64,000 nucleotides of DNA from Rhodobacteraceae bacterium WFHF2C18 (GTDB taxonomy: Bacteria > Pseudomonadota > Alphaproteobacteria > Rhodobacterales > Rhodobacteraceae), in NCBI GenBank assembly GCA_002166865.1, contig NHTQ01000002.1:62001-126000 (forward strand), in the 5' to 3' direction. Under the pieces are notes generated by a model. It was not told the DNA's origin. It did not search any database and saw nothing but the letters and a program-made list of their open reading frames with translations. Numbering within the stretch: position 1 is the stretch's first letter; each line of letters opens with the position of its first letter. This document shows, piece after piece, positions 1 through 64,000 of this stretch. A program made the translations under genes and the position numbers.

Positions 1-732
1 CGCCACGCCCACCTTCAGCGAGGCGAAAAGATAGGGCATCGACGAGGGCAGGCGCAGCTTCCAGAAGGTCTGCACCGAGGTGGCGTTCCAGGTGCGCATC
101 TGGTCAAGCTGCATCGGGCCGGGGCTGCGCAGGCCCTTCACCATGCCCACCACCACCGGGAAGAACGACAGATACATCGAAATCATCGCCTTGGGCAGAA
201 GGCCCGAGATGCCGACGGCGTTGAGCACCACGATGATCATCGGCGCGATGGCCAGGATCGGGATGGTCTGGCTGGCGATCACCCAGGGCATCACGCTCAT
301 GTCCATCGTCCGGTTGTAGACGATGCCCACTGCCAGCGCGATGCCCAGCGCCGTGCCCAGCACGAAGCCCAGGGCGGTGGAGCTGAAGGTGATCCAGCTG
401 TGATAGATCAGCGAGCGCTTCGAGGTGACGCTCTTTTCGGCCGTGGTGTTCCAGATCTCCACCGCCACCTGGTGCGGCGCGGGCAGCTTTGGTTTCTGCT
501 GCGACCAGGTGTCGGCGACGAGCTGGGTGAAGGTCAGATCGCGGCCCAGCCGCTCGGCCATGTTGTAGGCCCAGGTGGCGTTCAGCGCCATGGCGGCGGC
601 GTACCAGATGACGAAGATGGCGGCCACGACCGTCAGGACCGGCAGGACGGACCGCAGGCCCTGACCGCCGTGCCGCGCGACCCGCGCCATCGGCGTCAGT
701 CCCACGGGCGAGCGATGGATGGTGCTGGCCAT
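1..732 (-). CDS. ABC transporter permease, pyrimidine/hydantoin-type (partial, runs off left edge)
   Basis: I translated this by hand from an ATG at 732; the first 244 codons are visible and the 3' end lies outside the window. The protein has a short cytoplasmic N-terminus, a membrane segment around residues 25-45, a soluble loop, and then several membrane segments. The stretch FPVVVGMVKGL followed by a WKLRLPSSMPYLF-type loop is the EAA-like coupling loop of SsuC/TauC-family permeases. Its start lies one base after the stop of the ATPase gene, so the two are translationally coupled and form one importer. Position behind dihydropyrimidinase suggests a substrate such as a pyrimidine, a hydantoin or their ring-opened products, but this is inferred only from context. 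No substrate-binding protein gene is visible; it may lie further left. Confidence 0.85.
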   Translation of the reverse strand, partial: MASTIHRSPVGLTPMARVARHGGQGLRSVLPVLTVVAAIFVIWYAAAMALNATWAYNMAERLGRDLTFTQLVADTWSQQKPKLPAPHQVAVEIWNTTAEKSVTSKRSLIYHSWITFSSTALGFVLGTALGIALAVGIVYNRTMDMSVMPWVIASQTIPILAIAPMIIVVLNAVGISGLLPKAMISMYLSFFPVVVGMVKGLRSPGPMQLDQMRTWNATSVQTFWKLRLPSSMPYLFASLKVGVA

Positions 733-733
733 C

Positions 734-1519
734 TCACACCTCGTCCGTCATGCCGGCCCGCAGGCCCTCGCGCACCCGGTGGGCCACGTCGATGAAATCC
801 TGCGTGTCGCGGATCTCCAGCGGGCGTTCGGCGGGCAGGGGGCTTTCGATAACGTCCGAAATCCGCCCCGGCCGCGGGCTCATCACCACGATCCTGGTCG
901 AAAGGTAGACCGCCTCGGGGATCGAGTGGGTGACGAAGCAGATGGTCTTGTTCGTGCGCGCCCAGAGATCCAGGAGTTGTTCGTTGAGGTGATCCCGCAC
1001 GATCTCGTCCAGCGCGCCGAACGGCTCGTCCATCAGCAGGATATCGGCGTCGAAGGCCAGCGCGCGCGCGATCGAGGCGCGCTGCTGCATCCCGCCCGAG
1101 AGCTGCCAGGGAAACTTCTTCTCGAAGCCGGCCAGGTCCACCAGCTCCAGCACCGATTTCACCCGGCGGTCCTGTTCGTCCTTGGCGTAGCCCATGATTT
1201 CCAGCGGCAGGCGCACGTTCCCGGCGATGGTGCGCCACGGATAAAGCCCCGCCGCCTGGAAGACGTAGCCATAGGCCCGTGCGCGGCGGGCCGCCTCGGG
1301 GGTCACGCCGTTGACGCTGATATCGCCCGCCGTGGGGTGCTCCAGGTCGGCCATGACCCTCAGGAAGGTGGTCTTGCCGCAGCCCGAGGGGCCGATGAAA
1401 CTGACGAAATCCCCCTTGTCCACGTCAAGGTTGATGTCCTTGAGCGCATGTACCGGCCCGTCGGCCGTCTGAAAGGTCAGCGACAAATCCTTGGCGCTGA
1501 TGACTGTCTCGTTGGTCAC
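734..1519 (-). CDS. ABC transporter ATP-binding protein, SsuB/TauB type
   Basis: A 261-residue ATPase energises the permease encoded immediately downstream. All nucleotide-binding motifs are present: Walker A GPSGCGKT at residues 43-50, the LSGGMQQR signature at 140-147, Walker B ILLMDE at 160-165 and the switch histidine in FVTHSI near 198. Sequence style and length fit the nitrate/sulfonate/taurine importer subfamily. It follows dihydropyrimidinase by about 97 bp on the same strand and precedes the permease by one base. Import of pyrimidine-related nitrogen compounds is likely from the neighbourhood, but the ATPase sequence itself does not define substrate. Confidence 0.92.
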   Translation of the reverse strand: MTNETVISAKDLSLTFQTADGPVHALKDINLDVDKGDFVSFIGPSGCGKTTFLRVMADLEHPTAGDISVNGVTPEAARRARAYGYVFQAAGLYPWRTIAGNVRLPLEIMGYAKDEQDRRVKSVLELVDLAGFEKKFPWQLSGGMQQRASIARALAFDADILLMDEPFGALDEIVRDHLNEQLLDLWARTNKTICFVTHSIPEAVYLSTRIVVMSPRPGRISDVIESPLPAERPLEIRDTQDFIDVAHRVREGLRAGMTDEV

Positions 1520-1616
1520 TCACTGTCCCCCGCTTGCGCGCGCTTTCATTGCGCTTGGCTGGCGTCTTCTTGTCAAGCCGCCGCCCGGCACCCGGGGCCG
1601 GCCGGCGGCGTGTTTT

Positions 1617-3080
1617 TCAGATCCCTGCCGGAATGTTGGTCGGATCGCGCTGCACCTGCTTGGGCGCGGTCAGTTCCTTCCACTTCGACAGGGCCTTGTG
1701 CGCCGAGGGGAAGGCGGGCCGCGGAACGAAACGCCCGCGCCCGGGCTGGGGCTGGCTGTTCTGCCCCCAGGCCCAGATCACCTCGCCGCGGGAAATGGTG
1801 TAGCGCGGCTGTGCGGTTACCTCGAAGCCCTCGAAGACGTTGTAGTCGAGGATGGAGTGGTGGTTCGAGGCGCTGATCGTCTTGGAGATCGCGGGGTCCC
1901 AGACGGTGATGTCGGCATCCGCGCCCTCCACCAGCGCGCCTTTCTTGGGGTAGATGTTGAGGATCTTGGCCACGTTGGTCGAGGTGACGGCGACGAACTC
2001 GTTCAGCGTCAGCCGCCCGGTCTCCACCCCGTGGGTCCAGAGAACCGCCAGCCGCTCCTCCAGCCCGTTGGAGCCGTTGGGGATCTTGGTGAAATCGCCC
2101 ACGCCCATGCGCTTCTGCTCGGTGGAAAACGCGGCATGGTCGGTGGCCACCACCTGCAGCGAACCCGCCTGCAGGCCGGCCCAGAGCCCGTCCTGATGGT
2201 CCTTGCTGCGGAAGGGCGGCGACATCACCCGGCGTGCGGCATGGTCCCAGTCCTTGTTGAAGTATTCGGACTCGTCCAGCGTGAGGAATTGCGCCAGCGG
2301 CTCACCGTAGACCCGCATGCCCTTCTGCCGGGCGCGCCGGATCGCCTCGTGCGCCTGCTCGCAGCTGACATGCACGATATAGAGCGGCACGCCGGCGGCA
2401 TCGGCGATCATGATGGCGCGGTTGGCCGCCTCGCCCTCCACCTCCGGCGGGCGCGAATAGGCATGTCCCTCGGGGCCGGTGATGCCCTCCTCCAGCATCT
2501 GCTGCTGCAGGTCGGCCACGACGTCGCCGTTCTCGGCATGGACCATCGGCAGCGCACCCAGTTCCTTGCAGCGCTTGAACGAGGCGAACATCTCGTCGTC
2601 CTCGATCATCAGCGCGCCCTTGTAGGCCATGAAGTGCTTGAAGGAGTTCACGCCCATCTCCACGGCGTCCTTCATCTCGTTGAAGACGGTCTCGTTCCAG
2701 CCCGTCACCGCCATGTGATAACCGATGTCGGTGCAGATCTGCGGCGCCGATTTCTCGTGCCAGTTGTTGATCGCGTTCTTCAGGCTCAGGTCGGCACCCG
2801 GCAGGCAGAAATCCACCAGCATGGTGGTCCCCCCGCAGGCCGCGGCCCAGGTGCCGGTCTCGAAGGTCTCCGCGGCGGTGGTCCCCATGAAGGGCATCTC
2901 CATGTGCGTGTGCGGGTCGATGCCCCCGGGGATGACATAGGCGCCCTCGGCGTCGATGGTCTCGTCGCCCTTCAGATCCTCGCCGATCTTCTTGATCTTC
3001 TCGTCCTCGATCTGGATGTCGGCCTTCCATGTGCGGTCGGCCGTCACCAGCGTGCCGTTCTTGATGACTTTGGTGGTCAT
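1617..3080 (-). CDS. hydA: Dihydropyrimidinase / D-hydantoinase
   Basis: This 487-residue amidohydrolase opens dihydrouracil or dihydrothymine to the N-carbamoyl-beta-amino acid, the second step of reductive pyrimidine breakdown. Zinc ligands expected for the family are visible: the DPHTH motif (His57, His59), Lys154 in SFKHFMAYK (the carboxylated lysine position), His181 in HAENGD, His237 in YIVHVS and Asp314 in ATDHAAF. Length is normal for the family. A purine-rich AGGAGG precedes the ATG. It stands downstream of the amidase gene on the same strand, separated from it by about 770 bp that contain a GIY-YIG gene and GC palindromes. Hydantoinases and dihydropyrimidinases cannot be separated by sequence alone; the adjoining preTA genes favour the pyrimidine role. 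Confidence 0.95.
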   Translation of the reverse strand: MTTKVIKNGTLVTADRTWKADIQIEDEKIKKIGEDLKGDETIDAEGAYVIPGGIDPHTHMEMPFMGTTAAETFETGTWAAACGGTTMLVDFCLPGADLSLKNAINNWHEKSAPQICTDIGYHMAVTGWNETVFNEMKDAVEMGVNSFKHFMAYKGALMIEDDEMFASFKRCKELGALPMVHAENGDVVADLQQQMLEEGITGPEGHAYSRPPEVEGEAANRAIMIADAAGVPLYIVHVSCEQAHEAIRRARQKGMRVYGEPLAQFLTLDESEYFNKDWDHAARRVMSPPFRSKDHQDGLWAGLQAGSLQVVATDHAAFSTEQKRMGVGDFTKIPNGSNGLEERLAVLWTHGVETGRLTLNEFVAVTSTNVAKILNIYPKKGALVEGADADITVWDPAISKTISASNHHSILDYNVFEGFEVTAQPRYTISRGEVIWAWGQNSQPQPGRGRFVPRPAFPSAHKALSKWKELTAPKQVQRDPTNIPAGI

Positions 3081-3143
3081 TGTGGGGGTCCTCCTGTCGT
3101 CACTGATCCCGGTCCTGCGCCGGGACCTGTCGTTTTCTTGCGG

Positions 3144-3165
3144 GGCCCCGGGTCAAGCCCGGGGC
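3144..3165. repeat. GC palindromic repeat, copy 1
   Basis: A 22-base imperfect palindrome with arms GGCCCCGGG and CCCGGGGC around a TCAAG-type centre. The same 22 bases recur exactly at 3761-3782, and their exact reverse complement at 3719-3740. Open frames across it read PGLTRG-like peptides, which I recall as frequent spurious peptides in alphaproteobacterial genomes, consistent with a dispersed REP-like family. Confidence 0.85.
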
Positions 3166-3358
3166 GGGGAGGGCGCGGACCGGCACGCCGGCGCCGCTCC
3201 GGACCGGGCCCGGTGCATGGGTGGCGCCCGCCCGCGACACTCCACGATCTCCGTCGTCTCCATCACCGCATGCATCGGCATATCGGCTGCGCACGTCCCG
3301 TCCCGGCCTTGAGCCGGGACTTCTATGCGCGTGGCGTCCTGCCATAGGATAACCCCGA

Positions 3359-3380
3359 GGCCCCGGGTCAGGCCCGGGGC
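3359..3380. repeat. GC palindromic repeat, copy 2 (one-base variant)
   Basis: The same 22-base unit as at 3144-3165 with one substitution in the centre (TCAGG instead of TCAAG). It ends 12 bp beyond the stop of the GIY-YIG gene. Confidence 0.8.
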
Positions 3381-3391
3381 GGGTGTCCTGT

Positions 3392-3676
3392 TCAGTCGGG
3401 TATATGCGCCGTGATGTCGTGCCACCCGGGATTGGCTTCGGTGACGAGGGCGAGTTTCCAGTCCCGCCGCCAGCGTTTGATCGAACGTTCCCGGCGCAGC
3501 GAGGTTTCGAAATCCTCGTGCCGTTCGAACCAGACCAGCCGCTTGATGTTGTATTTCGATGTGTGTTCGGAAAGTCCGGCGCGGTGTGCTTCGACCCGCG
3601 CGCGCAGATCGCGCGTGCGGCCCGCGTAAAGCGCACCGCCCGGACGCGAAGCCATGATGTAGACGAAATGCGCCAT
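3392..3676 (-). CDS. Small stand-alone GIY-YIG family nuclease
   Basis: A 94-residue protein that is a single GIY-YIG domain, as in UvrC-like and YhbQ-type small proteins. From the chosen ATG at 3676 it begins MAHFVYIMAS. The VYI element holds Tyr6, the YAG element Tyr17, the RTRDLRARVEAH helix carries the expected arginine near residue 27, and the RRERSIKRWRR helix carries the catalytic-type glutamate Glu63. A TTG at 3706 would add ten residues that do not look like the family. It interrupts the amidase-hydantoinase operon and is bracketed by GC palindromes on both sides and by duplicated amidase 3' sequence. Whether it acts on those palindromes, repairs DNA, or is only carried along cannot be told from sequence. 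Confidence 0.9.
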   Translation of the reverse strand: MAHFVYIMASRPGGALYAGRTRDLRARVEAHRAGLSEHTSKYNIKRLVWFERHEDFETSLRRERSIKRWRRDWKLALVTEANPGWHDITAHIPD

Positions 3677-3718
3677 GCCCCAGCCGTGCCAGGAAAGGGT
3701 TGCCAATCGGTAAATCCC

Positions 3719-3782
3719 GCCCCGGGCTTGACCCGGGGCCTCTGCGCCCGACCCTCGGGAGGCCCCGGGTCAAGCCCGGGGC
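3719..3782. repeat. Perfect inverted pair of GC palindromic repeats (BIME-like)
   Basis: Two 22-base units in opposite orientation, 3719-3740 and 3761-3782, separated by a 20-base spacer. The arms are exact reverse complements, so the 64 bp can fold as one long hairpin or as two small ones. It lies between the amidase stop and the GIY-YIG start. The right unit begins the segment that is duplicated at 3144-3283. Confidence 0.9.
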
Positions 3783-3905
3783 GGGAAGGGCGCGGGCCGG
3801 CACGCCGGCGCTGCTTCGGACCGGGCCCGGGTGCATGGGGGGCGCCTGCTCGCGTCACTCCACGATCTCCGCGGTCTCGACCACCGCGTGCATCAGGACG
3901 TCCGC
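3761..3905. repeat. Direct-repeat partner: amidase 3' end plus palindrome
   Basis: About 130-140 bp here match 3144-3283 in the same orientation, with the copies 617 bp apart. This copy contains the intact amidase stop codon, so it is the functional end of the gene. The two copies flank the palindromes and the GIY-YIG gene, like an att-type or tandem-duplication arrangement. Boundaries and identity were judged by eye; the right boundary is uncertain by about 10 bp. Confidence 0.75.
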
Positions 3906-5105
3906 GCCCGCCGTGGCCCATTCCTTCGAAATCTCCTCGGCCTCGTTGTGGCTCAGCCCGTCCACGCAGGGGCACATCACCATCGCCGTCGGCGCCACCC
4001 GGTTGATCCAGCAGGCGTCGTGCCCCGCGCCCGAGATCAAGTCGCGGTGCGAATAGCCCAGCCGTTCCGCCGCCCGGCGCACGGCCCCCACGCAGTCCGG
4101 GTCGAACTTCACCGGGTCGAAGCCGCCCACCTTCTCGAAGGCGATCTCCAGGCCCATGTCGTCGGCGATCTTGCAGCCCTCGGCGCGCAGGCGGTTTTCC
4201 ATGTCCTGGATCACCTCTAGCTCGGGCGAGCGGAAATCCACGGTGAAGACCGCCTTGCCGGGGATCACGTTGCGCGAGTTGGGGTAGATGTCGATGTGAC
4301 CGGCCGCGCCCACGGCGTGCGGCTTGTGGGACCAGGCGATCTGATCGACCTTTTCCAGCACCCGCGCCATGCCCAGCCCCGCGTTGCGGCGCATGGGCAT
4401 CGGGGTGGACCCGGTGTGGCTTTCCTTGCCGGTGATCGTTACCTGCGTCCAGCTCAGCCCCTGCCCGTGGGTGACAACGCCCACGTCCTTGCCCTCGGCC
4501 TCCAGGATGGGGCCCTGCTCGATATGCAGCTCGAAGAAGGCGTGCATCTCGCGTGTGCCGACCTCTTCCTCGCCCTTCCAGCCGATGCGCTCCAGTTCGT
4601 CGCCGAACCTCTTGCCCTCCGCGTCTTCGCGGTCGTAGGCCCAGTCCTGCGTGTGCATGCCGGCGAAAACGCCCGAGGACAGCATGGGCGGGGCGAAGCG
4701 CGTGCCCTCCTCGTTGGTCCAGTTGGTCACGACGATGGGATGCTTGGTCTTGATGTCCAGGTCGTTCAGCGTGCGCACGATCTCCAGACCGGCCAGCACG
4801 CCCAGCACCCCGTCGTAGCGCCCGCCGGTGGGTTGGGTGTCCAGGTGGCTGCCAACGTAGACGGGCAGGGCCTGCGGGTCGGTCCCCTCGCGCCGGGCGA
4901 ACATGTTGCCCATCTGGTCCAGGCCCATCGAAAGGCCCGCGGCCTCGCACCAGTCCTGGAACAGCGCCCGGCCCTCGGCATCGGCGTCGGTGAGGGTCTG
5001 CCGGTTGTTGCCCCCGGCCACACCCGGGCCGATCTCGGCCATCTCGTGGATGCTGGTCCACAACCGCTCGCCGTCGATCTTCAGATTCTCGCCTGGCGCC
5101 GCCAT
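3855..5105 (-). CDS. hyuC: Zn-dependent N-carbamoyl-beta-alanine amidase (M20/HyuC family)
   Basis: This 416-residue metallohydrolase is expected to cleave N-carbamoyl-beta-alanine or N-carbamoyl-beta-aminoisobutyrate to the beta-amino acid, CO2 and ammonia, the third step of the reductive pyrimidine route. Binuclear-metal features of the family are visible: His87 in GSHLDT, Asp98 in GGRYDGVLG, Glu132/Glu133 in NEEGTRF, His194 in HIEQGP and a late GHDA motif. I start it at the ATG at 5105 (MAAPGEN), preceded by a GGGGAG ribosome site; an upstream start would add ten atypical residues. It is transcribed away from the rutR-like gene, with a TTTACCA-type palindrome 84 bp upstream. Allantoate amidohydrolase is a paralogous alternative; the neighbours favour the carbamoyl-beta-amino acid substrate. 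Its last codons are duplicated downstream. Confidence 0.92.
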   Translation of the reverse strand: MAAPGENLKIDGERLWTSIHEMAEIGPGVAGGNNRQTLTDADAEGRALFQDWCEAAGLSMGLDQMGNMFARREGTDPQALPVYVGSHLDTQPTGGRYDGVLGVLAGLEIVRTLNDLDIKTKHPIVVTNWTNEEGTRFAPPMLSSGVFAGMHTQDWAYDREDAEGKRFGDELERIGWKGEEEVGTREMHAFFELHIEQGPILEAEGKDVGVVTHGQGLSWTQVTITGKESHTGSTPMPMRRNAGLGMARVLEKVDQIAWSHKPHAVGAAGHIDIYPNSRNVIPGKAVFTVDFRSPELEVIQDMENRLRAEGCKIADDMGLEIAFEKVGGFDPVKFDPDCVGAVRRAAERLGYSHRDLISGAGHDACWINRVAPTAMVMCPCVDGLSHNEAEEISKEWATAGADVLMHAVVETAEIVE

Positions 5106-5188
5106 CGCCGTCTCCCCTGTCGTTCCTTTTAGCACAAGGGCGCACGCCGCGCACTGGCAGGAGGCGCAGCCCCGGCCCTTGCCGCTTT

Positions 5189-5204
5189 TTTACCATTTGG
5201 TAAA
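5189..5204. promoter_or_regulatory. Putative RutR-type operator between amidase and rutR genes
   Basis: TTTACCA-TT-TGGTAAA, a perfect 7+2+7 palindrome apart from the spacer. It has the same geometry as the E. coli RutR site as I recall it (TTGACCA-N2-TGGTCAA), differing at one symmetric position. A near-identical site (TTTATCA-AA-TGGTAAA) precedes preT at 9303-9318. Position 84 bp before the amidase start and 119 bp before rutR suits control of both directions. Confidence 0.75.
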
Positions 5205-5322
5205 GTTACGATTGCGGACGGGATGGGCCCTGTCAAGATTCGTCTGGACCGGCCCCGGGGCCACTGGCCGTCGCGCCGAAAGGGATGCTACCTCTTGCAT
5301 CACGTGACATGAAAGGACAGGC

Positions 5323-5958
5323 ATGCCGGACAGCGCCGCCCCCAAGACCAGCCGCATCCAGCAGCGCAACCGCAAGCGCATCCTCGATGCCGCGCTCGAC
5401 GTCTTTTCCCAGCACGGATACCGCGGGGCGACGCTGGACCAGATCGCCCGGCAGGCCGGGCTGAGCAAGCCGAACATCCTTTACTATTTCAACGGCAAGG
5501 AAGACATCCACGTCACGCTTCTCAACCAGCTGATGGATGCTTGGCTGGCCCCCCTGCGGGACATCGACCCCGCCGGCGACCCGCTGGCCGAGATCCTGCG
5601 CTACGTGCATCGCAAGCTGGACATGAGCCGCGAATACCCCCGCGAAAGCCGCCTGTTCGCCAACGAGATCCTGCAGGGCGCGCCGCGCATGGCGCCCCAC
5701 CTGGAAAGCGACCTGCGCCCGCTCGTCGATACCACCGCCGCGGTGATCGACCGCTGGATCGCGGCCGGCAAGCTGGCGCCGGTCGATCCGCGGCACCTGA
5801 TCTTCTCGATCTGGGCGACGACCCAGCATTACGCCGACTTCGACGCCCAGGTGCGCGTGCTGATGGACGATGCGCCGGTGCACGCCGACGCGGCGGCCTT
5901 CCTGGAGACGGTCTACCGCCGTCTCCTGACCCCGCGACCGCCCGCCCCCGGCGCCTGA
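5323..5958 (+). CDS. rutR: TetR-family regulator of pyrimidine degradation, RutR-like
   Basis: A 211-residue TetR-type repressor. The N-terminal helix-turn-helix spans about residues 36-60 (ATLDQIARQAGLSKPN then LYYFNGKED). The ligand domain closely follows E. coli RutR as I remember it: WLAPL near the start, YP..SRLF, then GKLAPVDPRHLIF and W.TTQHYADF. RutR responds to uracil and thymine in E. coli, where it represses the Rut pathway. Here it stands divergent to the amidase and close to preTA, so it most likely governs the reductive pathway instead. Putative operators lie at 5189-5204 and 9303-9318. A VOC-family gene follows on the same strand after about 90 bp. Confidence 0.88.
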   Translation: MPDSAAPKTSRIQQRNRKRILDAALDVFSQHGYRGATLDQIARQAGLSKPNILYYFNGKEDIHVTLLNQLMDAWLAPLRDIDPAGDPLAEILRYVHRKLDMSREYPRESRLFANEILQGAPRMAPHLESDLRPLVDTTAAVIDRWIAAGKLAPVDPRHLIFSIWATTQHYADFDAQVRVLMDDAPVHADAAAFLETVYRRLLTPRPPAPGA

Positions 5959-6045
5959 CGGGGGGCGGGCCGGCGGGCCCGATCGGGAAAGGACGCGGAA
6001 CCCGGCCGGGCCTGCGCGGTTGTCACGGAAACACGGAGGACTGGC

Positions 6046-6504
6046 ATGACCGGCACGCCGAAACCGCTTCTCGGAATCAACCACGTGGCGCTGGAGGTGG
6101 AGGACATCGACGGCGCGCTCGCCTTCTACGGACGCTACTTCGATTTCTCGCTGCGCGGCCGGACGGAGGGCGCCGCCTTCATCGACATGGGCGACCAGTT
6201 CCTGGCGCTGGTGCAGCGCGAGGGCCGCGCCGCCGATGCCGCCCGCCACGTCGGGCTGGTGGTTACCGACCGCGCCGGCCTGCGCCGCCGCATGCTGGGC
6301 GACGGCGTTACCTTCGTCTCGGACGAGCGTTTCGATTTCCTGGACCCCTGGGGCAACCGGATCGAGCTGGTGGCCTATCCCGACATCCAGTTCCTCAAGA
6401 CGCCGGAGGTGATGCAGCACCTGGGCTGCGGGGACCTGCGCAAGACCGACGACGCCCTGGAACAACTGCGCGAGAAGGGGATCACCCCGCCCGAAGCGGG
6501 CTGA
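6046..6504 (+). CDS. VOC/glyoxalase-fold metalloprotein
   Basis: A 152-residue protein of the vicinal-oxygen-chelate superfamily, built from two beta-alpha-beta3 modules. Candidate metal ligands are His13 (NHVALEV), His68 (RHVGLVV) and Glu107 (NRIELVAYP) in a DPWGNRIEL context typical of glyoxalase or dioxygenase-like members. It starts 87 bp after rutR with a GGAGG-like ribosome site and may be co-transcribed. The substrate is unknown. Its link with pyrimidine catabolism is positional only; detoxifying an aldehyde or semialdehyde from beta-amino acid breakdown is a possibility without sequence proof. Confidence 0.85.
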   Translation: MTGTPKPLLGINHVALEVEDIDGALAFYGRYFDFSLRGRTEGAAFIDMGDQFLALVQREGRAADAARHVGLVVTDRAGLRRRMLGDGVTFVSDERFDFLDPWGNRIELVAYPDIQFLKTPEVMQHLGCGDLRKTDDALEQLREKGITPPEAG

Positions 6505-6530
6505 CGCGCCCGCCGCCCGTTTGCCGGGTG

Positions 6531-6566
6531 CGAAAGAAACCGCCTGCCGCTTGCACGCGGCAGGCG
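6531..6566 (-). terminator. Rho-independent terminator of the preTA operon
   Basis: A perfect 10-bp stem (CGCCTGCCGC / GCGGCAGGCG, 6541-6566) with a 6-base loop. On the minus strand it is followed by GGTTTCTTTC. It lies between the convergent VOC and preA genes. Confidence 0.8.
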
Positions 6567-6576
6567 GGTCCGCCTC

Positions 6577-7878
6577 CTATTCGGCCGCGCATTTGGCCGG
6601 ATTGTTGGGGTGCGTCGTCCAGTTGGCGTAATCGTCCTGCACGACGGCGCCGGTGCGGGGGTCCACCTGGCCCGCGGCGAGCCGCTCCATCGTGATGCAG
6701 CCCTCCACCGGGCAGACGTTGACGCACAGGTTGCAGGCCACGCATTCGGCGTCGATCACCTCGAAGGTGCGGTCCTCGGACATCGAGATCGCCTGGTGGC
6801 TGGTGTCCTCGCAGGCGGCATAGCAGCGCCCGCACTTGATGCAGAGGTCCTGGTCGATCCGCGCCTTGGTGACGTAGTTGAGGTTGAGGTCCTTCCAGTC
6901 CACCACCTGCGGCACCGCCCGGCCCACAAGCTCGTCGACCGAGGTAAAGCCCTTCTCGTCCATGTACTGCGACAGGCCCGAGATCATTTCCTGCACGACC
7001 TTGAAGCCATAGGTCATGGCCGCGGTGCAGACCTGCACGTTGCCCGCGCCGAGCGCCAGGAACTCCGCCGCGTCCCTCCAGGTGGTCACGCCGCCGATGC
7101 CGCTGATCGGCAGGCCCCGCAGGTCGGGTGTCCGGGCGATCTCGGCCACCATGTTGAGCGCGATGGGCTTCACCGCCGGCCCGCAGTAGCCGCCGTGCGC
7201 CCCTTGCCCGTCGATGGTGGGTTCGGGCGCGAACAGATCCAGGTCCACCCCGGTGATCGAGTTGATCGTGTTGATCAGGCTCACGGCATCGGCGCCGCCG
7301 TCCTTGGCCGCCTGCGCGGGCTTGCGGATATCGGTGATGTTGGGCGTCAGCTTGACGATCACGGGCAGGCTGGAGTGCGTCTTGCACCACTCGGTGACCT
7401 GCTGCACGTAGTCCGGCACCTGGCCCACGGCGCTGCCCATGCCGCGCTCGCTCATCCCGTGCGGGCAGCCGAAATTCAGTTCGACGCCGTCGGCGCCGGT
7501 CTCCTCGACCCGGCGCAGGACCGCCTTCCAGCTGTCCTCGTTTACCGGCACCATGAGGCTGACCACGATGGCGTGATCGGGGTAGTCGCGCTTGACCCGG
7601 GCGATCTCTTCCAGGTTGGTCTCCAGCGGCCTGTCGGTGATGAGCTCGATGTTGTTGAGCCCCAGAAGCTGGCGGTCCGCACCCCAGACCGCGCCGTAGC
7701 GCGGGCCGTTCACGTTCACGATCGGCGGGTCCTCGCCCAGGGTCTTCCAGACGACCCCGCCCCAGCCCGCCTCGAAGGCGCGGCGCACGTTGTATTCCTT
7801 GTCCGTCGGCGGCGCCGAGGCCAGCCAGAACGGGTTGGGGGATTTGATGCCGATGAAATCTGTTTCGAGATTGGCCAT
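6577..7878 (-). CDS. preA: NAD-dependent dihydropyrimidine dehydrogenase, catalytic subunit PreA
   Basis: This 433-residue subunit has a dihydroorotate-dehydrogenase-like FMN barrel (residues 1 to about 320), where uracil or thymine is reduced. A C-terminal di-4Fe-4S ferredoxin domain follows, with motifs CIKCGRCYAAC and CVACNLCVNVCPVEGC. The active-site loop reads NFGCPHGMSERGMGSAVG, and the position of the catalytic cysteine of mammalian DPD (GLACGQ, from memory) appears to be valine here. The gene follows preT with 40 bp spacing and ends at a strong terminator. With PreT it forms the heteromeric enzyme for the first step of reductive pyrimidine degradation. Confidence 0.95.
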   Translation of the reverse strand: MANLETDFIGIKSPNPFWLASAPPTDKEYNVRRAFEAGWGGVVWKTLGEDPPIVNVNGPRYGAVWGADRQLLGLNNIELITDRPLETNLEEIARVKRDYPDHAIVVSLMVPVNEDSWKAVLRRVEETGADGVELNFGCPHGMSERGMGSAVGQVPDYVQQVTEWCKTHSSLPVIVKLTPNITDIRKPAQAAKDGGADAVSLINTINSITGVDLDLFAPEPTIDGQGAHGGYCGPAVKPIALNMVAEIARTPDLRGLPISGIGGVTTWRDAAEFLALGAGNVQVCTAAMTYGFKVVQEMISGLSQYMDEKGFTSVDELVGRAVPQVVDWKDLNLNYVTKARIDQDLCIKCGRCYAACEDTSHQAISMSEDRTFEVIDAECVACNLCVNVCPVEGCITMERLAAGQVDPRTGAVVQDDYANWTTHPNNPAKCAAE

Positions 7879-7918
7879 GTCGCTTGTCTCCCTGTCGTCG
7901 CCGCCGGCTGGCCGCGGT

Positions 7919-9241
7919 TTAGCCCACCAGGCTCTTGTGGATGTCCTCGGCCGCGTCGCGACCCTCGGCCACCGCCGTCACGGTCAGGTCGTCGCCGCCG
8001 GCAGCGCAGTCTCCGCCGGCCCAGACGCCTTCGACGCTGGTGCGCCCCGCGGCGGTGACCCTGATCTTGCGGCCGTCCAGATCGGGCAGGCCGTCCCCTT
8101 GCAGTTTCTGGCCGATGGCGCGGAACACCTGATCGGCGGGGATGCGCACCCGCTGGCCGGTGGGCGCGAGATCGTCGTCGGTGTATTCGAACTCGACCTC
8201 GCGGACCGCGCCGTTGCCATGCACGGCAACCGGCGAGGCGTTGGTGACGATGGTCACGCCCTTGGACGCCGCAAGGTCTTGTTCATAGACGCTGGCATTC
8301 ATCCGCTCGCGGCCCCGGCGGTAGACCAGCGTCACGTTCAGCGCCCCCAGAAGCTTGGCCTGCACAGCGGCGTCGATGGCTGTCATGCCGCCCCCGATGA
8401 CCACCACGTCGCGCCCCACCGGCAGTTGCGACAGGTCGTCGGCCTGGCGCAGCTCGGCGATGAAGTCCACCGCGTCGCGCAGGCCCGCGCGGTCCTCGCC
8501 GTCAAGCCCCAGGGCATTCACCCCGCCCAGGCCGATGCCCAGGAAGACGGCGTCGTGATCGGCCTTCAGCGCGCCGAGGCTCAGATCCCGGCCCAGCCGC
8601 TTGCCCGTCTCCACCGTGATCCCGCCGATCTTCAGCAGCCAGTCGACCTCGTCCTGGGCGAAGTCCTCCACCGTCTTGTAGGCGGCGATACCGTATTCGT
8701 TCAGCCCGCCGGGCTTGTCGTGGCCGTCGAAAATCGTGACGTCGTGGCCGCGCATCGCCAGCCGGTGCGCGCAGGCCAGCCCGGCCGGCCCCGCGCCCAC
8801 GACCGCCACGCGCTTGCCCGTCGGCGCGGCGCGGGTGAAGGGATGCACGCCGCGGTCCATCAGCGTGTCGGTGGCGTAGCGCTGCAGCCGGCCGATCTCC
8901 ACCGGTTTGCCCTCGGCCAGCTCGCGCACGCAGGCTTCTTCGCAAAGCGTCTCGGTCGGGCAGACCCGGGCGCACATGCCGCCAAGGATGTTCTGGTCGA
9001 GGATCGTCTCGGCCGCCGCCTCGGGCGTGCCGGTGGCGATCTGCCGGATGAAAAGCGGGATGTCGATTTCTGTGGGGCAGGCCGTGATGCAGGGGGCATC
9101 GTGGCAGAAATAGCACCGATCGGCCGCCACCACCGCCTCGTGCCGGTCGAGCGGCGGATGCAGGTCCGCGAAGTTCTCGGCGTAATCCCGGGGTTCGAGC
9201 CGGCCGGCGGTGATACCGGGGGTCAGGGCCGTGTCTTTCAA
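7919..9241 (-). CDS. preT: Dihydropyrimidine dehydrogenase, NAD(P)H/FAD subunit PreT (TTG start)
   Basis: A GltD-like oxidoreductase that passes electrons from NAD(P)H through FAD and iron-sulfur clusters to PreA. The N-terminus carries the cysteine sets CYFCHDAPCITACP and CARVCPTETLCEEAC. Dinucleotide-binding folds follow at GAGPAGLAC and at VIGGGMTAIDA. The reading frame stays open far upstream, but the upstream part contains the RutR-like operator at 9303-9318 and does not resemble the family. I therefore choose TTG at 9241, preceded by GGAGGG at 5-base spacing, giving 440 residues; a GTG at 9292 is the alternative. It heads the preT-preA operon. Confidence 0.9.
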   Translation of the reverse strand: MKDTALTPGITAGRLEPRDYAENFADLHPPLDRHEAVVAADRCYFCHDAPCITACPTEIDIPLFIRQIATGTPEAAAETILDQNILGGMCARVCPTETLCEEACVRELAEGKPVEIGRLQRYATDTLMDRGVHPFTRAAPTGKRVAVVGAGPAGLACAHRLAMRGHDVTIFDGHDKPGGLNEYGIAAYKTVEDFAQDEVDWLLKIGGITVETGKRLGRDLSLGALKADHDAVFLGIGLGGVNALGLDGEDRAGLRDAVDFIAELRQADDLSQLPVGRDVVVIGGGMTAIDAAVQAKLLGALNVTLVYRRGRERMNASVYEQDLAASKGVTIVTNASPVAVHGNGAVREVEFEYTDDDLAPTGQRVRIPADQVFRAIGQKLQGDGLPDLDGRKIRVTAAGRTSVEGVWAGGDCAAGGDDLTVTAVAEGRDAAEDIHKSLVG

Positions 9242-9302
9242 GGTACCCTCCACTGGTTGGACGTCGTCTTGTCGTTTCGGGCAGTATTCCACGAATCCAT
9301 TT

Positions 9303-9318
9303 TTTATCAAATGGTAAA
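9303..9318. promoter_or_regulatory. Putative RutR-type operator upstream of preT
   Basis: TTTATCA-AA-TGGTAAA, one mismatch from the palindrome at 5189-5204. It lies 62 bp upstream of the chosen preT start and between the GntR-family gene and preT. Together the two sites define a candidate local regulon of the RutR-like repressor. Confidence 0.7.
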
Positions 9319-9425
9319 ATTTCCAGCGATTCGGGGGAGTTCTCCGCAATGCCTTGAAAACACGGGCCCGCGGCCGGTCCGGAAGGGACCGGGCGGGGGC
9401 GATTCGTCCTGGAAAGGGGCGCGCG

Positions 9426-10193
9426 TTACCGGGTCTGCTCGTGCGCGAAGCGCTGGCGCGCGATGGCCTCGTTGCGGGCGGCCTTCTGCTGGTCGGCCAG
9501 GGCCGCCTCGACATAGCCCAGGTGGGCGGCCACGGCCTCTCGCGCCCCCTCGGGATCGCGCGCCTGCAGGGCGGCATTGATCGCGCGGTGCTGGTCCAGA
9601 AGGACGCTGCGCCGGGTATGCTGCTTGAACACCATCTGGCGGTTGTAGAACACGCCCTCGCGCAGAAGCTGGAACATCGAGCGCATCATGTGCAGCATCA
9701 CCACGTTGTGGCTGGCCTCGACGATCGCCATGTGAAACTCGGCGTCCAGACGGGCCTCTTCCTCCGGCCGGCGCTTGCCATGGGCGGCCTCCATCTTGTT
9801 CAGGACGGTCTGGATCACCTGCAGATCGGTGTCCGAGGCGAGCCGCGCCGCGCGTTCGGCGGCCAGTGCCTCCAGGTCGCGGCGGAAGGCGACGTAGTCG
9901 AAAACGGCCTCGTCATGATCGGCGAACAGACGGACAAGGGCCGGCGAGAAAGCGTTGCCCAGCACGTCGGCCACATAGATGCCGGCCCCGGCGCGCGAGG
10001 TCAGCAGGCCCTTGTCCTGCAATTCGGCCACCGCCTCGCGCAGCGAGGGGCGCGAAACGCCCAGTCGGTCGGCCAGCTCCCGTTCCGACGGCAGGCGCTC
10101 CCCGGGGCGCAGGATGCCGCGCAGGATCAGTTTCTCGATCTGGCGGGTGACGGCGGCCGAGAGCTTCTCGGGGGTGACTTTCTCGAACGGCAT
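9426..10193 (-). CDS. GntR/FadR-family transcriptional regulator with FCD domain
   Basis: A 255-residue regulator. A winged helix occupies about residues 10-75 (LPSERELADRLGVSRPSLREA), and the C-terminal FCD domain has the usual metal-ligand set Asp150, His154, His202 and His224. FCD regulators typically sense carboxylate metabolites such as lactate, pyruvate or glycolate. I start it at the ATG at 10193 (MPFEKVTPEKL), with GAGG upstream; an earlier start would add twenty arginine-rich residues. It lies downstream of an lrgAB-like pair and upstream of preTA on the same strand, so it could regulate either. LldR/PdhR-like roles are possible, but the effector is unknown. Confidence 0.88.
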   Translation of the reverse strand: MPFEKVTPEKLSAAVTRQIEKLILRGILRPGERLPSERELADRLGVSRPSLREAVAELQDKGLLTSRAGAGIYVADVLGNAFSPALVRLFADHDEAVFDYVAFRRDLEALAAERAARLASDTDLQVIQTVLNKMEAAHGKRRPEEEARLDAEFHMAIVEASHNVVMLHMMRSMFQLLREGVFYNRQMVFKQHTRRSVLLDQHRAINAALQARDPEGAREAVAAHLGYVEAALADQQKAARNEAIARQRFAHEQTR

Positions 10194-10325
10194 GGCGGGC
10201 GCCTCGTGACGGGTCGCGGCATCATAGGCGCCGGGTCGGCGCCGGGCAAGCACGCCCTTGGCCGCAGCGGCAGGGATGCGCCCATTTCAACCGGGTTGGC
10301 CCCACCGACCCTGCCGGGCGGGCCG

Positions 10326-11042
10326 TCACCGGAACAGCGTCAGCACATAGGGCGCCAGGAGCGCCGTCAGCAGGGCGTTGAGCCCCATGCCGACCCCCGC
10401 GAAGGCGCCCGCGGTCCTGTTCACCTGGAAGGCCCGGGCCGTCCCGATGCCATGCGCCGCCACGCCCACGGCGAACCCCCGCGCGCGCCAGTCCCGGATC
10501 CCCAGCGCGTTCATCAGCGGCGTGACCAGCACCGCGCCGATGATCCCTGTCAGGATCACCAGCGCCGCCGTCAGGGTGGTCAGCCCGCCCAGGGCCTCGG
10601 AGATGCCGATGGCCACGGGCGCGGTGGTGGACTTGGGCGCCAGCGAGGCCAGCGTCGCCCCGCGCACCCCCAGGGCCCGCGCGATCCACAGGGCCGAGAT
10701 GACGGCGACGGCCGATCCCACCACCAGCGCCCCCAGCATCGGCACCAGCGTGCGCCGCAGGTGGTGCAGGTTCTCGTAGAGCGGCCCGGCCAGGGCCACC
10801 GTCGCCGGGCCGAGCATGAAGTGCACGAACTGCGCGCCCTCGAAATAGGTGGCATAGGGCGTTCCGGTGCTCCAGAGCGCCAGCCCCAGGATGATCATCG
10901 CCACCAGAACGGGGTTGACCAGCGGGTTGCGGTCGACTGCGCGAAAGGCCGCGTCGCCCGCAAGATAGGCCACCAGCGTCGCGGTCAGCCACAGTAGCGG
11001 CCCCTCGCGCAGGTAGGACCATATATCGGGCAGGTCGGTCAT
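10326..11042 (-). CDS. lrgB: LrgB/CidB-family membrane protein
   Basis: A 238-residue polytopic protein with six or more predicted membrane segments. It has the LrgB hallmarks LAPKSTTAPVAIGISE and VAAHGIGTARAFQ. Members are described as antiholin-like modulators of murein hydrolase export; newer work links LrgAB/CidAB or the plant homologue to transport of pyruvate or glycolate. The adjacent FCD-type GntR regulator would fit a carboxylate transport role, but this is inference. The start overlaps the stop of the lrgA-like gene by four bases. Confidence 0.9.
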   Translation of the reverse strand: MTDLPDIWSYLREGPLLWLTATLVAYLAGDAAFRAVDRNPLVNPVLVAMIILGLALWSTGTPYATYFEGAQFVHFMLGPATVALAGPLYENLHHLRRTLVPMLGALVVGSAVAVISALWIARALGVRGATLASLAPKSTTAPVAIGISEALGGLTTLTAALVILTGIIGAVLVTPLMNALGIRDWRARGFAVGVAAHGIGTARAFQVNRTAGAFAGVGMGLNALLTALLAPYVLTLFR

Positions 11043-11389
11043 TCCTTCGTCCCCGCCAGGCGCGCCAGCGCGACGAAGGTCAGCGCCCCCGCCGCCAGGG
11101 CCAGGGCGGTGCTCGCCACCAGCGCGGCCAGCAGCGCCGCGCCGTCGCGGCCCAGCACCTCGGCATGGCTGATCACGCCCACGCCGGCCGGCACGAACAG
11201 AAGCGAAAGATGCGCCAGCAGTCCCTGCGCCGTGGGCATGACCCGCCGCGCAAGCCCGGGGCGCAGCAGGAAGGCGGCCAGAAGCGCCGCGAGGCCGATC
11301 ACCGGCCCCGGCACCGGCAGCGCGAAGGCCCGCGCGGCAATCTCGCCGGCGAGCTGGAAAAGAAGGATCAAGGTGATGTTCAGGATCAT
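11039..11389 (-). CDS. lrgA: LrgA/CidA-family holin-like membrane protein
   Basis: A 116-residue protein with about four hydrophobic segments, starting MILNITLILLFQLAGEIAARAF. The PVPGPVIGLAALLAAF and FVPAGVGVI motifs are characteristic of the CidA/LrgA family. The ATG at 11389 is chosen over an upstream in-frame start because the upstream extension is arginine/proline-rich. It overlaps the next gene (lrgB-like) by ATGA, so the two are translationally coupled and presumably form one membrane system. Confidence 0.88.
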   Translation of the reverse strand: MILNITLILLFQLAGEIAARAFALPVPGPVIGLAALLAAFLLRPGLARRVMPTAQGLLAHLSLLFVPAGVGVISHAEVLGRDGAALLAALVASTALALAAGALTFVALARLAGTKE

Positions 11390-11444
11390 GGGCGCCCCCT
11401 TCCGTCGTCCGCGACGAGGATAGGGGTTGGCGCGCGAATGGAAA

Positions 11445-11470
11445 GGGCCGCGCCCGTCGCGGCGCGGCCC
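11445..11470 (-). terminator. Hairpin terminator after the 404-residue membrane protein gene
   Basis: A perfect 10-bp GC stem (GGGCCGCGCC / GGCGCGGCCC) with a 6-base loop. On the minus strand it is followed by a short TTTCC. It lies between the membrane protein gene and lrgA. Confidence 0.65.
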
Positions 11471-11489
11471 GGTCCGCCGGATGGGCCGG

Positions 11490-12704
11490 TTATTCGGCGG
11501 CCACCGCCGCATCGGCGCTGCGCCGGCCGAAGTGGCGGCGGTTGAGGTGCAGCACCAGCCAGATCATCGCCCCCTGCGCGGCCAGCGCCACCGCCGTGAG
11601 GACCCAGTAGGCCGTGCCGAACTTGTCGATCACGCCGGCCATGACCAGCCCCTTGTTGACGAAGAAGTGCGTCATCACCGCGAAGGCCACGCCGGGGCAG
11701 ATCAGCGCGTAGGACCCGGCCGAGGCGCGCTCGCCCCGGATGAATTCGGCGAAGTAGCCCTGCCGGCGCAGCACCAGCGCGCCCAGAAGCAGGAAAAGCA
11801 CCTCGACCGCCATCAGGCGCGACAGGAACACCAGCGTGCCGCCGGCGCTGCCCTCGGCGTCGAAGGCGACGTGCAGCCCGTGGCTCTGCCGCATGAAAAG
11901 AATCCCCAGCACCGTGACGATCGGCACGATGACCATCAGGGTCGGGCCCGCCTCCTTGGCGGTGCCGTGGTGCAGCATGGAGTTGAAGGCCGTGATCGCG
12001 GCCACCAGCGCATAGAGGATCGCGGCAATGCCGAAGAAGGTGGACAGCACAAGGCTCGCCCCGACGGTCACGGTCGCCGTGCTCATGGCCGAGGGCGCGG
12101 CCAGCCCCACGCCCACCATCGACAGCGCGAAGGCCGGCAGAAGCTGCGCGAAAGAGTTGTGCGCTGTCACGTCGAACACGCCGCCCTGCGTCAGCACCCG
12201 GCCGAGGAAGTCACCGATCAGGCGCAGCGCCCAGATGCCGATCCCCAGGAAGGCCAGCAGCGCCAGGGGAAACAGGTATTCCACAACGTTCCACAGGCCG
12301 GGCACGAAGACCAGCCCGACGATGAAGCCCACGTTGATCGTCATGGCCGAGGCCAGCGGCGCGGCCAGCAGCGTCGTCTCGCCGTTGGACTGGCGCAGCT
12401 CCCGGTAGGCATCGGTCCTGGCGAAGGCGCTGAGCGCGCGGAAGTTCCAGATCAGCGACTTGACGTTCAGAAAGGCCATGGCGGCAATGCCGATCAGCGC
12501 GACGACGATGGCCGCCTGCATCGGCGCGCCGCCCGCCGCGAAGGCCGCGGCGATATCGCCGAAGATCGGCACGGGCTGGCCCGGGTGGGGCACCCAGAAC
12601 AGGAGGTACATGAAGAAGGTGACCGCCAGCCCCCCGGCCCCGAGCGAGGCCAGGAAGTACAGGGGCGAATAGCGGTCCGCGGGACGTTGGACGGGTTCGG
12701 ACAT
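11490..12704 (-). CDS. Polytopic inner-membrane protein, possibly TsoY-like
   Basis: A 404-residue protein, mostly membrane: I count about ten hydrophobic segments from residue 15 to near the end, with few charged loops. It begins MSEPVQRPADRYSPLYFLASLGAGG at the ATG at 12704. I associate this start and general pattern with the TsoY-type family of sulfur-linked membrane proteins, but from memory and with low certainty; a SLAC1/TehA-like channel is another possibility. The most useful clue is upstream: two ATTC-N8-GAAT palindromes (12723-12763), the geometry I recall for BigR/SqrR persulfide-responsive repressors. That would agree with a role in sulfur or redox handling. Confidence 0.6.
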   Translation of the reverse strand: MSEPVQRPADRYSPLYFLASLGAGGLAVTFFMYLLFWVPHPGQPVPIFGDIAAAFAAGGAPMQAAIVVALIGIAAMAFLNVKSLIWNFRALSAFARTDAYRELRQSNGETTLLAAPLASAMTINVGFIVGLVFVPGLWNVVEYLFPLALLAFLGIGIWALRLIGDFLGRVLTQGGVFDVTAHNSFAQLLPAFALSMVGVGLAAPSAMSTATVTVGASLVLSTFFGIAAILYALVAAITAFNSMLHHGTAKEAGPTLMVIVPIVTVLGILFMRQSHGLHVAFDAEGSAGGTLVFLSRLMAVEVLFLLLGALVLRRQGYFAEFIRGERASAGSYALICPGVAFAVMTHFFVNKGLVMAGVIDKFGTAYWVLTAVALAAQGAMIWLVLHLNRRHFGRRSADAAVAAE

Positions 12705-12722
12705 GTCGGCCTCCAATATCGT

Positions 12723-12763
12723 ATTCCGAATTTGGAATATATATAGCATTCCGGAACTGGAAT
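12723..12763. promoter_or_regulatory. Twin ATTC-N8-GAAT operator
   Basis: Two palindromes in an AT-rich island: ATTCCGAATTTGGAAT (12723-12738) and ATTCCGGAACTGGAAT (12748-12763), 25 bp start to start. They begin 19 bp upstream of the membrane protein start, where a repressor would block the promoter. The lipoprotein gene on the other strand starts 68 bp away and could share the control. The regulator gene is not in the window. Confidence 0.7.
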
Positions 12764-12830
12764 ATGAAGGGGCGGTTTGTCGCTGCCTGCGGAAAGTTCT
12801 TGTTAACCATTTCGCACGCAAGATCGCCCC

Positions 12831-13217
12831 ATGCGCCCCGTGATGATCGGCCTTTTTCTGACCCTGCTGGCGGCTTGCAATACGCCCGGCCCGGCCTTTC
12901 GCGGCATCGTGCCCGTCCAGGTCACCGTGGGCGAAAGCCGCTTTGCCGTGCGCACCCGCGGCACGCGCGCACAGGCGCTTCGGCTCACCACGGAATGGGC
13001 GCCACGGTTGGTGGCCGTGGCGCCGCACGCCGTGGCCGCGATCGAGGCGGTCAGCGGCTGCACCGTGGCGCGGCTGGACGGGGACGCGGCGCTGGTCACC
13101 GCGCGGCTCGATTGCGGTGCCGGCCCGCCGCCGATGCCGCCGCCCCGCGCGCTGGACTGCGAACTCTACAAGCTGGGGGCGGGCTACGGCGAAATGCTCT
13201 GCCGCCCGCTGCGATAG
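12831..13217 (+). CDS. Small hypothetical lipoprotein
   Basis: A 128-residue protein with a lipoprotein signal peptide: a short hydrophobic stretch ending in the lipobox LAAC, with the lipidated cysteine at residue 16. The mature part has four further cysteines (SGCTV, LDCGAG, LDCELY, MLCRP), suggesting two disulfides in the periplasm. I do not recognise the family. A TTAACCAT element, similar to a CtrA half-site, lies at 12803-12810 just ahead of the gene, but a single half-site is weak evidence. It is oriented with smc but separated from it by 229 bp. Confidence 0.75.
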   Translation: MRPVMIGLFLTLLAACNTPGPAFRGIVPVQVTVGESRFAVRTRGTRAQALRLTTEWAPRLVAVAPHAVAAIEAVSGCTVARLDGDAALVTARLDCGAGPPPMPPPRALDCELYKLGAGYGEMLCRPLR

Positions 13218-13446
13218 GCGCGCGTCACGGGCCCGCCCTTGCACCCGGCCGATTCGACAGGGTCGAAACGACACGCGCGCCCGCACGATCCGTTTCCGAC
13301 CCGCCGGGTGGGCTGTCGATCCCCTAGTGCGCAATATTTTGTGGATAAATCGTCGAGACAGGCCATATCGTGGGGCTTGCCGTTGACATGTGCCCTCCCG
13401 CGTCGTCACATTCGGGATCAACCGGAATCACCACCGCGGATGCCCC

Positions 13447-16400
13447 GTGCAGTTCACAAGGCTCAGACTGACCGGCTTCAAAAGCTTCGTGGACCCCACC
13501 GATCTTCACATCTCGGAGGGGCTGACGGGCGTTGTCGGCCCCAACGGCTGCGGCAAGTCCAACCTGCTCGAGGCGCTGCGCTGGGTCATGGGCGAGAACC
13601 GTCCCACCGCCATGCGCGGCGGCGGCATGGAGGACGTGATCTTCGCCGGGGCCGCGTCGCGGCCCGCCCGCAATTTCGCCGAGGTCTCGGTGCATATCGA
13701 CAACGCCGAGCGCGTGGCGCCGGCGGGCTTCAACGACGCGGACCATATCGAGATCGTCCGCCGCATCACCCGCGACGTCGGCAGTGCCTACAAGGTCAAC
13801 GGAAAGGACGTGCGCGCGCGCGACGTGCAGATGCTGTTCGCCGATGCCTCCACCGGCGCGCATTCGCCCGCGCTGGTCCGGCAGGGCCAGATCGCCGAAC
13901 TCATCAACGCCAAGCCCAAGGCGCGCCGCCGCATCCTGGAGGAGGCCGCCGGCATCTCGGGGCTCTACCAGCGCCGCCACGAGGCGGAGTTGAAGCTGCG
14001 CGGCACCGAGCAGAACCTCGCCCGCGTCGATGACGTGATCGAGCAACTGGCGGGCCAGCTCGCGCAGTTGGCCAGGCAGGCCAAGCAGGCCGCGCGCTAC
14101 CGCGCCATCGGCGAGGAGTTGCGCCGTGCCGAGGGGCTGCTGCTCTACCGCCGCTGGCAGGAGGCCGACACCGCCTGCGCGCGGGCCGAGGACGGGCTGC
14201 GCGCCTGCACGACCGAGGCCGCCCGCGCCGACACCGCCGCGCGCGCCGCCGCCCAGGCCCGCGCCGAGGCGGAGGACGCCCTGCCGCCCCTGCGCGAGGA
14301 AGAGGCCATCGCCGCCGCCGTTCTCCAGCGTCTGCAGGTCAGCCGCGACAGCCTGACCGAGCAGGAGGAGAACGCCCGCGCCCGGATCGAGACGCTGCAG
14401 GCCCGGATCGACCAGCTGGGTCACGACATCGAGCGCGAATCGGGTCTCAACCGCGATGCCGAGGAGTCCATCGCCCGCCTGCAGGAGGAGGCGCAGGAGT
14501 TGGAGGCCGCCGCCGAAGGCCACGACGCCCGGCTTGAGGCCGCCGCCGAAGAGGCGCGCGCGGCCGCCCAGGTCCTCCAGGACCGCGAGGCCGCCCTGGC
14601 GGAACTGACCGAGGACATGGCGCGCCTGTCCGCCCGGCACCAGTCGGCGCAGCGCTTCCGCGATGACAGCCGCAAGACCCTGGAGAAAAGCGAGGACGCG
14701 GCGGCGCGCGCCCGCACGGCCGCCCAGGAGGCCCAGGCGGCGCTGACCAGGGCCAGCGACGACCATGCCGCCGCCGAGCGCGACGAGGCCGCCGCGACCG
14801 AGGCCGCCCGCGCCGCCGACGCCGCCCTGACCGAGGCCGATGCGCAACGCGCCGAGACACAGGCGCGCGAGGCCGACGCCCGCGCCGAACGCTCCGCCGC
14901 CGAGGGCGAGGTCAACGCGCTCTCGGCCGAGGTCACCGCGCTGGCCAAGCTGGTGGAGCGCGACACCGCCGAGGGCGGCCAGATCCTTGACCGGCTGCAG
15001 GTCGCGCCGGGCTTCGAGAAGGCGCTCGGCGCCGCGCTGGCCGATGACCTGCGCGCGCCCGAGGTGGCGGCCGACGGCCCCACGGGCTGGTGCGTCCTGC
15101 CGGGCTATCCCGAGCTTCAGCCGCTGCCCGAGGGCGTCACGGCGCTCTCGGCCCATGTCACGGTGCCCGAGGTGCTGGCGCGGCGCATGTCCCAGATCGG
15201 TCTGGTATCCGCGGACGACGGCCCGGGGCTGCAACCGCTGCTGAAACCGGGGCAGCGCCTGGTCTCGCGCGAGGGCGATCTCTGGCGCTGGGACGGATAC
15301 CGCGCCTGGGCCGAGGACGCGCCCTCGGCCGCTGCGCTACGGCTGGAACAGCTCAACCGGCTGGAGGAACTCAAGCAGGAACTGGAACGCGCCACCGCCC
15401 GGGCCGAGGGCGCCCGGCGCGCGCACGACAGCCTGCGCGAGACCCTCGCCGAACGGACAGAGGCGGACAAGCGCGCCCGCGAGGCGCGCCGCGCCGCCGA
15501 TACCCGCGCGACCGAGGCGGCCCGCGCCCTCAGCCGTGCCGCGGCCGACCGTGACCTCGCCCAGTCCAAGCGGGAGTCGCAGGAACTCGCCGTCGCCCGC
15601 CACGAGGAAGAGGCCCGGGCCGCCCGGGCCCAGCTGGCCGAGGCTGAACAGGCGCTGGCCGAACTCGGCGATCTGGAGGCCGCCCGCGCCCGGCTCGAAG
15701 AGGTCAAGACCGCCGTCGAGGCCGCGCGCATGACCATGATGACCAAGCGCACCGCCCACGACGAACTGCGCCGCGCCGGCGAGGCCCGCGCCGCCCGGGC
15801 CGAGACCGTCGCGCGCGAGATCGCGGGCTGGCGCACCCGTCTGGCCAATGCCGAGACCCGCGGCCGCGAACTGGCCGAACGCAAGGCCGGCTTCGAGGCG
15901 GAGCTGGCCGAGGCCCGGGACGTGCCCGGCGAACTGGCGGCCAGGCGCAGCGATCTGGCCGGCCAGATCGAGGCCGCCGAATCGCGCAAGGCCGCCGCCG
16001 CCGATGCCCTGTCGGCCGCGGAAGCCACCCGCCGCGAGGCCGTGACGGCCGAGCGCGAGGCGGAACGTGCCGCCTCAGAGGCGCGCGAGGCCCGCGCCGC
16101 CGCCGAAGCCCGCGCCGAGGCCGCCCGCGAGGGCCGCGACGCCGCCGCCGCCCGCATCCACGAGGAACAGGACAGCACCCCGCAGGCGCTGCTGGCCCGG
16201 CTGGAGGCCGACCCCGAGTCGCTGCCCGAGGCGGAACGGATCGAGGCCGACGTCACCCGCCTGCGCCGCAGCCGGGACGCGCTCGGTGCCGTCAACCTGC
16301 GCGCCGAGGAGGACGCCCGCGAGGTCGAGGCGGAACACCAGAGCCTGCTGGCCGAGAAGCAGGATCTCGAAGAGGCCATCCGCACCCTGCGCAACGGCAT

Positions 16401-16902
16401 CGCGAGCCTCAACCGCGAGGGCCGCGAGCGCCTGCTGACCGCCTTCGAACAGGTCAACGCCAATTTTTCCACTCTCTTCCGCCACCTCTTCGGCGGGGGG
16501 GAGGCCAATCTCGTCATGGTGGAAAGCGATGACCCGCTGGAGGCCGGTCTGGAGATCATGTGCCAGCCCCCGGGCAAGAAACTGGCCACGCTGAGCCTGC
16601 TGTCGGGGGGCGAGCAGACGCTGACGGCGCTGGCGCTGATCTTCGCGGTGTTCCTCGCCAATCCCGCGCCCATCTGCGTGCTGGACGAGGTGGACGCGCC
16701 GCTGGACGACGCCAACGTCACCCGTTTCTGCGACCTGCTGGACGAGATGTGCCGCCGCACCGAGACGCGCTTTCTCATCATCACCCACAACGCGGTGACG
16801 ATGAGCCGGATGGACCGCCTCTTCGGCGTCACGATGGGCGAACAGGGCGTCAGCCAGCTGGTCAGCGTGGACCTCAAGAAGGCCGAAGCGATGGTCGCGT
16901 GA
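13447..16902 (+). CDS. smc: Chromosome segregation protein SMC (GTG start)
   Basis: This 1151-residue ATPase organises and segregates the chromosome. It has the complete SMC architecture: an N-terminal Walker A GPNGCGKS at residues 31-38, long alanine/glutamate/arginine-rich coiled coils, a hinge at roughly 510-630, a second coiled coil, then the LSGGEQ signature near 1052-1057 and Walker B CVLDEVDAPL near 1076-1085. I start at GTG 13447 because MQFTRLRLTGFKSF is the conserved SMC beginning; the open frame continues 19 codons upstream without family likeness. No scpA or scpB lies beside it. The following dinB gene is convergent with a 16-bp gap. Confidence 0.96.
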   Translation: MQFTRLRLTGFKSFVDPTDLHISEGLTGVVGPNGCGKSNLLEALRWVMGENRPTAMRGGGMEDVIFAGAASRPARNFAEVSVHIDNAERVAPAGFNDADHIEIVRRITRDVGSAYKVNGKDVRARDVQMLFADASTGAHSPALVRQGQIAELINAKPKARRRILEEAAGISGLYQRRHEAELKLRGTEQNLARVDDVIEQLAGQLAQLARQAKQAARYRAIGEELRRAEGLLLYRRWQEADTACARAEDGLRACTTEAARADTAARAAAQARAEAEDALPPLREEEAIAAAVLQRLQVSRDSLTEQEENARARIETLQARIDQLGHDIERESGLNRDAEESIARLQEEAQELEAAAEGHDARLEAAAEEARAAAQVLQDREAALAELTEDMARLSARHQSAQRFRDDSRKTLEKSEDAAARARTAAQEAQAALTRASDDHAAAERDEAAATEAARAADAALTEADAQRAETQAREADARAERSAAEGEVNALSAEVTALAKLVERDTAEGGQILDRLQVAPGFEKALGAALADDLRAPEVAADGPTGWCVLPGYPELQPLPEGVTALSAHVTVPEVLARRMSQIGLVSADDGPGLQPLLKPGQRLVSREGDLWRWDGYRAWAEDAPSAAALRLEQLNRLEELKQELERATARAEGARRAHDSLRETLAERTEADKRAREARRAADTRATEAARALSRAAADRDLAQSKRESQELAVARHEEEARAARAQLAEAEQALAELGDLEAARARLEEVKTAVEAARMTMMTKRTAHDELRRAGEARAARAETVAREIAGWRTRLANAETRGRELAERKAGFEAELAEARDVPGELAARRSDLAGQIEAAESRKAAAADALSAAEATRREAVTAEREAERAASEAREARAAAEARAEAAREGRDAAAARIHEEQDSTPQALLARLEADPESLPEAERIEADVTRLRRSRDALGAVNLRAEEDAREVEAEHQSLLAEKQDLEEAIRTLRNGIASLNREGRERLLTAFEQVNANFSTLFRHLFGGGEANLVMVESDDPLEAGLEIMCQPPGKKLATLSLLSGGEQTLTALALIFAVFLANPAPICVLDEVDAPLDDANVTRFCDLLDEMCRRTETRFLIITHNAVTMSRMDRLFGVTMGEQGVSQLVSVDLKKAEAMVA

Positions 16903-16918
16903 CCCCGCGCGCCGGCGC

Positions 16919-18172
16919 TCAGCGCAGCGCCCGGCCCTTGAGGATCGCGGCGTGCCCGAAACGGCGGCGGATGGCATCGGTCGCGCGTTCGGCGCGGCCG
17001 CGCTGCTCGGCCTGTGGGTCCAGCAGATCGCCCGAGCGGTCGGCGGCCTCGGCGGTGGCCAACTCCGACAGGCCCACCCCGATCAGGCGGAAGGGCGCCT
17101 GTCCCGCGGCCTGGCCCATCAGCCCGGCGGCCGTGCGGTAGATGCGATCGGCGGTCTGCGTGGGCTCGCGCAACGCCAGGCGGCGGGTGACGAGCCGGTG
17201 ATCGGCGCGCTTGAGCTTCAATACCACGACCCGGCCCGCCAGCCCCTTGGCCTTGGCCCTGTCCGCGACCTTTTCCGACAGCCGCCAAAGGTGGCCGTCC
17301 AGCGCCTCCGGGTCACCCGTGTCCTCGGCGAAGGTCGTTTCGTTCGAGATCGACTTGACCGGGGCGTTGGCCGACACCCGGCGCGCATCGCGGCCGCGCG
17401 CCAGTTGCCACAGCCGCTCGCCCATGGCGCCGAAACGCGCGTGCAGGTCGCGGCTGTCCCACCGGCGCAGGTCGGCGAAGGTCCGGATGCCGGCGGCCTC
17501 CAGCGCGGCCCGGGTGGTCGCGCCGACGCCCCAGATCATGCCCACGGGCTTGTCCGCAAGGAAATCCTCGGTCTCGGCCGCGCCGATCACCGAGAACCCG
17601 TGCGGCTTGTCCAGGTCCGAGGCGATCTTGGCCAGGAACTTGTTGTGGCTGAGCCCGATGGAGCCGGTCAGCCCCAGCTCGTCCCGCATCCGCCTGACCA
17701 GCCGCGCCAGCATCACCGCCGGCGGCGCCCCGTGCAGCCGCGCCGTGCCCGTAAGATCCAGGAACGCCTCGTCCAGCGACAGCGGCTCCACCGCCGGGGT
17801 CAGTTCCTCCATCATGGCACGGATCCGGCGCGAGGTTTCGGCATAGACCTCCATCCGCGGCTTCATCACCACCGCCTCGGGGCAGAGCTTCAGCGCCTGG
17901 AACATCGGCATGGCCGAGCGCACGCCCCGGATCCGGGCGACGTAGCAGGCGGTGGAGACGACGCCGCGCCGCCCGCCGCCGATGATCAGCGGCTTGTCGG
18001 CAAGCGCGGGATTGTCCCGTTTCTCGACGCTGGCATAGAAAGCGTCGCAGTCCATGTGCGCGATGGACAGATCGAACAGGTCGGGGTGCGCCACCACGCG
18101 CGGGCTGCGGCAGGCCGGACAGCGCGGGCCGGTCTCGAAAGGGGTCAGGCAGTCGCGGCAGAGGGTGGGCAT
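16919..18172 (-). CDS. dinB: DNA polymerase IV with N-terminal zinc ribbon
   Basis: A 417-residue Y-family translesion polymerase. Catalytic acidic residues are in MDCDAFYASVE (Asp41, Asp43) and SLDEAFLDL (Asp134, Glu135); thumb and little-finger regions follow. Unlike E. coli DinB it begins with a CxxC-x9-CxxC cluster (Cys5, Cys8, Cys18, Cys21), a zinc-ribbon-like module that delays the polymerase start to about residue 33. The ATG at 18172 is chosen because the zinc cluster directly follows it. It converges on smc and is divergent from crcB. No LexA box was evident. Confidence 0.93.
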   Translation of the reverse strand: MPTLCRDCLTPFETGPRCPACRSPRVVAHPDLFDLSIAHMDCDAFYASVEKRDNPALADKPLIIGGGRRGVVSTACYVARIRGVRSAMPMFQALKLCPEAVVMKPRMEVYAETSRRIRAMMEELTPAVEPLSLDEAFLDLTGTARLHGAPPAVMLARLVRRMRDELGLTGSIGLSHNKFLAKIASDLDKPHGFSVIGAAETEDFLADKPVGMIWGVGATTRAALEAAGIRTFADLRRWDSRDLHARFGAMGERLWQLARGRDARRVSANAPVKSISNETTFAEDTGDPEALDGHLWRLSEKVADRAKAKGLAGRVVVLKLKRADHRLVTRRLALREPTQTADRIYRTAAGLMGQAAGQAPFRLIGVGLSELATAEAADRSGDLLDPQAEQRGRAERATDAIRRRFGHAAILKGRALR

Positions 18173-18396
18173 GAAGCGGACCAGGAAAGCAGCGCGGGCG
18201 GCCGCGGGCCCGGGGCCCGCCTTGCCGGTCAGGCCGGAGTCTAGCGCATGCCGCGGCCGCGCAACAGGAAAAACCGGCCGATGGTTCCGGTCCGCCGGGC
18301 CGGCCCGCGGTGGCCCTTTGCCGCAACGGCCCGCGTTCCGTGCCGGCGGGGGCGGCCGGCTTGACAATGCCGGGGCGCCGGGCGACAGAGCCGGCC

Positions 18397-18777
18397 ATGA
18401 TCTGGACGGTGCTACAGGTGGCCCTTGGCGGCGGAATCGGGGCCGTGGCGCGCCACCTGACCTCGGTGGGCGCGATGCGCCTGGTCGGTCCGGGCTTCCC
18501 CTGGGCCACCCTTGCGGTGAACGTGCTGGGCTCGTTCCTGATGGGGCTTTTGGTGGTGGTCCTGGCCCATCAAACCGGCGGCACCCGGGCCGCGCCCTTC
18601 CTCGTGACGGGGGTGCTGGGCGGCTTCACCACCTTCTCGGCCTTCTCGCTGGATGCGCTGACGCTTTGGGAACGCGGGCAGGGCGGGCTGGCGCTGGGCT
18701 ACGTCGCGGCCTCGGTGCTGCTCTCGCTCGCGGCGATCGCCGCGGCGATGCTCGTGACCAGGGCCGTCTACCAATGA
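18397..18777 (+). CDS. crcB: Fluoride channel Fluc/CrcB
   Basis: A 126-residue membrane protein with four hydrophobic helices that exports fluoride as a dual-topology dimer. Family motifs are present: GGGIGAVARH near the start, the pore asparagine Asn42 in TLAVNVLGSF, and GGFTTFSAFS at 75-84 (phenylalanine box and sodium-site region). I saw no obvious fluoride riboswitch in the 220 bp upstream, although I could not fold that region. The stop overlaps the next start by ATGA, beginning a four-gene chain crcB-rluC-HAD-atp12. Confidence 0.92.
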   Translation: MIWTVLQVALGGGIGAVARHLTSVGAMRLVGPGFPWATLAVNVLGSFLMGLLVVVLAHQTGGTRAAPFLVTGVLGGFTTFSAFSLDALTLWERGQGGLALGYVAASVLLSLAAIAAAMLVTRAVYQ

Positions 18778-19820
18778 GCGGCGTGCAGACCCTCACGGTG
18801 GATGCCCAGGGCGCCGACCAGCGCCTCGACCGCTGGCTGCGGCGGCAGTTCCCGCACCTCGCGCAGGGCCGGATCGAGAAGATGTGCCGCAAGGGCGAAC
18901 TGCGCGTGGACGGCGGCCGGGTCAAGGCCAGCACCCGGCTGGCGGCGGGCCAAAAGGTGCGCGTGCCCCCGCTGCCCGCGCCCGGGACGGCGCCCGCGCA
19001 CCCGACCACGCCCCCGGTGTCCGAAGCCGACGCCAGGATGATCCGCGCCACGGTCATCTACCGCGACGATCACATTCTGGCGCTGAACAAGCCCCCGGGC
19101 CTGCCCGTGCAGGGCGGCAGCAAGCAGAACCGGCACGTGGACGGCCTGGCCGAGGCGCTGCGCTTCGGCCTCGCGGAAAAGCCCCGCCTGGTTCACCGGC
19201 TGGACAAGGACACCTCGGGCGTGCTGCTCATGGCGCGCACCGGCGCGGTGGCCAAGTCCCTGGCCGCCGCCTTCCGCGCCCGCGCGACGCGCAAGATCTA
19301 CTGGGCCGCCGTCGCCGGCGTGCCCAGCCCCCGCATGGGCACCATCCGCTTCGGGCTGGTCAAGGCGCCGGGGCACGGCCCCCGCGGCGAGGGCGAGAAG
19401 ATGCTCTGCCTCCATCCCGAGGCGGTCGCCGACACGCCCGAGGCGAAACACGCCACCACCGACTACGCGGTGATCGAGGCCGCCGGCACGCGCTGCGCCT
19501 GGATGGCGCTGGTGCCGGTGACGGGCCGGACCCACCAGCTGCGCGCCCACATGGCCGAGATCGGCCACCCCATCGTGGGCGACGGCAAGTATGGCGGATC
19601 GGGGCAGGAGAACTGGGGCGAGGGCTGGGGCGCGCAACTGGGCGGAGAGATCAGCCGCAAGCTGCACCTGCACGCCCGCTCGCTGACCATCCGCCACCCC
19701 GTCACCGGCGCCGATCTGCACCTGACCGCGCCGTTGCCCGGGCACATGGTCCGCACCTGGGAGATGTTCCAGTGGCAGCCGGCGGAGGCCCCCCTCGACC
19801 CCTTCGCGGAGGCGCCATGA
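18774..19820 (+). CDS. rluC: RluC-type 23S rRNA pseudouridine synthase
   Basis: A 348-residue protein with an N-terminal S4 RNA-binding domain (about residues 15-70) and an RluA-family catalytic domain. The catalytic motif HRLDKDTSG places the nucleophile at Asp144, and GRTHQLRAH lies downstream. RluC modifies positions 955, 2504 and 2580 of 23S rRNA in E. coli. The specific target here is inferred from similarity and length; RluD is less likely. The gene overlaps crcB before and the HAD gene after by four bases each, so the chain is translationally coupled. Confidence 0.92.
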   Translation: MSGVQTLTVDAQGADQRLDRWLRRQFPHLAQGRIEKMCRKGELRVDGGRVKASTRLAAGQKVRVPPLPAPGTAPAHPTTPPVSEADARMIRATVIYRDDHILALNKPPGLPVQGGSKQNRHVDGLAEALRFGLAEKPRLVHRLDKDTSGVLLMARTGAVAKSLAAAFRARATRKIYWAAVAGVPSPRMGTIRFGLVKAPGHGPRGEGEKMLCLHPEAVADTPEAKHATTDYAVIEAAGTRCAWMALVPVTGRTHQLRAHMAEIGHPIVGDGKYGGSGQENWGEGWGAQLGGEISRKLHLHARSLTIRHPVTGADLHLTAPLPGHMVRTWEMFQWQPAEAPLDPFAEAP

Positions 19821-20500
19821 GCCCGCCCCTGCGCCTCATCGTCTTCGACGTGGACGGCACGCTGGTGGACAGCCAGGGCGACATCGTGGCGGCCATGGCC
19901 CATGCCTTCGACCGGGCCGACCACCCGCTGCCCGACCGCGCGGCGATCCTGTCCGTCGTGGGCCTGTCGCTCGACGTGGCCGTGGCGCGCCTCGCCCCCG
20001 GCCTGCCTGCCGCGCGGCACGCGCAGATGGTGGACTGGTACAAGGACGCCTACGTGAATCTGCGCGCGCGCAACGGCATCGCGGAATCCTCGCCGCTCTA
20101 TCCCTACGCGCTGGACACGCTCGCGGCGCTGCACGCGGTGCCCGAGAACCTGCTGGGCGTGGCCACGGGCAAGTCGCGGCGCGGCCTCGACAAGCTGCTG
20201 GACGGCCACGGGCTCAGGCCCTTCTTCGTCACCGCGCAGGTGGCCGACCACCACCCCTCCAAGCCGCATCCCGCGATGCTGCACGCGGCCTTGTCCGCGA
20301 CCGGCGTCGCGGCCCGCGATGCCGTCATGGTGGGCGACACCGTCTATGACATGGAAATGGCCCGGGCGGCCGGGGTGCCCTTCGTCGGCGTGAGCTGGGG
20401 CTACCACGCGCCCGCGGCCCTTTCCGGCGCCGCGGCCGTGCTGGAGGATTTCCGCGCGCTGCCCGCCACCGTCGAAAGGATCCGGGAGACGACCCAATGA
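19817..20500 (+). CDS. HAD-superfamily hydrolase, phosphoglycolate phosphatase-like
   Basis: A 227-residue HAD phosphatase. Motif I is DVDGT with nucleophile Asp11 and acid/base Asp13, motif II ATGKS, motif III lysine in SKPHPAML and motif IV GDTVYDMEMA. An alpha-helical cap lies between motifs I and II. It resembles Gph and related sugar-phosphate or nucleotide phosphatases; the substrate cannot be named. Its position between rluC and atp12, with ATGA overlaps on both sides, is a layout I recall from related Rhodobacterales. Confidence 0.88.
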   Translation: MSPPLRLIVFDVDGTLVDSQGDIVAAMAHAFDRADHPLPDRAAILSVVGLSLDVAVARLAPGLPAARHAQMVDWYKDAYVNLRARNGIAESSPLYPYALDTLAALHAVPENLLGVATGKSRRGLDKLLDGHGLRPFFVTAQVADHHPSKPHPAMLHAALSATGVAARDAVMVGDTVYDMEMARAAGVPFVGVSWGYHAPAALSGAAAVLEDFRALPATVERIRETTQ

Positions 20501-21213
20501 CCGAATGGAAGGCCAAGCGTTTCTGGAAGACCGCCACCGTGGCGGCAGCCCCGGGCGGATACACCGTGCAGCTGGACGGGCGGCCCGTGAAGACCCCGGC
20601 AAAGGCCCCCCTGGAAGTTCCGACCGAGGCCCTGGCGGCAGCGATCGCCGCCGAATGGGATGCCCAGGAGGGCGAGGTCGATCCCGGCGCCATGCCGGCC
20701 ACCCGCTCGGCCAATGCCGCGATCGACAAGGTCCGGCCCCAGCATGCCGCGGTGGCCGAGATGATCGCGGCCTACGGCGACACCGACCTGCTGTGTTACC
20801 GCGCCGACGCGCCCGAAGGGCTGGTGCAGCGCCAGGCCGAGGCCTGGGACCCCCTGCTCGCCTGGGCCGAACGGGATCTTGGCGCGCGGCTGCGCCCCGT
20901 CACCGGGGTCATGCACGCGCCGCAGGATGCCGCCGCGCTGGCCGCCCTGACCGCGCAGGTCCGCGCGATGGACGCCTTCGCGCTGACGGCGTTCCACGAC
21001 CTCGTCAGCCTGACTGGTTCGCTGATCCTGGGCTTCGCCGCGGTCCATGACCAGCACCCGCCCGAAACCCTGTGGGCGCTCTCGCGCCTTGATGAAACCT
21101 GGCAGGAGGAATTCTGGGGCGTCGACGAGGAGGCCCGCCAGACGGCGCTGCGGAAACAATCTGACTTTCTGCATGCCAAGCGGTTTCACGATATTTCCCG
21201 GCCCGCGCGCTAG
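20497..21213 (+). CDS. ATP12-family F1-ATPase assembly chaperone
   Basis: A 238-residue homologue of mitochondrial Atp12, which binds the ATP synthase alpha subunit during F1 assembly. Features include a KRFWK opening, the GRPVKTPAK segment and a C-terminal domain with WDPLLAW and FHDLVSLTGSL, followed by a glutamate/tryptophan-rich tail. Alphaproteobacteria carry this chaperone, consistent with the mitochondrial link. It is the last gene of the crcB chain and overlaps the HAD stop by four bases. Confidence 0.9.
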   Translation: MTEWKAKRFWKTATVAAAPGGYTVQLDGRPVKTPAKAPLEVPTEALAAAIAAEWDAQEGEVDPGAMPATRSANAAIDKVRPQHAAVAEMIAAYGDTDLLCYRADAPEGLVQRQAEAWDPLLAWAERDLGARLRPVTGVMHAPQDAAALAALTAQVRAMDAFALTAFHDLVSLTGSLILGFAAVHDQHPPETLWALSRLDETWQEEFWGVDEEARQTALRKQSDFLHAKRFHDISRPAR

Positions 21214-21413
21214 GTGATTTCTCGGGCGGCACGGGCGGTTCCAGCACCTGCCGAAGCATTGTTTTTCGTGATCCGGGCCTTGACGTGTCATGATGAATCT
21301 AGCCAAACTCGCCAACACTGATGGGGCATCCCGCTCCCGTTTGCAGTATCGCTCGGTCCGAAAGGACCGCGAAAAACCGCCCGGAAAAGGCGGACAATCA
21401 GGAAGAGGTAACC

Positions 21414-22433
21414 ATGAAAAAATCCGTAATTTTTGGCGCGCTGACCGTGGCCGGCCTGAGCGCCGGCGCTGCTGCGGCGGCCACCCTCGATGACGTCAAG
21501 GCCCGCGGCAAGCTGAACTGCGGCGTGACCACCGGCCTGGTGGGCTTCGCCGCACCGGACGCCAGCGGCGAGTGGCAGGGCTTCGACGTTGCGGTGTGCC
21601 GCGCCGTGGCCGCCGCCGTCCTGGGCGACAAGACCGCCGTTGAATTCGTCCCCACGACGGGCAAGACGCGCTTCACCGCGCTGGCCTCGGGCGAGGTGGA
21701 CATGCTGGCGCGCAACACCACCTGGACGCTGACGCGCGACGTGGACCTCAAGAACGAGTTCGTGGGCATCAACTACTACGACGGTCAGGGCTTCATGATC
21801 CGCAAGGACCTGGGCGTGACCTCGGCCAAGGATCTCAACGGCGCCACCGTCTGCATCCAGACCGGCACCACCACCGAACTGAACCTGGCCGATTTCTTCC
21901 GTGCCAACGACATGGAATACGAGCCGGTGCCGATCGAAACGAACGCCGAGGCGCAGCAGCAGTACCTCGCCGGCGCCTGCGACGTCTACACCACCGATTC
22001 CTCGGGCCTGGCCGCCACGCGCGCGACCTTCGAGAACCCCAAGGATCACATCATCCTGCCCGAGATCATCTCGAAGGAACCGCTCGGCCCGCTGGTGCGC
22101 CACGGTGACCAGCAGTGGGGCGACATCGTCCGCTGGACGCTCAATGCCCTGATCGCGGCCGAGGAATACGGCCTGACCTCCGCCAACGTCGAGGAACTGG
22201 CCGAAAACGGCACCGACAAGCCGAACGTCAACCGGATCCTCGGTGTCGAGGGCAACCTGGGCGAGATGCTTGGGCTGGAGTCCGACTGGGCGGTGCGCGC
22301 CATCGCGGCCGGCGGCAACTACGGCGAGCTCTTCGCCAAGCACATCGGCGAGGATACGCCCGTCGGCCTGGCCCGCGGCCTGAACGCGCAGTGGAAAGAC
22401 GGCGGCCTGATGTACGCTCCGCCCTTCCGCTGA
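21414..22433 (+). CDS. aapJ: General L-amino acid ABC transporter, periplasmic binding protein
   Basis: A 339-residue secreted binding protein. It has a classical signal peptide (MKKSVIFGAL start, AAAA before a cut near residue 23) and a family-3 solute-binding fold with GFDVAVCRAVAAAVLG, DMLARNTTWT and a long C-terminal lobe. Length and sequence match AapJ/BztA of alphaproteobacteria, which collect a broad range of L-amino acids. The ATG at 21414 follows a GGAAGAGG ribosome site. The 200 bp in front, after atp12, must hold the promoter, but I could not pick convincing boxes. A strong hairpin follows the stop. Confidence 0.95.
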   Translation: MKKSVIFGALTVAGLSAGAAAAATLDDVKARGKLNCGVTTGLVGFAAPDASGEWQGFDVAVCRAVAAAVLGDKTAVEFVPTTGKTRFTALASGEVDMLARNTTWTLTRDVDLKNEFVGINYYDGQGFMIRKDLGVTSAKDLNGATVCIQTGTTTELNLADFFRANDMEYEPVPIETNAEAQQQYLAGACDVYTTDSSGLAATRATFENPKDHIILPEIISKEPLGPLVRHGDQQWGDIVRWTLNALIAAEEYGLTSANVEELAENGTDKPNVNRILGVEGNLGEMLGLESDWAVRAIAAGGNYGELFAKHIGEDTPVGLARGLNAQWKDGGLMYAPPFR

Positions 22434-22445
22434 TCGGAACCTGAC

Positions 22446-22472
22446 GAGGGGCGCGGGCATCCCGCGCCCCTC
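22446..22472 (+). terminator. Hairpin between aapJ and aapQ (attenuator / mRNA stabiliser)
   Basis: A perfect 12-bp stem (GAGGGGCGCGGG / CCCGCGCCCCTC) with a 3-base loop, 13 bp after the aapJ stop and with no T-run. Such hairpins after binding-protein genes typically protect the upstream message and reduce read-through into the permease genes. Confidence 0.75.
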
Positions 22473-22558
22473 GCGTATCCGGCACACTGGGGATCGGCCA
22501 TCGGCACGCGCTGCCGCAGAAAAACCACACCTGGCCGACAGACGGGGACCATCCCAAC

Positions 22559-23827
22559 ATGACAACGAACACCGACCCGCCCAAGGAGTCGTTCCGGCTG
22601 TCGATGCTGATCTACGACACCCGGTATCGCTCGACGACGATCCAGGTGGTGGCGCTCATCGGCTTCATGCTGCTGGCGGCCTGGCTGATCAACAACACGA
22701 TCCAGAACCTCGCCGCCCTGGGCAAGCCGATCGAGTTCGGCTTCTTCCTGGAGCCTTCCAGCTACGACATCAACCAGCACATCCTGGAATACGACAGCCG
22801 CGACACGCATCTGCGCGCCTCCTTCATCGGTCTTTTGAACACGCTCATCGTGGCCATCCTGGGCTGTGCCACGGCGACGGTCGTGGGCGTGCTGATCGGC
22901 GTGCTGCGCCTGTCCAAGAACTGGCTGGTGGCCAAGATCATGGCCGTCTACGTCGAGATGTTCCGCAACGTGCCGGTCCTGCTGTGGATCGTGCTGGCCA
23001 TGGCGATCCTGATCGAAAGCCTGCCGCGCCCCTCCGCCTTCCGCGGCGACGATCCCGACGCCACGCTCAAGCTGTTCGATACGGTCGCGCTGACCAACCG
23101 CGGCGTCTATATCCCCGAACCGCTCCTGACCAATTCGCTGGGGAGCGTCCACCTCTTCGGACAATCCTCCCTGCGGATGGACGTCTCGCTGGATTTCCTT
23201 GCCTTCATCCTGGTGCTTGTCCTGTCGATCTTCGCCGCGCGCAAGGTCTCGGCCCGGGCCGACGCCATCCAGAACGCCACCGGCGAACGGCCCACGACCT
23301 GGTACATCAACCTCGGCATCGTGCTGCTGCCCCTGGTGATCCTGCTCTGGGCGCTCGGCTTTCACCTGGGCACGCCGGAACTCAAGGGCTTCAACTTCGC
23401 CGGCGGCATCCACATGCGCAACTCGCTCATCGCCCTGTGGCTGGCGCTGTCGCTCTACACCGCCGCCTTCGTGGCCGAGATCGTGCGCGCCGGCATCCTG
23501 GCCATCTCCCACGGCCAGACCGAGGCCGCGGCTGCCCTGGGCCTGCGGCCCAACCGGATCATGCAGCTGGTGGTGCTGCCGCAGGCCCTGCGGGTGATCG
23601 TGCCCCCGCTGATCTCGCAGTACCTGAACCTGACCAAGAACTCCTCGCTCGCCATCGCGGTGGGATACATGGACATCACCGGCACCCTGGGCGGGATCAC
23701 CATGAACCAGACCGGGCGCGAACTGGAATGCGTGCTGCTTCTGATGCTGGTCTACCTCAGCATCTCGCTCGTGATCTCCTCGATCATGAACTGGTACAAC
23801 AACCGCGTGAAACTGGTGGAGCGGTAA
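22559..23827 (+). CDS. aapQ: General L-amino acid ABC transporter permease
   Basis: A 422-residue permease with a soluble N-terminus, about eight membrane segments and a periplasmic loop near residues 150-190. The HisM/GlnP-type coupling motif reads EAAAALGLRPNRIMQLVVLPQA. It pairs with AapM as the heterodimeric channel. Length exceeds simple histidine-type permeases, as usual for AapQ/BztB. It begins 125 bp after aapJ, beyond the hairpin, and ends one base before aapM. Confidence 0.94.
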   Translation: MTTNTDPPKESFRLSMLIYDTRYRSTTIQVVALIGFMLLAAWLINNTIQNLAALGKPIEFGFFLEPSSYDINQHILEYDSRDTHLRASFIGLLNTLIVAILGCATATVVGVLIGVLRLSKNWLVAKIMAVYVEMFRNVPVLLWIVLAMAILIESLPRPSAFRGDDPDATLKLFDTVALTNRGVYIPEPLLTNSLGSVHLFGQSSLRMDVSLDFLAFILVLVLSIFAARKVSARADAIQNATGERPTTWYINLGIVLLPLVILLWALGFHLGTPELKGFNFAGGIHMRNSLIALWLALSLYTAAFVAEIVRAGILAISHGQTEAAAALGLRPNRIMQLVVLPQALRVIVPPLISQYLNLTKNSSLAIAVGYMDITGTLGGITMNQTGRELECVLLLMLVYLSISLVISSIMNWYNNRVKLVER

Positions 23828-23828
23828 C

Positions 23829-25199
23829 ATGAGCGATACCCATGCCGAATCCGTCCGCTACGTCCGTGACACCATGCTGCCCGAGCAGCCGCCGCCGGCC
23901 ACCGAGGTGGGGGTCCTCGGCTGGATGCGCGAAAGCCTGTTCTCGACCTGGTTGAACGCGATCCTGACCGTCCTGTCGGTGCTGTTCATCTACTACGTCC
24001 TGTCCGGAATTCTACCCTGGGTGTTCCAATCGGTCTGGTATGCCGGATCACTGGACGAGTGCCGCCAGATCATGAAGGAAACCTGGGGCGAGACGCACGG
24101 ACACGCCTGCTGGGCGGTCATCCGCGACCGCTGGCTGCAGCTTCTCTACGGCTTCTACCCGCCCTATCCCGCCTATCCCGACGCCAACGTCGGCGCCCCG
24201 CCCGCGGGCTGGTGGCTGCCCGCCTACTTCCGCCCCAACCTGGCCTTCGTGCTGCTGATCGTGGCGCTGGCGCCGGTGCTCTTCGACACCGTGTCGCGCA
24301 AGCTGCTGGTGGTGACGGCGGCCTATCCCTTCCTGATGCCCTGGCTGATGTGGGGCGGATCGCTTTGGGTGCCCGTCGGCGTGGCCCTGGGGTTCGTCAT
24401 CCTCTTCGCCGTGGTCAAATACGGCAGCGTGCGGCTGGGCTCGCTGGCGGCGATCATCACCGGCGTGGCGGCCATGCTGGTCTGGTGGGGTGTTCTTCTG
24501 GGCCCCTTCGCCGGGGTGATGGACCAGATCCTGCCGATCGCCCTTCCCACCGTCGAAAGCCGCGAGTTCGGCGGCTTCATGCTGGCGCTGCTGATCGGCA
24601 TCGTCGCCATCGGCCTGTCGCTGCCCATCGGCATCGTCCTGGCGCTCGGCCGCCGGTCGGACCTTCTAATCATCAAGTCGCTCTGCGTGGGCTTCATCGA
24701 ACTCATCCGCGGGGTGCCGCTGATCACGCTGCTCTTCGTCGCCTCTGTCCTGCTCAACTACTTCATGCCGCCGGGGACGGATTTCGACATCATCATGCGG
24801 GTGATGATCATGGTCACGGTCTTCGCCTCCGCCTACATGGCCGAGGTCATCCGCGGCGGCCTCGCCGCCCTGCCCAAGGGCCAGTACGAGGGCGCCGACA
24901 GCCTCGGCCTGGATTACTGGCAGGCGCAGCGGCTGGTCATCATGCCCCAGGCGCTGAAGATCTCCATTCCCGGGATCGTCTCCACCTTCATCGGCGTCTT
25001 CAAGGACACCACCCTGGTCTCGATCATCGGGCTGCTGGACCCCATCGGCCTCAGCCAGGGCATCCGCGCCAACCAGGAATGGAACGGCATCTACTGGGAA
25101 CTCTTCGCCTTCATCGCGCTGCTGTTCTTCATCTTCTGCTTCGGCATGTCGCGCTACTCCATGTATCTCGAACGCAAGCTGCAGCGCGAGAACCGCTAG
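23829..25199 (+). CDS. aapM: General L-amino acid ABC transporter permease
   Basis: A 456-residue partner permease of AapQ. It has a cytosolic N-terminus with a proline stretch, a large early periplasmic loop containing the conserved Cys/Trp-rich DECRQIMKETWG...HACWAVI region, and about eight membrane segments. The coupling motif is EGADSLGLDYWQAQRLVIMPQA. It starts one base after the aapQ stop and is followed by aapP after 15 bp. Confidence 0.94.
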   Translation: MSDTHAESVRYVRDTMLPEQPPPATEVGVLGWMRESLFSTWLNAILTVLSVLFIYYVLSGILPWVFQSVWYAGSLDECRQIMKETWGETHGHACWAVIRDRWLQLLYGFYPPYPAYPDANVGAPPAGWWLPAYFRPNLAFVLLIVALAPVLFDTVSRKLLVVTAAYPFLMPWLMWGGSLWVPVGVALGFVILFAVVKYGSVRLGSLAAIITGVAAMLVWWGVLLGPFAGVMDQILPIALPTVESREFGGFMLALLIGIVAIGLSLPIGIVLALGRRSDLLIIKSLCVGFIELIRGVPLITLLFVASVLLNYFMPPGTDFDIIMRVMIMVTVFASAYMAEVIRGGLAALPKGQYEGADSLGLDYWQAQRLVIMPQALKISIPGIVSTFIGVFKDTTLVSIIGLLDPIGLSQGIRANQEWNGIYWELFAFIALLFFIFCFGMSRYSMYLERKLQRENR

Positions 25200-25214
25200 G
25201 AAAGGACCACGCCA

Positions 25215-26006
<792 letters not shown>

Positions 26007-26047
26007 TGGCCGGGGTGGTCCGCCGAGCACCGGGTGTGTAACCGCAT

Positions 26048-26108
26048 CCGGCGCGCGGGGCGCGCCGGTGGTACGATACAGCCGTACGGTTCGTACGGGC
26101 CGTACGGG
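26048..26108. terminator. Hairpin plus nested GTACG palindromes between aapP and sixA
   Basis: A 9-bp perfect stem (CCGGCGCGC / GCGCGCCGG, 26048-26068) is followed by CCGTACGG at 26082-26089, CGTACG at 26092-26097 and CCGTACGG again at 26100-26107. The location between convergent genes suggests a bidirectional terminator, though no T-run is seen. The GTACG cluster may only be part of secondary structure. Confidence 0.5.
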
Positions 26109-26113
26109 TCCGG

Positions 26114-26605
26114 CTAGTCGGTCAATTCGCGCGGCACGATGAAGTCCACCGGCGTGCCCGTGCCTGGCTGCACCTCGCCCCAATCCGCCACCGGGAAATC
26201 CACGACCAGGGTCGCACAGGTCGGATAGCCGCCAAATTTGGGATGATCGGGTGCTTGCACCACAAGATCATGGGCGAAATCCGCGATGGTCGGGTTGTGC
26301 CCGATCATCAGCACCGTCGCGCCCGTGGCGCCGCGCAGCACCTCCAGCATGTCTTGGGGGTCCGCTTCGTACAGCTTGTCCAGATAGGCGGGCTTGCCCT
26401 CTATTCCCAGACCCTCGAACGTTTCCCGCGTGCGCTTGGCTGATGAGCTAAGTATTTGGTCCGGAACGTAATTTTCCTCTTGCATCCAGTGCCCGATCGC
26501 GGCTGCGGCCCGGTTGCCGCGCTTGTTCAGGGGGCGCGCATGGTCCTTCTTGCCCGGCTCTGCCCAGCTTGATTTCGCATGCCGCATCAGGATCAATCGC
26601 GTCAT
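26114..26605 (-). CDS. sixA: Phosphohistidine phosphatase, SixA-like
   Basis: A 163-residue histidine phosphatase. It opens with MTRLILMRHAKSSW, the RHG-type motif whose histidine is phosphorylated, and later shows SSSAKRTRET and MIGHNPTI, the second catalytic histidine. SixA removes phosphate from histidine phosphotransfer proteins, acting on the nitrogen PTS in E. coli. The ATG at 26605 is chosen by the motif; the stop of the ferredoxin-like gene overlaps it by four bases. A general small phosphatase role cannot be excluded. Confidence 0.88.
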   Translation of the reverse strand: MTRLILMRHAKSSWAEPGKKDHARPLNKRGNRAAAAIGHWMQEENYVPDQILSSSAKRTRETFEGLGIEGKPAYLDKLYEADPQDMLEVLRGATGATVLMIGHNPTIADFAHDLVVQAPDHPKFGGYPTCATLVVDFPVADWGEVQPGTGTPVDFIVPRELTD

Positions 26606-27240
26606 CGGAAGGCCCTCATGTGAAAGGCGGACTGTTCTTCCACCCTGCCATACGACCGGCTTGCCGGACAAGCCCGCCGGACCGCGCAACCCCTTGCCAT
26701 GCAGTCGTTTTCCCGCCGGTCCAGATCGGCCTTGCAGGTCGCCACGTCATAGCCGCCCGGGCCGAAGGCATCCACCGGGCAGGCCCGCAGGCACGGCCGG
26801 GTTTCGCAGGTTTCACAAGGGCTTGGCGGTGCTTCGGGCAGCCCGATCCGGTGTTCGAACCCAAGCGCCCCGCGGTAGGACACCATCAACCCCGCCGCGT
26901 CATGCACCAGCAATCCCACCGGCGAGACATGCGCCCGCCCGCTGGCCAGGGCCCATTGCACGAAGGGCTGGTGAGGAGGCCCGCCGAAGGGAAAAAATGC
27001 CTGTGCTTTCAGGTGCTTGGCAAGGTCCCCGATCACCCTGGCCGACCACCGGTCCAACGGGTCCGGCTGCCCGTCCCGGAACTCGGGCTGGGCCGTGACA
27101 TGCGGCCAGAACCCCGGCTCGCGCGGGCCCAGCAGGATCACCGTCTTCATGCCCGCGGGCAGCGCCTCCGTCACCCCACCGAAGACAGACAGGTGTCGCC
27201 TTTCCGCTTGTTCCTCAATATCTTGCAGGCCGAACGCCAT
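26602..27240 (-). CDS. Ferredoxin-like iron-sulfur protein
   Basis: A 212-residue protein whose C-terminal third has eight cysteines: Cys142, Cys145, Cys150 and Cys154 in CETCETRPCLRACP, then Cys169, Cys180, Cys185 and Cys191. One or two 4Fe-4S clusters are plausible, and the region resembles the ferredoxin part of QueG. The N-terminal 130 residues contain LLGPREPGFWP and HVSPVGLLVHDAAGLMVSYRGAL, which suggest a nitroreductase or QueG-like fold, but I cannot name a function. It starts one base after argB and overlaps sixA by four, so argB, this gene and sixA form a tight operon. Confidence 0.8.
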   Translation of the reverse strand: MAFGLQDIEEQAERRHLSVFGGVTEALPAGMKTVILLGPREPGFWPHVTAQPEFRDGQPDPLDRWSARVIGDLAKHLKAQAFFPFGGPPHQPFVQWALASGRAHVSPVGLLVHDAAGLMVSYRGALGFEHRIGLPEAPPSPCETCETRPCLRACPVDAFGPGGYDVATCKADLDRRENDCMARGCAVRRACPASRSYGRVEEQSAFHMRAFR

Positions 27241-27241
27241 C

Positions 27242-28105
27242 TCAGCGCGGCCGGATCAGCGATCCCGCCCCGTGCTCGGTGTAAAGTTCCAGCAACACCG
27301 CGTTGGGCGCGCGCCCGTCCAGGATGACGACCGCCCGGACACCGCCCTCGATCGCCGCGAGCGCCGTTTCGGTCTTGGGGATCATCCCGCCCGCGATGGT
27401 GCCGTCGCGCGTCATTTCACGGATCTGGTCGGCGGTCAGTTCCGTGACCACCTCGCCGCCGGCGTCGCGCACACCGTCGGTGTCGGTCAGCAGAAGCAGC
27501 CGGTCGGCCTTCAACGCAGCGGCCACGGCGCCCGCGGCGGTATCTCCGTTGATGTTGAAGGTCTCGCCCACGCGTCCGGCCCCGAGCGGCGCGATCACGG
27601 GGATCGTACCGTCGCGGAACAGGGTGTGCAGGATCGAGGGGTCGATTTCCGAGGGCGTCCCGACCAGCCCGAGCGCGGGATCGGCCGGATCGCAGGTGAT
27701 CAGCCCCGCGTCCTTGCCCGACAGCCCTACGGCCTTTCCACCCTGGGCATTGATCGCCTGCACGATGCGTTTGTTGACGCGGCCGGACAGAACCATTTCT
27801 ACGACATCCATCGTCGCCTGGTCCGTGACCCGCTTGCCACCGACGAAGTCGGAACGGATCTCGAGACGTTCGAGCATCTCGTTGATCATGGGTCCGCCCC
27901 CGTGCACGATGACCGGGTTCACGCCCACATGCCGCATCAGAACGACGTCGCGGGCGAAGGTCTCCATCGCCTCGTCGCTGCCCATGGCGTGCCCGCCCAG
28001 CTTTATTACCACGATGGCGCCGTCATAGCGTTGAAGGTAGGGCAGGGCCTCGGACAGGGTCCGGGCGGTGGCGATCCAGTCACGGTTCATCTGGCGGGTC
28101 TTCAT
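27242..28105 (-). CDS. argB: Acetylglutamate kinase
   Basis: A 287-residue kinase for the second step of arginine synthesis, phosphorylating N-acetylglutamate. Conserved segments are [20 protein letters not shown], the [16 protein letters not shown] stretch and LTDTDGV; near the C-terminus [14 protein letters not shown] is typical. The start is taken at the ATG at 28105 ([10 protein letters not shown]); ATG 28090 would be six residues downstream... that is, five codons later, and cannot be excluded. N-terminal residues fit the longer, arginine-inhibited class. It is divergent from the SDR gene and heads the operon with the ferredoxin-like gene and sixA. argH lies about 6 kb away. Confidence 0.95.
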
Positions 28106-28225
28106 TCGGGTGGTCCTAGGATTTCCTGCCCTGTTAAAGGCTGGCGTGCCGCGTGCCAAGTCCCGCGTTGTCATGCCTGCGCAGGGTGATACTGTCGCCG
28201 CGAAACCGCCCTGCAGGAGGGAGCG

Positions 28226-28963
28226 ATGAGTGAAGAGACGCCCAAGACACTGCTTCTGACCGGGGCGAGCCGCGGGATCGGCCACGCGACGGTGCGCCGC
28301 TTCAACGCGGAGGGCTGGCGCGTCATCACCTGTTCGCGCCACGCCTTCCCAGAGGAATGCCCCTGGGGTGGTGGACGGGAGAATCACGTCCAGATCGACC
28401 TGGCCGATCCCAATGATACCATCGCCAAGATCGAAGTGATCCGCGCGCGTCTGGATGGGCAATTGCACGCGCTGGTCAACAACGCCGGCATCTCGCCCAA
28501 GGGCGAGGAGGGCGAGCGGCTGAACACCATCGACACCGACCTCAAGACCTGGGGGCACGTCTTTCACGTGAATTTCTTCGCTTCGGTGGTGCTGGCGCGG
28601 GGCCTGAAAGACGAGCTGGCGGCGGCACGGGGCGCGGTCGTCAACGTGACCTCGATCGCCGGGGCGCGGGTGCATCCCTTCGCCGGGGCGGCCTATGCGA
28701 CCTCGAAGGCCGCTCTGGCGGCGTTGACCCGCGAGATGGCGCATGATTTCGGGCCTTTCGGCGTGCGCGTGAACGCGATCGCCCCGGGCGAGGTGGAAAC
28801 CGCGATCCTGTCACCGGGAACCGAGGAAATCGTGTCGGGCATTCCCCTGCGCCGACTGGGCCAGCCCGAGGAGGTGGCCCAAACGATCTACTTCCTGTGC
28901 TCCGATCAATCCTCCTACATCTCCGGCACCGAGATCGAGGTGAACGGCGGGCAGCACGTGTAA
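28226..28963 (+). CDS. Short-chain dehydrogenase/reductase
   Basis: A 245-residue classical SDR: cofactor motif TGASRGIG at residues 12-19, NNAGIS, catalytic serine in NVTSIAG, YATSK with the Tyr/Lys pair, then [10 protein letters not shown] and a C-terminal [13 protein letters not shown]. Arginine near the first beta strand suggests NADP preference. The substrate is unknown; FabG-like or 3-hydroxyacid reductases are nearest in style. It is divergent from argB with 120 bp between and convergent with engB. Confidence 0.9.
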
Positions 28964-28968
28964 CCCGA

Positions 28969-29619
28969 TCACGCGAGTGCGGCGATGGTGGCGCGCAGGG
29001 TTGCCAGCCCCTCGCCCTTTTCGGCCGAGGTGAGGATGAGTTCCGGAAAGGCCGCGGGATGGGCCGCCAGCTTCTGGCGCACCTGTGCCAGGACCGCCTC
29101 GCGGTCCTTTGCCTTGACCTTGTCGGCCTTGGTCAGCACGCACTGGAAGGTGACAGCGGCACTGTCGAGCAGGCTCATGATCTCCTCGTCGACGGGTTTG
29201 ATCCCGTGGCGCGCGTCGATCAGGACGAAGGCCCGGCGCAGGGTCGGCCGGCCCGCCAGATAGGCACGCAGCAGATCCTGCCAGGTCCGCACCACTTCGA
29301 GCGGGGCATTGGCATAGCCATAGCCCGGCAGATCGACCAGATAGTGACTTTGGCCAAGCACGAAATAGTTGATCTGCTGGGTCCGCCCGGGCGTGTTCGA
29401 GGCACGGGCAATCCCCTTTCGCCCTGTCAAGGCGTTGATGAGTGTCGACTTCCCCACGTTCGAGCGCCCCGCGAAACAGACCTCGGCGCGGTCGGCCGGG
29501 GGCAGGCCGGACATGGCCACCACGCCGCGCAGGAATTCCACCGGCCCGGCGAACAGCTTGCGCCCGCGCTCGCGGCTTTCTTCATCCGGGGCCTGGGCCA
29601 GGGGAAAGGTCAGGGTCAT
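28969..29619 (-). CDS. engB: Ribosome biogenesis GTP-binding protein EngB (YihA/YsxC)
   Basis: A 216-residue GTPase needed for large-subunit assembly. G1 is GRSNVGKST at 51-59, G3 DLPGYG at 96-101 and G4 TKAD; the switch region NTPGRTQQINYF is characteristic. The ATG at 29619 overlaps the stop of the MOSC gene by four bases. yidC-MOSC-engB is thus one operon coupling membrane insertion and ribosome assembly; I recall the same order in relatives. Confidence 0.95.
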   Translation of the reverse strand: MTLTFPLAQAPDEESRERGRKLFAGPVEFLRGVVAMSGLPPADRAEVCFAGRSNVGKSTLINALTGRKGIARASNTPGRTQQINYFVLGQSHYLVDLPGYGYANAPLEVVRTWQDLLRAYLAGRPTLRRAFVLIDARHGIKPVDEEIMSLLDSAAVTFQCVLTKADKVKAKDREAVLAQVRQKLAAHPAAFPELILTSAEKGEGLATLRATIAALA

Positions 29620-30365
29620 GGCACGATCTCCACGGCATCGCCGAGCGCCACGCGCCCCCCGCCGACAACCTCTGCGTAGATTCCGAAATCCTGATGCCCC
29701 CATTCGTCGGTCAGAAGCCCCAGGGTATCGGTGTCCCGCCGGCCGGTTCGGGGGGATGCCGCGGTGTGTTGGCAGCGCAGGATCCGCTCCCGCACGGCCA
29801 GCCGGGCCGCGCCGATGCGCAGGGTCCGGCCGATCCAGTCGAATTCCTCCCAGGCGGGCGGCCCGTCGATCCAGATGTTGCCACGCCAGCGTTCGGGTTC
29901 CAGTGCCCGGCCCAAACGCCCCTGCACCGCCCGGTGCGAGGCCACGTTCATGATCGAGACGGAGGGAAAATCGGTATCGGTGAAGCCGCGCTGCGCGCCG
30001 CGTATCACGCGGGCAGGCCGCGCGCGGTTTTCCGGCACGAGTGCCGTGGTCCAGGCGACGAGTTTCTCGCCTTCGCTATCGGGGTCGAACGACAGGTCGG
30101 GCAGGTCGGGGTGCGACAGGTGGACCAGCCCTGTCGCCTCGTCCAGCCGGGCCTCTATCCCGGCCAGCCGCGGGGCCTTGGTGCCGATGGAGAAATGGCC
30201 GCAACGCACCCATTCGGACCCGTCCGCGTCGGACCGGTCGTGCGCCACCGCCCATGTCCTGTCCCAGGGAAAGGTCTGGCCCGTGGTCAGCGTCACGTGC
30301 TCCAGCCTCTCGCGCCCGTGGCTTTTGACGGGGTAGCGCCAGAGCTGCGAGACCGTGCCCGTCAC
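29616..30365 (-). CDS. MOSC-domain protein (GTG start)
   Basis: A 249-residue protein with an N-terminal beta-barrel (QLWRYPVKSHGRERL) and a MOSC domain (EPERWRGNIWIDG, ERILRCQHTAASPRTGRRD). The conserved cysteine in RILRCQHTAA is the presumed catalytic or sulfur-carrying residue. MOSC proteins bind molybdenum cofactor or transfer sulfur. The GTG at 30365 overlaps the yidC stop (GTGA); the frame is open upstream, but that part is antisense-like to yidC. It overlaps engB at its end. Confidence 0.85.
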   Translation of the reverse strand: MTGTVSQLWRYPVKSHGRERLEHVTLTTGQTFPWDRTWAVAHDRSDADGSEWVRCGHFSIGTKAPRLAGIEARLDEATGLVHLSHPDLPDLSFDPDSEGEKLVAWTTALVPENRARPARVIRGAQRGFTDTDFPSVSIMNVASHRAVQGRLGRALEPERWRGNIWIDGPPAWEEFDWIGRTLRIGAARLAVRERILRCQHTAASPRTGRRDTDTLGLLTDEWGHQDFGIYAEVVGGGRVALGDAVEIVP

Positions 30366-32215
30366 TTCTTTTCGTCGCCGTCGGCGCCGCGCCGGAAACT
30401 GGACTTGATGTTCCCCAGAACGTCCGGTTTGTACCCTTGGCTGCGCATGATGATATACTGCTGTGCGAAGGTGATCGTGTTGTTGGCGATCCAGTACAGC
30501 ACCAGCCCGCTTGCGAAACTGCCCAGCATGAACATGAAGACCCAGGGCATCCAGGCGAAGATCATCTGCTGGGTCGGGTCCGTCGGCGCGGGGTTGAGCT
30601 TCTGCTGGAGCCACATGGAAACGCCCAGCAGGATCGGCAGGATGCCGATGAAGATCAGGGCGAGGATCGAGCCGGGCTCGGGCGCGGCCCAGGGCAGCAG
30701 GCCGAAGAGGTTGAAGATCGACGAGGGATCGGGCGCCGAAAGGTCGCGGATCCAGCCCACCCAGGGGGCGTGGCGCAACTCCAGCGTGACGAAGATCACC
30801 TTGTAGAGCGAGAAGAAGATCGGGATCTGCAGCAGGATCGGCAGACAACCCGAGGCAGGGTTCACCTTTTCCTTCTTGTAAAGCTCCATCATGTCTTTCT
30901 GGAGCTTTTGCTTGTCGTCGCCAGCCGCCTCCTTGATCTTTTCCATCTGCGGCTGCAGTTCCTTCATCTTCGCCATCGAGACGTAGGATTTGAAGGCCAA
31001 CGGCAGCAGGAGCGCCTTGATCAGGAAGGTCAGCGCGATGATAGCCCACCCCATCGAGCCGCCGATCCCTGCCTCGTGCAGGGTCACGTTCAGCCAGTGC
31101 AGCACTGCGAAAATGGGCTTGGTGAGGAAGAAGAACCAGCCCCAGTCGATGGAGTCAAGGAAACGGGCGACCCCGTGCTGGTTTTCGTAGTTGCGGATCG
31201 TGTCCCATTCCTTCGCGCCGGCGAAAAGACGGGTCTTTGCCGCGACCGTCTTGCCCGGTTCGACGGTGAGGGTGGGTTGCACCGCCTCGGTCTGGTAGAT
31301 GTCGCGCTTGGGATCGTACTTGGTGACCGCCTTGAAGGGGGTCCCGGCCTCGGGCACCAGGGTGGTCATCCAGTAGTGATCGGTGAAGCCGATCCAGCCG
31401 TTCTCCTGAACCTGGATCACTTCGGCCGGCGCGCCCTCGCGCGGGTTGAACTCGTAGTCCGCCACGTCGTCGTAATCGATCTCCGACAACTCGCCGTCGG
31501 CCATCGCGATCAGGCCCTCGTGGAGGATGAAGAAGTTCTTCATCTCTTCCGGAACGCCGTGGCGGGCCACGATCCCGTAGGGCGCCAGAGAGGGCGTGCC
31601 GCCGCCTGTGTTTTCCACCGATTGCCGCACCGAGAACATGAATTTCTCGTCCACGCTGATTTCGCGACGGAAAACAAGGCCCTGGCCGTTGTCCCACCGC
31701 AGCGTTACCGGGCTGTCGGGGGTCAGCGTCTCGCCCTGCTCGATCTGCCAGACGGTGTTCGCATCGGGCACCTGCTCGGCGGTCAGGCCCGCGCCGGGCG
31801 CCCAGCCGAAAAGGCCGTAATAGGCCGTCTGGCTGCCCACGGGCGCCAGCAGCTGCACGGTGTCGGAGCCTGGCTCGAGCGTTTCGCGGTAGTTGCGCAA
31901 CGACAACTGGTCGAGCCGGCCGCCCTTGAGCGAGATCGAGCCGTCAAGGCTGGGGGTTTCGACGGGCAGGCGCGGGGCATCATCCGTGACCGCGTCGGCC
32001 GTCTGCTGGCCGGTGGCATCGGTGCCGGGGGCGGCTGTCGGCCCCGTGGCGGTACCGTCATCCGCGCCTTGCCCGGTCGTGTCCTGCGCCGTTGCCTCGG
32101 GCGCGTTGGGATCAACGGGATCCGGTTCCGGCGGGGGAAAGACGACGAACCACACCAGGATGACGATGAAGCTCAGGGCCGTCGCGAGAATGAGGTTTCG
32201 GTTCTGATCGTCCAT
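30362..32215 (-). CDS. yidC: Membrane protein insertase YidC
   Basis: A 617-residue Oxa1-family insertase that places proteins in the inner membrane with or without Sec. The N-terminal signal-anchor (residues 6-24) is followed by a proline/threonine/alanine-rich linker, a periplasmic P1 domain (about 75-350) and five core membrane segments with GCLPILLQIPIFFSLYKVI. The C-terminal tail is basic, ending with lysines. It is the first gene of yidC-MOSC-engB. The usual rnpA/rpmH neighbours are absent, as seen in relatives. Confidence 0.96.
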   Translation of the reverse strand: MDDQNRNLILATALSFIVILVWFVVFPPPEPDPVDPNAPEATAQDTTGQGADDGTATGPTAAPGTDATGQQTADAVTDDAPRLPVETPSLDGSISLKGGRLDQLSLRNYRETLEPGSDTVQLLAPVGSQTAYYGLFGWAPGAGLTAEQVPDANTVWQIEQGETLTPDSPVTLRWDNGQGLVFRREISVDEKFMFSVRQSVENTGGGTPSLAPYGIVARHGVPEEMKNFFILHEGLIAMADGELSEIDYDDVADYEFNPREGAPAEVIQVQENGWIGFTDHYWMTTLVPEAGTPFKAVTKYDPKRDIYQTEAVQPTLTVEPGKTVAAKTRLFAGAKEWDTIRNYENQHGVARFLDSIDWGWFFFLTKPIFAVLHWLNVTLHEAGIGGSMGWAIIALTFLIKALLLPLAFKSYVSMAKMKELQPQMEKIKEAAGDDKQKLQKDMMELYKKEKVNPASGCLPILLQIPIFFSLYKVIFVTLELRHAPWVGWIRDLSAPDPSSIFNLFGLLPWAAPEPGSILALIFIGILPILLGVSMWLQQKLNPAPTDPTQQMIFAWMPWVFMFMLGSFASGLVLYWIANNTITFAQQYIIMRSQGYKPDVLGNIKSSFRRGADGDEKK

Positions 32216-32465
32216 CGCCGGAGGTCACCCGTCTGTTGAATGTCACCGGGGGTTCAACAGAGTGCGGCGCAAAAGGTCAAGAAGATTCCGGGCGAATCCG
32301 CGCCGGGCCGCCGGCAGCTCGGTCAGCCGGATCGGGGCGGAAAATGGAGGGCTGTTCAAGGCGCGCTTGATAAAGGAAGGGCGCGATTCGTAAGCGGACG
32401 ATCGGCCGCCGGAGATGTTGTGGGAGGATCCCGCGCCGGGGTCGGCCGGATGTCAAAAGATGCGT

Positions 32466-33335
32466 TTACCGCAAGTCCGGCGGTCCGTCCGGATTCTGTT
32501 CTAAGTCCAGCGGCCCCGTGGACAGGCCGGAAAAGTCGAAAAGCCCGGTGTCTAGAAGGTGCGACGGCCGGGCGTTCATCAGCGCCCGGAACATCACCTG
32601 TCGGCGGCCGGGGCTGTTCTTTTCCCAGCCGTCGAGGATCGCCTTGACCTGCTGACGTTGCAGCCCGTCCTGACTGCCGCAGAGGTCGCAGGGAATGATC
32701 GGGTAGTCCATGGTACGGGCAAAGCGGTCGCAGTCCGCCTCGGCGACGAAGGCGAGCGGCCGATAGACGAAAAGGTCGCCATCCTCGTTCACCAGCTTGG
32801 GCGGCATCGTGGCCAGGCGGCCGCCGTGGAACAGGTTCATGAAGAAGGTTTCAAGAATGTCGTCGCGGTGGTGGCCCAGAACCACGGCCGAGCAGCCCTC
32901 TTCCCGCGCGATCCGGTACAGGATCCCCCGGCGCAGCCGCGAACACAGGGCACAATAGGTGCGCCCCTGCGGCACCTTGTCGGTGACGACCGAATAGGTG
33001 TCCTGGTATTCGATGCGATGCGGAACCCCGCGTTTGCTCAGGAACTCGGGCAGCACCGTGGCCGGGAAACCGGGCTGTCCCTGGTCCAGGTTGCAGGCCA
33101 GAAGCTCCACCGGCAGAAGCCCGCGCCACTGCAGCTCGTGCAGGACCGCCAGAAGGGTATAGCTATCCTTGCCCCCCGACAGGCAGACCAGCCAGCGCGC
33201 GCCGCGCTCGGCCATGCCGTAGGTCTCGATCGCCTCGCGCGCCTGGCGCACGATCCGCTTGCGCAGCTTGCGGAACTCGGTGGTTCGCGGTGCGCCGGCA
33301 AACAGCGGGTGGATATCTTCGGGCTCGTCGAACAT
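32466..33335 (-). CDS. ttcA: tRNA 2-thiocytidine synthetase TtcA
   Basis: A 289-residue PP-loop ATPase that thiolates cytidine 32 in some tRNAs using an iron-sulfur cluster. The PP-loop is SGGKDS at 53-58, with the cluster cysteines in CALC (Cys128, Cys131) and CDLC (Cys216, Cys219). Length and motif spacing match TtcA. It is preceded by tlpA on the same strand (75 bp gap). The 250 bp between ttcA and yidC hold nothing I can name. Confidence 0.94.
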
Positions 33336-33410
33336 GGGGCGGCCTTAGCCGAATCGCATCCGCCCGGCAAGCGTCACCGGGGCCCTTGCGGGGACGGGCG
33401 GCGCGCGGCC

Positions 33411-33977
33411 TCAGCCCGCGTCCGGCCCCGTGATCAGGCCTTCGACAATCGCCTTGGCGCTGTCGGAGTTCCAGTGGGCGTCACCCTGCAGCCGCGCGAT
33501 TTCGCGCCCTTGGGGGTCGAGGATCACGGTAATGGGCAGTCCGAAGACGCCCATTTCGCGCGCGATCTGTTGCTTGGGGTCACGGTGCAGCGGCAGGTTG
33601 TCGACGCCGATCTCGCGAAAGAACTTCTTCATTGCCGGCGGCGGATTGCGCCCGGTCGCGATGGTCACGACCTCGAACTCCTCCCCGCCCAGTTCCGTCT
33701 GGAGTTCCGACAACATTGGCATTTCCTCGCGGCAGGGGGCGCACCAGGTCGCCCAGAAGTTCACGAGCACGTGCTTGCCGGCGAAGTCGGACAGGGTGCC
33801 GGTGCTGCCGTCTTCCTTTACGAAGACGGCATCGGATACGGATTTCGGCTCGGCGTGGAAGTTCAGTTTCTTCATGTCGCCGTCGCGAAGCGCCTCCAGC
33901 GCGGCGGTATCGACGGAGCCGGCGTTTGCACCGAGGATGAGCGACATATAAAGGACGAAAGCAGACAGGAACCTCAT
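33411..33977 (-). CDS. tlpA: TlpA-family periplasmic thioredoxin-like protein
   Basis: A 188-residue thiol-disulfide oxidoreductase with a signal peptide or anchor (residues 1-20) and a thioredoxin fold. The active site is WCAPC at 78-82 with the cis-proline region FGLPITVIL. Members reduce cytochrome c apoproteins or CuA sites. The ATG at 33977 has an excellent GGAGG four bases ahead. It is divergent from argH with only 22 bp between the start codons, so at least one promoter lies inside coding sequence. TlpA next to argH is an arrangement I recall from relatives. Confidence 0.9.
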
Positions 33978-33999
33978 TATTCCTCCGAAGGGCTCAGAC

Positions 34000-35391
34000 A
34001 TGACTGACACGACCTCGAACCAGATGTGGGGCGGCCGTTTCGCCGCCGGCCCGGACGCGATCATGGAGGCAATTAACGCCTCGATCGGGTTCGACAAGCG
34101 ACTGGCGGCCCAGGACATCGCGGGGTCGCGCGCCCATGCCGCCATGCTGGCCGCCACGGGCATCATCAGTGATAGGGACGCCGAGGCGATGAGGGAAGGG
34201 CTTCTCACGGTCTTGTCAGAGATTGAAGAGGGGCGTTTCACGTTCTCCCCGGCGCTCGAGGATATCCACATGAACGTGGAGGCCCGGCTCAAGGATCTGG
34301 TCGGCGAAGCGGCGGGCCGGTTGCACACCGCGCGGTCGCGCAATGACCAGGTGGCGACGGATTTCCGCCTATGGGTGCGCGACCAGCTGGACGCGGTCGA
34401 GGCCGGGCTCGAAACGCTGGTGCGCGCCTGCCTGGTCCAGGCCGAGGCCGGGGCGGACTGGGTGATGCCGGGCTTCACCCACCTGCAGGTGGCCCAGCCG
34501 GTCACCTGGGGACATCACATGATGGCCTACGTCGAGATGTTCGGGCGTGATCTGGGCCGCGTGCGCGACGCGCGCGTGCGAATGAACGAATGCCCCCTGG
34601 GCGCGGCGGCGCTGGCCGGCACCTCTTTCCCGATCGATCGCGAGATGACGGCGCGCGAACTGGGCTTCGACCGGCCCTGCGCCAATTCGCTGGATGCCGT
34701 CAGCGACCGGGATTTCGCGCTGGAATTCCTCGGCCTGGCTTCCATCTGCGCCATGCATCTCAGCCGCTTGGCCGAGGAGCTGGTGATCTGGTCCTCGGCG
34801 CAGTTCCGCTTCGTCGCGCTCTCGGACCGGTTCTCGACGGGCTCCTCGATCATGCCGCAAAAGCGCAACCCGGACGCGGCGGAACTGATCCGCGCCAAGA
34901 TCGGGCGCATCTTCGGGGCCAATGTCGCCCTGATGACGGTGATGAAGGGGCTGCCGCTGGCCTATTCCAAGGACATGCAAGAGGACAAGGAACAGGTGTT
35001 CGACGCCGCCGACAACCTGCTTCTGGCCCTGGCGGCGATGGAGGGGATGGTGCGTGACATGGAAGCCAACCGCGAAGCTCTGGCCGCGGCCGCGGGGCAT
35101 GGCTTTTCCACCGCCACCGATCTGGCGGACTGGCTGGTGCGGGCGCTGGACATGCCGTTCCGCGAGGCGCACCATGTCACCGGCAGCCTGGTCGCGCTGG
35201 CCGAGCGCAAGGGCTGTGACCTGCCGGACCTGACCCTGGCAGAGATGCAGGCCGTTCACGCCGATATCCGCGCCGACGTATTCGATGTGCTGGGTGTGGA
35301 GAACTCGGTGGCCTCGCGCCGCAGCTACGGCGGCACCGCCCCGGACCAGGTGCGGTCCCAAATCGCACGATGGAAGGAGAAACTGTCATGA
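34000..35391 (+). CDS. argH: Argininosuccinate lyase
   Basis: A 463-residue fumarase-superfamily enzyme splitting argininosuccinate to arginine and fumarate. The superfamily signature [12 protein letters not shown] lies near residues 281-292, with [12 protein letters not shown] and THLQVAQPV elsewhere. The ATG at 34000 begins [14 protein letters not shown], a typical start. Its stop overlaps the start of a small lipoprotein gene, and lysA follows, giving an argH-lipoprotein-lysA operon. Confidence 0.96.
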
Positions 35392-35567
35392 AACCCTTGG
35401 TTTGGATGCTGTCGTTGGGGGTTCTGGCCGCCTGCGGCGCGGATGGCGAACCGGTCAAGCCCTCGATGAACACGACTGTCGGCGTGGGCGGCAGCGGCGC
35501 CTACGGCGCGACCACCGTGGCGGCAACCAGCGGCAACACCAGCGTCTCGGTCGGGCTGGGACTGTAA
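35388..35567 (+). CDS. Small lipoprotein of the argH-lysA operon
   Basis: A 59-residue protein with a signal peptide ending in LAAC (lipid Cys16), then a glycine/threonine/valine-rich tail. It starts with ATG overlapping the argH stop (ATGA) and has GGAAGGAG ahead, so it is clearly translated. I recall a short lipoprotein at this place in related genomes but no function for it. A cell-envelope role next to diaminopimelate/lysine synthesis would be pure speculation. Confidence 0.8.
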
Positions 35568-35672
35568 GGCGGGGGCGGGTGATGGTCTTTCTGCCGCAAG
35601 TCGCGTCAAACGCTTGAATTGCATCGCCTGCGCGCTCTGATATGAGCCGCACCAGGAACTGGAGAGCGCGAC

Positions 35673-36938
35673 TTGGACCATTTTCTTTACCGCGACGGGG
35701 AACTTTATGCCGAGGAGGTGCCCGTGGCCGATATCGCGGCCGCGGTCGGCACCCCCTTCTACCTGTATTCCACGGCCACACTGACCCGGCACTTCCGGCT
35801 GTTCGACGAGGCCTTGGCAGGCACCAATCACCTGGTTTGTTACGCGGTCAAGGCCGCCAGCAACCAGGCCATCCTGAAGACGCTGGCGCAACTCGGTGCC
35901 GGGATGGACGTGGTCTCGGGCGGGGAATACGCACGTGCCAAAGCCGCCGGCGTGCCCGGAGAGCGGATCGTTTTTTCCGGCGTGGGCAAGACCCGTGCGG
36001 AGATGCGCATGGCGCTGGAAGGTGGTATTCGCCAGTTCAACGTGGAAAGCGAGCCGGAGATGGCGGCGCTGAGCGATGTCGCGAGCGAGATGGGGCGCGT
36101 GGCGCCGATTAGCGTGCGGGTCAATCCCGACGTGGACGCGATGACCCACGCCAAGATCGCAACCGGCAAGGCCGAGAACAAGTTCGGCATCCCGATCTCA
36201 CGCGCGCGACAGGTCTATGCGCAGGCCGCGGCGTTGCCGGGGCTCGACGTTGTGGGCATCGATGTCCACATCGGCAGCCAGTTGACCGATTTGGAGCCTT
36301 TCCGCCTGGCTTATGACAAGGTCGCCGAACTGACCGAGGCGCTGCGCGCGGACGGCCATGACATCCGGCGCCTGGACCTTGGTGGCGGCCTGGGCATCCC
36401 CTACACCCGGTCGAACGAGGCGCCGCCCCTGCCCACGGAGTACGGCGCGCTCATCAAGGAGACGGTGGGGCATCTGGGCTGCGAGATCGAGATCGAGCCG
36501 GGCCGCCTGGTGGCAGGCAACGCCGGCATCCTGGTGTCCAGTGTGATCTATGTGAAGTCGGGCGAAGGGCGCGATTTCCTGATTCTAGACGCGGCGATGA
36601 ACGACCTGATCCGGCCGGCGATGTACGAGGCCCATCACGATATCGTGCCCGTGACCGAGCCCGCCGCGGCGGCCGAGCGGGTGCCCTACGATGTCGTGGG
36701 GCCGGTCTGCGAGACCGGCGATACCTTCGCCAAGAGCCGCCAGTTGCCCCGGCTGGCGGCCGGTGATCTGGTGGCGTTCCGCAGCGCGGGCGCCTACGGC
36801 GCGGTGATGGCGAGCGAATACAACACACGCCCCCTGACGCCGGAAGTTCTGGTCGATGAGCATCAATTTGCCGTCATCCGGGCCCGCCCGGCCTTTGACG
36901 AGATCATAAATCGCGATACCATTCCTCCGTGGCTGTGA
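35673..36938 (+). CDS. lysA: Diaminopimelate decarboxylase (TTG start)
   Basis: A 421-residue PLP enzyme that makes L-lysine from meso-diaminopimelate. The PLP lysine is Lys60 in VCYAVKA, the HIGSQ and GGGLGIPY motifs bind phosphate, and GPVCETGD supplies the catalytic cysteine. Translation most likely begins at TTG 35673, with GGAGAG ahead, because MDHFLYRDGELYAEEV is the family start. It is third in the argH-lipoprotein-lysA operon. Confidence 0.95.
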   Translation: MDHFLYRDGELYAEEVPVADIAAAVGTPFYLYSTATLTRHFRLFDEALAGTNHLVCYAVKAASNQAILKTLAQLGAGMDVVSGGEYARAKAAGVPGERIVFSGVGKTRAEMRMALEGGIRQFNVESEPEMAALSDVASEMGRVAPISVRVNPDVDAMTHAKIATGKAENKFGIPISRARQVYAQAAALPGLDVVGIDVHIGSQLTDLEPFRLAYDKVAELTEALRADGHDIRRLDLGGGLGIPYTRSNEAPPLPTEYGALIKETVGHLGCEIEIEPGRLVAGNAGILVSSVIYVKSGEGRDFLILDAAMNDLIRPAMYEAHHDIVPVTEPAAAAERVPYDVVGPVCETGDTFAKSRQLPRLAAGDLVAFRSAGAYGAVMASEYNTRPLTPEVLVDEHQFAVIRARPAFDEIINRDTIPPWL

Positions 36939-36975
36939 CGTGCCCCGCGTGTCCAGCCGGCAAACGGATCGGAGC

Positions 36976-39585
36976 ATGGCGCGCCAAAACACCCTCCTGT
37001 CGACGGTTCTGAACCGGCTGCGCCGGCCCCTCGCCCTGACTTGGGCGGGGCTTCTCTTGGAACGGCTGGTGCGCGCCTTCTGGCCCCTTTGGACGCTGAT
37101 TGCCGTGTGCGCGGCGGCTCTGGTCCTTGGCCTTCAGGACCTCGTGATGCTGGAGGTGATCTGGGCCATCGGCGCGGCCGCCCTTTTGGCCGCAGGGATC
37201 TTCGCAGTGCGCGGGATCTGGCGTTTTCGATGGCCACGTCGGTCCGAGGCTCTGGCCCGCCTTGATTCGGCGCTGCCCGGACGGCCCCTGCAAAGTCTGG
37301 CCGATGAACAAGCGATCGGCGGGGGTGATGCCGGCTCGGAAGCGCTCTGGCGGGCGCACTTGGCGCGCATGGCTGACAGTGCCGGCAACGCGCGCGCGGT
37401 CGAACCTGATCTGAAACTGTCGACGCGCGATCCCCTTGGCCTGCGCTACCTGGCTCTCACAGCCTTGGTTGTGGCCTTGCTTTTTGGCTCCGTCTGGCGT
37501 GCGGGATCGGTTGCCGGGATGGCACCCGGCGGGCCCGATCTGGCCACCGGACCGGCCTGGGAGGGCTGGATCGAACCGCCGGCTTACACCGGGCGGCCGA
37601 GCCTGTACCTCAACGACCAGACGGGGCGGATCGCGGTGCCCGAGGGTAGCCATGTGACGATGCGGCTTTATGGCGAAGTCGGCGCGCTGCGCATCGAGGA
37701 AACCGTGTCAGACAGTGAACCGGCTCCGGCCGACCCTGGTACGCCGGAACGGGACTTCACGGTGGTCCGTGACGGGCGGCTCAGCGTGACCGGCCCGGGC
37801 GGGCAAAGTTGGCAGATCGTGGCCGAGGCGGACACCGCGCCCGAGGTGACAATCCTCGAGGACGGAACCAAGACAACCTTCGACGGCCGCATGAGCCAGC
37901 CTTTCAAGGCACGGGACGATTACGGTGTCGTGGACGGAACAGCCACCTTCCGGCTGGACCTCGACCGGGTGGAGCGCCGCCACGGGTTGACCACCCCGCC
38001 AGATCCGCGTGAGCCCATCGAGCTGGAACTGCCGATGCCGATCACCGGCGACCGGGCGGATTTCACCGAAACGCTGGTCGAGAACCTGTCCCAGCACCCA
38101 TGGGCGCACCTGCCCGTTACCTTGCAGCTAGAGGCGCGGGACAGGGCCGGGCAGGTTGGGCGCAGTGCAATGAAGGAGATGACACTGCCGGCCCGGCGCT
38201 TCTTCGATCCGATGGCCGCGACGGTGATCGAGCAGCGGCGGGATCTGCTATGGGCCAAGGCCAACGCGCGGCGTGTGACACAGGTACTCCGCGCGGTCTC
38301 ACACCAGCCGTCGCCTGACCTTTTCCGCTCTGAAACCGCCTACCTGCGTCTTCGGGTCATTCTGCGCCGGCTGGAAACCCTTGTCGCGCATGACAGCCTG
38401 ACCGACGAGTCGCAGGGCGAGATTGCGCAGGCGCTATGGGATCTGGCGATCAAGCTGGAGGAGGGCGATATCGGCGACGCGCTGGAGCGTATGCGCGCGG
38501 CCCGCGAACGCCTGAGCGAGGCGATGAAGAACGGGGCCAGCCAGGAAGAGATCGCCCGGCTGATGCAGGAACTGCGCCGCGCCACCGAGGATTACCTGCG
38601 GCAGAAATCACGGCAGGCGCAGCGCGAGGGCCAGCAGGACGGCGATCAGCAGATGGCCGAGAACATGCGCCGCATGACCCAGCAGGACCTGCAGGACATG
38701 ATGGACCGCATCCAGGAGTTGATGGAGCAGGGCCGCATGGCCGAGGCGCAGCAGGCGCTGGAGGAGTTTCAGCGCATGATGGAGAACATGCGCGTCACCC
38801 AAGGCCAGGGACAGCAGGGCCAGTCGCCCGGCCAGCAGGCGATGGAGGGATTGGCCGATACTCTGCGTCAGCAGCAGGGCCTGTCGGATCAGGCGTTCCG
38901 CGACCTTCAGGAGCAATTCAATCCCAACGCCGAGGCGGGGCAATCGCAAGGCAACGAGGGTCGCAGTGGCGGCCAGGGACGTGGGCAAAGCCACGAGGGC
39001 CAGCAAGGCCGGGGTGAGGGCAGCGGCAGCCAGCCGGGACAACCGGGCGCGCCCGGCCAGCCCGGCGACCGCCAGGCCGAGGGCACAGGCGAGGGATCAC
39101 TCGCCGATCGCCAGGAAGCGCTGCGCCGCGAGTTGGAGCGACAGCGCCGCAACCTGCCGGGTGGCGGCAGCGCGGCGGGCGAGCAGGCGCGCGAGTCGCT
39201 GGACCGCGCCGGCCGCGCCATGGAAGGCGCCGAGGAGGCCCTGCGCGGCGATGACCTGGCCGGGGCGATCGACCGGCAATCCGAGGCGATGGAGGCGCTG
39301 CGCGAAGGCATGCGCAACCTTGGCGAGGCGATGGCCGAGAACAACCGCCGCACCCAGGGCGGCCAGGGCCAGGCGCGGGGCCAAGCTGGCGCGCAGCAGT
39401 CCGACCCGCTGGGGCGGTCCCCGGGGCAGGGCGGCCGCGTGGGCACGCAGGACAGCCTTCTTCAGGGTGAAGACGTCTATCGCCGCGCGCGCGAGTTGCT
39501 GGACGAGATCCGCCGCCGCGCCGGCGAGGGCGAGCGCCCCGACGTCGAGCTTGATTACCTCGAACGCCTGCTGGACCGCTTCTGA
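36976..39585 (+). CDS. TIGR02302/DUF4175-type large membrane-anchored protein
   Basis: An 869-residue protein of unknown function common in alphaproteobacteria. Two membrane segments occur near residues 30-75 and one near 155-175. A beta-rich periplasmic part follows (about 190-350). The last 350 residues are a glutamine/arginine/glycine-rich coiled coil and low-complexity region with repeated QGQ-like stretches. I start at the ATG at 36976 (MARQNTLLSTVLNRL), with GGAG ahead. It follows lysA by 37 bp and may be co-transcribed. Function is not known to me; an envelope role is a guess. Confidence 0.85.
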   Translation: MARQNTLLSTVLNRLRRPLALTWAGLLLERLVRAFWPLWTLIAVCAAALVLGLQDLVMLEVIWAIGAAALLAAGIFAVRGIWRFRWPRRSEALARLDSALPGRPLQSLADEQAIGGGDAGSEALWRAHLARMADSAGNARAVEPDLKLSTRDPLGLRYLALTALVVALLFGSVWRAGSVAGMAPGGPDLATGPAWEGWIEPPAYTGRPSLYLNDQTGRIAVPEGSHVTMRLYGEVGALRIEETVSDSEPAPADPGTPERDFTVVRDGRLSVTGPGGQSWQIVAEADTAPEVTILEDGTKTTFDGRMSQPFKARDDYGVVDGTATFRLDLDRVERRHGLTTPPDPREPIELELPMPITGDRADFTETLVENLSQHPWAHLPVTLQLEARDRAGQVGRSAMKEMTLPARRFFDPMAATVIEQRRDLLWAKANARRVTQVLRAVSHQPSPDLFRSETAYLRLRVILRRLETLVAHDSLTDESQGEIAQALWDLAIKLEEGDIGDALERMRAARERLSEAMKNGASQEEIARLMQELRRATEDYLRQKSRQAQREGQQDGDQQMAENMRRMTQQDLQDMMDRIQELMEQGRMAEAQQALEEFQRMMENMRVTQGQGQQGQSPGQQAMEGLADTLRQQQGLSDQAFRDLQEQFNPNAEAGQSQGNEGRSGGQGRGQSHEGQQGRGEGSGSQPGQPGAPGQPGDRQAEGTGEGSLADRQEALRRELERQRRNLPGGGSAAGEQARESLDRAGRAMEGAEEALRGDDLAGAIDRQSEAMEALREGMRNLGEAMAENNRRTQGGQGQARGQAGAQQSDPLGRSPGQGGRVGTQDSLLQGEDVYRRARELLDEIRRRAGEGERPDVELDYLERLLDRF

Positions 39586-39622
39586 GCGAGGGGTGGGCAG
39601 TCAGTTGTCGGGCTGTGGCGCG

Positions 39623-40504
39623 TTACCCGCCCGATGTCTGATCCATCAGCCATGCGACCGCTTCGGCCGCCCGGTCGTCCAGCCAGATCCGGCCCGCGTT
39701 GACGGCATCAACGTAATCCGACAACGGCCCGGCGAGCGCGGGCACGGCCTCGGCGATCAGCGGGGCAAAGAGGTAGGCCACCGCTGCGACCAGAACCACC
39801 ACTACCGCCAGGATGAAGCCGCCGCGAAAGCCGCTTGAGCGGTCTTCCTCGATGTCGAACCGATCGGCCTCGGCGGCGGCCTGCGGTGTCTCGATCCGGC
39901 CGTCCCCCGCGTTTAGCGACGAGTTGATCTCGTCGATGTTGGGGAGGAGGTTGCTGCGCGAGGTCGGGTCTATGTCGTCGTCCCGCGCTTCGGGCGCCGC
40001 AGATTGCGCTGTGTCTGCGGACTCTGTTGGCGGCATGTCGTTCTCATCCCCGCGCAAGCGCGACACGCGGCGCCTGGCCTGTTGCGCGCGGTCTTCCTCT
40101 TCAGACGCGGCGCCGCTGCCGAGGCCTAGGTCCGGTTGCGTCTCGACCCCGCCGCGGCGTTCGGCGTCGCGGGCCTGGCGTTCGTGCTCGGCCTCTTCGC
40201 GCAGCACATCCGCGATGGCAGGGTCGAGTTCGCGGCGATGCCGCGTCTCCTCCGCCTGCGTGGGGGTGTCGGCGGTCCCGTTGTCCTGGCGTGATTTATC
40301 GGCCGGCGCCTCGGTTTCCGGCACCTCCCAATCGGGGGGCGAGGCGGGCGCATCGTCGGCGTTTTCCTCGGTCGGGGGATGGTCGGGATGGTGCTGGAAC
40401 CAAGTGTCGCCGCAGTTCGAGCACTGGACGTCACGCCCCGTCTCGGGGATCACCTCGTCGGGGACCTCATATTGCGCGCCGCAATTCGGACATGTCAGCC
40501 GCAT
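39623..40504 (-). CDS. Zinc-ribbon (MJ0042-type) single-pass membrane protein
   Basis: A 293-residue protein. The N-terminal 35 residues form a zinc ribbon with Cys5, Cys8, Cys28 and Cys31 (CPNCGAQYEVP...CSNCGDTW). A long acidic, disordered middle follows, then one membrane segment (GGFILAVVVVLVAAVAYLFA) and a short C-terminal tail. The start is the ATG at 40504, directly before the zinc ribbon. Such proteins are usual next to ftsE in alphaproteobacteria and may link transcription or envelope functions to division; this is inference. It is divergent from ftsE. Confidence 0.85.
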   Translation of the reverse strand: MRLTCPNCGAQYEVPDEVIPETGRDVQCSNCGDTWFQHHPDHPPTEENADDAPASPPDWEVPETEAPADKSRQDNGTADTPTQAEETRHRRELDPAIADVLREEAEHERQARDAERRGGVETQPDLGLGSGAASEEEDRAQQARRRVSRLRGDENDMPPTESADTAQSAAPEARDDDIDPTSRSNLLPNIDEINSSLNAGDGRIETPQAAAEADRFDIEEDRSSGFRGGFILAVVVVLVAAVAYLFAPLIAEAVPALAGPLSDYVDAVNAGRIWLDDRAAEAVAWLMDQTSGG

Positions 40505-40666
40505 CTTGCCACCTGTCACCTGCCGCCGTTTTTCGGCCTGTCTCATTGCGTTACAGCATAGGCAGGATCGCGCCGTCGTGAAAGAGCAAAGGATTCGGCG
40601 CCCGTTTTGATTGCACATGTGTGGCCCCTGGGGCATTTAGGATCCGATCGGGACAAGGGGGCAGCG

Positions 40667-41344
40667 TTGATCGAACTGGACGATGTGGCCTACAGCTACG
40701 GCGGCGGCGAGTTGTTGAGCGAGATAAAGCTCGACCTGCAGCCGGGCTCGTTCCATTTCCTCACTGGTCCTTCGGGCGCCGGCAAGACGACCTTGCTGAA
40801 ACTGTGTTACGGGGCGCTGGTTCCGACATCGGGGCATGCCCGGCTTTTCGGCAAGGAGCTGCGCGGCATGGTACGCGACGACATCGCGGTCGCCCGCCGG
40901 CGCATCGGCGTGGTGCATCAGGATTGCCAGTTTCTCGACCATCTCACCGTGACAGAGAACATCGCCCTGCCGCTGACGGTGTCGGGCCGTGATCTGCTGG
41001 CCGAGTCGGCGAACCTGAAGGAACTTACCCAGTGGGTCGGCCTGAGCAACCGGGCTGATGCAAAGCCCCCCGAGCTTTCGGGCGGGGAGCGGCAGCGCGC
41101 GGCGCTTGCGCGGGCGGTCATCATGTCGCCGGACGTGATCCTGGCCGACGAGCCCACGGGCAATGTGGACTGGGAGATGTCGCAGCGCTTGATGCGACTG
41201 CTGATCGAACTCAACCGAATGGGCAAGACGGTCATGATTGCCACCCACGACCTGGCCCTCATCCGGGCGGCCAAATCACATGTGCAAGCGCGGGTGTTGC
41301 GCATCTCAAACCGGAGACTGCAACTGGCAGGGGCGGACCTTTGA
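40667..41344 (+). CDS. ftsE: Cell division ATP-binding protein FtsE (TTG start)
   Basis: A 225-residue ATPase of the FtsEX complex, which acts at the divisome and activates peptidoglycan hydrolases. Walker A GPSGAGKT at 34-41, signature LSGGERQR at 137-144, Walker B ILADE at 158-162 and THDLALI follow the family. I select the TTG at 40667 with AAGGGGG upstream, since MIELDDVAYSYGGGE is the expected start. The stop overlaps the ftsX start. Confidence 0.92.
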   Translation: MIELDDVAYSYGGGELLSEIKLDLQPGSFHFLTGPSGAGKTTLLKLCYGALVPTSGHARLFGKELRGMVRDDIAVARRRIGVVHQDCQFLDHLTVTENIALPLTVSGRDLLAESANLKELTQWVGLSNRADAKPPELSGGERQRAALARAVIMSPDVILADEPTGNVDWEMSQRLMRLLIELNRMGKTVMIATHDLALIRAAKSHVQARVLRISNRRLQLAGADL

Positions 41345-42246
41345 GGCCGGATCTGAGCCGCATCGCCGACGTCCTCGCGGGGGACGCCCAGGCGGACAGG
41401 GTGGTGCCGCCGACCGGTTTCACCGCCTGGCTGACGCTGTTCAGCGCCGCGGCCATGGCTTTTCTGGCGGTCTTCGCGCTGGCGCTGTCGCTGGCCACCG
41501 GCCGGCTGGCGGATCGTTGGGCCGGCGAACTGGCGCACAGCGCGACCGTACGGATTTCGGCGCCAGCCGGGCAACTCGCCGCCCAGACAGAGGCCGCGCT
41601 GAAGGTTCTGCGGACAACGGAAGGCGTGAAAAGCGCCCGGGCGCTGACCGATGCCGAGCAGCGCGCGCTGCTGGAGCCCTGGTTCGGGCCGGACCTGCCG
41701 GTGGAGACCCTGCCGATCCCGCGACTTGTCGAAGTGGTCGAGACAGACGAGGGTTTCGATGCCGAGGGCCTGCGCCTGCGGCTGGCCGCCGAGGCCCCGG
41801 GCGCCGTTCTGGACGATCATACGCGTTGGCGCAGGCCGCTGGCGCGCGCCGCGGCGCGTCTGCGGTTCCTGGGCTGGCTGTCGCTGGGGCTGATCGGTGG
41901 TGCAATGGCGGCCATGATCACCCTGGCCGCCAACGCGGCCTTGGCGGCCAACAGCCAGGTCATCGGAGTGCTGCGGCTGGTGGGAGCGCGCGATGATTAC
42001 ATCGCGCGGGCCTTCGTGCGTCGGTTCACGCTGCGCGCTCTGGGCGGGGCGGCTGTCGGGGCGGGCCTCGGCGCTCTGGCCGTTCTGATGCTGCCCGAGG
42101 CGCAGCGCGCCGGCACCTTCCTCACCGGGCTGGGTTTTCGGGGGTGGCACTGGCTGTGGGTTCTGGCCGTTCCGGTACTGGCTGGGCTGGTTGCCTACGC
42201 CGCCACCCGCATGGCCGCCTTCAAACGCCTGAGAGAGATGCCATGA
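41341..42246 (+). CDS. ftsX: Cell division protein FtsX (TTG start)
   Basis: A 301-residue permease-like partner of FtsE: membrane segments near residues 25-50, 180-205, 230-255 and 270-290, with a periplasmic domain between the first two. The VIGVLRLVGARDDYIARAFVRR segment is the MacB/FtsX coupling region. Translation begins at TTG 41341, overlapping the ftsE stop (TTGA). It overlaps the acyltransferase gene by four bases. Confidence 0.9.
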   Translation: MRPDLSRIADVLAGDAQADRVVPPTGFTAWLTLFSAAAMAFLAVFALALSLATGRLADRWAGELAHSATVRISAPAGQLAAQTEAALKVLRTTEGVKSARALTDAEQRALLEPWFGPDLPVETLPIPRLVEVVETDEGFDAEGLRLRLAAEAPGAVLDDHTRWRRPLARAAARLRFLGWLSLGLIGGAMAAMITLAANAALAANSQVIGVLRLVGARDDYIARAFVRRFTLRALGGAAVGAGLGALAVLMLPEAQRAGTFLTGLGFRGWHWLWVLAVPVLAGLVAYAATRMAAFKRLREMP

Positions 42247-42977
42247 AGCAGTCCCTGCAATGGGCCCGCTCGCTGGTCTTCGTCGTGCAGATCTATGGCA
42301 TGATGGGGATCATGGGGGTCGTTTTCCTTCCCTGGGCCGTGGTGAGCCGCCGGGGCGCGCTGGTTGCCTGTCACACCTGGTGCCGGTGGGTCCGGTGGTC
42401 CGCCCGCTGGATGGTCGGCATCCGGACCGAGGTTCGGGGGACGCCGCCGGTGGACGAGGTGCTGATCGCGGCCAAGCATCAGTCTTTCCTCGACATCATC
42501 CTGATCTTCGGCGCGGTACCGGCCGGCAAGTTCATCATGAAGCGCGAACTGATGTGGGCGCCGGTGATCGGGCAATACGCGCTCAAGATCGGCTGCGTGC
42601 CGGTGGACCGGGGCAAACGCAGCGCGGCGATCAAGAAGATGGTGACGGACGTAGCCAACGGCAGGCAGCAGCCCGGGCAGCTTATCATTTACCCCCAGGG
42701 CACGCGGATTTCGCCAGGGGTGCGCGCGCCTTACAAGGTGGGCTCGGGCGTCCTTTACCGGGACTCGGGTCAGGATTGCGTGCCGGTGGCCACGAACGTC
42801 GGGGTTTTCTGGCCGCGCAAGGGTATCTATCGCCGGCCCGGCCTCGCGGTCGTGGAATTCCTGCCCCGTATTCCGGCGGGCCAGAGCAAGGAAACCTTCA
42901 TGGCCCAGCTGGAGGAGGAGGTTGAGGCGGCCTCGGATCGCCTGATGCACGAAGCCCAGGAGCACAAGGCGAAATAA
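42243..42977 (+). CDS. plsC: 1-acyl-glycerol-3-phosphate acyltransferase, PlsC family
   Basis: A 244-residue lysophospholipid acyltransferase with an N-terminal membrane helix. The catalytic HX4D motif is HQSFLD, and the usual EGTR substrate motif appears as YPQGTR. PlsC adds the second acyl chain in phosphatidic acid synthesis. The ATG at 42243 overlaps the ftsX stop. The pairing of ftsEX with plsC ties division to lipid synthesis positionally. Other acyltransferases such as ornithine-lipid OlsA are possible. Confidence 0.88.
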   Translation: MKQSLQWARSLVFVVQIYGMMGIMGVVFLPWAVVSRRGALVACHTWCRWVRWSARWMVGIRTEVRGTPPVDEVLIAAKHQSFLDIILIFGAVPAGKFIMKRELMWAPVIGQYALKIGCVPVDRGKRSAAIKKMVTDVANGRQQPGQLIIYPQGTRISPGVRAPYKVGSGVLYRDSGQDCVPVATNVGVFWPRKGIYRRPGLAVVEFLPRIPAGQSKETFMAQLEEEVEAASDRLMHEAQEHKAK

Positions 42978-43000
42978 GGCGGCGCCGCAAGGGCGCCGCC
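42978..43000. terminator. Bidirectional terminator between plsC and lpdA
   Basis: A perfect 9-bp stem (GGCGGCGCC / GGCGCCGCC) with a 5-base loop, directly between convergent genes. No clear T-run on either side, so its strength is uncertain. Confidence 0.6.
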
Positions 43001-43007
43001 GCCGTGG

Positions 43008-44396
43008 TCACGAGTGGATCGGCCCGTCACCACAGGCGAGCGCGGCCTCGCGCACGGCCTCGGAATAGGTGGGGTGGGCGTGGCAGGTCAGCGCGATGTC
43101 TTCTGCCGCGGCGCCGAATTCCATCCCCACGCAGATCTCGTGGATCAGATCGCCGGCCATCGGCCCGATGATATGGGCGCCGAGGATCCGGTCGGTTTCC
43201 TTGTCGGCCAGGATCTTGACGAAGCCGTCGGCGGCGAAGTTGGCCTTGGCCCTGCCGTTGCCCATGAAGGAGAACTTGCCCACCTTGTAGGCGCGGCCGG
43301 CCTCCTTGAGGTCCTCCTCCGTCTGGCCGACGGCGGCGACTTCGGGGTGGGTGTAGATGACGCTGGGGATGACGTTGTAATTCACGTGCCCCGCCTTGCC
43401 GGCGATCACCTCGGCCGCGGCCATGCCCTCGTCCTCGGCCTTGTGGGCGAGCATCGGCCCCTCGATCGCGTCGCCGATGGCGTAGATACCGTCGACGCTG
43501 GTTTTCCAGTGCGCGTCAGTCTTGACCTGGCCACCCTTGGTGGTCTCGATCCCCAAGTCGGACAGGCCCAGTCCATCGGTGAAGGGCTTGCGCCCCGTGG
43601 CCACCAGCACCACGTCGGCGTCAAGCTGGTGTTCGCTGTCGTCCTTGCGCAGGGCGTAGTTGACCTTGGCCTTGGTCTTGAGCGTCTCCACCGACTGCAC
43701 GGCGGCGCCCATGACAAAGTCGAGGCCCTGTTTCTTCAGCAGCTTCTGGAAGGTCTTCTGCACCTCGCCGTCCATGGTGGGTGTGACGTTGTCCAGATAT
43801 TCGACGACCGTCACCTCGCTGCCCAGCCGGGAATAGACACTGCCCAGTTCCAGACCGATCACGCCGGCGCCGATCACCACCATCTTCTTGGGAACTTTCG
43901 ACAGTTCCAGCGCACCGGTGGAGGAAACCACGGTCTTTTCGTCGATCTCCACGTTGGGGATGCTGGCCGGCTCCGATCCGGTGGCGATGATGATGTTCTT
44001 GGTCTCGTGCGTCTCGTCGCCGACCTTGACCCTGCCCTTCTCGGGGACCGAACCCCAGCCCTTCAGCCAGTCGATCTTGTTCTTCTTGAACAGGAACTCG
44101 ATGCCCTTGGTGTTCTGGCCGATGGTCTCTTCCTTGTAGGACATCATCTGTTTCCAGTCGACAGACGGCGCCTTTCCCTTCAGCCCCATCTTGGCGAAGT
44201 TCTCCTCGGCCTCATGGAGCATGTGGGTGGCATGCAAGAGCGCCTTGGACGGGATGCAGCCGACGTTCAGGCAGGTGCCGCCCAAGGTCTCGCGGCCTTC
44301 CACGCAGGCGGTCTTCAGCCCCAACTGGGCGCAGCGGATGGCGGCCACGTAGCCGCCGGGGCCCGAGCCGATGACGATCACGTCGTAACTTGCCAT
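43008..44396 (-). CDS. lpdA: Dihydrolipoyl dehydrogenase (E3)
   Basis: A 462-residue flavoprotein disulfide reductase. It has the FAD fold [10 protein letters not shown], the redox pair Cys42/Cys47 in [12 protein letters not shown], the NAD fold [14 protein letters not shown] and the His441/Glu446 dyad in HAHPTYSE. As the last gene of the mdh-sucCD-sucAB series it most likely serves the 2-oxoglutarate dehydrogenase complex. Another E3 may serve pyruvate dehydrogenase elsewhere. Confidence 0.95.
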
Positions 44397-44501
44397 GTTT
44401 GTCTCCTTGCTCTTTGCCGGCGTCGGTCTGATGTCAGTATAACGCCGGGGAATCGTCTGTGCGACGGCCGGTTTGGCCGGAATGGATAAGCCGCGCCGTC
44501 A

Positions 44502-44912
44502 TCAGAAAAGCGCCACCAGCAGCATCAGGACGGTCGCCAGGAAGCCAAGCGCCCAGATCAGTGACCGCCACGGCACCCAGCCGTAGTAATAGGCGGGCAC
44601 GTAGAGGATGCGCGCGCCCAGATAGGTGAAGGCCAGCGCGGCGGTGAAGGGCGTGGATTTCCCCGACAGCGTGACCACCACGCAGGCTATGATGAAAAGG
44701 ATGAGGCCCTCGAAGTGGTTGTTGAGCGCACGGTAGAGCCGGGCGGTGCCGCGGCTGACCTGCTCCATCAGCGGCTTGTCCAGCCGGTCGGCGTCGCGCG
44801 GGGACAGGGTTTTGCGCGGTCCGAGCTCCATGTTCGCGGGGATTGCCATGAGGGCGTACTGTACGACCTGCAACAGGGCGGCGAGGGTGAGGGCCGTGAG
44901 TTCGGGGGTCAT
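44502..44912 (-). CDS. MAPEG-family membrane protein
   Basis: A 136-residue protein with four hydrophobic segments and the MAPEG-type RALNNHFEGLILF motif. The eukaryotic family makes eicosanoid or glutathione conjugates; bacterial members are mostly of unknown role. Start ATG at 44912. Immediately upstream (12 bp) lies an inverted pair of GC palindromes that could fold over its ribosome site. It sits between sucB and lpdA on the same strand. Confidence 0.85.
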   Translation of the reverse strand: MTPELTALTLAALLQVVQYALMAIPANMELGPRKTLSPRDADRLDKPLMEQVSRGTARLYRALNNHFEGLILFIIACVVVTLSGKSTPFTAALAFTYLGARILYVPAYYYGWVPWRSLIWALGFLATVLMLLVALF

Positions 44913-44923
44913 GGGCGATACCC

Positions 44924-44984
44924 GTCCCGGGCTTGACCCGGGACCTCATGGTTCGGCCTGAGGCCCCGGCTCGGGGGCCGGGGC
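44924..44984. repeat. Second inverted pair of GC palindromic repeats, upstream of the MAPEG gene
   Basis: One unit at 44924-44944 (arms GTCCCGGG and CCCGGGAC around CTTGA) and one at 44962-44984 (GGCCCCGGC / GGGGCC arms, centre diverged), 17 bp apart. They belong to the same family as the repeats at 3144-3782 but are more degenerate, and no nuclease gene lies beside them. Confidence 0.75.
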
Positions 44985-45080
44985 GCGGTGCGTTCGGCGT
45001 TGGTGTGCGATGAAAGGATTTGGATGCTCATGCAATGTCCCCGCGGCGGGTTCGAATGATCCTGTCGGAAGGGGTAGGCC

Positions 45081-45107
45081 GGCACCCGCCCGCCGCGGGC
45101 GGATGCC
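45081..45107 (-). terminator. Hairpin after sucB
   Basis: A 12-bp stem with one mismatch (GGCACCCGCCCG / CGGGCGGATGCC), 29 bp after the sucB stop, without a T-run. It may end or process the suc transcript before the MAPEG gene and lpdA. Confidence 0.5.
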
Positions 45108-45135
45108 TTGAACCAGGGTGGGCCCCTCCGTTCCT

Positions 45136-46728
45136 TCACAGATCCATCAACAGCCGCCGCGGATCCTCGAGCGCGTCCTTCACGCGCACCAGGAAGGTCA
45201 CTGCGCCCTTGCCGTCAACGATGCGGTGGTCGTAGCTCAGCGCCAGGTACATCATCGGGCGCGCCTTGATCTCGCCGTTCACGACCATCGGGCGCTGCTG
45301 GATCTTGTGCATGCCGAGGATGCCCGATTGCGGCGGGTTGAGGATCGGCGAGGACATCAGCGATCCGTAGACCCCGCCGTTGGAGATGGTGAAGGTGCCG
45401 CCCTGCATCTCCTGCATCGACAGCTTGCCGTCGCGGGCGCGCGTGCCCTTCTCGCCGATCTCCTTCTCGATCTCGGCGAAGGACTTGGAGTCGGCATCGC
45501 GGATCACCGGGACGACCAGGCCCTGCGGCGTGCCCGTTGCGATGCCCATGTGCACGAAGTTCTTGTAGACGATCTCGTTTCCGTCGATCTCGGCGTTGAC
45601 CTCGGGCACCTCCTTCAGCGCGTGGCAGCAGGCCTTGGTGAAGAAGGACATGAAGCCGAGCTTGACCTCGTGCTTCTTCTCGAACTCGTCCTTGTACTGC
45701 TTGCGAAGGTCCATCACCGCTGTCATGTCCACCTCGTTGTAGGTGGTCAGGATCGCGGCGGTGTTCTGGGCATCCTTCAGACGGCGCGCGATCGTCTGGC
45801 GCAGTCGCGTCATCTTGACCCGTTCCTCGCGCTGGGCATCCTCGGCGCTGACCGGGGCGCGCGAAGGCTGCTTGGCTTCCGGCGCGGGGGCCTCGGGGCC
45901 CCCGGCGGATTTGGCGGCCTGCGTGGCCTTGGCCACATCCTCTTTCATGATCCGGCCGTCGCGGCCCGACCCCTCGACCTCGTCACGGGAAAGGCCCTTT
46001 TCCTCCATCGCCTTTTGGGCCGAGGGAGCATCCTCGACGTCGCGCTCCGCCTTCTCGCCGGCTTTACCGGCCTTGGCTTGCGCCGTGTCGGCCTCTTCGG
46101 AGCCGGGACGCACGCCGGGTTGGATCGTGCCGTCGGCCGAGCCGGACAGTACGGCGATGCGCGCGTCGGCTTCCACGGTTTCGCCTTCCCCGGCCAGGAT
46201 CTCGCAGAGTGTGCCGGCGGCGGGCGAGGGGACCTCGACCGAAACCTTGTCGGTTTCCAGCTCGCACAGCATCTCGTCCTGGCTGACGCTGTCGCCCACC
46301 TTCTTGAACCAGGTGGAAACGGTTGCTTCGGTCACGGATTCGCCCAGGGTGGGGACGCGCACGTCGATGTTGCCCGTGCCGTCGCCGCCGCTGCCACCGC
46401 TGCCGCCCGCGGCCGGGCCGCCCTTCTCGTCACCGCTCGCGGTGTCGGTGTCCGCGGCCGTCTCGCCACCTTTGTCGGCCGGTTTTTCCCCGCTTTCGTC
46501 GATCGTGGCCAGAAGCGCGTCAACGCCCACTGTCTCGCCTTCGTCGGCGACGATCTCGCCCATGGTGCCGGCGGCGGGGCTGGGCACCTCCACGGTAACC
46601 TTGTCGGTTTCCAGCTCACACAGCATCTCGTCGGCGGAGACGGAGTCGCCGGGTTTCTTGAACCATGTGGCGACGGTGGCTTCCGTCACCGATTCGCCGA
46701 GCGTGGGCACGCGAACTTCTGTCGTCAT
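45136..46728 (-). CDS. sucB: 2-oxoglutarate dehydrogenase E2, dihydrolipoyl succinyltransferase with two lipoyl domains
   Basis: A 530-residue E2 core protein. Two lipoyl domains are visible: residues 1-77 with lipoyl Lys43 and 121-197 with Lys161, both in ELETDKV. They are joined by a Gly/Ala/Asp-rich linker. An E3-binding domain follows ([25 protein letters not shown]) and then the catalytic domain ending [13 protein letters not shown] with His501 and Asp505. E. coli SucB has a single lipoyl domain; the second copy is very similar to the first and so arose by duplication. It begins 4 bp after sucA. Confidence 0.95.
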
Positions 46729-46732
46729 TGAA

Positions 46733-49693
46733 TCAGCTTCCCTTGATATCCAGCGCGGCCTCGACCAGCGCCTTTTGTTGCTCCTTGTGGGCGGCCGCCA
46801 GACCGGTGGCCGGCGAGGCCGCCGCGGGGCGGCCGGCGTAGATGGGCCGCGCGTTGCGCGCGTTGATCCGTCCCAGCACCCATTCGATGTTCGGCTCGAT
46901 GAAGCCCCAGGCGCCCTGGTTCTTCGGCTCTTCCTGGCACCAGACCATTTCGGCCTGTTTGAAGCGCTCCAGCTCCTTGACCATCGAGATGGCCGGGAAC
47001 GGATAGTATTGCTCGATCCGCATCAGGTAGACGTCGTCGATGCCCTCCGCGTCGCGGCGCTCCAGCAGGTCGTAGTAGACCTTGCCCGAACACATCACCA
47101 CGCGGCGGATCTTGTCGTCCGCCACCAGCTCCGTATCCGAGTTGCCGTATTGCGCGTCATCCCACAGGACCCGGTGGAAACTCGATCCGGTGGTGAACTC
47201 CTCCGCCCGGCTGACCGCCAGCTTGTGCCGCAGGAGCGATTTCGGCGTCATCAGGATCAGCGGTTTCCGGAACGTGCGGTGCAACTGCCGGCGCAGGATG
47301 TGGAAATAGTTCGCCGGGGTCGTGCAGTTCGCCACGATCCAGTTGTCCTGCCCGCACATGGTCAGGAAACGCTCCAGCCGGGCCGAGCTGTGCTCGGGGC
47401 CCTGTCCCTCGTAGCCGTGGGGTAGCAGGCAGACGAGGCCCGACATGCGCAGCCACTTTGATTCGCCGGAACTGATGAACTGATCAAACATGATCTGCCC
47501 ACCGTTCGCGAAATCTCCGAACTGCGCCTCCCAGAGGGTGAGTGCATTGGGTTCCGCAAGACTGTAGCCGTATTCGAAACCCAGCACCGCGTATTCCGAC
47601 AGCATCGAGTCGATGACCTCGTACTGCGCCTGGCCCTTGCGGATCTGGTTGAGTGGGTAGTAGCGCTCTTCCGTCTCTTGGTTGACCAGGGCCGAATGCC
47701 GCTGCGAGAAAGTGCCGCGCGTGCTGTCCTGCCCGGACAGGCGCACGGGGTAGCCCTCGGTCAGCAAGGAGCCGAAGGCCAACGCCTCGGCGGTGGCCCA
47801 GTCGAAGCCCTCGCCGGTCTCGAACATCTTGGCGCGGGTCTCCAGCAGGCGGCCCACAGTCTTGTGCACCGGAAAGCCCTCGGGCGCAGTGCTGATGGCC
47901 CGACCGATTTCCTCCATCGTGTCGGGTCTGATGGCCGTCTCGCCACGCTGATAGTCCTCGTCCTTCGTATCGAGATGGGACCAGCGGCCGTCCAGCCAGT
48001 CGGCCTTGTTCGGCTTGTAGTCCTTGCCGGCCTCGAATTCGTCGGCAAGGTAGGACTGGAACGAGGCCTTCATGTCCTCGATCTCGCCCTCGGGGATCAG
48101 CCCGTCCTTGACCAGCCGCTCGGTATAAAGGCTGAGCGTCGTCTTGTGCTGCTTGATCTTCTTGTACATCAGCGGGTTCGTGAACATGGGCTCGTCGCCC
48201 TCGTTGTGGCCGAACCGGCGATAGCAGATCATGTCGATGACCACGTCCTTGTGGAACTTCTGGCGGAATTCCGTGGCCACCTTGGCAGCATGCACAACTG
48301 CCTCGGGGTCGTCGCCATTGACGTGGAAGATGGGGGCCTCGACCATCAGCGCGATATCGGTGGGATAGGGCGATGAGCGCGAGAAATGCGGCGCCGTGGT
48401 AAAGCCGATCTGGTTATTCACAACGATGTGGATGGTCCCGCCGGTGCGGTGCCCCTTGAGCCCTGACAGCCCGAAGCACTCGGCCACCACGCCCTGGCCG
48501 GCGAAGGCGGCGTCCCCGTGCAGCAGCACTGACATCACCTTGGTGCGGTCGTTGTCGCGCAGCTGATCCTGCTTGGCGCGCGCCTTGCCGATCACAACAG
48601 GATTGACCGCTTCCAGATGGCTGGGGTTCGCGGTGAGGGACAGGTGCACTTCGTTGCCGTCGAAGGTCCGGTCCGAGGAAGCGCCTAGGTGATACTTCAC
48701 ATCGCCCGAACCATCCACGTCTTCGGGCTTGAAGCTGCCGCCCTGGAACTCGTTGAAAATCGCGCGGTAGGGTTTGCCCATCACGTTGGCTAGAACGCTC
48801 AGACGGCCCCGGTGCGGCATGCCGATGACGATTTCCTTGAGCCCGAGGTTGCCACCGCGCTTGATGATCTGCTCCATTGCCGGGATAAGGCTTTCGCCGC
48901 CGTCAAGTCCGAAGCGCTTGGTCCCCATGTACTTGACATGCAGGTATTTCTCGAAGCCTTCGGCCTCCACCAGCTTGTTGAGGATGGCCTTGCGGCCCTC
49001 GCGGGTGAACTTGATCTCCTTGTCGTAGCCCTCGATCCGCTCCTTGAGCCACGAGGATTGCTCGGGATCCGAAATATGCATGAATTGCAGCGCGAAGGTG
49101 CCGCAGTAGGTGCGCTTGACCAGCCGCAGGATCTCTCGAATGGTTGCGAACTGCAGTCCCAGCACATTGTCGAGGAAGATGGGCCGGTCCATGTCGGCCT
49201 CGGTGAAGCCGTAGGACTTGGGATCGAGTTCGGGCCGGTAGCCGTGATCGCGCAATCCCAGCGGGTCGAGTTCGGCGATAAGGTGCCCGCGGATGCGGTA
49301 GGCGCGGATCAGCATCAGCGCGCGCACCGAGTCCAGCACGGCGCGCTTGACGGCGTCGTCCGAGACGGACACGCCGTGTTCGGCCGCCTTTTCGCGGATC
49401 TTTTCGCCGGCTCCGCGCATTTCGGCCGCTTCGGGGTACTGGCCTGTCAGCGCGGAGAAGAGGTCATCGTCGGGCGTGGGCGGCCAGTCGCGCCGCTCCC
49501 ACGAAGGGCCGGTGGCCTCTTTCTTCACTGAAATCTCATCGTCGCCCAGTTCCTCGAAAAAGGCTTTCCATGCCTCGTCGACCGCTTCGGGGTCGTTTGC
49601 GTAACGGGCGTAGAGCTGTTCGAGATACTCGGCGTTCGCCCCTTGCATGAAGGACGAGGCGCGGAACTGGTCGTTGGGGCTTTGCTCGGTCAT
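46733..49693 (-). CDS. sucA: 2-oxoglutarate dehydrogenase E1
   Basis: A 986-residue thiamine-diphosphate enzyme that decarboxylates 2-oxoglutarate and passes succinyl to E2. The N-terminal [14 protein letters not shown] region, the GMPHRGRL and [10 protein letters not shown] motifs, the cofactor segment VNNQIGFTT and [11 protein letters not shown] are intact. Length is typical. It follows the DUF805 gene by 33 bp and precedes sucB by 4 bp, in the mdh-sucCD-sucAB series. Confidence 0.97.
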
Positions 49694-49726
49694 GGTCTTT
49701 CTCCGGGTGAGCGGGGCGCAGGGGGA

Positions 49727-50185
49727 TCACTCCTGCGGCGGGGGACCGTATGCGTTGGTCTCGGGCTGCGACGGCCGCGTCAGCCAGTAGATGAAGATGA
49801 TGACAACCACCAGCTGCACGATACCCAGCACCGCCACAAGGCCCATGCCCCCGGCGCCGGGCATGTGGCCCGGGCCGCCGCCGGGGCCCATGGGGGTCAT
49901 GGCCGGGGTCAGCGCCGCGCTGAGAAGGCTGAGCGCGACCGGGATGAGGATGTACCACCCCGGTCGGCCCGTGTCCTGCAGGCGCCGGAAACCGGCGGCT
50001 GTCACCGGCACGATGAGCGCCAGCACGTAAAGGGCGTAAAGCAGGCCCACGCCAAGGAGCGACACGAGGATCGCACCCACCACGTAGGCGAGGATGAACC
50101 ACCAGTATTCCGATCGCGACGCCCGCCCCGAGAAGGTTGCATACTTCTCGGTCAGGCAGGTCTTGACCGCTTTCTGAAAATCCAT
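49727..50185 (-). CDS. DUF805 membrane protein
   Basis: A 152-residue protein with the DUF805 pattern: FSGRASRSEYWWFIL at the start, followed by four hydrophobic segments and a glycine/methionine/proline loop. Start ATG at 50185. It lies inside the suc operon between sucD and sucA, spaced 28 and 33 bp from them. No biochemical role is known for the family; the conserved position in a TCA operon is the only clue. Confidence 0.88.
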   Translation of the reverse strand: MDFQKAVKTCLTEKYATFSGRASRSEYWWFILAYVVGAILVSLLGVGLLYALYVLALIVPVTAAGFRRLQDTGRPGWYILIPVALSLLSAALTPAMTPMGPGGGPGHMPGAGGMGLVAVLGIVQLVVVIIFIYWLTRPSQPETNAYGPPPQE

Positions 50186-50213
50186 GGTTCGTCCTCCCCT
50201 TATGGCATGGCCG

Positions 50214-51098
50214 TCACTTGCCGATGGCTTCCAGAACCGCCTCGCCCAGCCCCGCGGGGCTGTCGGACACAACGATGCCGGCCGATTTCATCGCCTCGAT
50301 CTTGTCATCCGCACCGCCCTTGCCGCCGGCGACGATGGCCCCCGCGTGGCCCATGCGGCGGCCCGGTGGTGCCGTGCGTCCGGCGATGAAGCCGGCGACC
50401 GGCTTCTTGCGGCCGCGCTTGGCCTCGTCCTTGAGGAACTGTGCCGCGTCCTCCTCGGCCGAGCCGCCGATCTCGCCGATCATGATGATGCTCTCGGTCT
50501 CGTCGTCGGCCAGGAAACGTTCGAGCACGTCGATGTGCTCCATCCCCTTGATGGGGTCGCCGCCGATGCCGACGCAGGTGGACTGGCCGAGGCCGACATC
50601 GGTCGTCTGTTTCACGGCCTCGTAGGTCAGCGTGCCCGAACGCGAGACCACGCCGCAGGTGCCACGCTTGTGGATGTGGCCGGGCATGATGCCGATCTTG
50701 CAGGCGTCAGGCGTGATGATACCGGGGCAGTTGGGCCCGATCAGGACCGACCCGGTGCTTTCCAGGGCGCGCTTGACCCGCATCATGTCGAGAACCGGGA
50801 TGCCTTCGGTGATGCAGACGATCAGTTCCATCTGGGCGTCGATCGCCTCGAGGATGGAATCGGCGGCGAAGGGCGGGGGCACGTAGATGACCGATGCGTT
50901 GGCACCGGTTTCGGCCTTGGCGTCGTGCACCGAATCGAAGACCGGCAGGTCGAGATGCGTCTGCCCGCCCTTGCCGGGGGTGACGCCGCCGACCATCTTG
51001 GTGCCGTAGGCGACGGCCTGTTCGGTGTGGAAGGTCCCCTGCGAGCCGGTGAGGCCCTGGCAGATGACCTTGGTGTTTTCGTCTACGAGGACTGCCAT
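50214..51098 (-). CDS. sucD: Succinyl-CoA synthetase alpha subunit
   Basis: A 294-residue subunit with the CoA-binding Rossmann fold ([14 protein letters not shown]), the GPNCPGII motif and the active-site phosphohistidine in GHAGAIV near residue 245. It starts with ATG 51098 ([10 protein letters not shown]). With SucC it converts succinyl-CoA to succinate while making ATP or GTP. Gap to sucC is 88 bp. Confidence 0.97.
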
Positions 51099-51186
51099 TT
51101 CATGTGGCTCCTTGTCTTTGTCGTAGGGTGGGGGAAAGCCCACCATGATCCGGGAAGGTGGCGTGCCACCCCCTTACGTTTCGGGT

Positions 51187-52380
51187 TCAGCCCTTGACCG
51201 CCTTCACGATCTTCTGCGCGCCGTCCTTGAGGTCGTCGGCCGCGATCACGTCCACGTCGGAGGTGTTGAGGATTTCCTTGCCCTTTTCCACGTTCGTGCC
51301 CTCCAGGCGCACGACCAGCGGAACCTGAAGGCCGACCTCCTTGACTGCGGCGACAACGCCCTCGGCGATGACGTCGCAGCGCATGATGCCGCCGAAGATG
51401 TTAACCAGGATGCCCTTCACGCTGTCATCGGACGTGATGATCTTGAAGGCCTCGGTAACCTTTTCCTTCGTTGCCCCGCCGCCCACGTCAAGGAAGTTGG
51501 CAGGCTCTGCCCCGTAGAGCTTGATGATGTCCATCGTCGCCATGGCCAGGCCGGCACCGTTGACCATGCAGCCGATCTCGCCGTCCAGCGCGATGTAGTT
51601 CAGATCGTACTTGGAGGCCTCCAGTTCCTTGGGGTCCTCCTCGGTGGTGTCGCGCAGATCCGCGATGTCGGAATGGCGGTAGATCGCGTTGGAGTCGAAG
51701 CTCATCTTGGCGTCCAGGCACTTCAGTTCGCCCTTGTCCGTCAAGATCAGCGGGTTGATCTCCAGCATCTCGCAGTCCTTTTCAAGGAACAGCTTGTAGA
51801 GCGTGCCCATCAGCTTGACGCACTGCTTGATCTGCTGACCCTCCAGCCCGAGCATGAAGGCGATCCGGCGGCCGTGGAACGGCTGGTAGCCGGTGGCCGG
51901 ATCGACGCTGAAACTCAGGATGCGCTCGGGCGTGCTTTCGGCGACTTCCTCGATATCCATGCCGCCTTCGGTGGAGCAGACGAAGCTCACGCGCGAGGTC
52001 ACGCGGTCCACCAGAAGGGCCAAATAGAACTCCTTCTCGATGCCCGAGCCTTCCTCGATGTAGATGCGGTTGACCTGCTTGCCCTCAGGTCCGGTCTGCT
52101 TGGTCACCAGCGTCTGGCCCAGCATGCGCTTGGCCTCGTCGGCGGCTTCCTCCACGGATTTTGTCAAACGCACGCCGCCGCCCTCGCCGGCGCGGGTTTC
52201 CCTGAAGCTGCCCTTGCCGCGGCCGCCGGCATGGATTTGCGCCTTGACGACCCAGAGGGGACCGTCCAGCTCGCCGGCGGCCGTCTTGGCCTCTTCCGCG
52301 CGCAGGACGACACGGCCGTCCGACACCGGGGCACCGTAGGAGCGAAGCAGCGACTTCGCCTGATACTCATGGATATTCAT
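51187..52380 (-). CDS. sucC: Succinyl-CoA synthetase beta subunit
   Basis: A 397-residue ATP-grasp subunit: [19 protein letters not shown] start, the [12 protein letters not shown] nucleotide loop, EINPLI, and the C-terminal GGIMRCD and [11 protein letters not shown] phosphate/CoA region. ATG 52380 is the family start; an upstream in-frame start would add 14 residues. The 229 bp upstream carry two TGTGATCACA palindromes and a TTTTCCCGGGAAAA palindrome, suggesting an internal regulated promoter after mdh. Confidence 0.97.
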
Positions 52381-52464
52381 GAAACTGTCCCATTTTGCTA
52401 CGATCGGAACAGGTATAGGCATAAGCGCGACGCCGCGTTAAACCGTTTTTTCAGGAAACACGGC

Positions 52465-52478
52465 TTTTCCCGGGAAAA
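52465..52478. promoter_or_regulatory. Perfect palindrome TTTTCCCGGGAAAA upstream of sucC
   Basis: A 14-bp perfect palindrome 85-98 bp upstream of the sucC start, 9 bp from the first TGTGATCACA site. It could be a second regulator site; no family is suggested with confidence. Confidence 0.4.
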
Positions 52479-52487
52479 TCGCCGGTT

Positions 52488-52518
52488 TGTGATCACAGCC
52501 TGAAATCGTGTGATCACA
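52488..52518. promoter_or_regulatory. Double TGTGATCACA operator upstream of sucC
   Basis: Two perfect 10-bp palindromes TGTGATCACA at 52488-52497 and 52509-52518, 21 bp centre to centre, 108-138 bp upstream of sucC. The same motif appears twice at 20-bp spacing in front of sdhC (57439-57468). Spacing of two helical turns puts both sites on one DNA face, typical for cooperative binding. Confidence 0.8.
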
Positions 52519-52549
52519 TTTGCCAAATTCGCGCAAAAACAGGGGAATT

Positions 52550-52587
52550 AGAAAAAAAGAATCAGGGCCGGGTTCGCCCCGGCCCTG
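52550..52587 (-). terminator. Intrinsic terminator after mdh
   Basis: A perfect 10-bp stem (CAGGGCCGGG / CCCGGCCCTG, 52563-52587) with a 5-base loop. On the minus strand it is followed by ATTCTTTTTTTCT. It separates mdh from sucC and supports an independent sucC promoter. Confidence 0.88.
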
Positions 52588-52609
52588 GCAGCCCCATCAA
52601 TGCGGGCGG

Positions 52610-53692
<1,083 letters not shown>

Positions 53693-53730
53693 CTAACGTC
53701 ACCACGAAACAGGTGGTTAGAGGTTTTGGT

Positions 53731-54486
53731 ATGGCCGGGTGGGAATGGAGCGTTTTTCTGGTCGCCGTGCCGGCGGTCGTCTTCGCGGGGATCTCCAAGG
53801 GCGGCTTCGGCTCGGGCGCGGCCTTTGCCAGCGCGGCGATTCTGGCGCTGGTGATGCCCCCGGGAGAGGCCCTGGGGATCATGTTGCCGCTTCTGATGCT
53901 GATCGACGCCACGACGCTGCGGCCCTACTGGCGGCGCTGGAGCTGGCCGGACGCGCGCCTGCTGGTCTTGGGTGGGTTGCCCGGCGTGCTGCTTGGCGCG
54001 GCGCTTTATCGTGTGGCCGAACCGGATCATTTCCGGCTGTTGATCGGCGCGGTCGCCCTGGCCTTCGTGCTGTGGCAAGTTCTGACCCGGACGGGCCTGT
54101 TGCGCCCGCCCGCGCGTCCCATGCCCGCTTGGGGTGGGGCGGTCGCGGGGGTTGTCGCGGGCTTCACCAGCTTCGTCAGCCATGCGGGCGGACCGGCGGC
54201 GGCCGTCTACCTTCTGTCGCGGCGGCTGGACAAGACGCAGTTCCAGGCCAGCACCGTTTTGGTTTTCTGGGCGCTCAACATCGTGAAGTTCCTGCCCTAT
54301 GCCGCCTTGGGGATCTTTAGCTGGCACACCCTGCGCCTTGACCTTGTTCTGGCGCCCTTTGCGGTGCTGGGGGCCTGGCTGGGGGTCAAGGCGCACAGGC
54401 TGGTGCCCCAGCGGCTGTTTTTCGCCATCACCTACGTTCTGCTGACAGTGACAGGAGCCAGGCTGATCTGGGACGGGCTGACCTGA
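53731..54486 (+). CDS. TSUP/TauE-SafE family sulfite or anion exporter
   Basis: A 251-residue protein with about eight hydrophobic segments. Two TSUP half-motifs are visible: GISKGGFGSG near the start and GFTSFVSHAGGP in the second half. Members export sulfite, sulfoacetate or related anions. The substrate here is unknown. Start ATG at 53731. In related genomes I recall a TSUP gene at this spot between mdh and the malyl-CoA thioesterase gene. Confidence 0.88.
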   Translation: MAGWEWSVFLVAVPAVVFAGISKGGFGSGAAFASAAILALVMPPGEALGIMLPLLMLIDATTLRPYWRRWSWPDARLLVLGGLPGVLLGAALYRVAEPDHFRLLIGAVALAFVLWQVLTRTGLLRPPARPMPAWGGAVAGVVAGFTSFVSHAGGPAAAVYLLSRRLDKTQFQASTVLVFWALNIVKFLPYAALGIFSWHTLRLDLVLAPFAVLGAWLGVKAHRLVPQRLFFAITYVLLTVTGARLIWDGLT

Positions 54487-54563
54487 CCGGCCGCCGTTCG
54501 GCCGTTTCTGCGACGCGGCGAGAAATTGCTTGAACGTTTCGGGTCAAAAGTGGCATCCCCGGC

Positions 54564-54576
54564 GCAAGATTCTTGC
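54564..54576. promoter_or_regulatory. Palindrome GCAAGA-T-TCTTGC upstream of mcl2
   Basis: A perfect 6+1+6 inverted repeat 26 bp upstream of the mcl2 start. It could be an operator; GCAA/TTGC cores are seen in some acetate-metabolism regulators, but I cannot assign one. It might also be a hairpin in the leader. Confidence 0.35.
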
Positions 54577-54601
54577 GGAAACCCTTGACGAGGACAGGCA
54601 C

Positions 54602-55462
54602 ATGGACAGCACGGCGCGCCCCTACCGTTCGGTTCTTTACATCCCCGGCTCGAAGGAGCGCGCGCTGGACAAGGCCCGGAGCTTGCCTGCGGATGCGATC
54701 ATCTTCGACCTGGAGGATGCCGTGGCGCCCGACGCCAAGCAGGAGGCCCGCGCCACTCTGGCCGCCGCACTCGGCCAGGGCGGCTACGGCAACCGCACCA
54801 GGATCGTGCGCATCAACGCGCTCATCACGGAATGGGGGCTGGCGGATGCCGAGGCGCTGCGCGATGCCGGGGCGGACGCGATCCTGCTGCCCAAGGTCAA
54901 CGCCCCATCCGACGTGGATGCTCTGGCCGATATCGTCGGCCCAGAGATGCCGATCTGGGTCATGATGGAAACGCCGCTGGCCATCTTCAATGCTCGCGAG
55001 ATCGCGGCGCATGCCCAGGTGGCCGGCATGGTCGCGGGCACCAACGACCTGGCGAAGGATCTCAACTGCCGCTCCCGACCCGACCGGCTGCCGCTGATGC
55101 AGGCGCTGCAAACCATCGTTCTGGCCGCGCGCGCGGTCCGGATCGTGGCGGTCGACGGGGTGTACAATGCCTTCCGCGACGACGAGGGCTTGAAGGCCGA
55201 GTGCGACCAGGGGCGTGACCTGGGCTTCGACGGCAAGACGTTGATCCACCCGGCGCAGATCGAGGTGACGAACGCCGCCTTTGCACCTGCGCAGGAAGAG
55301 ATTGATCTGGCCGAACGCCAGATCGCGGCCTATGAAGAGTGCCAGGCCAAGGGCGAGGGCGTGGCCGTCGTGGACGGGCAGATCGTGGAAAACCTCCACG
55401 TGGCCACCGCGCGGCGCACCCTGGCCAAGGCGCGGGCGATCGCGGAGATGGAAAAGGGATAG
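54602..55462 (+). CDS. mcl2: (3S)-malyl-CoA thioesterase, CitE-like
   Basis: A 286-residue HpcH/HpaI (CitE-like) enzyme with FDLEDAVAPDAK (Mg-binding region), METPLAIFNAREIAAH (catalytic glutamate region) and DGKTLIHPAQIE. R. sphaeroides Mcl2 is of this length and lies near mch as I recall; it releases malate from (3S)-malyl-CoA in the ethylmalonyl-CoA pathway. The longer malyl-CoA/beta-methylmalyl-CoA lyase Mcl1 is less likely because of size. Start ATG 54602. nnrU follows after 6 bp. Confidence 0.85.
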   Translation: MDSTARPYRSVLYIPGSKERALDKARSLPADAIIFDLEDAVAPDAKQEARATLAAALGQGGYGNRTRIVRINALITEWGLADAEALRDAGADAILLPKVNAPSDVDALADIVGPEMPIWVMMETPLAIFNAREIAAHAQVAGMVAGTNDLAKDLNCRSRPDRLPLMQALQTIVLAARAVRIVAVDGVYNAFRDDEGLKAECDQGRDLGFDGKTLIHPAQIEVTNAAFAPAQEEIDLAERQIAAYEECQAKGEGVAVVDGQIVENLHVATARRTLAKARAIAEMEKG

Positions 55463-55468
55463 GGCGGC

Positions 55469-56014
55469 ATGGCGTATCTGGTTCTCGGCCTGGTCCTCTG
55501 GGTCGGCGCGCATTTCTTCAAACGGGTGGCGCCGCAGGCCCGCGCCGCCATGGGAGACGCCGGCAAGGGCGTCATTGCCCTGGTGATTCTGGCCGGTCTG
55601 GTAGTGATGGTCATCGGCTATCAGCGGGCCGAGGGCGCGTTTTTCTGGGGCCGCCACCCGGCCACCGTGGGCATCAACAATCTTTTGATGATCCTGTCGG
55701 TCTATCTGTTCGCGGCGTCGGGCATGAAGACCCGGCTGGCGCGCAAGATGCGGCACCCGATGCTGGCCGGCGTCAAGGCCTGGGCGGTGGCGCACCTTCT
55801 GGTGAACGGGGATGTGGCCTCTTTCGTGCTGTTCGGCGGCTTGCTGGCCTGGGCCGTGGCCGAGGTGATCGTCATCAACCGGGCCGAGCCCGACTGGACG
55901 CCGCCGGCACCGGCCCCCATGCAAAAGGAAATCGCCGCCGTGGTCGGGACGGTCGTCGTCTACGGGGCGATCGCCTGGGTGCACAACTGGCTTGGCTACC
56001 CCGTGTTCGGGTGA
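55469..56014 (+). CDS. nnrU: NnrU-family membrane protein
   Basis: A 181-residue protein with five to six hydrophobic segments and the NnrU motifs GRHPATVGINNLLM and KMRHPMLAGVKAWAVAHLLVNGD. NnrU was first linked to nitric oxide reductase in denitrifiers, and homologues make 15-cis-zeta-carotene isomerase in plants; the function in non-denitrifiers is unclear. It is set between mcl2 and DUF1737, evidently one operon with mch. Confidence 0.88.
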   Translation: MAYLVLGLVLWVGAHFFKRVAPQARAAMGDAGKGVIALVILAGLVVMVIGYQRAEGAFFWGRHPATVGINNLLMILSVYLFAASGMKTRLARKMRHPMLAGVKAWAVAHLLVNGDVASFVLFGGLLAWAVAEVIVINRAEPDWTPPAPAPMQKEIAAVVGTVVVYGAIAWVHNWLGYPVFG

Positions 56015-56023
56015 GGAGAGGCC

Positions 56024-56227
56024 ATGAAGCTCTATCGGTTCCTCAGCGGTGATGACACGTCAGCCTTCTGTCACAAGGTGACCAAGGCGCTGAACGAAGG
56101 CTGGGAACTCCACGGCGGGCCGACCTACGCGTTCGACGCGGCCAATGGCGTCATGCGCTGCGGCCAGGCCGTGGTGAAGGATGTCGCCGGGACCTACGAC
56201 CCGGACATGAAACTGGGAGATCAGTGA
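56024..56227 (+). CDS. DUF1737 small protein
   Basis: A 67-residue protein: MKLYRFLSGDDTSAFCHKVTKALNEGWELHGGPTY is the DUF1737 pattern, with many aromatic and glycine residues. Nothing is known of its job. A GAGGAG-type site precedes the ATG. Its stop overlaps a GTG at 56224, three bases before the mch ATG, so the genes are coupled. Confidence 0.8.
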   Translation: MKLYRFLSGDDTSAFCHKVTKALNEGWELHGGPTYAFDAANGVMRCGQAVVKDVAGTYDPDMKLGDQ

Positions 56228-56229
56228 CG

Positions 56230-57261
56230 ATGGCCAAGACCAACGCCGGACGCTTCTTCGAGGACTACGCGATCGGCGACGTGATCCACCACGCCGTTCC
56301 CCGAACGGTGTCGGGGGGTGAGCGCGCGCTCTACCACGCGCTCTATCCGGCGCGGCACGCGCTTTGCTCGTCGGACGAATTCGCGCGCGGTTGCGGGCTT
56401 CCGGCGGCACCGGTCGACGACATGGCCGCGTTCCACGTGGTGTTCGGCAAGACGGTGCCGGACATCTCGCTGAACGCGGTGGCAAACCTGGGGTATGCCG
56501 AGGGCCGCTGGCTGCAACCTGTCTGGCCGGGCGACACCCTGTGCGCGACCTCCGAGGTGATCGGGCTGAAACAGAATTCCAACGGCAAGACGGGCGTTGT
56601 CTGGGTCCGTTCGCGCGGCCACAATCAGCGCGGCGAAGTCGTACTGGATTATGTCCGCTGGGTCATGGTGCGCAAGCGCGACCCCGAGGCCCCGGCTCCC
56701 GAAACGGTGATCCCCGACCTCGCGCCGGCACTGGAGCCGAGCGATCTTACCGTCCCGCCGCGGCTGGATTTCCGGGATTATGATTTCACGCTGGCAGGGG
56801 AGCCGCACCGCTGGGGGGACTACACCGTCGGAGAGGTGATCGACCACGTCGACGGCGTCACCGTGGAAGAGGCCGAACACATGATGGCCACGCGCCTGTG
56901 GCAGAACACGGCCAAGGTCCATTTCGACGCAACCCTGCGCGAGGACGGCCGGCGTCTGATCTATGGCGGCCATGTCATCAGCATGGCCCGCGCGCTCAGC
57001 TTCAACGGGTTGGCCAACGCGCAGATGATCGTCGGGCTCAATGGCGGGGCGCATGCGAACCCCTGCGTGGCCGGTGACACGATCCGCGCCTGGTCCGAAG
57101 TGCTGGACAAGGCCGAAACCCCTGCCCCGGGGGTGGGCGCCCTGCGCCTGCGGCTGGTGGCCACGAAGGGCGGCACACCGGGGACACTGAAGGACGAGGG
57201 CGGCAAGTACCTGCCCGAAATCCTGCTTGACCTCGACTACTGGGCGCTGCTGCCGATGTAG
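56230..57261 (+). CDS. mch: Mesaconyl-CoA hydratase
   Basis: A 343-residue double-MaoC-fold enzyme that hydrates mesaconyl-C1-CoA to beta-methylmalyl-CoA in the ethylmalonyl-CoA pathway. I recall the R. sphaeroides enzyme with nearly the same text, for example GGERALYHALYPARHAL, VVFGKTVPDISLNAVANLGYAEGRW and HVDGVTVEEAEHM; length also agrees. The ATG at 56230 is preferred to GTG 56224 because MAKTNAGRFFEDY is the family start. It is the last gene before the sdh operon. Confidence 0.93.
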   Translation: MAKTNAGRFFEDYAIGDVIHHAVPRTVSGGERALYHALYPARHALCSSDEFARGCGLPAAPVDDMAAFHVVFGKTVPDISLNAVANLGYAEGRWLQPVWPGDTLCATSEVIGLKQNSNGKTGVVWVRSRGHNQRGEVVLDYVRWVMVRKRDPEAPAPETVIPDLAPALEPSDLTVPPRLDFRDYDFTLAGEPHRWGDYTVGEVIDHVDGVTVEEAEHMMATRLWQNTAKVHFDATLREDGRRLIYGGHVISMARALSFNGLANAQMIVGLNGGAHANPCVAGDTIRAWSEVLDKAETPAPGVGALRLRLVATKGGTPGTLKDEGGKYLPEILLDLDYWALLPM

Positions 57262-57613
57262 GTCAGGCCCCTTCAAGGGGTCGGGAGCCGCTTTGCTTGA
57301 TCCAATTCACCGCTGGCGGGTCTGTTGTGATCACTAGAAAGGCCGGCCATGCCAATGCGACGCACGCGCAGCTGTAAGCGGTGGTCGCGCCGTTGGGCCG
57401 GTGTAGTGACAAAGCTTGTAGAGTCTGACGCTTGGAAATGTGATCACACCAATTTCAATGTGATCACAACATCAGGTTTTTCGGCCAGAATCTTTCGGAA
57501 ACCGTGGATTCTGACCTTTGCAGACGTGACAGCCGCGCTAAAAGATTCCATGAACGGAGGCACCCTGCCAGGGGGCAAGCGCCCCACGCGATAAACGAAG
57601 GGACCGAAAACCG
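57262..57613. other. sdh promoter region with a double operator
   Basis: 352 bp without a credible gene. It holds a CCCCTT/AAGGGG inverted repeat just after mch (57268-57280), a TGTGATCACT single site (57326-57335) and the double TGTGATCACA site (57439-57468). A short open frame (57349-57594) runs across the operators and has no family likeness, so I do not call it. I could not place -35/-10 boxes with confidence. Confidence 0.75.
57439..57468. promoter_or_regulatory. Double TGTGATCACA operator upstream of sdhC
   Basis: TGTGATCACA at 57439-57448 and 57459-57468, 20 bp centre to centre, 146-175 bp upstream of sdhC. A one-mismatch site, TGTGATCACT, lies 113 bp further upstream at 57326-57335. 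The same pair precedes sucC. Confidence 0.8.
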
Positions 57614-57997
57614 ATGGCTGACGCGAAACAAGGCGACCGCCCGCTTTCTCCGCATCTGACAATCTACCGCCCGCAAATGACGTCCGTCTCGTCGATCCTG
57701 ACGAGGATCTCGGGAAATGCGTTGATCGTGGCGGCCCTCATCCTGGTTTGGTGGCTGCTGGCCGCGGCAGCCGGGCCCGAGTATTTCGCCGCCGCTGACG
57801 CCTTCGTCAGTTTCTGGATCGGCGAAATCATCTTCATCCTGTCCCTCTGGGCGATCTGGTACCATTTCCTGGCCGGCCTGCGGCACGTGATCTGGGATGC
57901 CGGCGCGTGGCTGGAGGTGTCCACCGCCGAGAAGCTGGGCTGGATCTGTGTCATCGGCTCGGTCGTCCTGACCGTTCTGACCATCCTTGTTATCTGA
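57614..57997 (+). CDS. sdhC: Succinate dehydrogenase cytochrome b556 subunit
   Basis: A 127-residue membrane subunit with three helices. It has the SPHLTIYRPQ beginning and the haem histidine in HFLAGLRHVIWD. It anchors SdhAB and binds quinone with SdhD. An AAGGGA ribosome site precedes the ATG. First gene of sdhCDAB. Confidence 0.95.
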   Translation: MADAKQGDRPLSPHLTIYRPQMTSVSSILTRISGNALIVAALILVWWLLAAAAGPEYFAAADAFVSFWIGEIIFILSLWAIWYHFLAGLRHVIWDAGAWLEVSTAEKLGWICVIGSVVLTVLTILVI

Positions 57998-58009
57998 CGG
58001 AGCGGCGAC

Positions 58010-58381
58010 ATGCATTTCATCACTCCACGCAAAAGGGCCAAGGGCAAGGGTGCCGCGCACGCCGGCACCGGGCACCACTGGTACATGACCGTTAGCGGCG
58101 TTGGCCTCGCCCTGATCGTGCCCGCCTTCATCTATGTCGTGGGCAGCACACTGGGCCGCCCGCGCGAAGAGGTCCTGGCGACATTTTCGGACCCGATAAT
58201 CGCGATCCTCACCGGGCTCGTGCTGTTCGTCGGGCTGAATCACTTCCGCCTCGGCGCGCACACGCTGTTCGAGGACTACGCCCGGGGCGTTACGCGCAAG
58301 GCACTGATCATCGCGGTCGACGTCCTGTCCTACGGACTGACGGCGACCGGCCTGTTCGCTCTGGCGAAAATCGCGTTGTAA
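58010..58381 (+). CDS. sdhD: Succinate dehydrogenase membrane anchor subunit
   Basis: A 123-residue protein with a basic N-terminus (RKRAKGKG) and three membrane helices. The quinone/haem region reads LNHFRLGAHTLFEDYARG. Spacing of 12 bp to both neighbours. It pairs with SdhC. Confidence 0.94.
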   Translation: MHFITPRKRAKGKGAAHAGTGHHWYMTVSGVGLALIVPAFIYVVGSTLGRPREEVLATFSDPIIAILTGLVLFVGLNHFRLGAHTLFEDYARGVTRKALIIAVDVLSYGLTATGLFALAKIAL

Positions 58382-58393
58382 GGATCTCACCCC

Positions 58394-60199
58394 ATGGCTG
58401 AATATGAATACGAGACACACGACTACGACGTGGTGGTGGTCGGAGCCGGCGGCGCCGGGCTGCGCGCCACATTGGGCATGGCCGAGCAGGGGCTGCGCAC
58501 CGCCTGTGTCACCAAGGTGTTCCCGACCCGCTCGCACACCGTGGCGGCACAGGGCGGTATCGCGGCCTCGCTGTCGAACATGGGGCCGGATCACTGGCAG
58601 TGGCACATGTACGATACCGTCAAGGGCTCCGACTGGCTGGGCGATACTGATGCGATGGAGTACCTGGCGCGCGAGGCACCCAAGGCCGTCTATGAGCTGG
58701 AACACTACGGCGTCCCCTTTTCGCGCACCGAGGAAGGCAAGATCTATCAGCGGCCCTTCGGCGGCCACACCACCGAGTTTGGCGAGGGCCCGGCGGTGCA
58801 GCGTACCTGCGCCGCGGCCGACCGTACCGGCCACGCCATCCTTCACACCCTTTACGGCCAGTCCCTTAAGCAGAAGGCGGAGTTCTACGTCGAATACTTC
58901 GCCATCGATCTCATCATGTCCGACGACGGCGCCTGTACGGGCGTCGTCTGCTGGCGTCTCGATGACGGCACGATCCATGTTTTCAATGCCAAGATGGTCG
59001 TGCTGGCCACCGGTGGTTATGGTCGGGCCTATTTCTCGGCCACTTCGGCGCATACCTGTACTGGTGACGGCGGCGGCATGGTCGCGCGCGCAGGCCTGCC
59101 GCTACAGGACATGGAATTCGTGCAATTCCACCCCACCGGTATCTACGGCTCGGGCTGCCTGATCACGGAAGGCGCGCGCGGTGAGGGCGGCTATCTGACC
59201 AATTCCGAAGGCGAACGCTTCATGGAGCGCTATGCACCGCAGTACAAGGATCTCGCGCCGCGCGACTACGTCAGCCGGTCGATGACGATGGAGATCCGCG
59301 AGGGCCGCGGCGTTGGTGAAAAGGGCGATCACATCCACCTCAACCTGAGCCACCTGCCCAAGGAAGCGCTTGCCGAACGCCTGCCCGGCATTTCCGAATC
59401 GGCGCGGATCTTCGCGGGTGTCGACGTCACCAAGGATCCGATCCCGGTCATCCCGACGGTTCACTACAACATGGGCGGTATCCCCACGAACTACTGGGGC
59501 GAGGTGCTCAACCCCACGGCGGACGATCCCAACCGGATCGTTCCCGGCCTCATGGCCGTGGGCGAAGCGGGCTGTGCCAGCGTCCACGGGGCGAATCGCC
59601 TGGGGTCGAACTCGCTTATCGACCTCGTGGTGTTCGGCAGGGCCGCGGCCATACGCGCCGGCGAAGTGGTGGATGCCGAATCCCCCGTGCCCGAGACGAA
59701 CGCCGCGCAGGTGGACAAGGCGCTCGACCGGTTCGACAGCCTGCGTCACGCCGACGGCGGCACGCCCACGGCGCAGCTTCGCCAGGAGATGCAGAAGACG
59801 ATGCAGGACGACGCGGCCGTCTTCCGGACGTCCAAGACACTGAAGGACGGCCTGGCGAAGATGGACGCGATCGCCGGCAAGCTGGACGATCTGAAGGTGA
59901 CGGACCGGTCGCTCATCTGGAACTCTGACCTGATGGAAACATTGGAACTCACCAACCTGATGCCGAACGCGCTGGCCACCATCGCCAGTGCAGACGCACG
60001 CCATGAAAGCCGCGGCGCGCACGCCCACGAGGACCATCCCGAGCGCGACGACAAAACGTGGCGGGTGCACACGATCGCACGCATGGACGGCACAAACGTC
60101 GACCTAAGCTACCGCCCGATCATCGAGGCGGCGCTGACCGCGCCGGACGAGGGCGGCATCGACCCCAAGAAAATCGCCCCGAAAGAGCGGACGTTCTAA
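58394..60199 (+). CDS. sdhA: Succinate dehydrogenase flavoprotein subunit
   Basis: A 601-residue flavoprotein. It has the FAD fold [11 protein letters not shown] (about 16-26), the covalent-FAD histidine His48 in SHTVAAQGG, active-site segments [21 protein letters not shown] and [10 protein letters not shown]. It oxidises succinate to fumarate. The C-terminal [12 protein letters not shown] and LSYRP segments are typical. Confidence 0.97.
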
Positions 60200-60209
60200 G
60201 GAGACTCCC

Positions 60210-60989
60210 ATGGTCCAATTCCGACTGCCAAAGAACTCGCGCATCACCACGGGCAAGACGTGGCCGAAACCCGAGGGCGCGTCGAACGTGCGGAAGTTCC
60301 AGGTTTACCGCTGGAACCCCGACGACGGCGAAAACCCCCGTGTCGATACCTATTTCGTCGACATGGACACCTGCGGGCCGATGGTTCTTGACGCGCTTAT
60401 CAAGATCAAGAACGAGATCGACCCCACGCTGACCTTCCGCCGTTCCTGCCGCGAAGGTATCTGCGGGTCCTGCGCGATGAACATCGACGGGATCAACACG
60501 CTCGCGTGCACCTACGGCATGGACGAGATCAAGGGCGACGTGAAGATCTACCCGCTGCCGCACATGCCCGTGGTCAAGGACCTGATCCCCGATCTCACGC
60601 ACTTCTATGCGCAACACGCCACGGTGAAGCCTTGGCTGGAAACCGAGACGAACGCGCCCCAGAAAGAGTGGAAGCAATCCATCGAGGACCGCGAGAAACT
60701 CGACGGGCTGTATGAGTGCATCATGTGTGCCTGTTGTTCGACCTCCTGTCCCAGCTATTGGTGGAACTCGGACCGCTACCTGGGGCCGGCGGCGCTTCTG
60801 CACGCCTACCGCTGGATCATCGATTCCCGGGACGAGGCCACGGGCGAGCGGTTGGACGATCTTGAAGATCCGTTCAAGCTCTACCGCTGTCACACCATCA
60901 TGAACTGCGCCAAGACCTGTCCGAAGGATCTCAACCCCGCTCGGGCGATTGCAAACATCAAGAAGATGATGGTGGACCGGACCGTCTGA
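60210..60989 (+). CDS. sdhB: Succinate dehydrogenase iron-sulfur subunit
   Basis: A 259-residue subunit with three clusters: 2Fe-2S in [11 protein letters not shown] with a further cysteine in TLACTYG, 4Fe-4S in [12 protein letters not shown], and 3Fe-4S with [18 protein letters not shown]. It passes electrons to SdhCD and quinone. Start ATG 60210 follows AAGGAG. Last gene of the operon. Confidence 0.97.
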
Positions 60990-61380
60990 CCGCGTGCTGA
61001 CAGATCCGGTGCGTTTTTGGTCTCTGCCGGTCGTGCCATAAAGCGTGACCGGCAGGATTGTGGTCTTCTGCATCGGCAAGCGGTTGAAGAAACGGGGCGG
61101 GCAGGCGTGGCAGTCCCCTACGGTGATGCCGTTTTCCGGCCGGGGCATCGTTTTCTGGTTTTCCCGAGTGTGGCGCCGCTGGGCCGGTCCCGGGGCCCGC
61201 CGTCAGGTTCATCCGGAGATTTTCCCTAGGATTGGCGGGGCAGCCTTTTCTGCACCAACAGTTAGTTACGCAACGTCACATCTGCAGTCGTCGCATACCG
61301 ATCCTGCAACTTTTGAGGTGCCATGCTGCAGAGCAGCACCCTATATGCTGCGGTGCAAAACAAGATGCAGGAGAAATCCC
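60990..61380. other. Gene-free stretch after sdhB with a hairpin and PhaR-like sites
   Basis: 391 bp. After sdhB lies CTGCCGGTC ... GACCGGCAG (61024-61055), a 9-bp inverted repeat with a loop of 14 that may end sdh transcripts. Next comes about 250 bp in which I see no gene. At the right end are two CTGC-N3-GCA(G/A) elements before the small protein gene. No tRNA or known sRNA was recognised. Confidence 0.6.
61326..61358. promoter_or_regulatory. Two PhaR-like sites upstream of the 55-residue protein
   Basis: CTGC-AGA-GCAG at 61326-61336 and CTGC-GGT-GCAA at 61348-61358 (one mismatch), 22 bp apart, with TATAT between them. CTGC-N3-GCAG is the recognition pattern I recall for PhaR, the polyhydroxybutyrate-responsive repressor of Paracoccus and relatives. 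Promoter overlap is plausible, as the gene begins 22 bp later. Confidence 0.5.
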
Positions 61381-61548
61381 ATGGCAGCCGAAGCCCGCGA
61401 GCCCCACGAGCAGACCCAAGCCCCCGAAACGGCGCACAACATGGCCGAGTGGTACGAAGTTTATTACACGCCCCTGCGCGCGGCCAACACGCCCGCCGAG
61501 CCGACCCTGAGCGCGTTGGAGCAGATGTACGCCTACTACGACGCCTAA
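61381..61548 (+). CDS. 55-residue hypothetical protein
   Basis: A small acidic protein beginning MAAEAREPHEQ and ending LEQMYAYYDA, rich in Ala, Glu and Tyr, with no membrane segment. A clear AGGAG lies 8 bases before the ATG and a strong terminator follows, so it is a stand-alone transcription unit rather than noise. A longer frame upstream exists but crosses the putative PhaR-like operators. I do not know the family; a role in PHB granule metabolism would rest only on the upstream sites. Confidence 0.75.
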   Translation: MAAEAREPHEQTQAPETAHNMAEWYEVYYTPLRAANTPAEPTLSALEQMYAYYDA

Positions 61549-61572
61549 GCCGACCGGCAGAGGCGGGCAAAG

Positions 61573-61599
61573 GCCCCCGGTGACGCGCCGGGGGCTTTT
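61573..61599 (+). terminator. Intrinsic terminator after the 55-residue protein gene
   Basis: A perfect 8-bp stem GCCCCCGG / CCGGGGGC (61573-61595) with a 7-base loop followed by TTTTC. Confidence 0.88.
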
Positions 61600-61666
61600 C
61601 GTTCGGGTTGCGGCAAGGCGGGCTTTCTGAAAGCCTGCATCGACCCTAGATCGCACGAGGTCTGCC

Positions 61667-62248
61667 ATGCCCCTTCTGCCCAGCCTGCCCGATCCGGCGC
61701 ACCTCAGCGACCTTTTTGCCCGCTATCCCGATAACCTGCGCCCGCTGATGGAATTCCACGACGGCCTGCTGCGCGGCGAGGGTGCGCTGAGCGTGGGACA
61801 GCGCGAACTGATCGCCGCCTATGTCTCGGCGCTGAACGCCTGTCGCTTTTGCGCCGGGTCGCACAAGGCCTATGCCGAGGTCTTCGGTTTCGATCCGGAC
61901 CTTATCGACGCGCTGGTTGCCGATCCCGAAACCGCGCGGGTAGACGACCGGCTGCGGCCCCTTCTGGCTTATGTGGCCAAGCTGAACGCCCTGCCGGCAC
62001 GCCTGACGGATGCCGACGCTGCCGCTGTCTACGCGGCCGGGTGGAGCGAAGAGGCCCTTTACGAAGCGGTTCAGGTCTGCGCGCTTTTCAACATGATGAA
62101 CCGGATCGTGGAAGGCACCGGCATCAATTTCGACTACGCGCAGGATCCCGAGGCTCATCCGGCCCGTGCCAGCACACCCGAGGCGCAGGAGATGTCCTAT
62201 ACCGCCTTCGCCGATCGTATCGAGGCTGCGCGCAGATCAGGCGGTTGA
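61667..62248 (+). CDS. AhpD/carboxymuconolactone decarboxylase-like protein
   Basis: A 193-residue all-helical protein with the AhpD-type redox motif ACRFCAGSH: Cys59, Cys62 and His66. Surrounding LMEFHDGLLRGEGALSVGQREL and FNMMNRIVEGTGI are characteristic of peroxidase-related members. Likely a thiol peroxidase or alkylhydroperoxidase-like enzyme; the physiological reductant and substrate are unknown. Nothing near it suggests a pathway. Confidence 0.88.
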   Translation: MPLLPSLPDPAHLSDLFARYPDNLRPLMEFHDGLLRGEGALSVGQRELIAAYVSALNACRFCAGSHKAYAEVFGFDPDLIDALVADPETARVDDRLRPLLAYVAKLNALPARLTDADAAAVYAAGWSEEALYEAVQVCALFNMMNRIVEGTGINFDYAQDPEAHPARASTPEAQEMSYTAFADRIEAARRSGG

Positions 62249-62307
62249 CGCCGCCGGGTGCCGCGGGGTCGGCGAAACGGGGGGGGGCAGGAAAGAGAGG
62301 GGGAATC

Positions 62308-62523
62308 ATGATCGTTGTTGCGGGGCTTGTCCTTGCCTTTGTCCTGATCTTGATTTTCGCCAATCGCGACACCCGTCATTGCCGCTGGCGCGAGGATCGA
62401 CGGCAAGGCGGCCCCGAGGGCGCCCGGCTCTACCGCTGCATGGCTTGCGGGGCCGTGGCGCAAACCGAAACCGGCCAGCCCCCGAGGACCTGTTATCGCC
62501 GCCGTGGTCCACCCTCGGCATGA
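62308..62523 (+). CDS. Small membrane protein with zinc-ribbon-like tail
   Basis: A 71-residue protein: one membrane helix (residues 2-18, IVVAGLVLAFVLILIFA) and a basic tail with four cysteines (HC, CMAC, TC), possibly a zinc ribbon. A purine-rich AGAGAGGGGG precedes the ATG at 62308. No family recognised. It follows the AhpD-like gene by 59 bp and may share its transcript. Confidence 0.65.
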   Translation: MIVVAGLVLAFVLILIFANRDTRHCRWREDRRQGGPEGARLYRCMACGAVAQTETGQPPRTCYRRRGPPSA

Positions 62524-62614
62524 TGCGTCCATCTGTCCGCGGGCCGACGGGCGCGGAAATTGCTTGCCGAAGGGTAAACCTGTAGCCTTCCCTCGGTTCA
62601 GCGAGGAGGAAAAA

Positions 62615-63127
62615 ATGCCAGTTTTCAGGGAATGCTCGATCACCAGGCTGGTTTCGGCCGGTATCCTTTCGTCAGCCCTGGTCCTGACGGCGGCCTGCGG
62701 TCCGAAGGGTTTGGGCCAGGACGGGGCGTCTGACCAGAGCGGGTTCTACTGTGACCGCAACCCGGCCGTCTGTGCGGTGGCCGGTGTCGTCATCGTGGCC
62801 GGCATCGCATTGGCCTCGGACGATGGCAGCCCGCCCCCGGCCCTCCCGTCCGACACGCGGCTGAAGACCGATGTCCGCCGGGCAGGGGAACTGGACAACG
62901 GCCTGACGGTTTACGCCTTCCGGTTCAAGGGCGATGACCGCTACTTCGCCGGGCTCATGGCGGATGAACTGCTTGAGGATCAGCGCTTCGCCCATGCCGT
63001 GCGGCGCGGCGATGACGGCTACCTCCGCGTCGATTACGCGAAGCTGGGTGTCAATCTCGACAAGCCCGGGCTCATGGCCGAGGCCGGTCGCGCCGCGCTC
63101 GGGGAAGTGCAGTCCGAGGGTCGGTGA
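62615..63127 (+). CDS. Lipoprotein with a peptidase S74-like (endosialidase chaperone) domain
   Basis: A 170-residue protein. The signal peptide ends in LTAAC (lipid Cys28), followed by a cysteine pair and a hydrophobic stretch (about 51-67). From residue 79 the text SDTRLKTDVRRAGELDNGL ... YRF-like ... FAGLMADELLED ... DGYLRVDYAKLGV is the pattern of the intramolecular chaperone (S74) domain of phage tail spikes, with the SD cleavage-site residues at 79-80. A strong GAGGAGG precedes the ATG. No phage genes are nearby. Confidence 0.8.
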   Translation: MPVFRECSITRLVSAGILSSALVLTAACGPKGLGQDGASDQSGFYCDRNPAVCAVAGVVIVAGIALASDDGSPPPALPSDTRLKTDVRRAGELDNGLTVYAFRFKGDDRYFAGLMADELLEDQRFAHAVRRGDDGYLRVDYAKLGVNLDKPGLMAEAGRAALGEVQSEGR

Positions 63128-63177
63128 CGCAGTCCCCGGGGCTTGATACGGGACGGGAATTGGGGTCGAGTGCCAGT

Positions 63178-64000
63178 ATGAGCCACACGTTCCCCGTTCC
63201 CCCCGACGCCGAGGATCGCCGCGCCGTCGCACCGGTGATCTGCTACCCCACCGAAACGCTGCCGCCGCCGCCGATGGCGCTTTTCGCCACCGCGCGGAAG
63301 ACGGCCCGCAAAACCGGAGAGATCCTTGTTCCCCCGCGTGAGGCGCGCTGTTTTCGCGTGCCGGCGGGCCAGTTCTTCCGCATTTGCAGCGTGGACGGTC
63401 CGCAAGTGGGGGATCTGAATCTCTGGAACGCGCACGACCTGTCCGAGCGGTTCTACTCGGGCAAGACCCGCGCACTTCACGGGACCCACCTGACGCGGGG
63501 CGACCGGATGTGGTCCAGCTTTCCGGCCATGCGGCCGATGGCGACGATCACCGAGGATACGCTGGAATGGTACGGGATCGATCCCTACGGGGGGGCGGTG
63601 CACGACGTGATCGGCACCCGGTGCGATCCCTATACCGGCAACCTGCTGTCGGGCACGCAGTATCACCATTGCTGCCATTCCAACCTGACACGCGCGCTGG
63701 CCGACGAGCTGGGGCTGCCTGAACAAGAGGCCGAGCCGCACGTCCATGACGTGCTCAACGTGTTCATGTGCACCGGGTTCACCCGGGACACGGGTCAGTA
63801 TTTCATGAAGGCCAGCCCCGTGCGCCCAGGCGATCATATCGAGTTCTTTGCCGAGATTGACCTGCTGGGCGCGCTCAGCGCCTGCCCGGGTGGCGATTGC
63901 GGCGCCGAGCATTCCAGCGACACCGCGGTGTGCCATCCGCTGAAGGTTGAGATCTATCGCCCGGACGAGGGGACGCTGACAGGCTGGTCGCCGCCGCCGG
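63178..64000 (+). CDS. DUF1989 / urea carboxylase-associated protein (partial, runs off right edge)
   Basis: Translated by hand from the ATG at 63178; 274 codons are visible. Family features are the IPPREAR-like VPPREARCFRVPAGQFFRI, GDLNLWNAHD, THLTRGDRMWS, the HDVIGTRCDPYTG motif, the HHCCHSN cysteine/histidine cluster and NVFMCTGFTRDTGQYF. DUF1989 proteins accompany urea carboxylase or guanidine metabolism. Neither the carboxylase nor transporter is in the window, so this may begin such an operon or be solitary. Confidence 0.85.
   Translation, partial: MSHTFPVPPDAEDRRAVAPVICYPTETLPPPPMALFATARKTARKTGEILVPPREARCFRVPAGQFFRICSVDGPQVGDLNLWNAHDLSERFYSGKTRALHGTHLTRGDRMWSSFPAMRPMATITEDTLEWYGIDPYGGAVHDVIGTRCDPYTGNLLSGTQYHHCCHSNLTRALADELGLPEQEAEPHVHDVLNVFMCTGFTRDTGQYFMKASPVRPGDHIEFFAEIDLLGALSACPGGDCGAEHSSDTAVCHPLKVEIYRPDEGTLTGWSPPP

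Follow-up and report, generated by a model that had tools for sequence, protein, structure and literature searches.

In the 64,000-nucleotide stretch of DNA analysed here (the window), a gene for a GIY-YIG nuclease of 94 amino acids lies between REPs. Outward-pointing tags on these repeats, type-specific pairing of nuclease and repeat, recurrence of the arrangement across phyla, and the replacement of a whole unit by a single palindrome were all observed in the genomes compared. The pairing of nuclease and repeat can be taken as nearly certain. The arrangement is probably that of a REP system (REPtron) in which a GIY-YIG nuclease takes the place of the RAYT transposase.

The source genome (3.36 Mb) was taken to belong to Roseovarius, and the genus set comprised 84 genomes. 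On the minus strand, an amidase gene is followed by the GIY-YIG gene and then by an amidohydrolase gene. The features of the window are as follows.

1617–3080, minus strand: amidohydrolase (hydantoinase-like), the host gene downstream (PF01979, E = 9.9e-25)
3144–3283, minus strand: outer copy, made up of amidase tail, intergenic DNA, and a palindrome (tail copy at about 3237–3284, stop lost)
3145–3165, minus strand: type A palindrome within the duplicated segment
3300–3320, minus strand: second palindrome variant, GTCCCGGccttgaGCCGGGAC, which closes the unit
3360–3380, minus strand: type A palindrome downstream of the nuclease
3392–3676, minus strand: GIY-YIG nuclease gene, 94 amino acids, clade A (PF01541, E = 1.8e-11)
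3715–3786, minus strand: REPIN-like inverted palindrome pair upstream of the nuclease (palindromes 3719–3739 and 3762–3782)
3761–3905, minus strand: inner, original copy with the last amidase codons, intergenic DNA, and a palindrome
3855–5135, minus strand: hydantoinase/carbamoylase-family amidase, the host gene upstream (NF006769, E = 8.7e-208; TIGR01879, E = 1.1e-116)
44924–44944, plus strand: single palindrome of related sequence, GTCCCGGGCTTGACCCGGGAC, away from the unit

The nuclease ORF was confirmed as genuine: it has an ATG at 3676, a stop ending at 3392, and a PF01541 match. Five perfect palindromes with 8-bp arms and a 5-nt loop surround it (3145–3165, 3300–3320, 3360–3380, 3719–3739, and 3762–3782). 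An earlier reading of this DNA from its sequence alone (the sequence-only reading) had described a 94-residue GIY-YIG gene and several palindromes between direct repeats, which the Pfam match and the palindrome coordinates confirmed. The two 28-bp arms of the upstream pair (3715–3742 and 3759–3786) are 100% complementary and 16 nt apart. A similar inverted pair precedes the clade A nucleases of three other genomes (G011, G025, and G049), and the variant that closes the unit in the window is also its downstream end in these three. By exact pattern, the source genome contains 19 type A palindromes, four of them at the nuclease locus. This genome contains one small GIY-YIG match, and a second match lies inside a 628-amino-acid frame, presumably UvrC.

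A profile search identified 24 nuclease genes in 23 of the 84 Roseovarius genomes, and a palindrome occurred within 500 bp of the nuclease at every one of these loci (19 + 5; weak at L028). Three nuclease clades matched three palindrome types, namely A (GCCCCGGGcttgaCCCGGGGC), B (GTCCCGGacttgaTCCGGGAC), and C (ATCCTCGGGcttgaCCCGAGGAT with ATCGTCCGGcttgaCCGGACGAT), whose tags were CCC(G) (44 contexts), CGCA (8), and CGTC (33), respectively. Across the 84 genomes, the median numbers of cognate palindromes per genome were 10 (A), 36 (B), and 7 (C) in carriers, against 0 in the 61 non-carriers. Medians for non-cognate combinations of clade and type were 0–3, and the genome-wide count of a reversed control pattern yielded zero matches. 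With a threshold of at least five copies and without correction for phylogeny, Fisher tests gave p values of 5.6e-7, 1.7e-4, and 3.1e-8 for A, B, and C, respectively. The phylogenetic tests were based on one gene tree (amidase; 50 of the 84 genomes and 16 of the 23 carriers, G009 with an internal stop). Phylogenetic regression supported types A and C both with a fitted lambda (p = 1.6e-6 and 4.8e-8) and with lambda set to 1 (p = 5.9e-7 and 2.6e-8), and the latter also when the copies beside the gene were subtracted (p = 7.9e-6 and 4.7e-5); the type B association was not significant (p = 0.12). Independent pairs lay in the expected direction in 4.9 of 6 cases for A, 0.5 of 3 for B, and, for clade C, 4.6 of 6 at the five-copy and 2.8 of 6 at the three-copy threshold. 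None was reversed, the pairs per type were too few to reach significance, and a pooled pairs test was not significant either (4.2 for and 0.5 against in 10, median p = 0.22).

Carriers and repeats did not coincide everywhere. Among the 61 non-carriers, 37 contained none of the three patterns and eight contained at least five repeats in sum; repeat-rich examples were G044 and G063 (25 and 19 type A), G034 (16 type B), and G053 and G037 (13 and 12 type C). No nuclease was detected in the type A-rich G044 and G063, nor any remnant in the five stretches read (L084–L088), and recent loss of the enzyme is possible there. One genome (G052) has 46 type B palindromes, and its sole nuclease gene belongs to clade C and contains an internal TGA; this gene (L023) and another of clade C (L027, in G035) each have one in-frame TGA and are probably decaying. 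Repeat-poor carriers were also seen: G025 contains no exact type A palindrome and G003 one type B palindrome, and in G019 and G033 the palindromes lie only beside the nuclease gene.

Beyond the genus, a peptide-pattern search that was blind to palindromes gave 535 loci, of which the best 80, named and spread over many phyla, were used. At these 80, the density of hairpins was 4.15 per kb up to 250 bp from the nuclease, compared with 0.42 per kb at a distance of 0.8–3 kb. Under a narrower palindrome definition, 61 of the same 80 loci had a palindrome upstream, 61 downstream, 52 on both sides, and 10 on neither. A palindrome was present in 116 of 156 nuclease flanks versus 43 of 235 flanks of other genes (p = 3e-29). 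A second set was drawn from 397 phylum genomes, of which 113 had a match, and consisted of 67 loci, one per genome, chosen by rank and hence non-random. Palindromes were found at 52 of them (on both sides at 38), none qualified at the remaining 15, and 90 of 133 windows contained a palindrome as against 15 of 134 controls. The association between GIY-YIG genes and such palindromes that the sequence-only reading had proposed surveying was found in both sets. Chance hairpins in GC-rich DNA were rejected as an explanation by the flank and window controls and by the zero counts of the reversed pattern.

Where the outermost tags could be read, they pointed outward in a ratio of 27:3 upstream and 29:3 downstream; about half were unreadable. 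The similarity of the nucleases was correlated with that of the palindrome arms (Mantel r = 0.19, p = 0.001 for 70 loci; r = 0.36, p = 0.0005 for a 30-locus subset), and arm similarity was flat (0.56–0.61) below 60% nuclease identity and 0.76 above it, so that this signal comes from close pairs. Among 50 named genomes, the 16 with ATTCCYGC-flanked nucleases contained a median of nine further copies of this palindrome, compared with none in the other 34 (p = 2.5e-4). There were exceptions: three of the 16 have no copy outside the locus, and five of the 34 (L238, L239, L247, L258, and L261) contain 7–65 copies without such local flanks. A 2.5-Mb Dehalococcoidia MAG (L214) harbours 656 copies of the ATTCCYGC palindrome, and its nuclease is flanked by the same repeat. 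Double-tagged single palindromes stand beside the nucleases of L389 and L365; that of L389 is nested in a longer palindrome and is perhaps a target or a scar. The suggestion that REP-like palindromes are tied to a GIY-YIG gene much as they are to RAYT genes is thus well supported by the flanking palindromes, the type-specific genome-wide association, and the recurrence across phyla.

In the enzyme itself, residues Y6, Y17, R27, H31, E63, and N82, which we take to be catalytic, were invariant in 39 aligned relatives, and because these conserved residues are intact, the protein is likely to be an active nuclease. Its AlphaFold2 model had a mean pLDDT of 95.5. The best solved match in Foldseek was the UPF0213 protein 1zg2 (E = 2e-4), followed by Slx1 and the UvrC N-terminal domain (E = 0.1 or weaker), and a profile search of solved sequences returned 1zg2, 1ywl, and UvrC. 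The small UPF0213 GIY-YIG proteins (PDB 1zg2 and 1ywl) are therefore nearest in both sequence and fold, but they are structural-genomics entries, and a link to repeats was absent from the search results. Slx1 and the UvrC N-terminal domain share the GIY-YIG fold, and Slx1–Slx4 processes branched DNA according to PDB titles. A Pfam search of the window protein found the GIY-YIG domain only, and an enzyme with this single catalytic domain may recognise its DNA by shape together with a small number of bases. To our knowledge, Slx1 and UvrC are multi-domain repair enzymes that are not tied to repeats. The Y1 (RAYT-type) transposase PF01797 was absent from the source genome and from 20 of the 23 nuclease carriers, so that RAYT was not supported as the acting enzyme. 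A phage origin was likewise rejected: a search of 50,697 phage records with the window protein gave nothing at E = 1e-6. Where family members bore an annotation in 33 plasmid records, it read "excinuclease ABC subunit C", "GIY-YIG nuclease family protein", or "hypothetical protein".

Within the genus, nucleases were found at two operon junctions. Nucleases of clade A (in four genomes: the source genome, G049, G025, and G011) and clade B (in five genomes: G012, G006, G008, G003, and G065) share the amidase–amidohydrolase junction, and in five of the nine the first palindrome lies 20 bp after the amidase stop, a hint that enzyme and repeat diverged jointly at this site. The palindromes of G008 and G003 are few or degenerate at this junction. 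Between the amidase stop and the nuclease of G012 (L105), five type B palindromes stand in tandem in one orientation with a 45-bp period. All 11 clade C genes lie at one other operon junction, after a frame that by inspection reads as ABC-transporter permease-like. This second junction was empty in 16 of 40 regions (22–93 bp, no complete palindrome) and held unrelated DNA in 13 of 40. The flanks of the empty G040 and G005 junctions are 85–91% identical to those of the occupied G035 junction, and the empty G001 junction retains half a palindrome with its tag, plausibly a deletion scar. Most units look vertically inherited, with losses. The amidase neighbourhood was rejected as the driver of the association, given that the clade C genes belong to another operon and the clade A genes of G046 and G023 lie off the amidase contig; the amidase of G076 and G081 was not located. 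Unrelated DNA with small open frames was also seen at both places (L031, L035, L036, L040, L042, L049, and L055 at the amidase junction; L155, L162, L172, L173, L178, and L180–L183 at the clade C junction), and both junctions have the appearance of hot spots at which small genes insert.

The direct duplication that encloses the GIY-YIG gene and its palindromes in the window, which the sequence-only reading had pointed out, is real. It consists of direct repeats at 3137–3213/3754–3830 (91%) and 3206–3287/3824–3905 (80%), offset by 617–618 bp. Alignment of 3144–3283 with 3761–3905 gave 123 identical columns of 145, with five gap positions, and beyond about 3138–3287 the match fell to at most 4 of 10 per 10-bp step. 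The outer copy keeps 38 of the 48 nt of the amidase tail (the last 15 codons and the stop), and the alignment also bore out the change of the stop from TGA to TGT. The local alignment score of this tail copy was 49, too high for chance, since 50 shuffled versions of that intergenic DNA reached at most 24. A strong amidase match was present in 51 of 60 genus genomes, and the junction was examined at 30 loci and in a second set of 20 stretches, four of which had no readable tail (G003 was in both sets, and G065 was outside the 60). In 14 of the 30 loci, the two genes were separated by 43–125 bp without a palindrome; the nuclease was present in four, and the remaining loci had other DNA, no anchor, or were unusable (L044). 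The plain junction in relatives for which the sequence-only reading had called was thus found, but a clear tail copy was found in none of the eight other junction carriers, seven of which scored below their own shuffle maximum, G003 being marginal (22 versus 19). Since these eight nuclease units lack a clear tail copy, the duplication is private, a later rearrangement in its own lineage and no part of the insertion of the unit. The proposal that an insertion had restored the gene end and left the old end as an att-like remnant was accordingly rejected, and of the earlier interpretation only the pairing of nuclease and REP-like palindromes stood. The likely route would be that tail and unit were duplicated in tandem and that one nuclease copy, the second, was then lost between identical palindromes.

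Signs of mobility were sought by comparing sites with and without the unit. Outward-facing inverted REPs bound the unit, that is, terminal inverted repeats are present. In Sphingobium, the unit occurs on seven plasmids, of which four were read and the other three are 100% identical to one of these. It has the form CGTC-ACCCCGGG-CTTGA-CCCGGGGT-CCCGCT, nuclease, and mirror image, and sits between fnrL and a response regulator gene. In TomTYG64 and TomTYG74, which are about 90% identical there, CGTC-palindrome-GACG replaces the whole unit, the arms of the TomTYG74 palindrome being imperfect; the palindrome was absent from this site in TomTYG72, TomTYG65, and S. herbicidovorans. Such a palindrome is what deletion between equivalent arms would leave, or it would be an uninvaded target, and single-palindrome products could also arise by replication slippage without any enzyme. 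The same relation was seen at another site in Roseovarius, between a pair in G018 and a single, slightly degenerate palindrome in G055; the G018 pair is not cleanly absent in neighbours, and part of G035 consists of N there. Among the Sphingobium plasmids L304, L306, L311, and L312, the annotation of this small gene varies between hypothetical protein and excinuclease ABC subunit C; that of TomTYG73 (L312) is one base short compared with the others and unannotated.

Between two transporter genes of Roseovarius, a pair was present in G036, G037, G053, and G082 and absent in seven other genomes, and no target duplication could be read from this comparison. No target-site duplication was found between occupied and empty sites of Roseovarius clade C and Sphingobium, whose flanks are 80–91% identical, a level at which a duplication might escape notice if it were old or very short. 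No polymorphism of the unit was seen within a strain. A 48-kb comparison of six Sphingobium plasmids showed a REP pair at the ccoP–fixG junction in all six, whereas at the fixI–monooxygenase junction three strains had such a pair, two had a palindrome pair of unrelated sequence, and one had neither; no clean insertion with a duplicated target was found among them.

We propose that a single-domain GIY-YIG enzyme is encoded between outward-tagged REPs that resemble terminal repeats bounding a small element. The same REPs occur elsewhere in the genome as gene-less inverted pairs, which are REPIN-like and would be non-autonomous, and as single palindromes. A REP would extrude as a hairpin or cruciform at replication, and the nuclease would recognise the folded arm and its tag and nick there, as its structural cousin Slx1 does on branched DNA. 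Through host repair of the break, REP pairs would be copied into new junctions, as would, on rare occasions, the nuclease unit; alternatively, repair would delete the DNA between equivalent arms so that one palindrome remains. The substrate, the nicking, and the spread by nick repair are steps that we infer. That the nuclease acts on its REPs is very probable; that it also spreads them is somewhat more likely true than false.

A host-domesticated activity, in which the nuclease cuts or resolves hairpins that stall replication, mobility is rare or past, and the pairing reflects co-evolution with the substrate, is unlikely. In its favour, the source genome has a single copy of the gene, inheritance appears vertical at the two fixed genus loci, Slx1 and UvrC are among the structural neighbours, and a study of DNA repair in Caulobacter (PMC1839093) discusses a trio of small COG2827 genes, of which one bears an SOS box. 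Yet a pure house-keeping enzyme would have no need for a gene framed by outward-tagged REPs, and the nuclease was not found in 61 of the 84 genus genomes. It is rather improbable that the gene is a free-standing homing endonuclease that invades REP pairs of other origin by cutting and repair. GIY-YIG enzymes are classical homing nucleases, the gene does lie inside an otherwise plain REP pair, and the double-tagged palindromes of TomTYG64 and TomTYG74 at the orthologous site could be uninvaded targets; however, homing predicts that the gene is independent of REP number, whereas for types A and C this number tracks the cognate gene, and homing GIY-YIG enzymes carry a DNA-binding domain, whereas the 94-amino-acid protein is a catalytic domain only. 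A passenger role, with REPs moved by RAYT or an IS and the nuclease carried in a REP-rich operon hot spot, was already disfavoured and is hardly credible: hairpin-rich intergenic DNA attracts insertions, small open frames of unrelated sequence occupy both genus junctions in other genomes, and the REP-rich non-carrier G063 has Y1-transposase fragments, but the Y1 family, to which the search was confined, is lacking in the source genome and most carriers, and type-specific pairing, cross-phylum recurrence, and the scarcity of palindromes beside other genes all argue against it.

If the nuclease does run a REP system, its best-known analogue is the RAYT/REP pair (PMC8266576, PMC3116915). From the parts of the papers accessible, the enzyme gene there is flanked by REPs, non-autonomous REP pairs lie elsewhere, and enzyme and REP have co-evolved (PMC8266576, PMC3733652). 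The two systems are alike in that the enzyme gene is flanked by its own inverted REPs and gene-less REP pairs occur elsewhere. They differ in the enzyme, RAYT being an HUH/Y1 tyrosine transposase and the window enzyme a GIY-YIG nuclease of unrelated fold, and in the tags, which are GTAG there and CCC(G), CGCA, CGTC-type, or lineage-specific here. We know of no strand-transfer chemistry for the GIY-YIG class. The likeness to RAYT/REP is one of design, and the enzyme and tag set the present system apart.

A closer match in the repeats is offered by the CGTC REPs of Di Nocera et al. (2013, PMC3733652), which, in the portion of that paper available, have a stem of 8–9 bp, a loop of 4–5 nt, and head-to-head dimers, are found mainly in alphaproteobacteria, and "apparently lack a dedicated transposase"; no gene for a tyrosine transposase was found framed by these repeats. 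The type C, Sphingobium, and ATTCCCGC repeats match these in tag and form. Types A and B agree with them in stem and loop, yet their tags are CCC(G) and CGCA, which makes these two relatives rather than strict members; the palindromes of the window itself have the stem, loop, and head-to-head dimers of the CGTC REPs but not their tag. Br-REP1 of Bradyrhizobium has the palindrome CCGGAATCTCGAGATTCCGG, and no enzyme is named for it in the accessible part of the source (PMC5082802). This palindrome or a close variant lay within 250 bp of the nuclease at six of eight Bradyrhizobium loci among the best 80 of 535 (L221, L222, L224, L232, L234, and L252). A word search of a 2025 REP survey (PMC12306157) found mention of neither the nuclease nor RAYT, and among the listed matches of open-licence papers, none paired a GIY-YIG enzyme with REP or REPIN repeats, as judged by titles and the beginnings of abstracts.

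It is slightly more likely than not that GIY-YIG nucleases are the missing dedicated enzymes of a large class of multi-phylum palindromic repeats, the CGTC REPs and relatives such as Br-REP1, in a second kind of REP system that would have evolved independently and would move by nuclease cutting and host repair, not by HUH chemistry. REPs are common in bacterial genomes. As far as the available literature goes, GTAG REPs have RAYT as their proposed mobilising partner, and CGTC REPs now gain a concrete candidate enzyme. The clade of the enzyme predicts the sequence of the repeat, so that the question of the partner can be tested in vitro at once. A likely role is thereby given to a family of small GIY-YIG genes, and if the proposal is true, nested REP-type replicators would have arisen with an unrelated enzyme fold.
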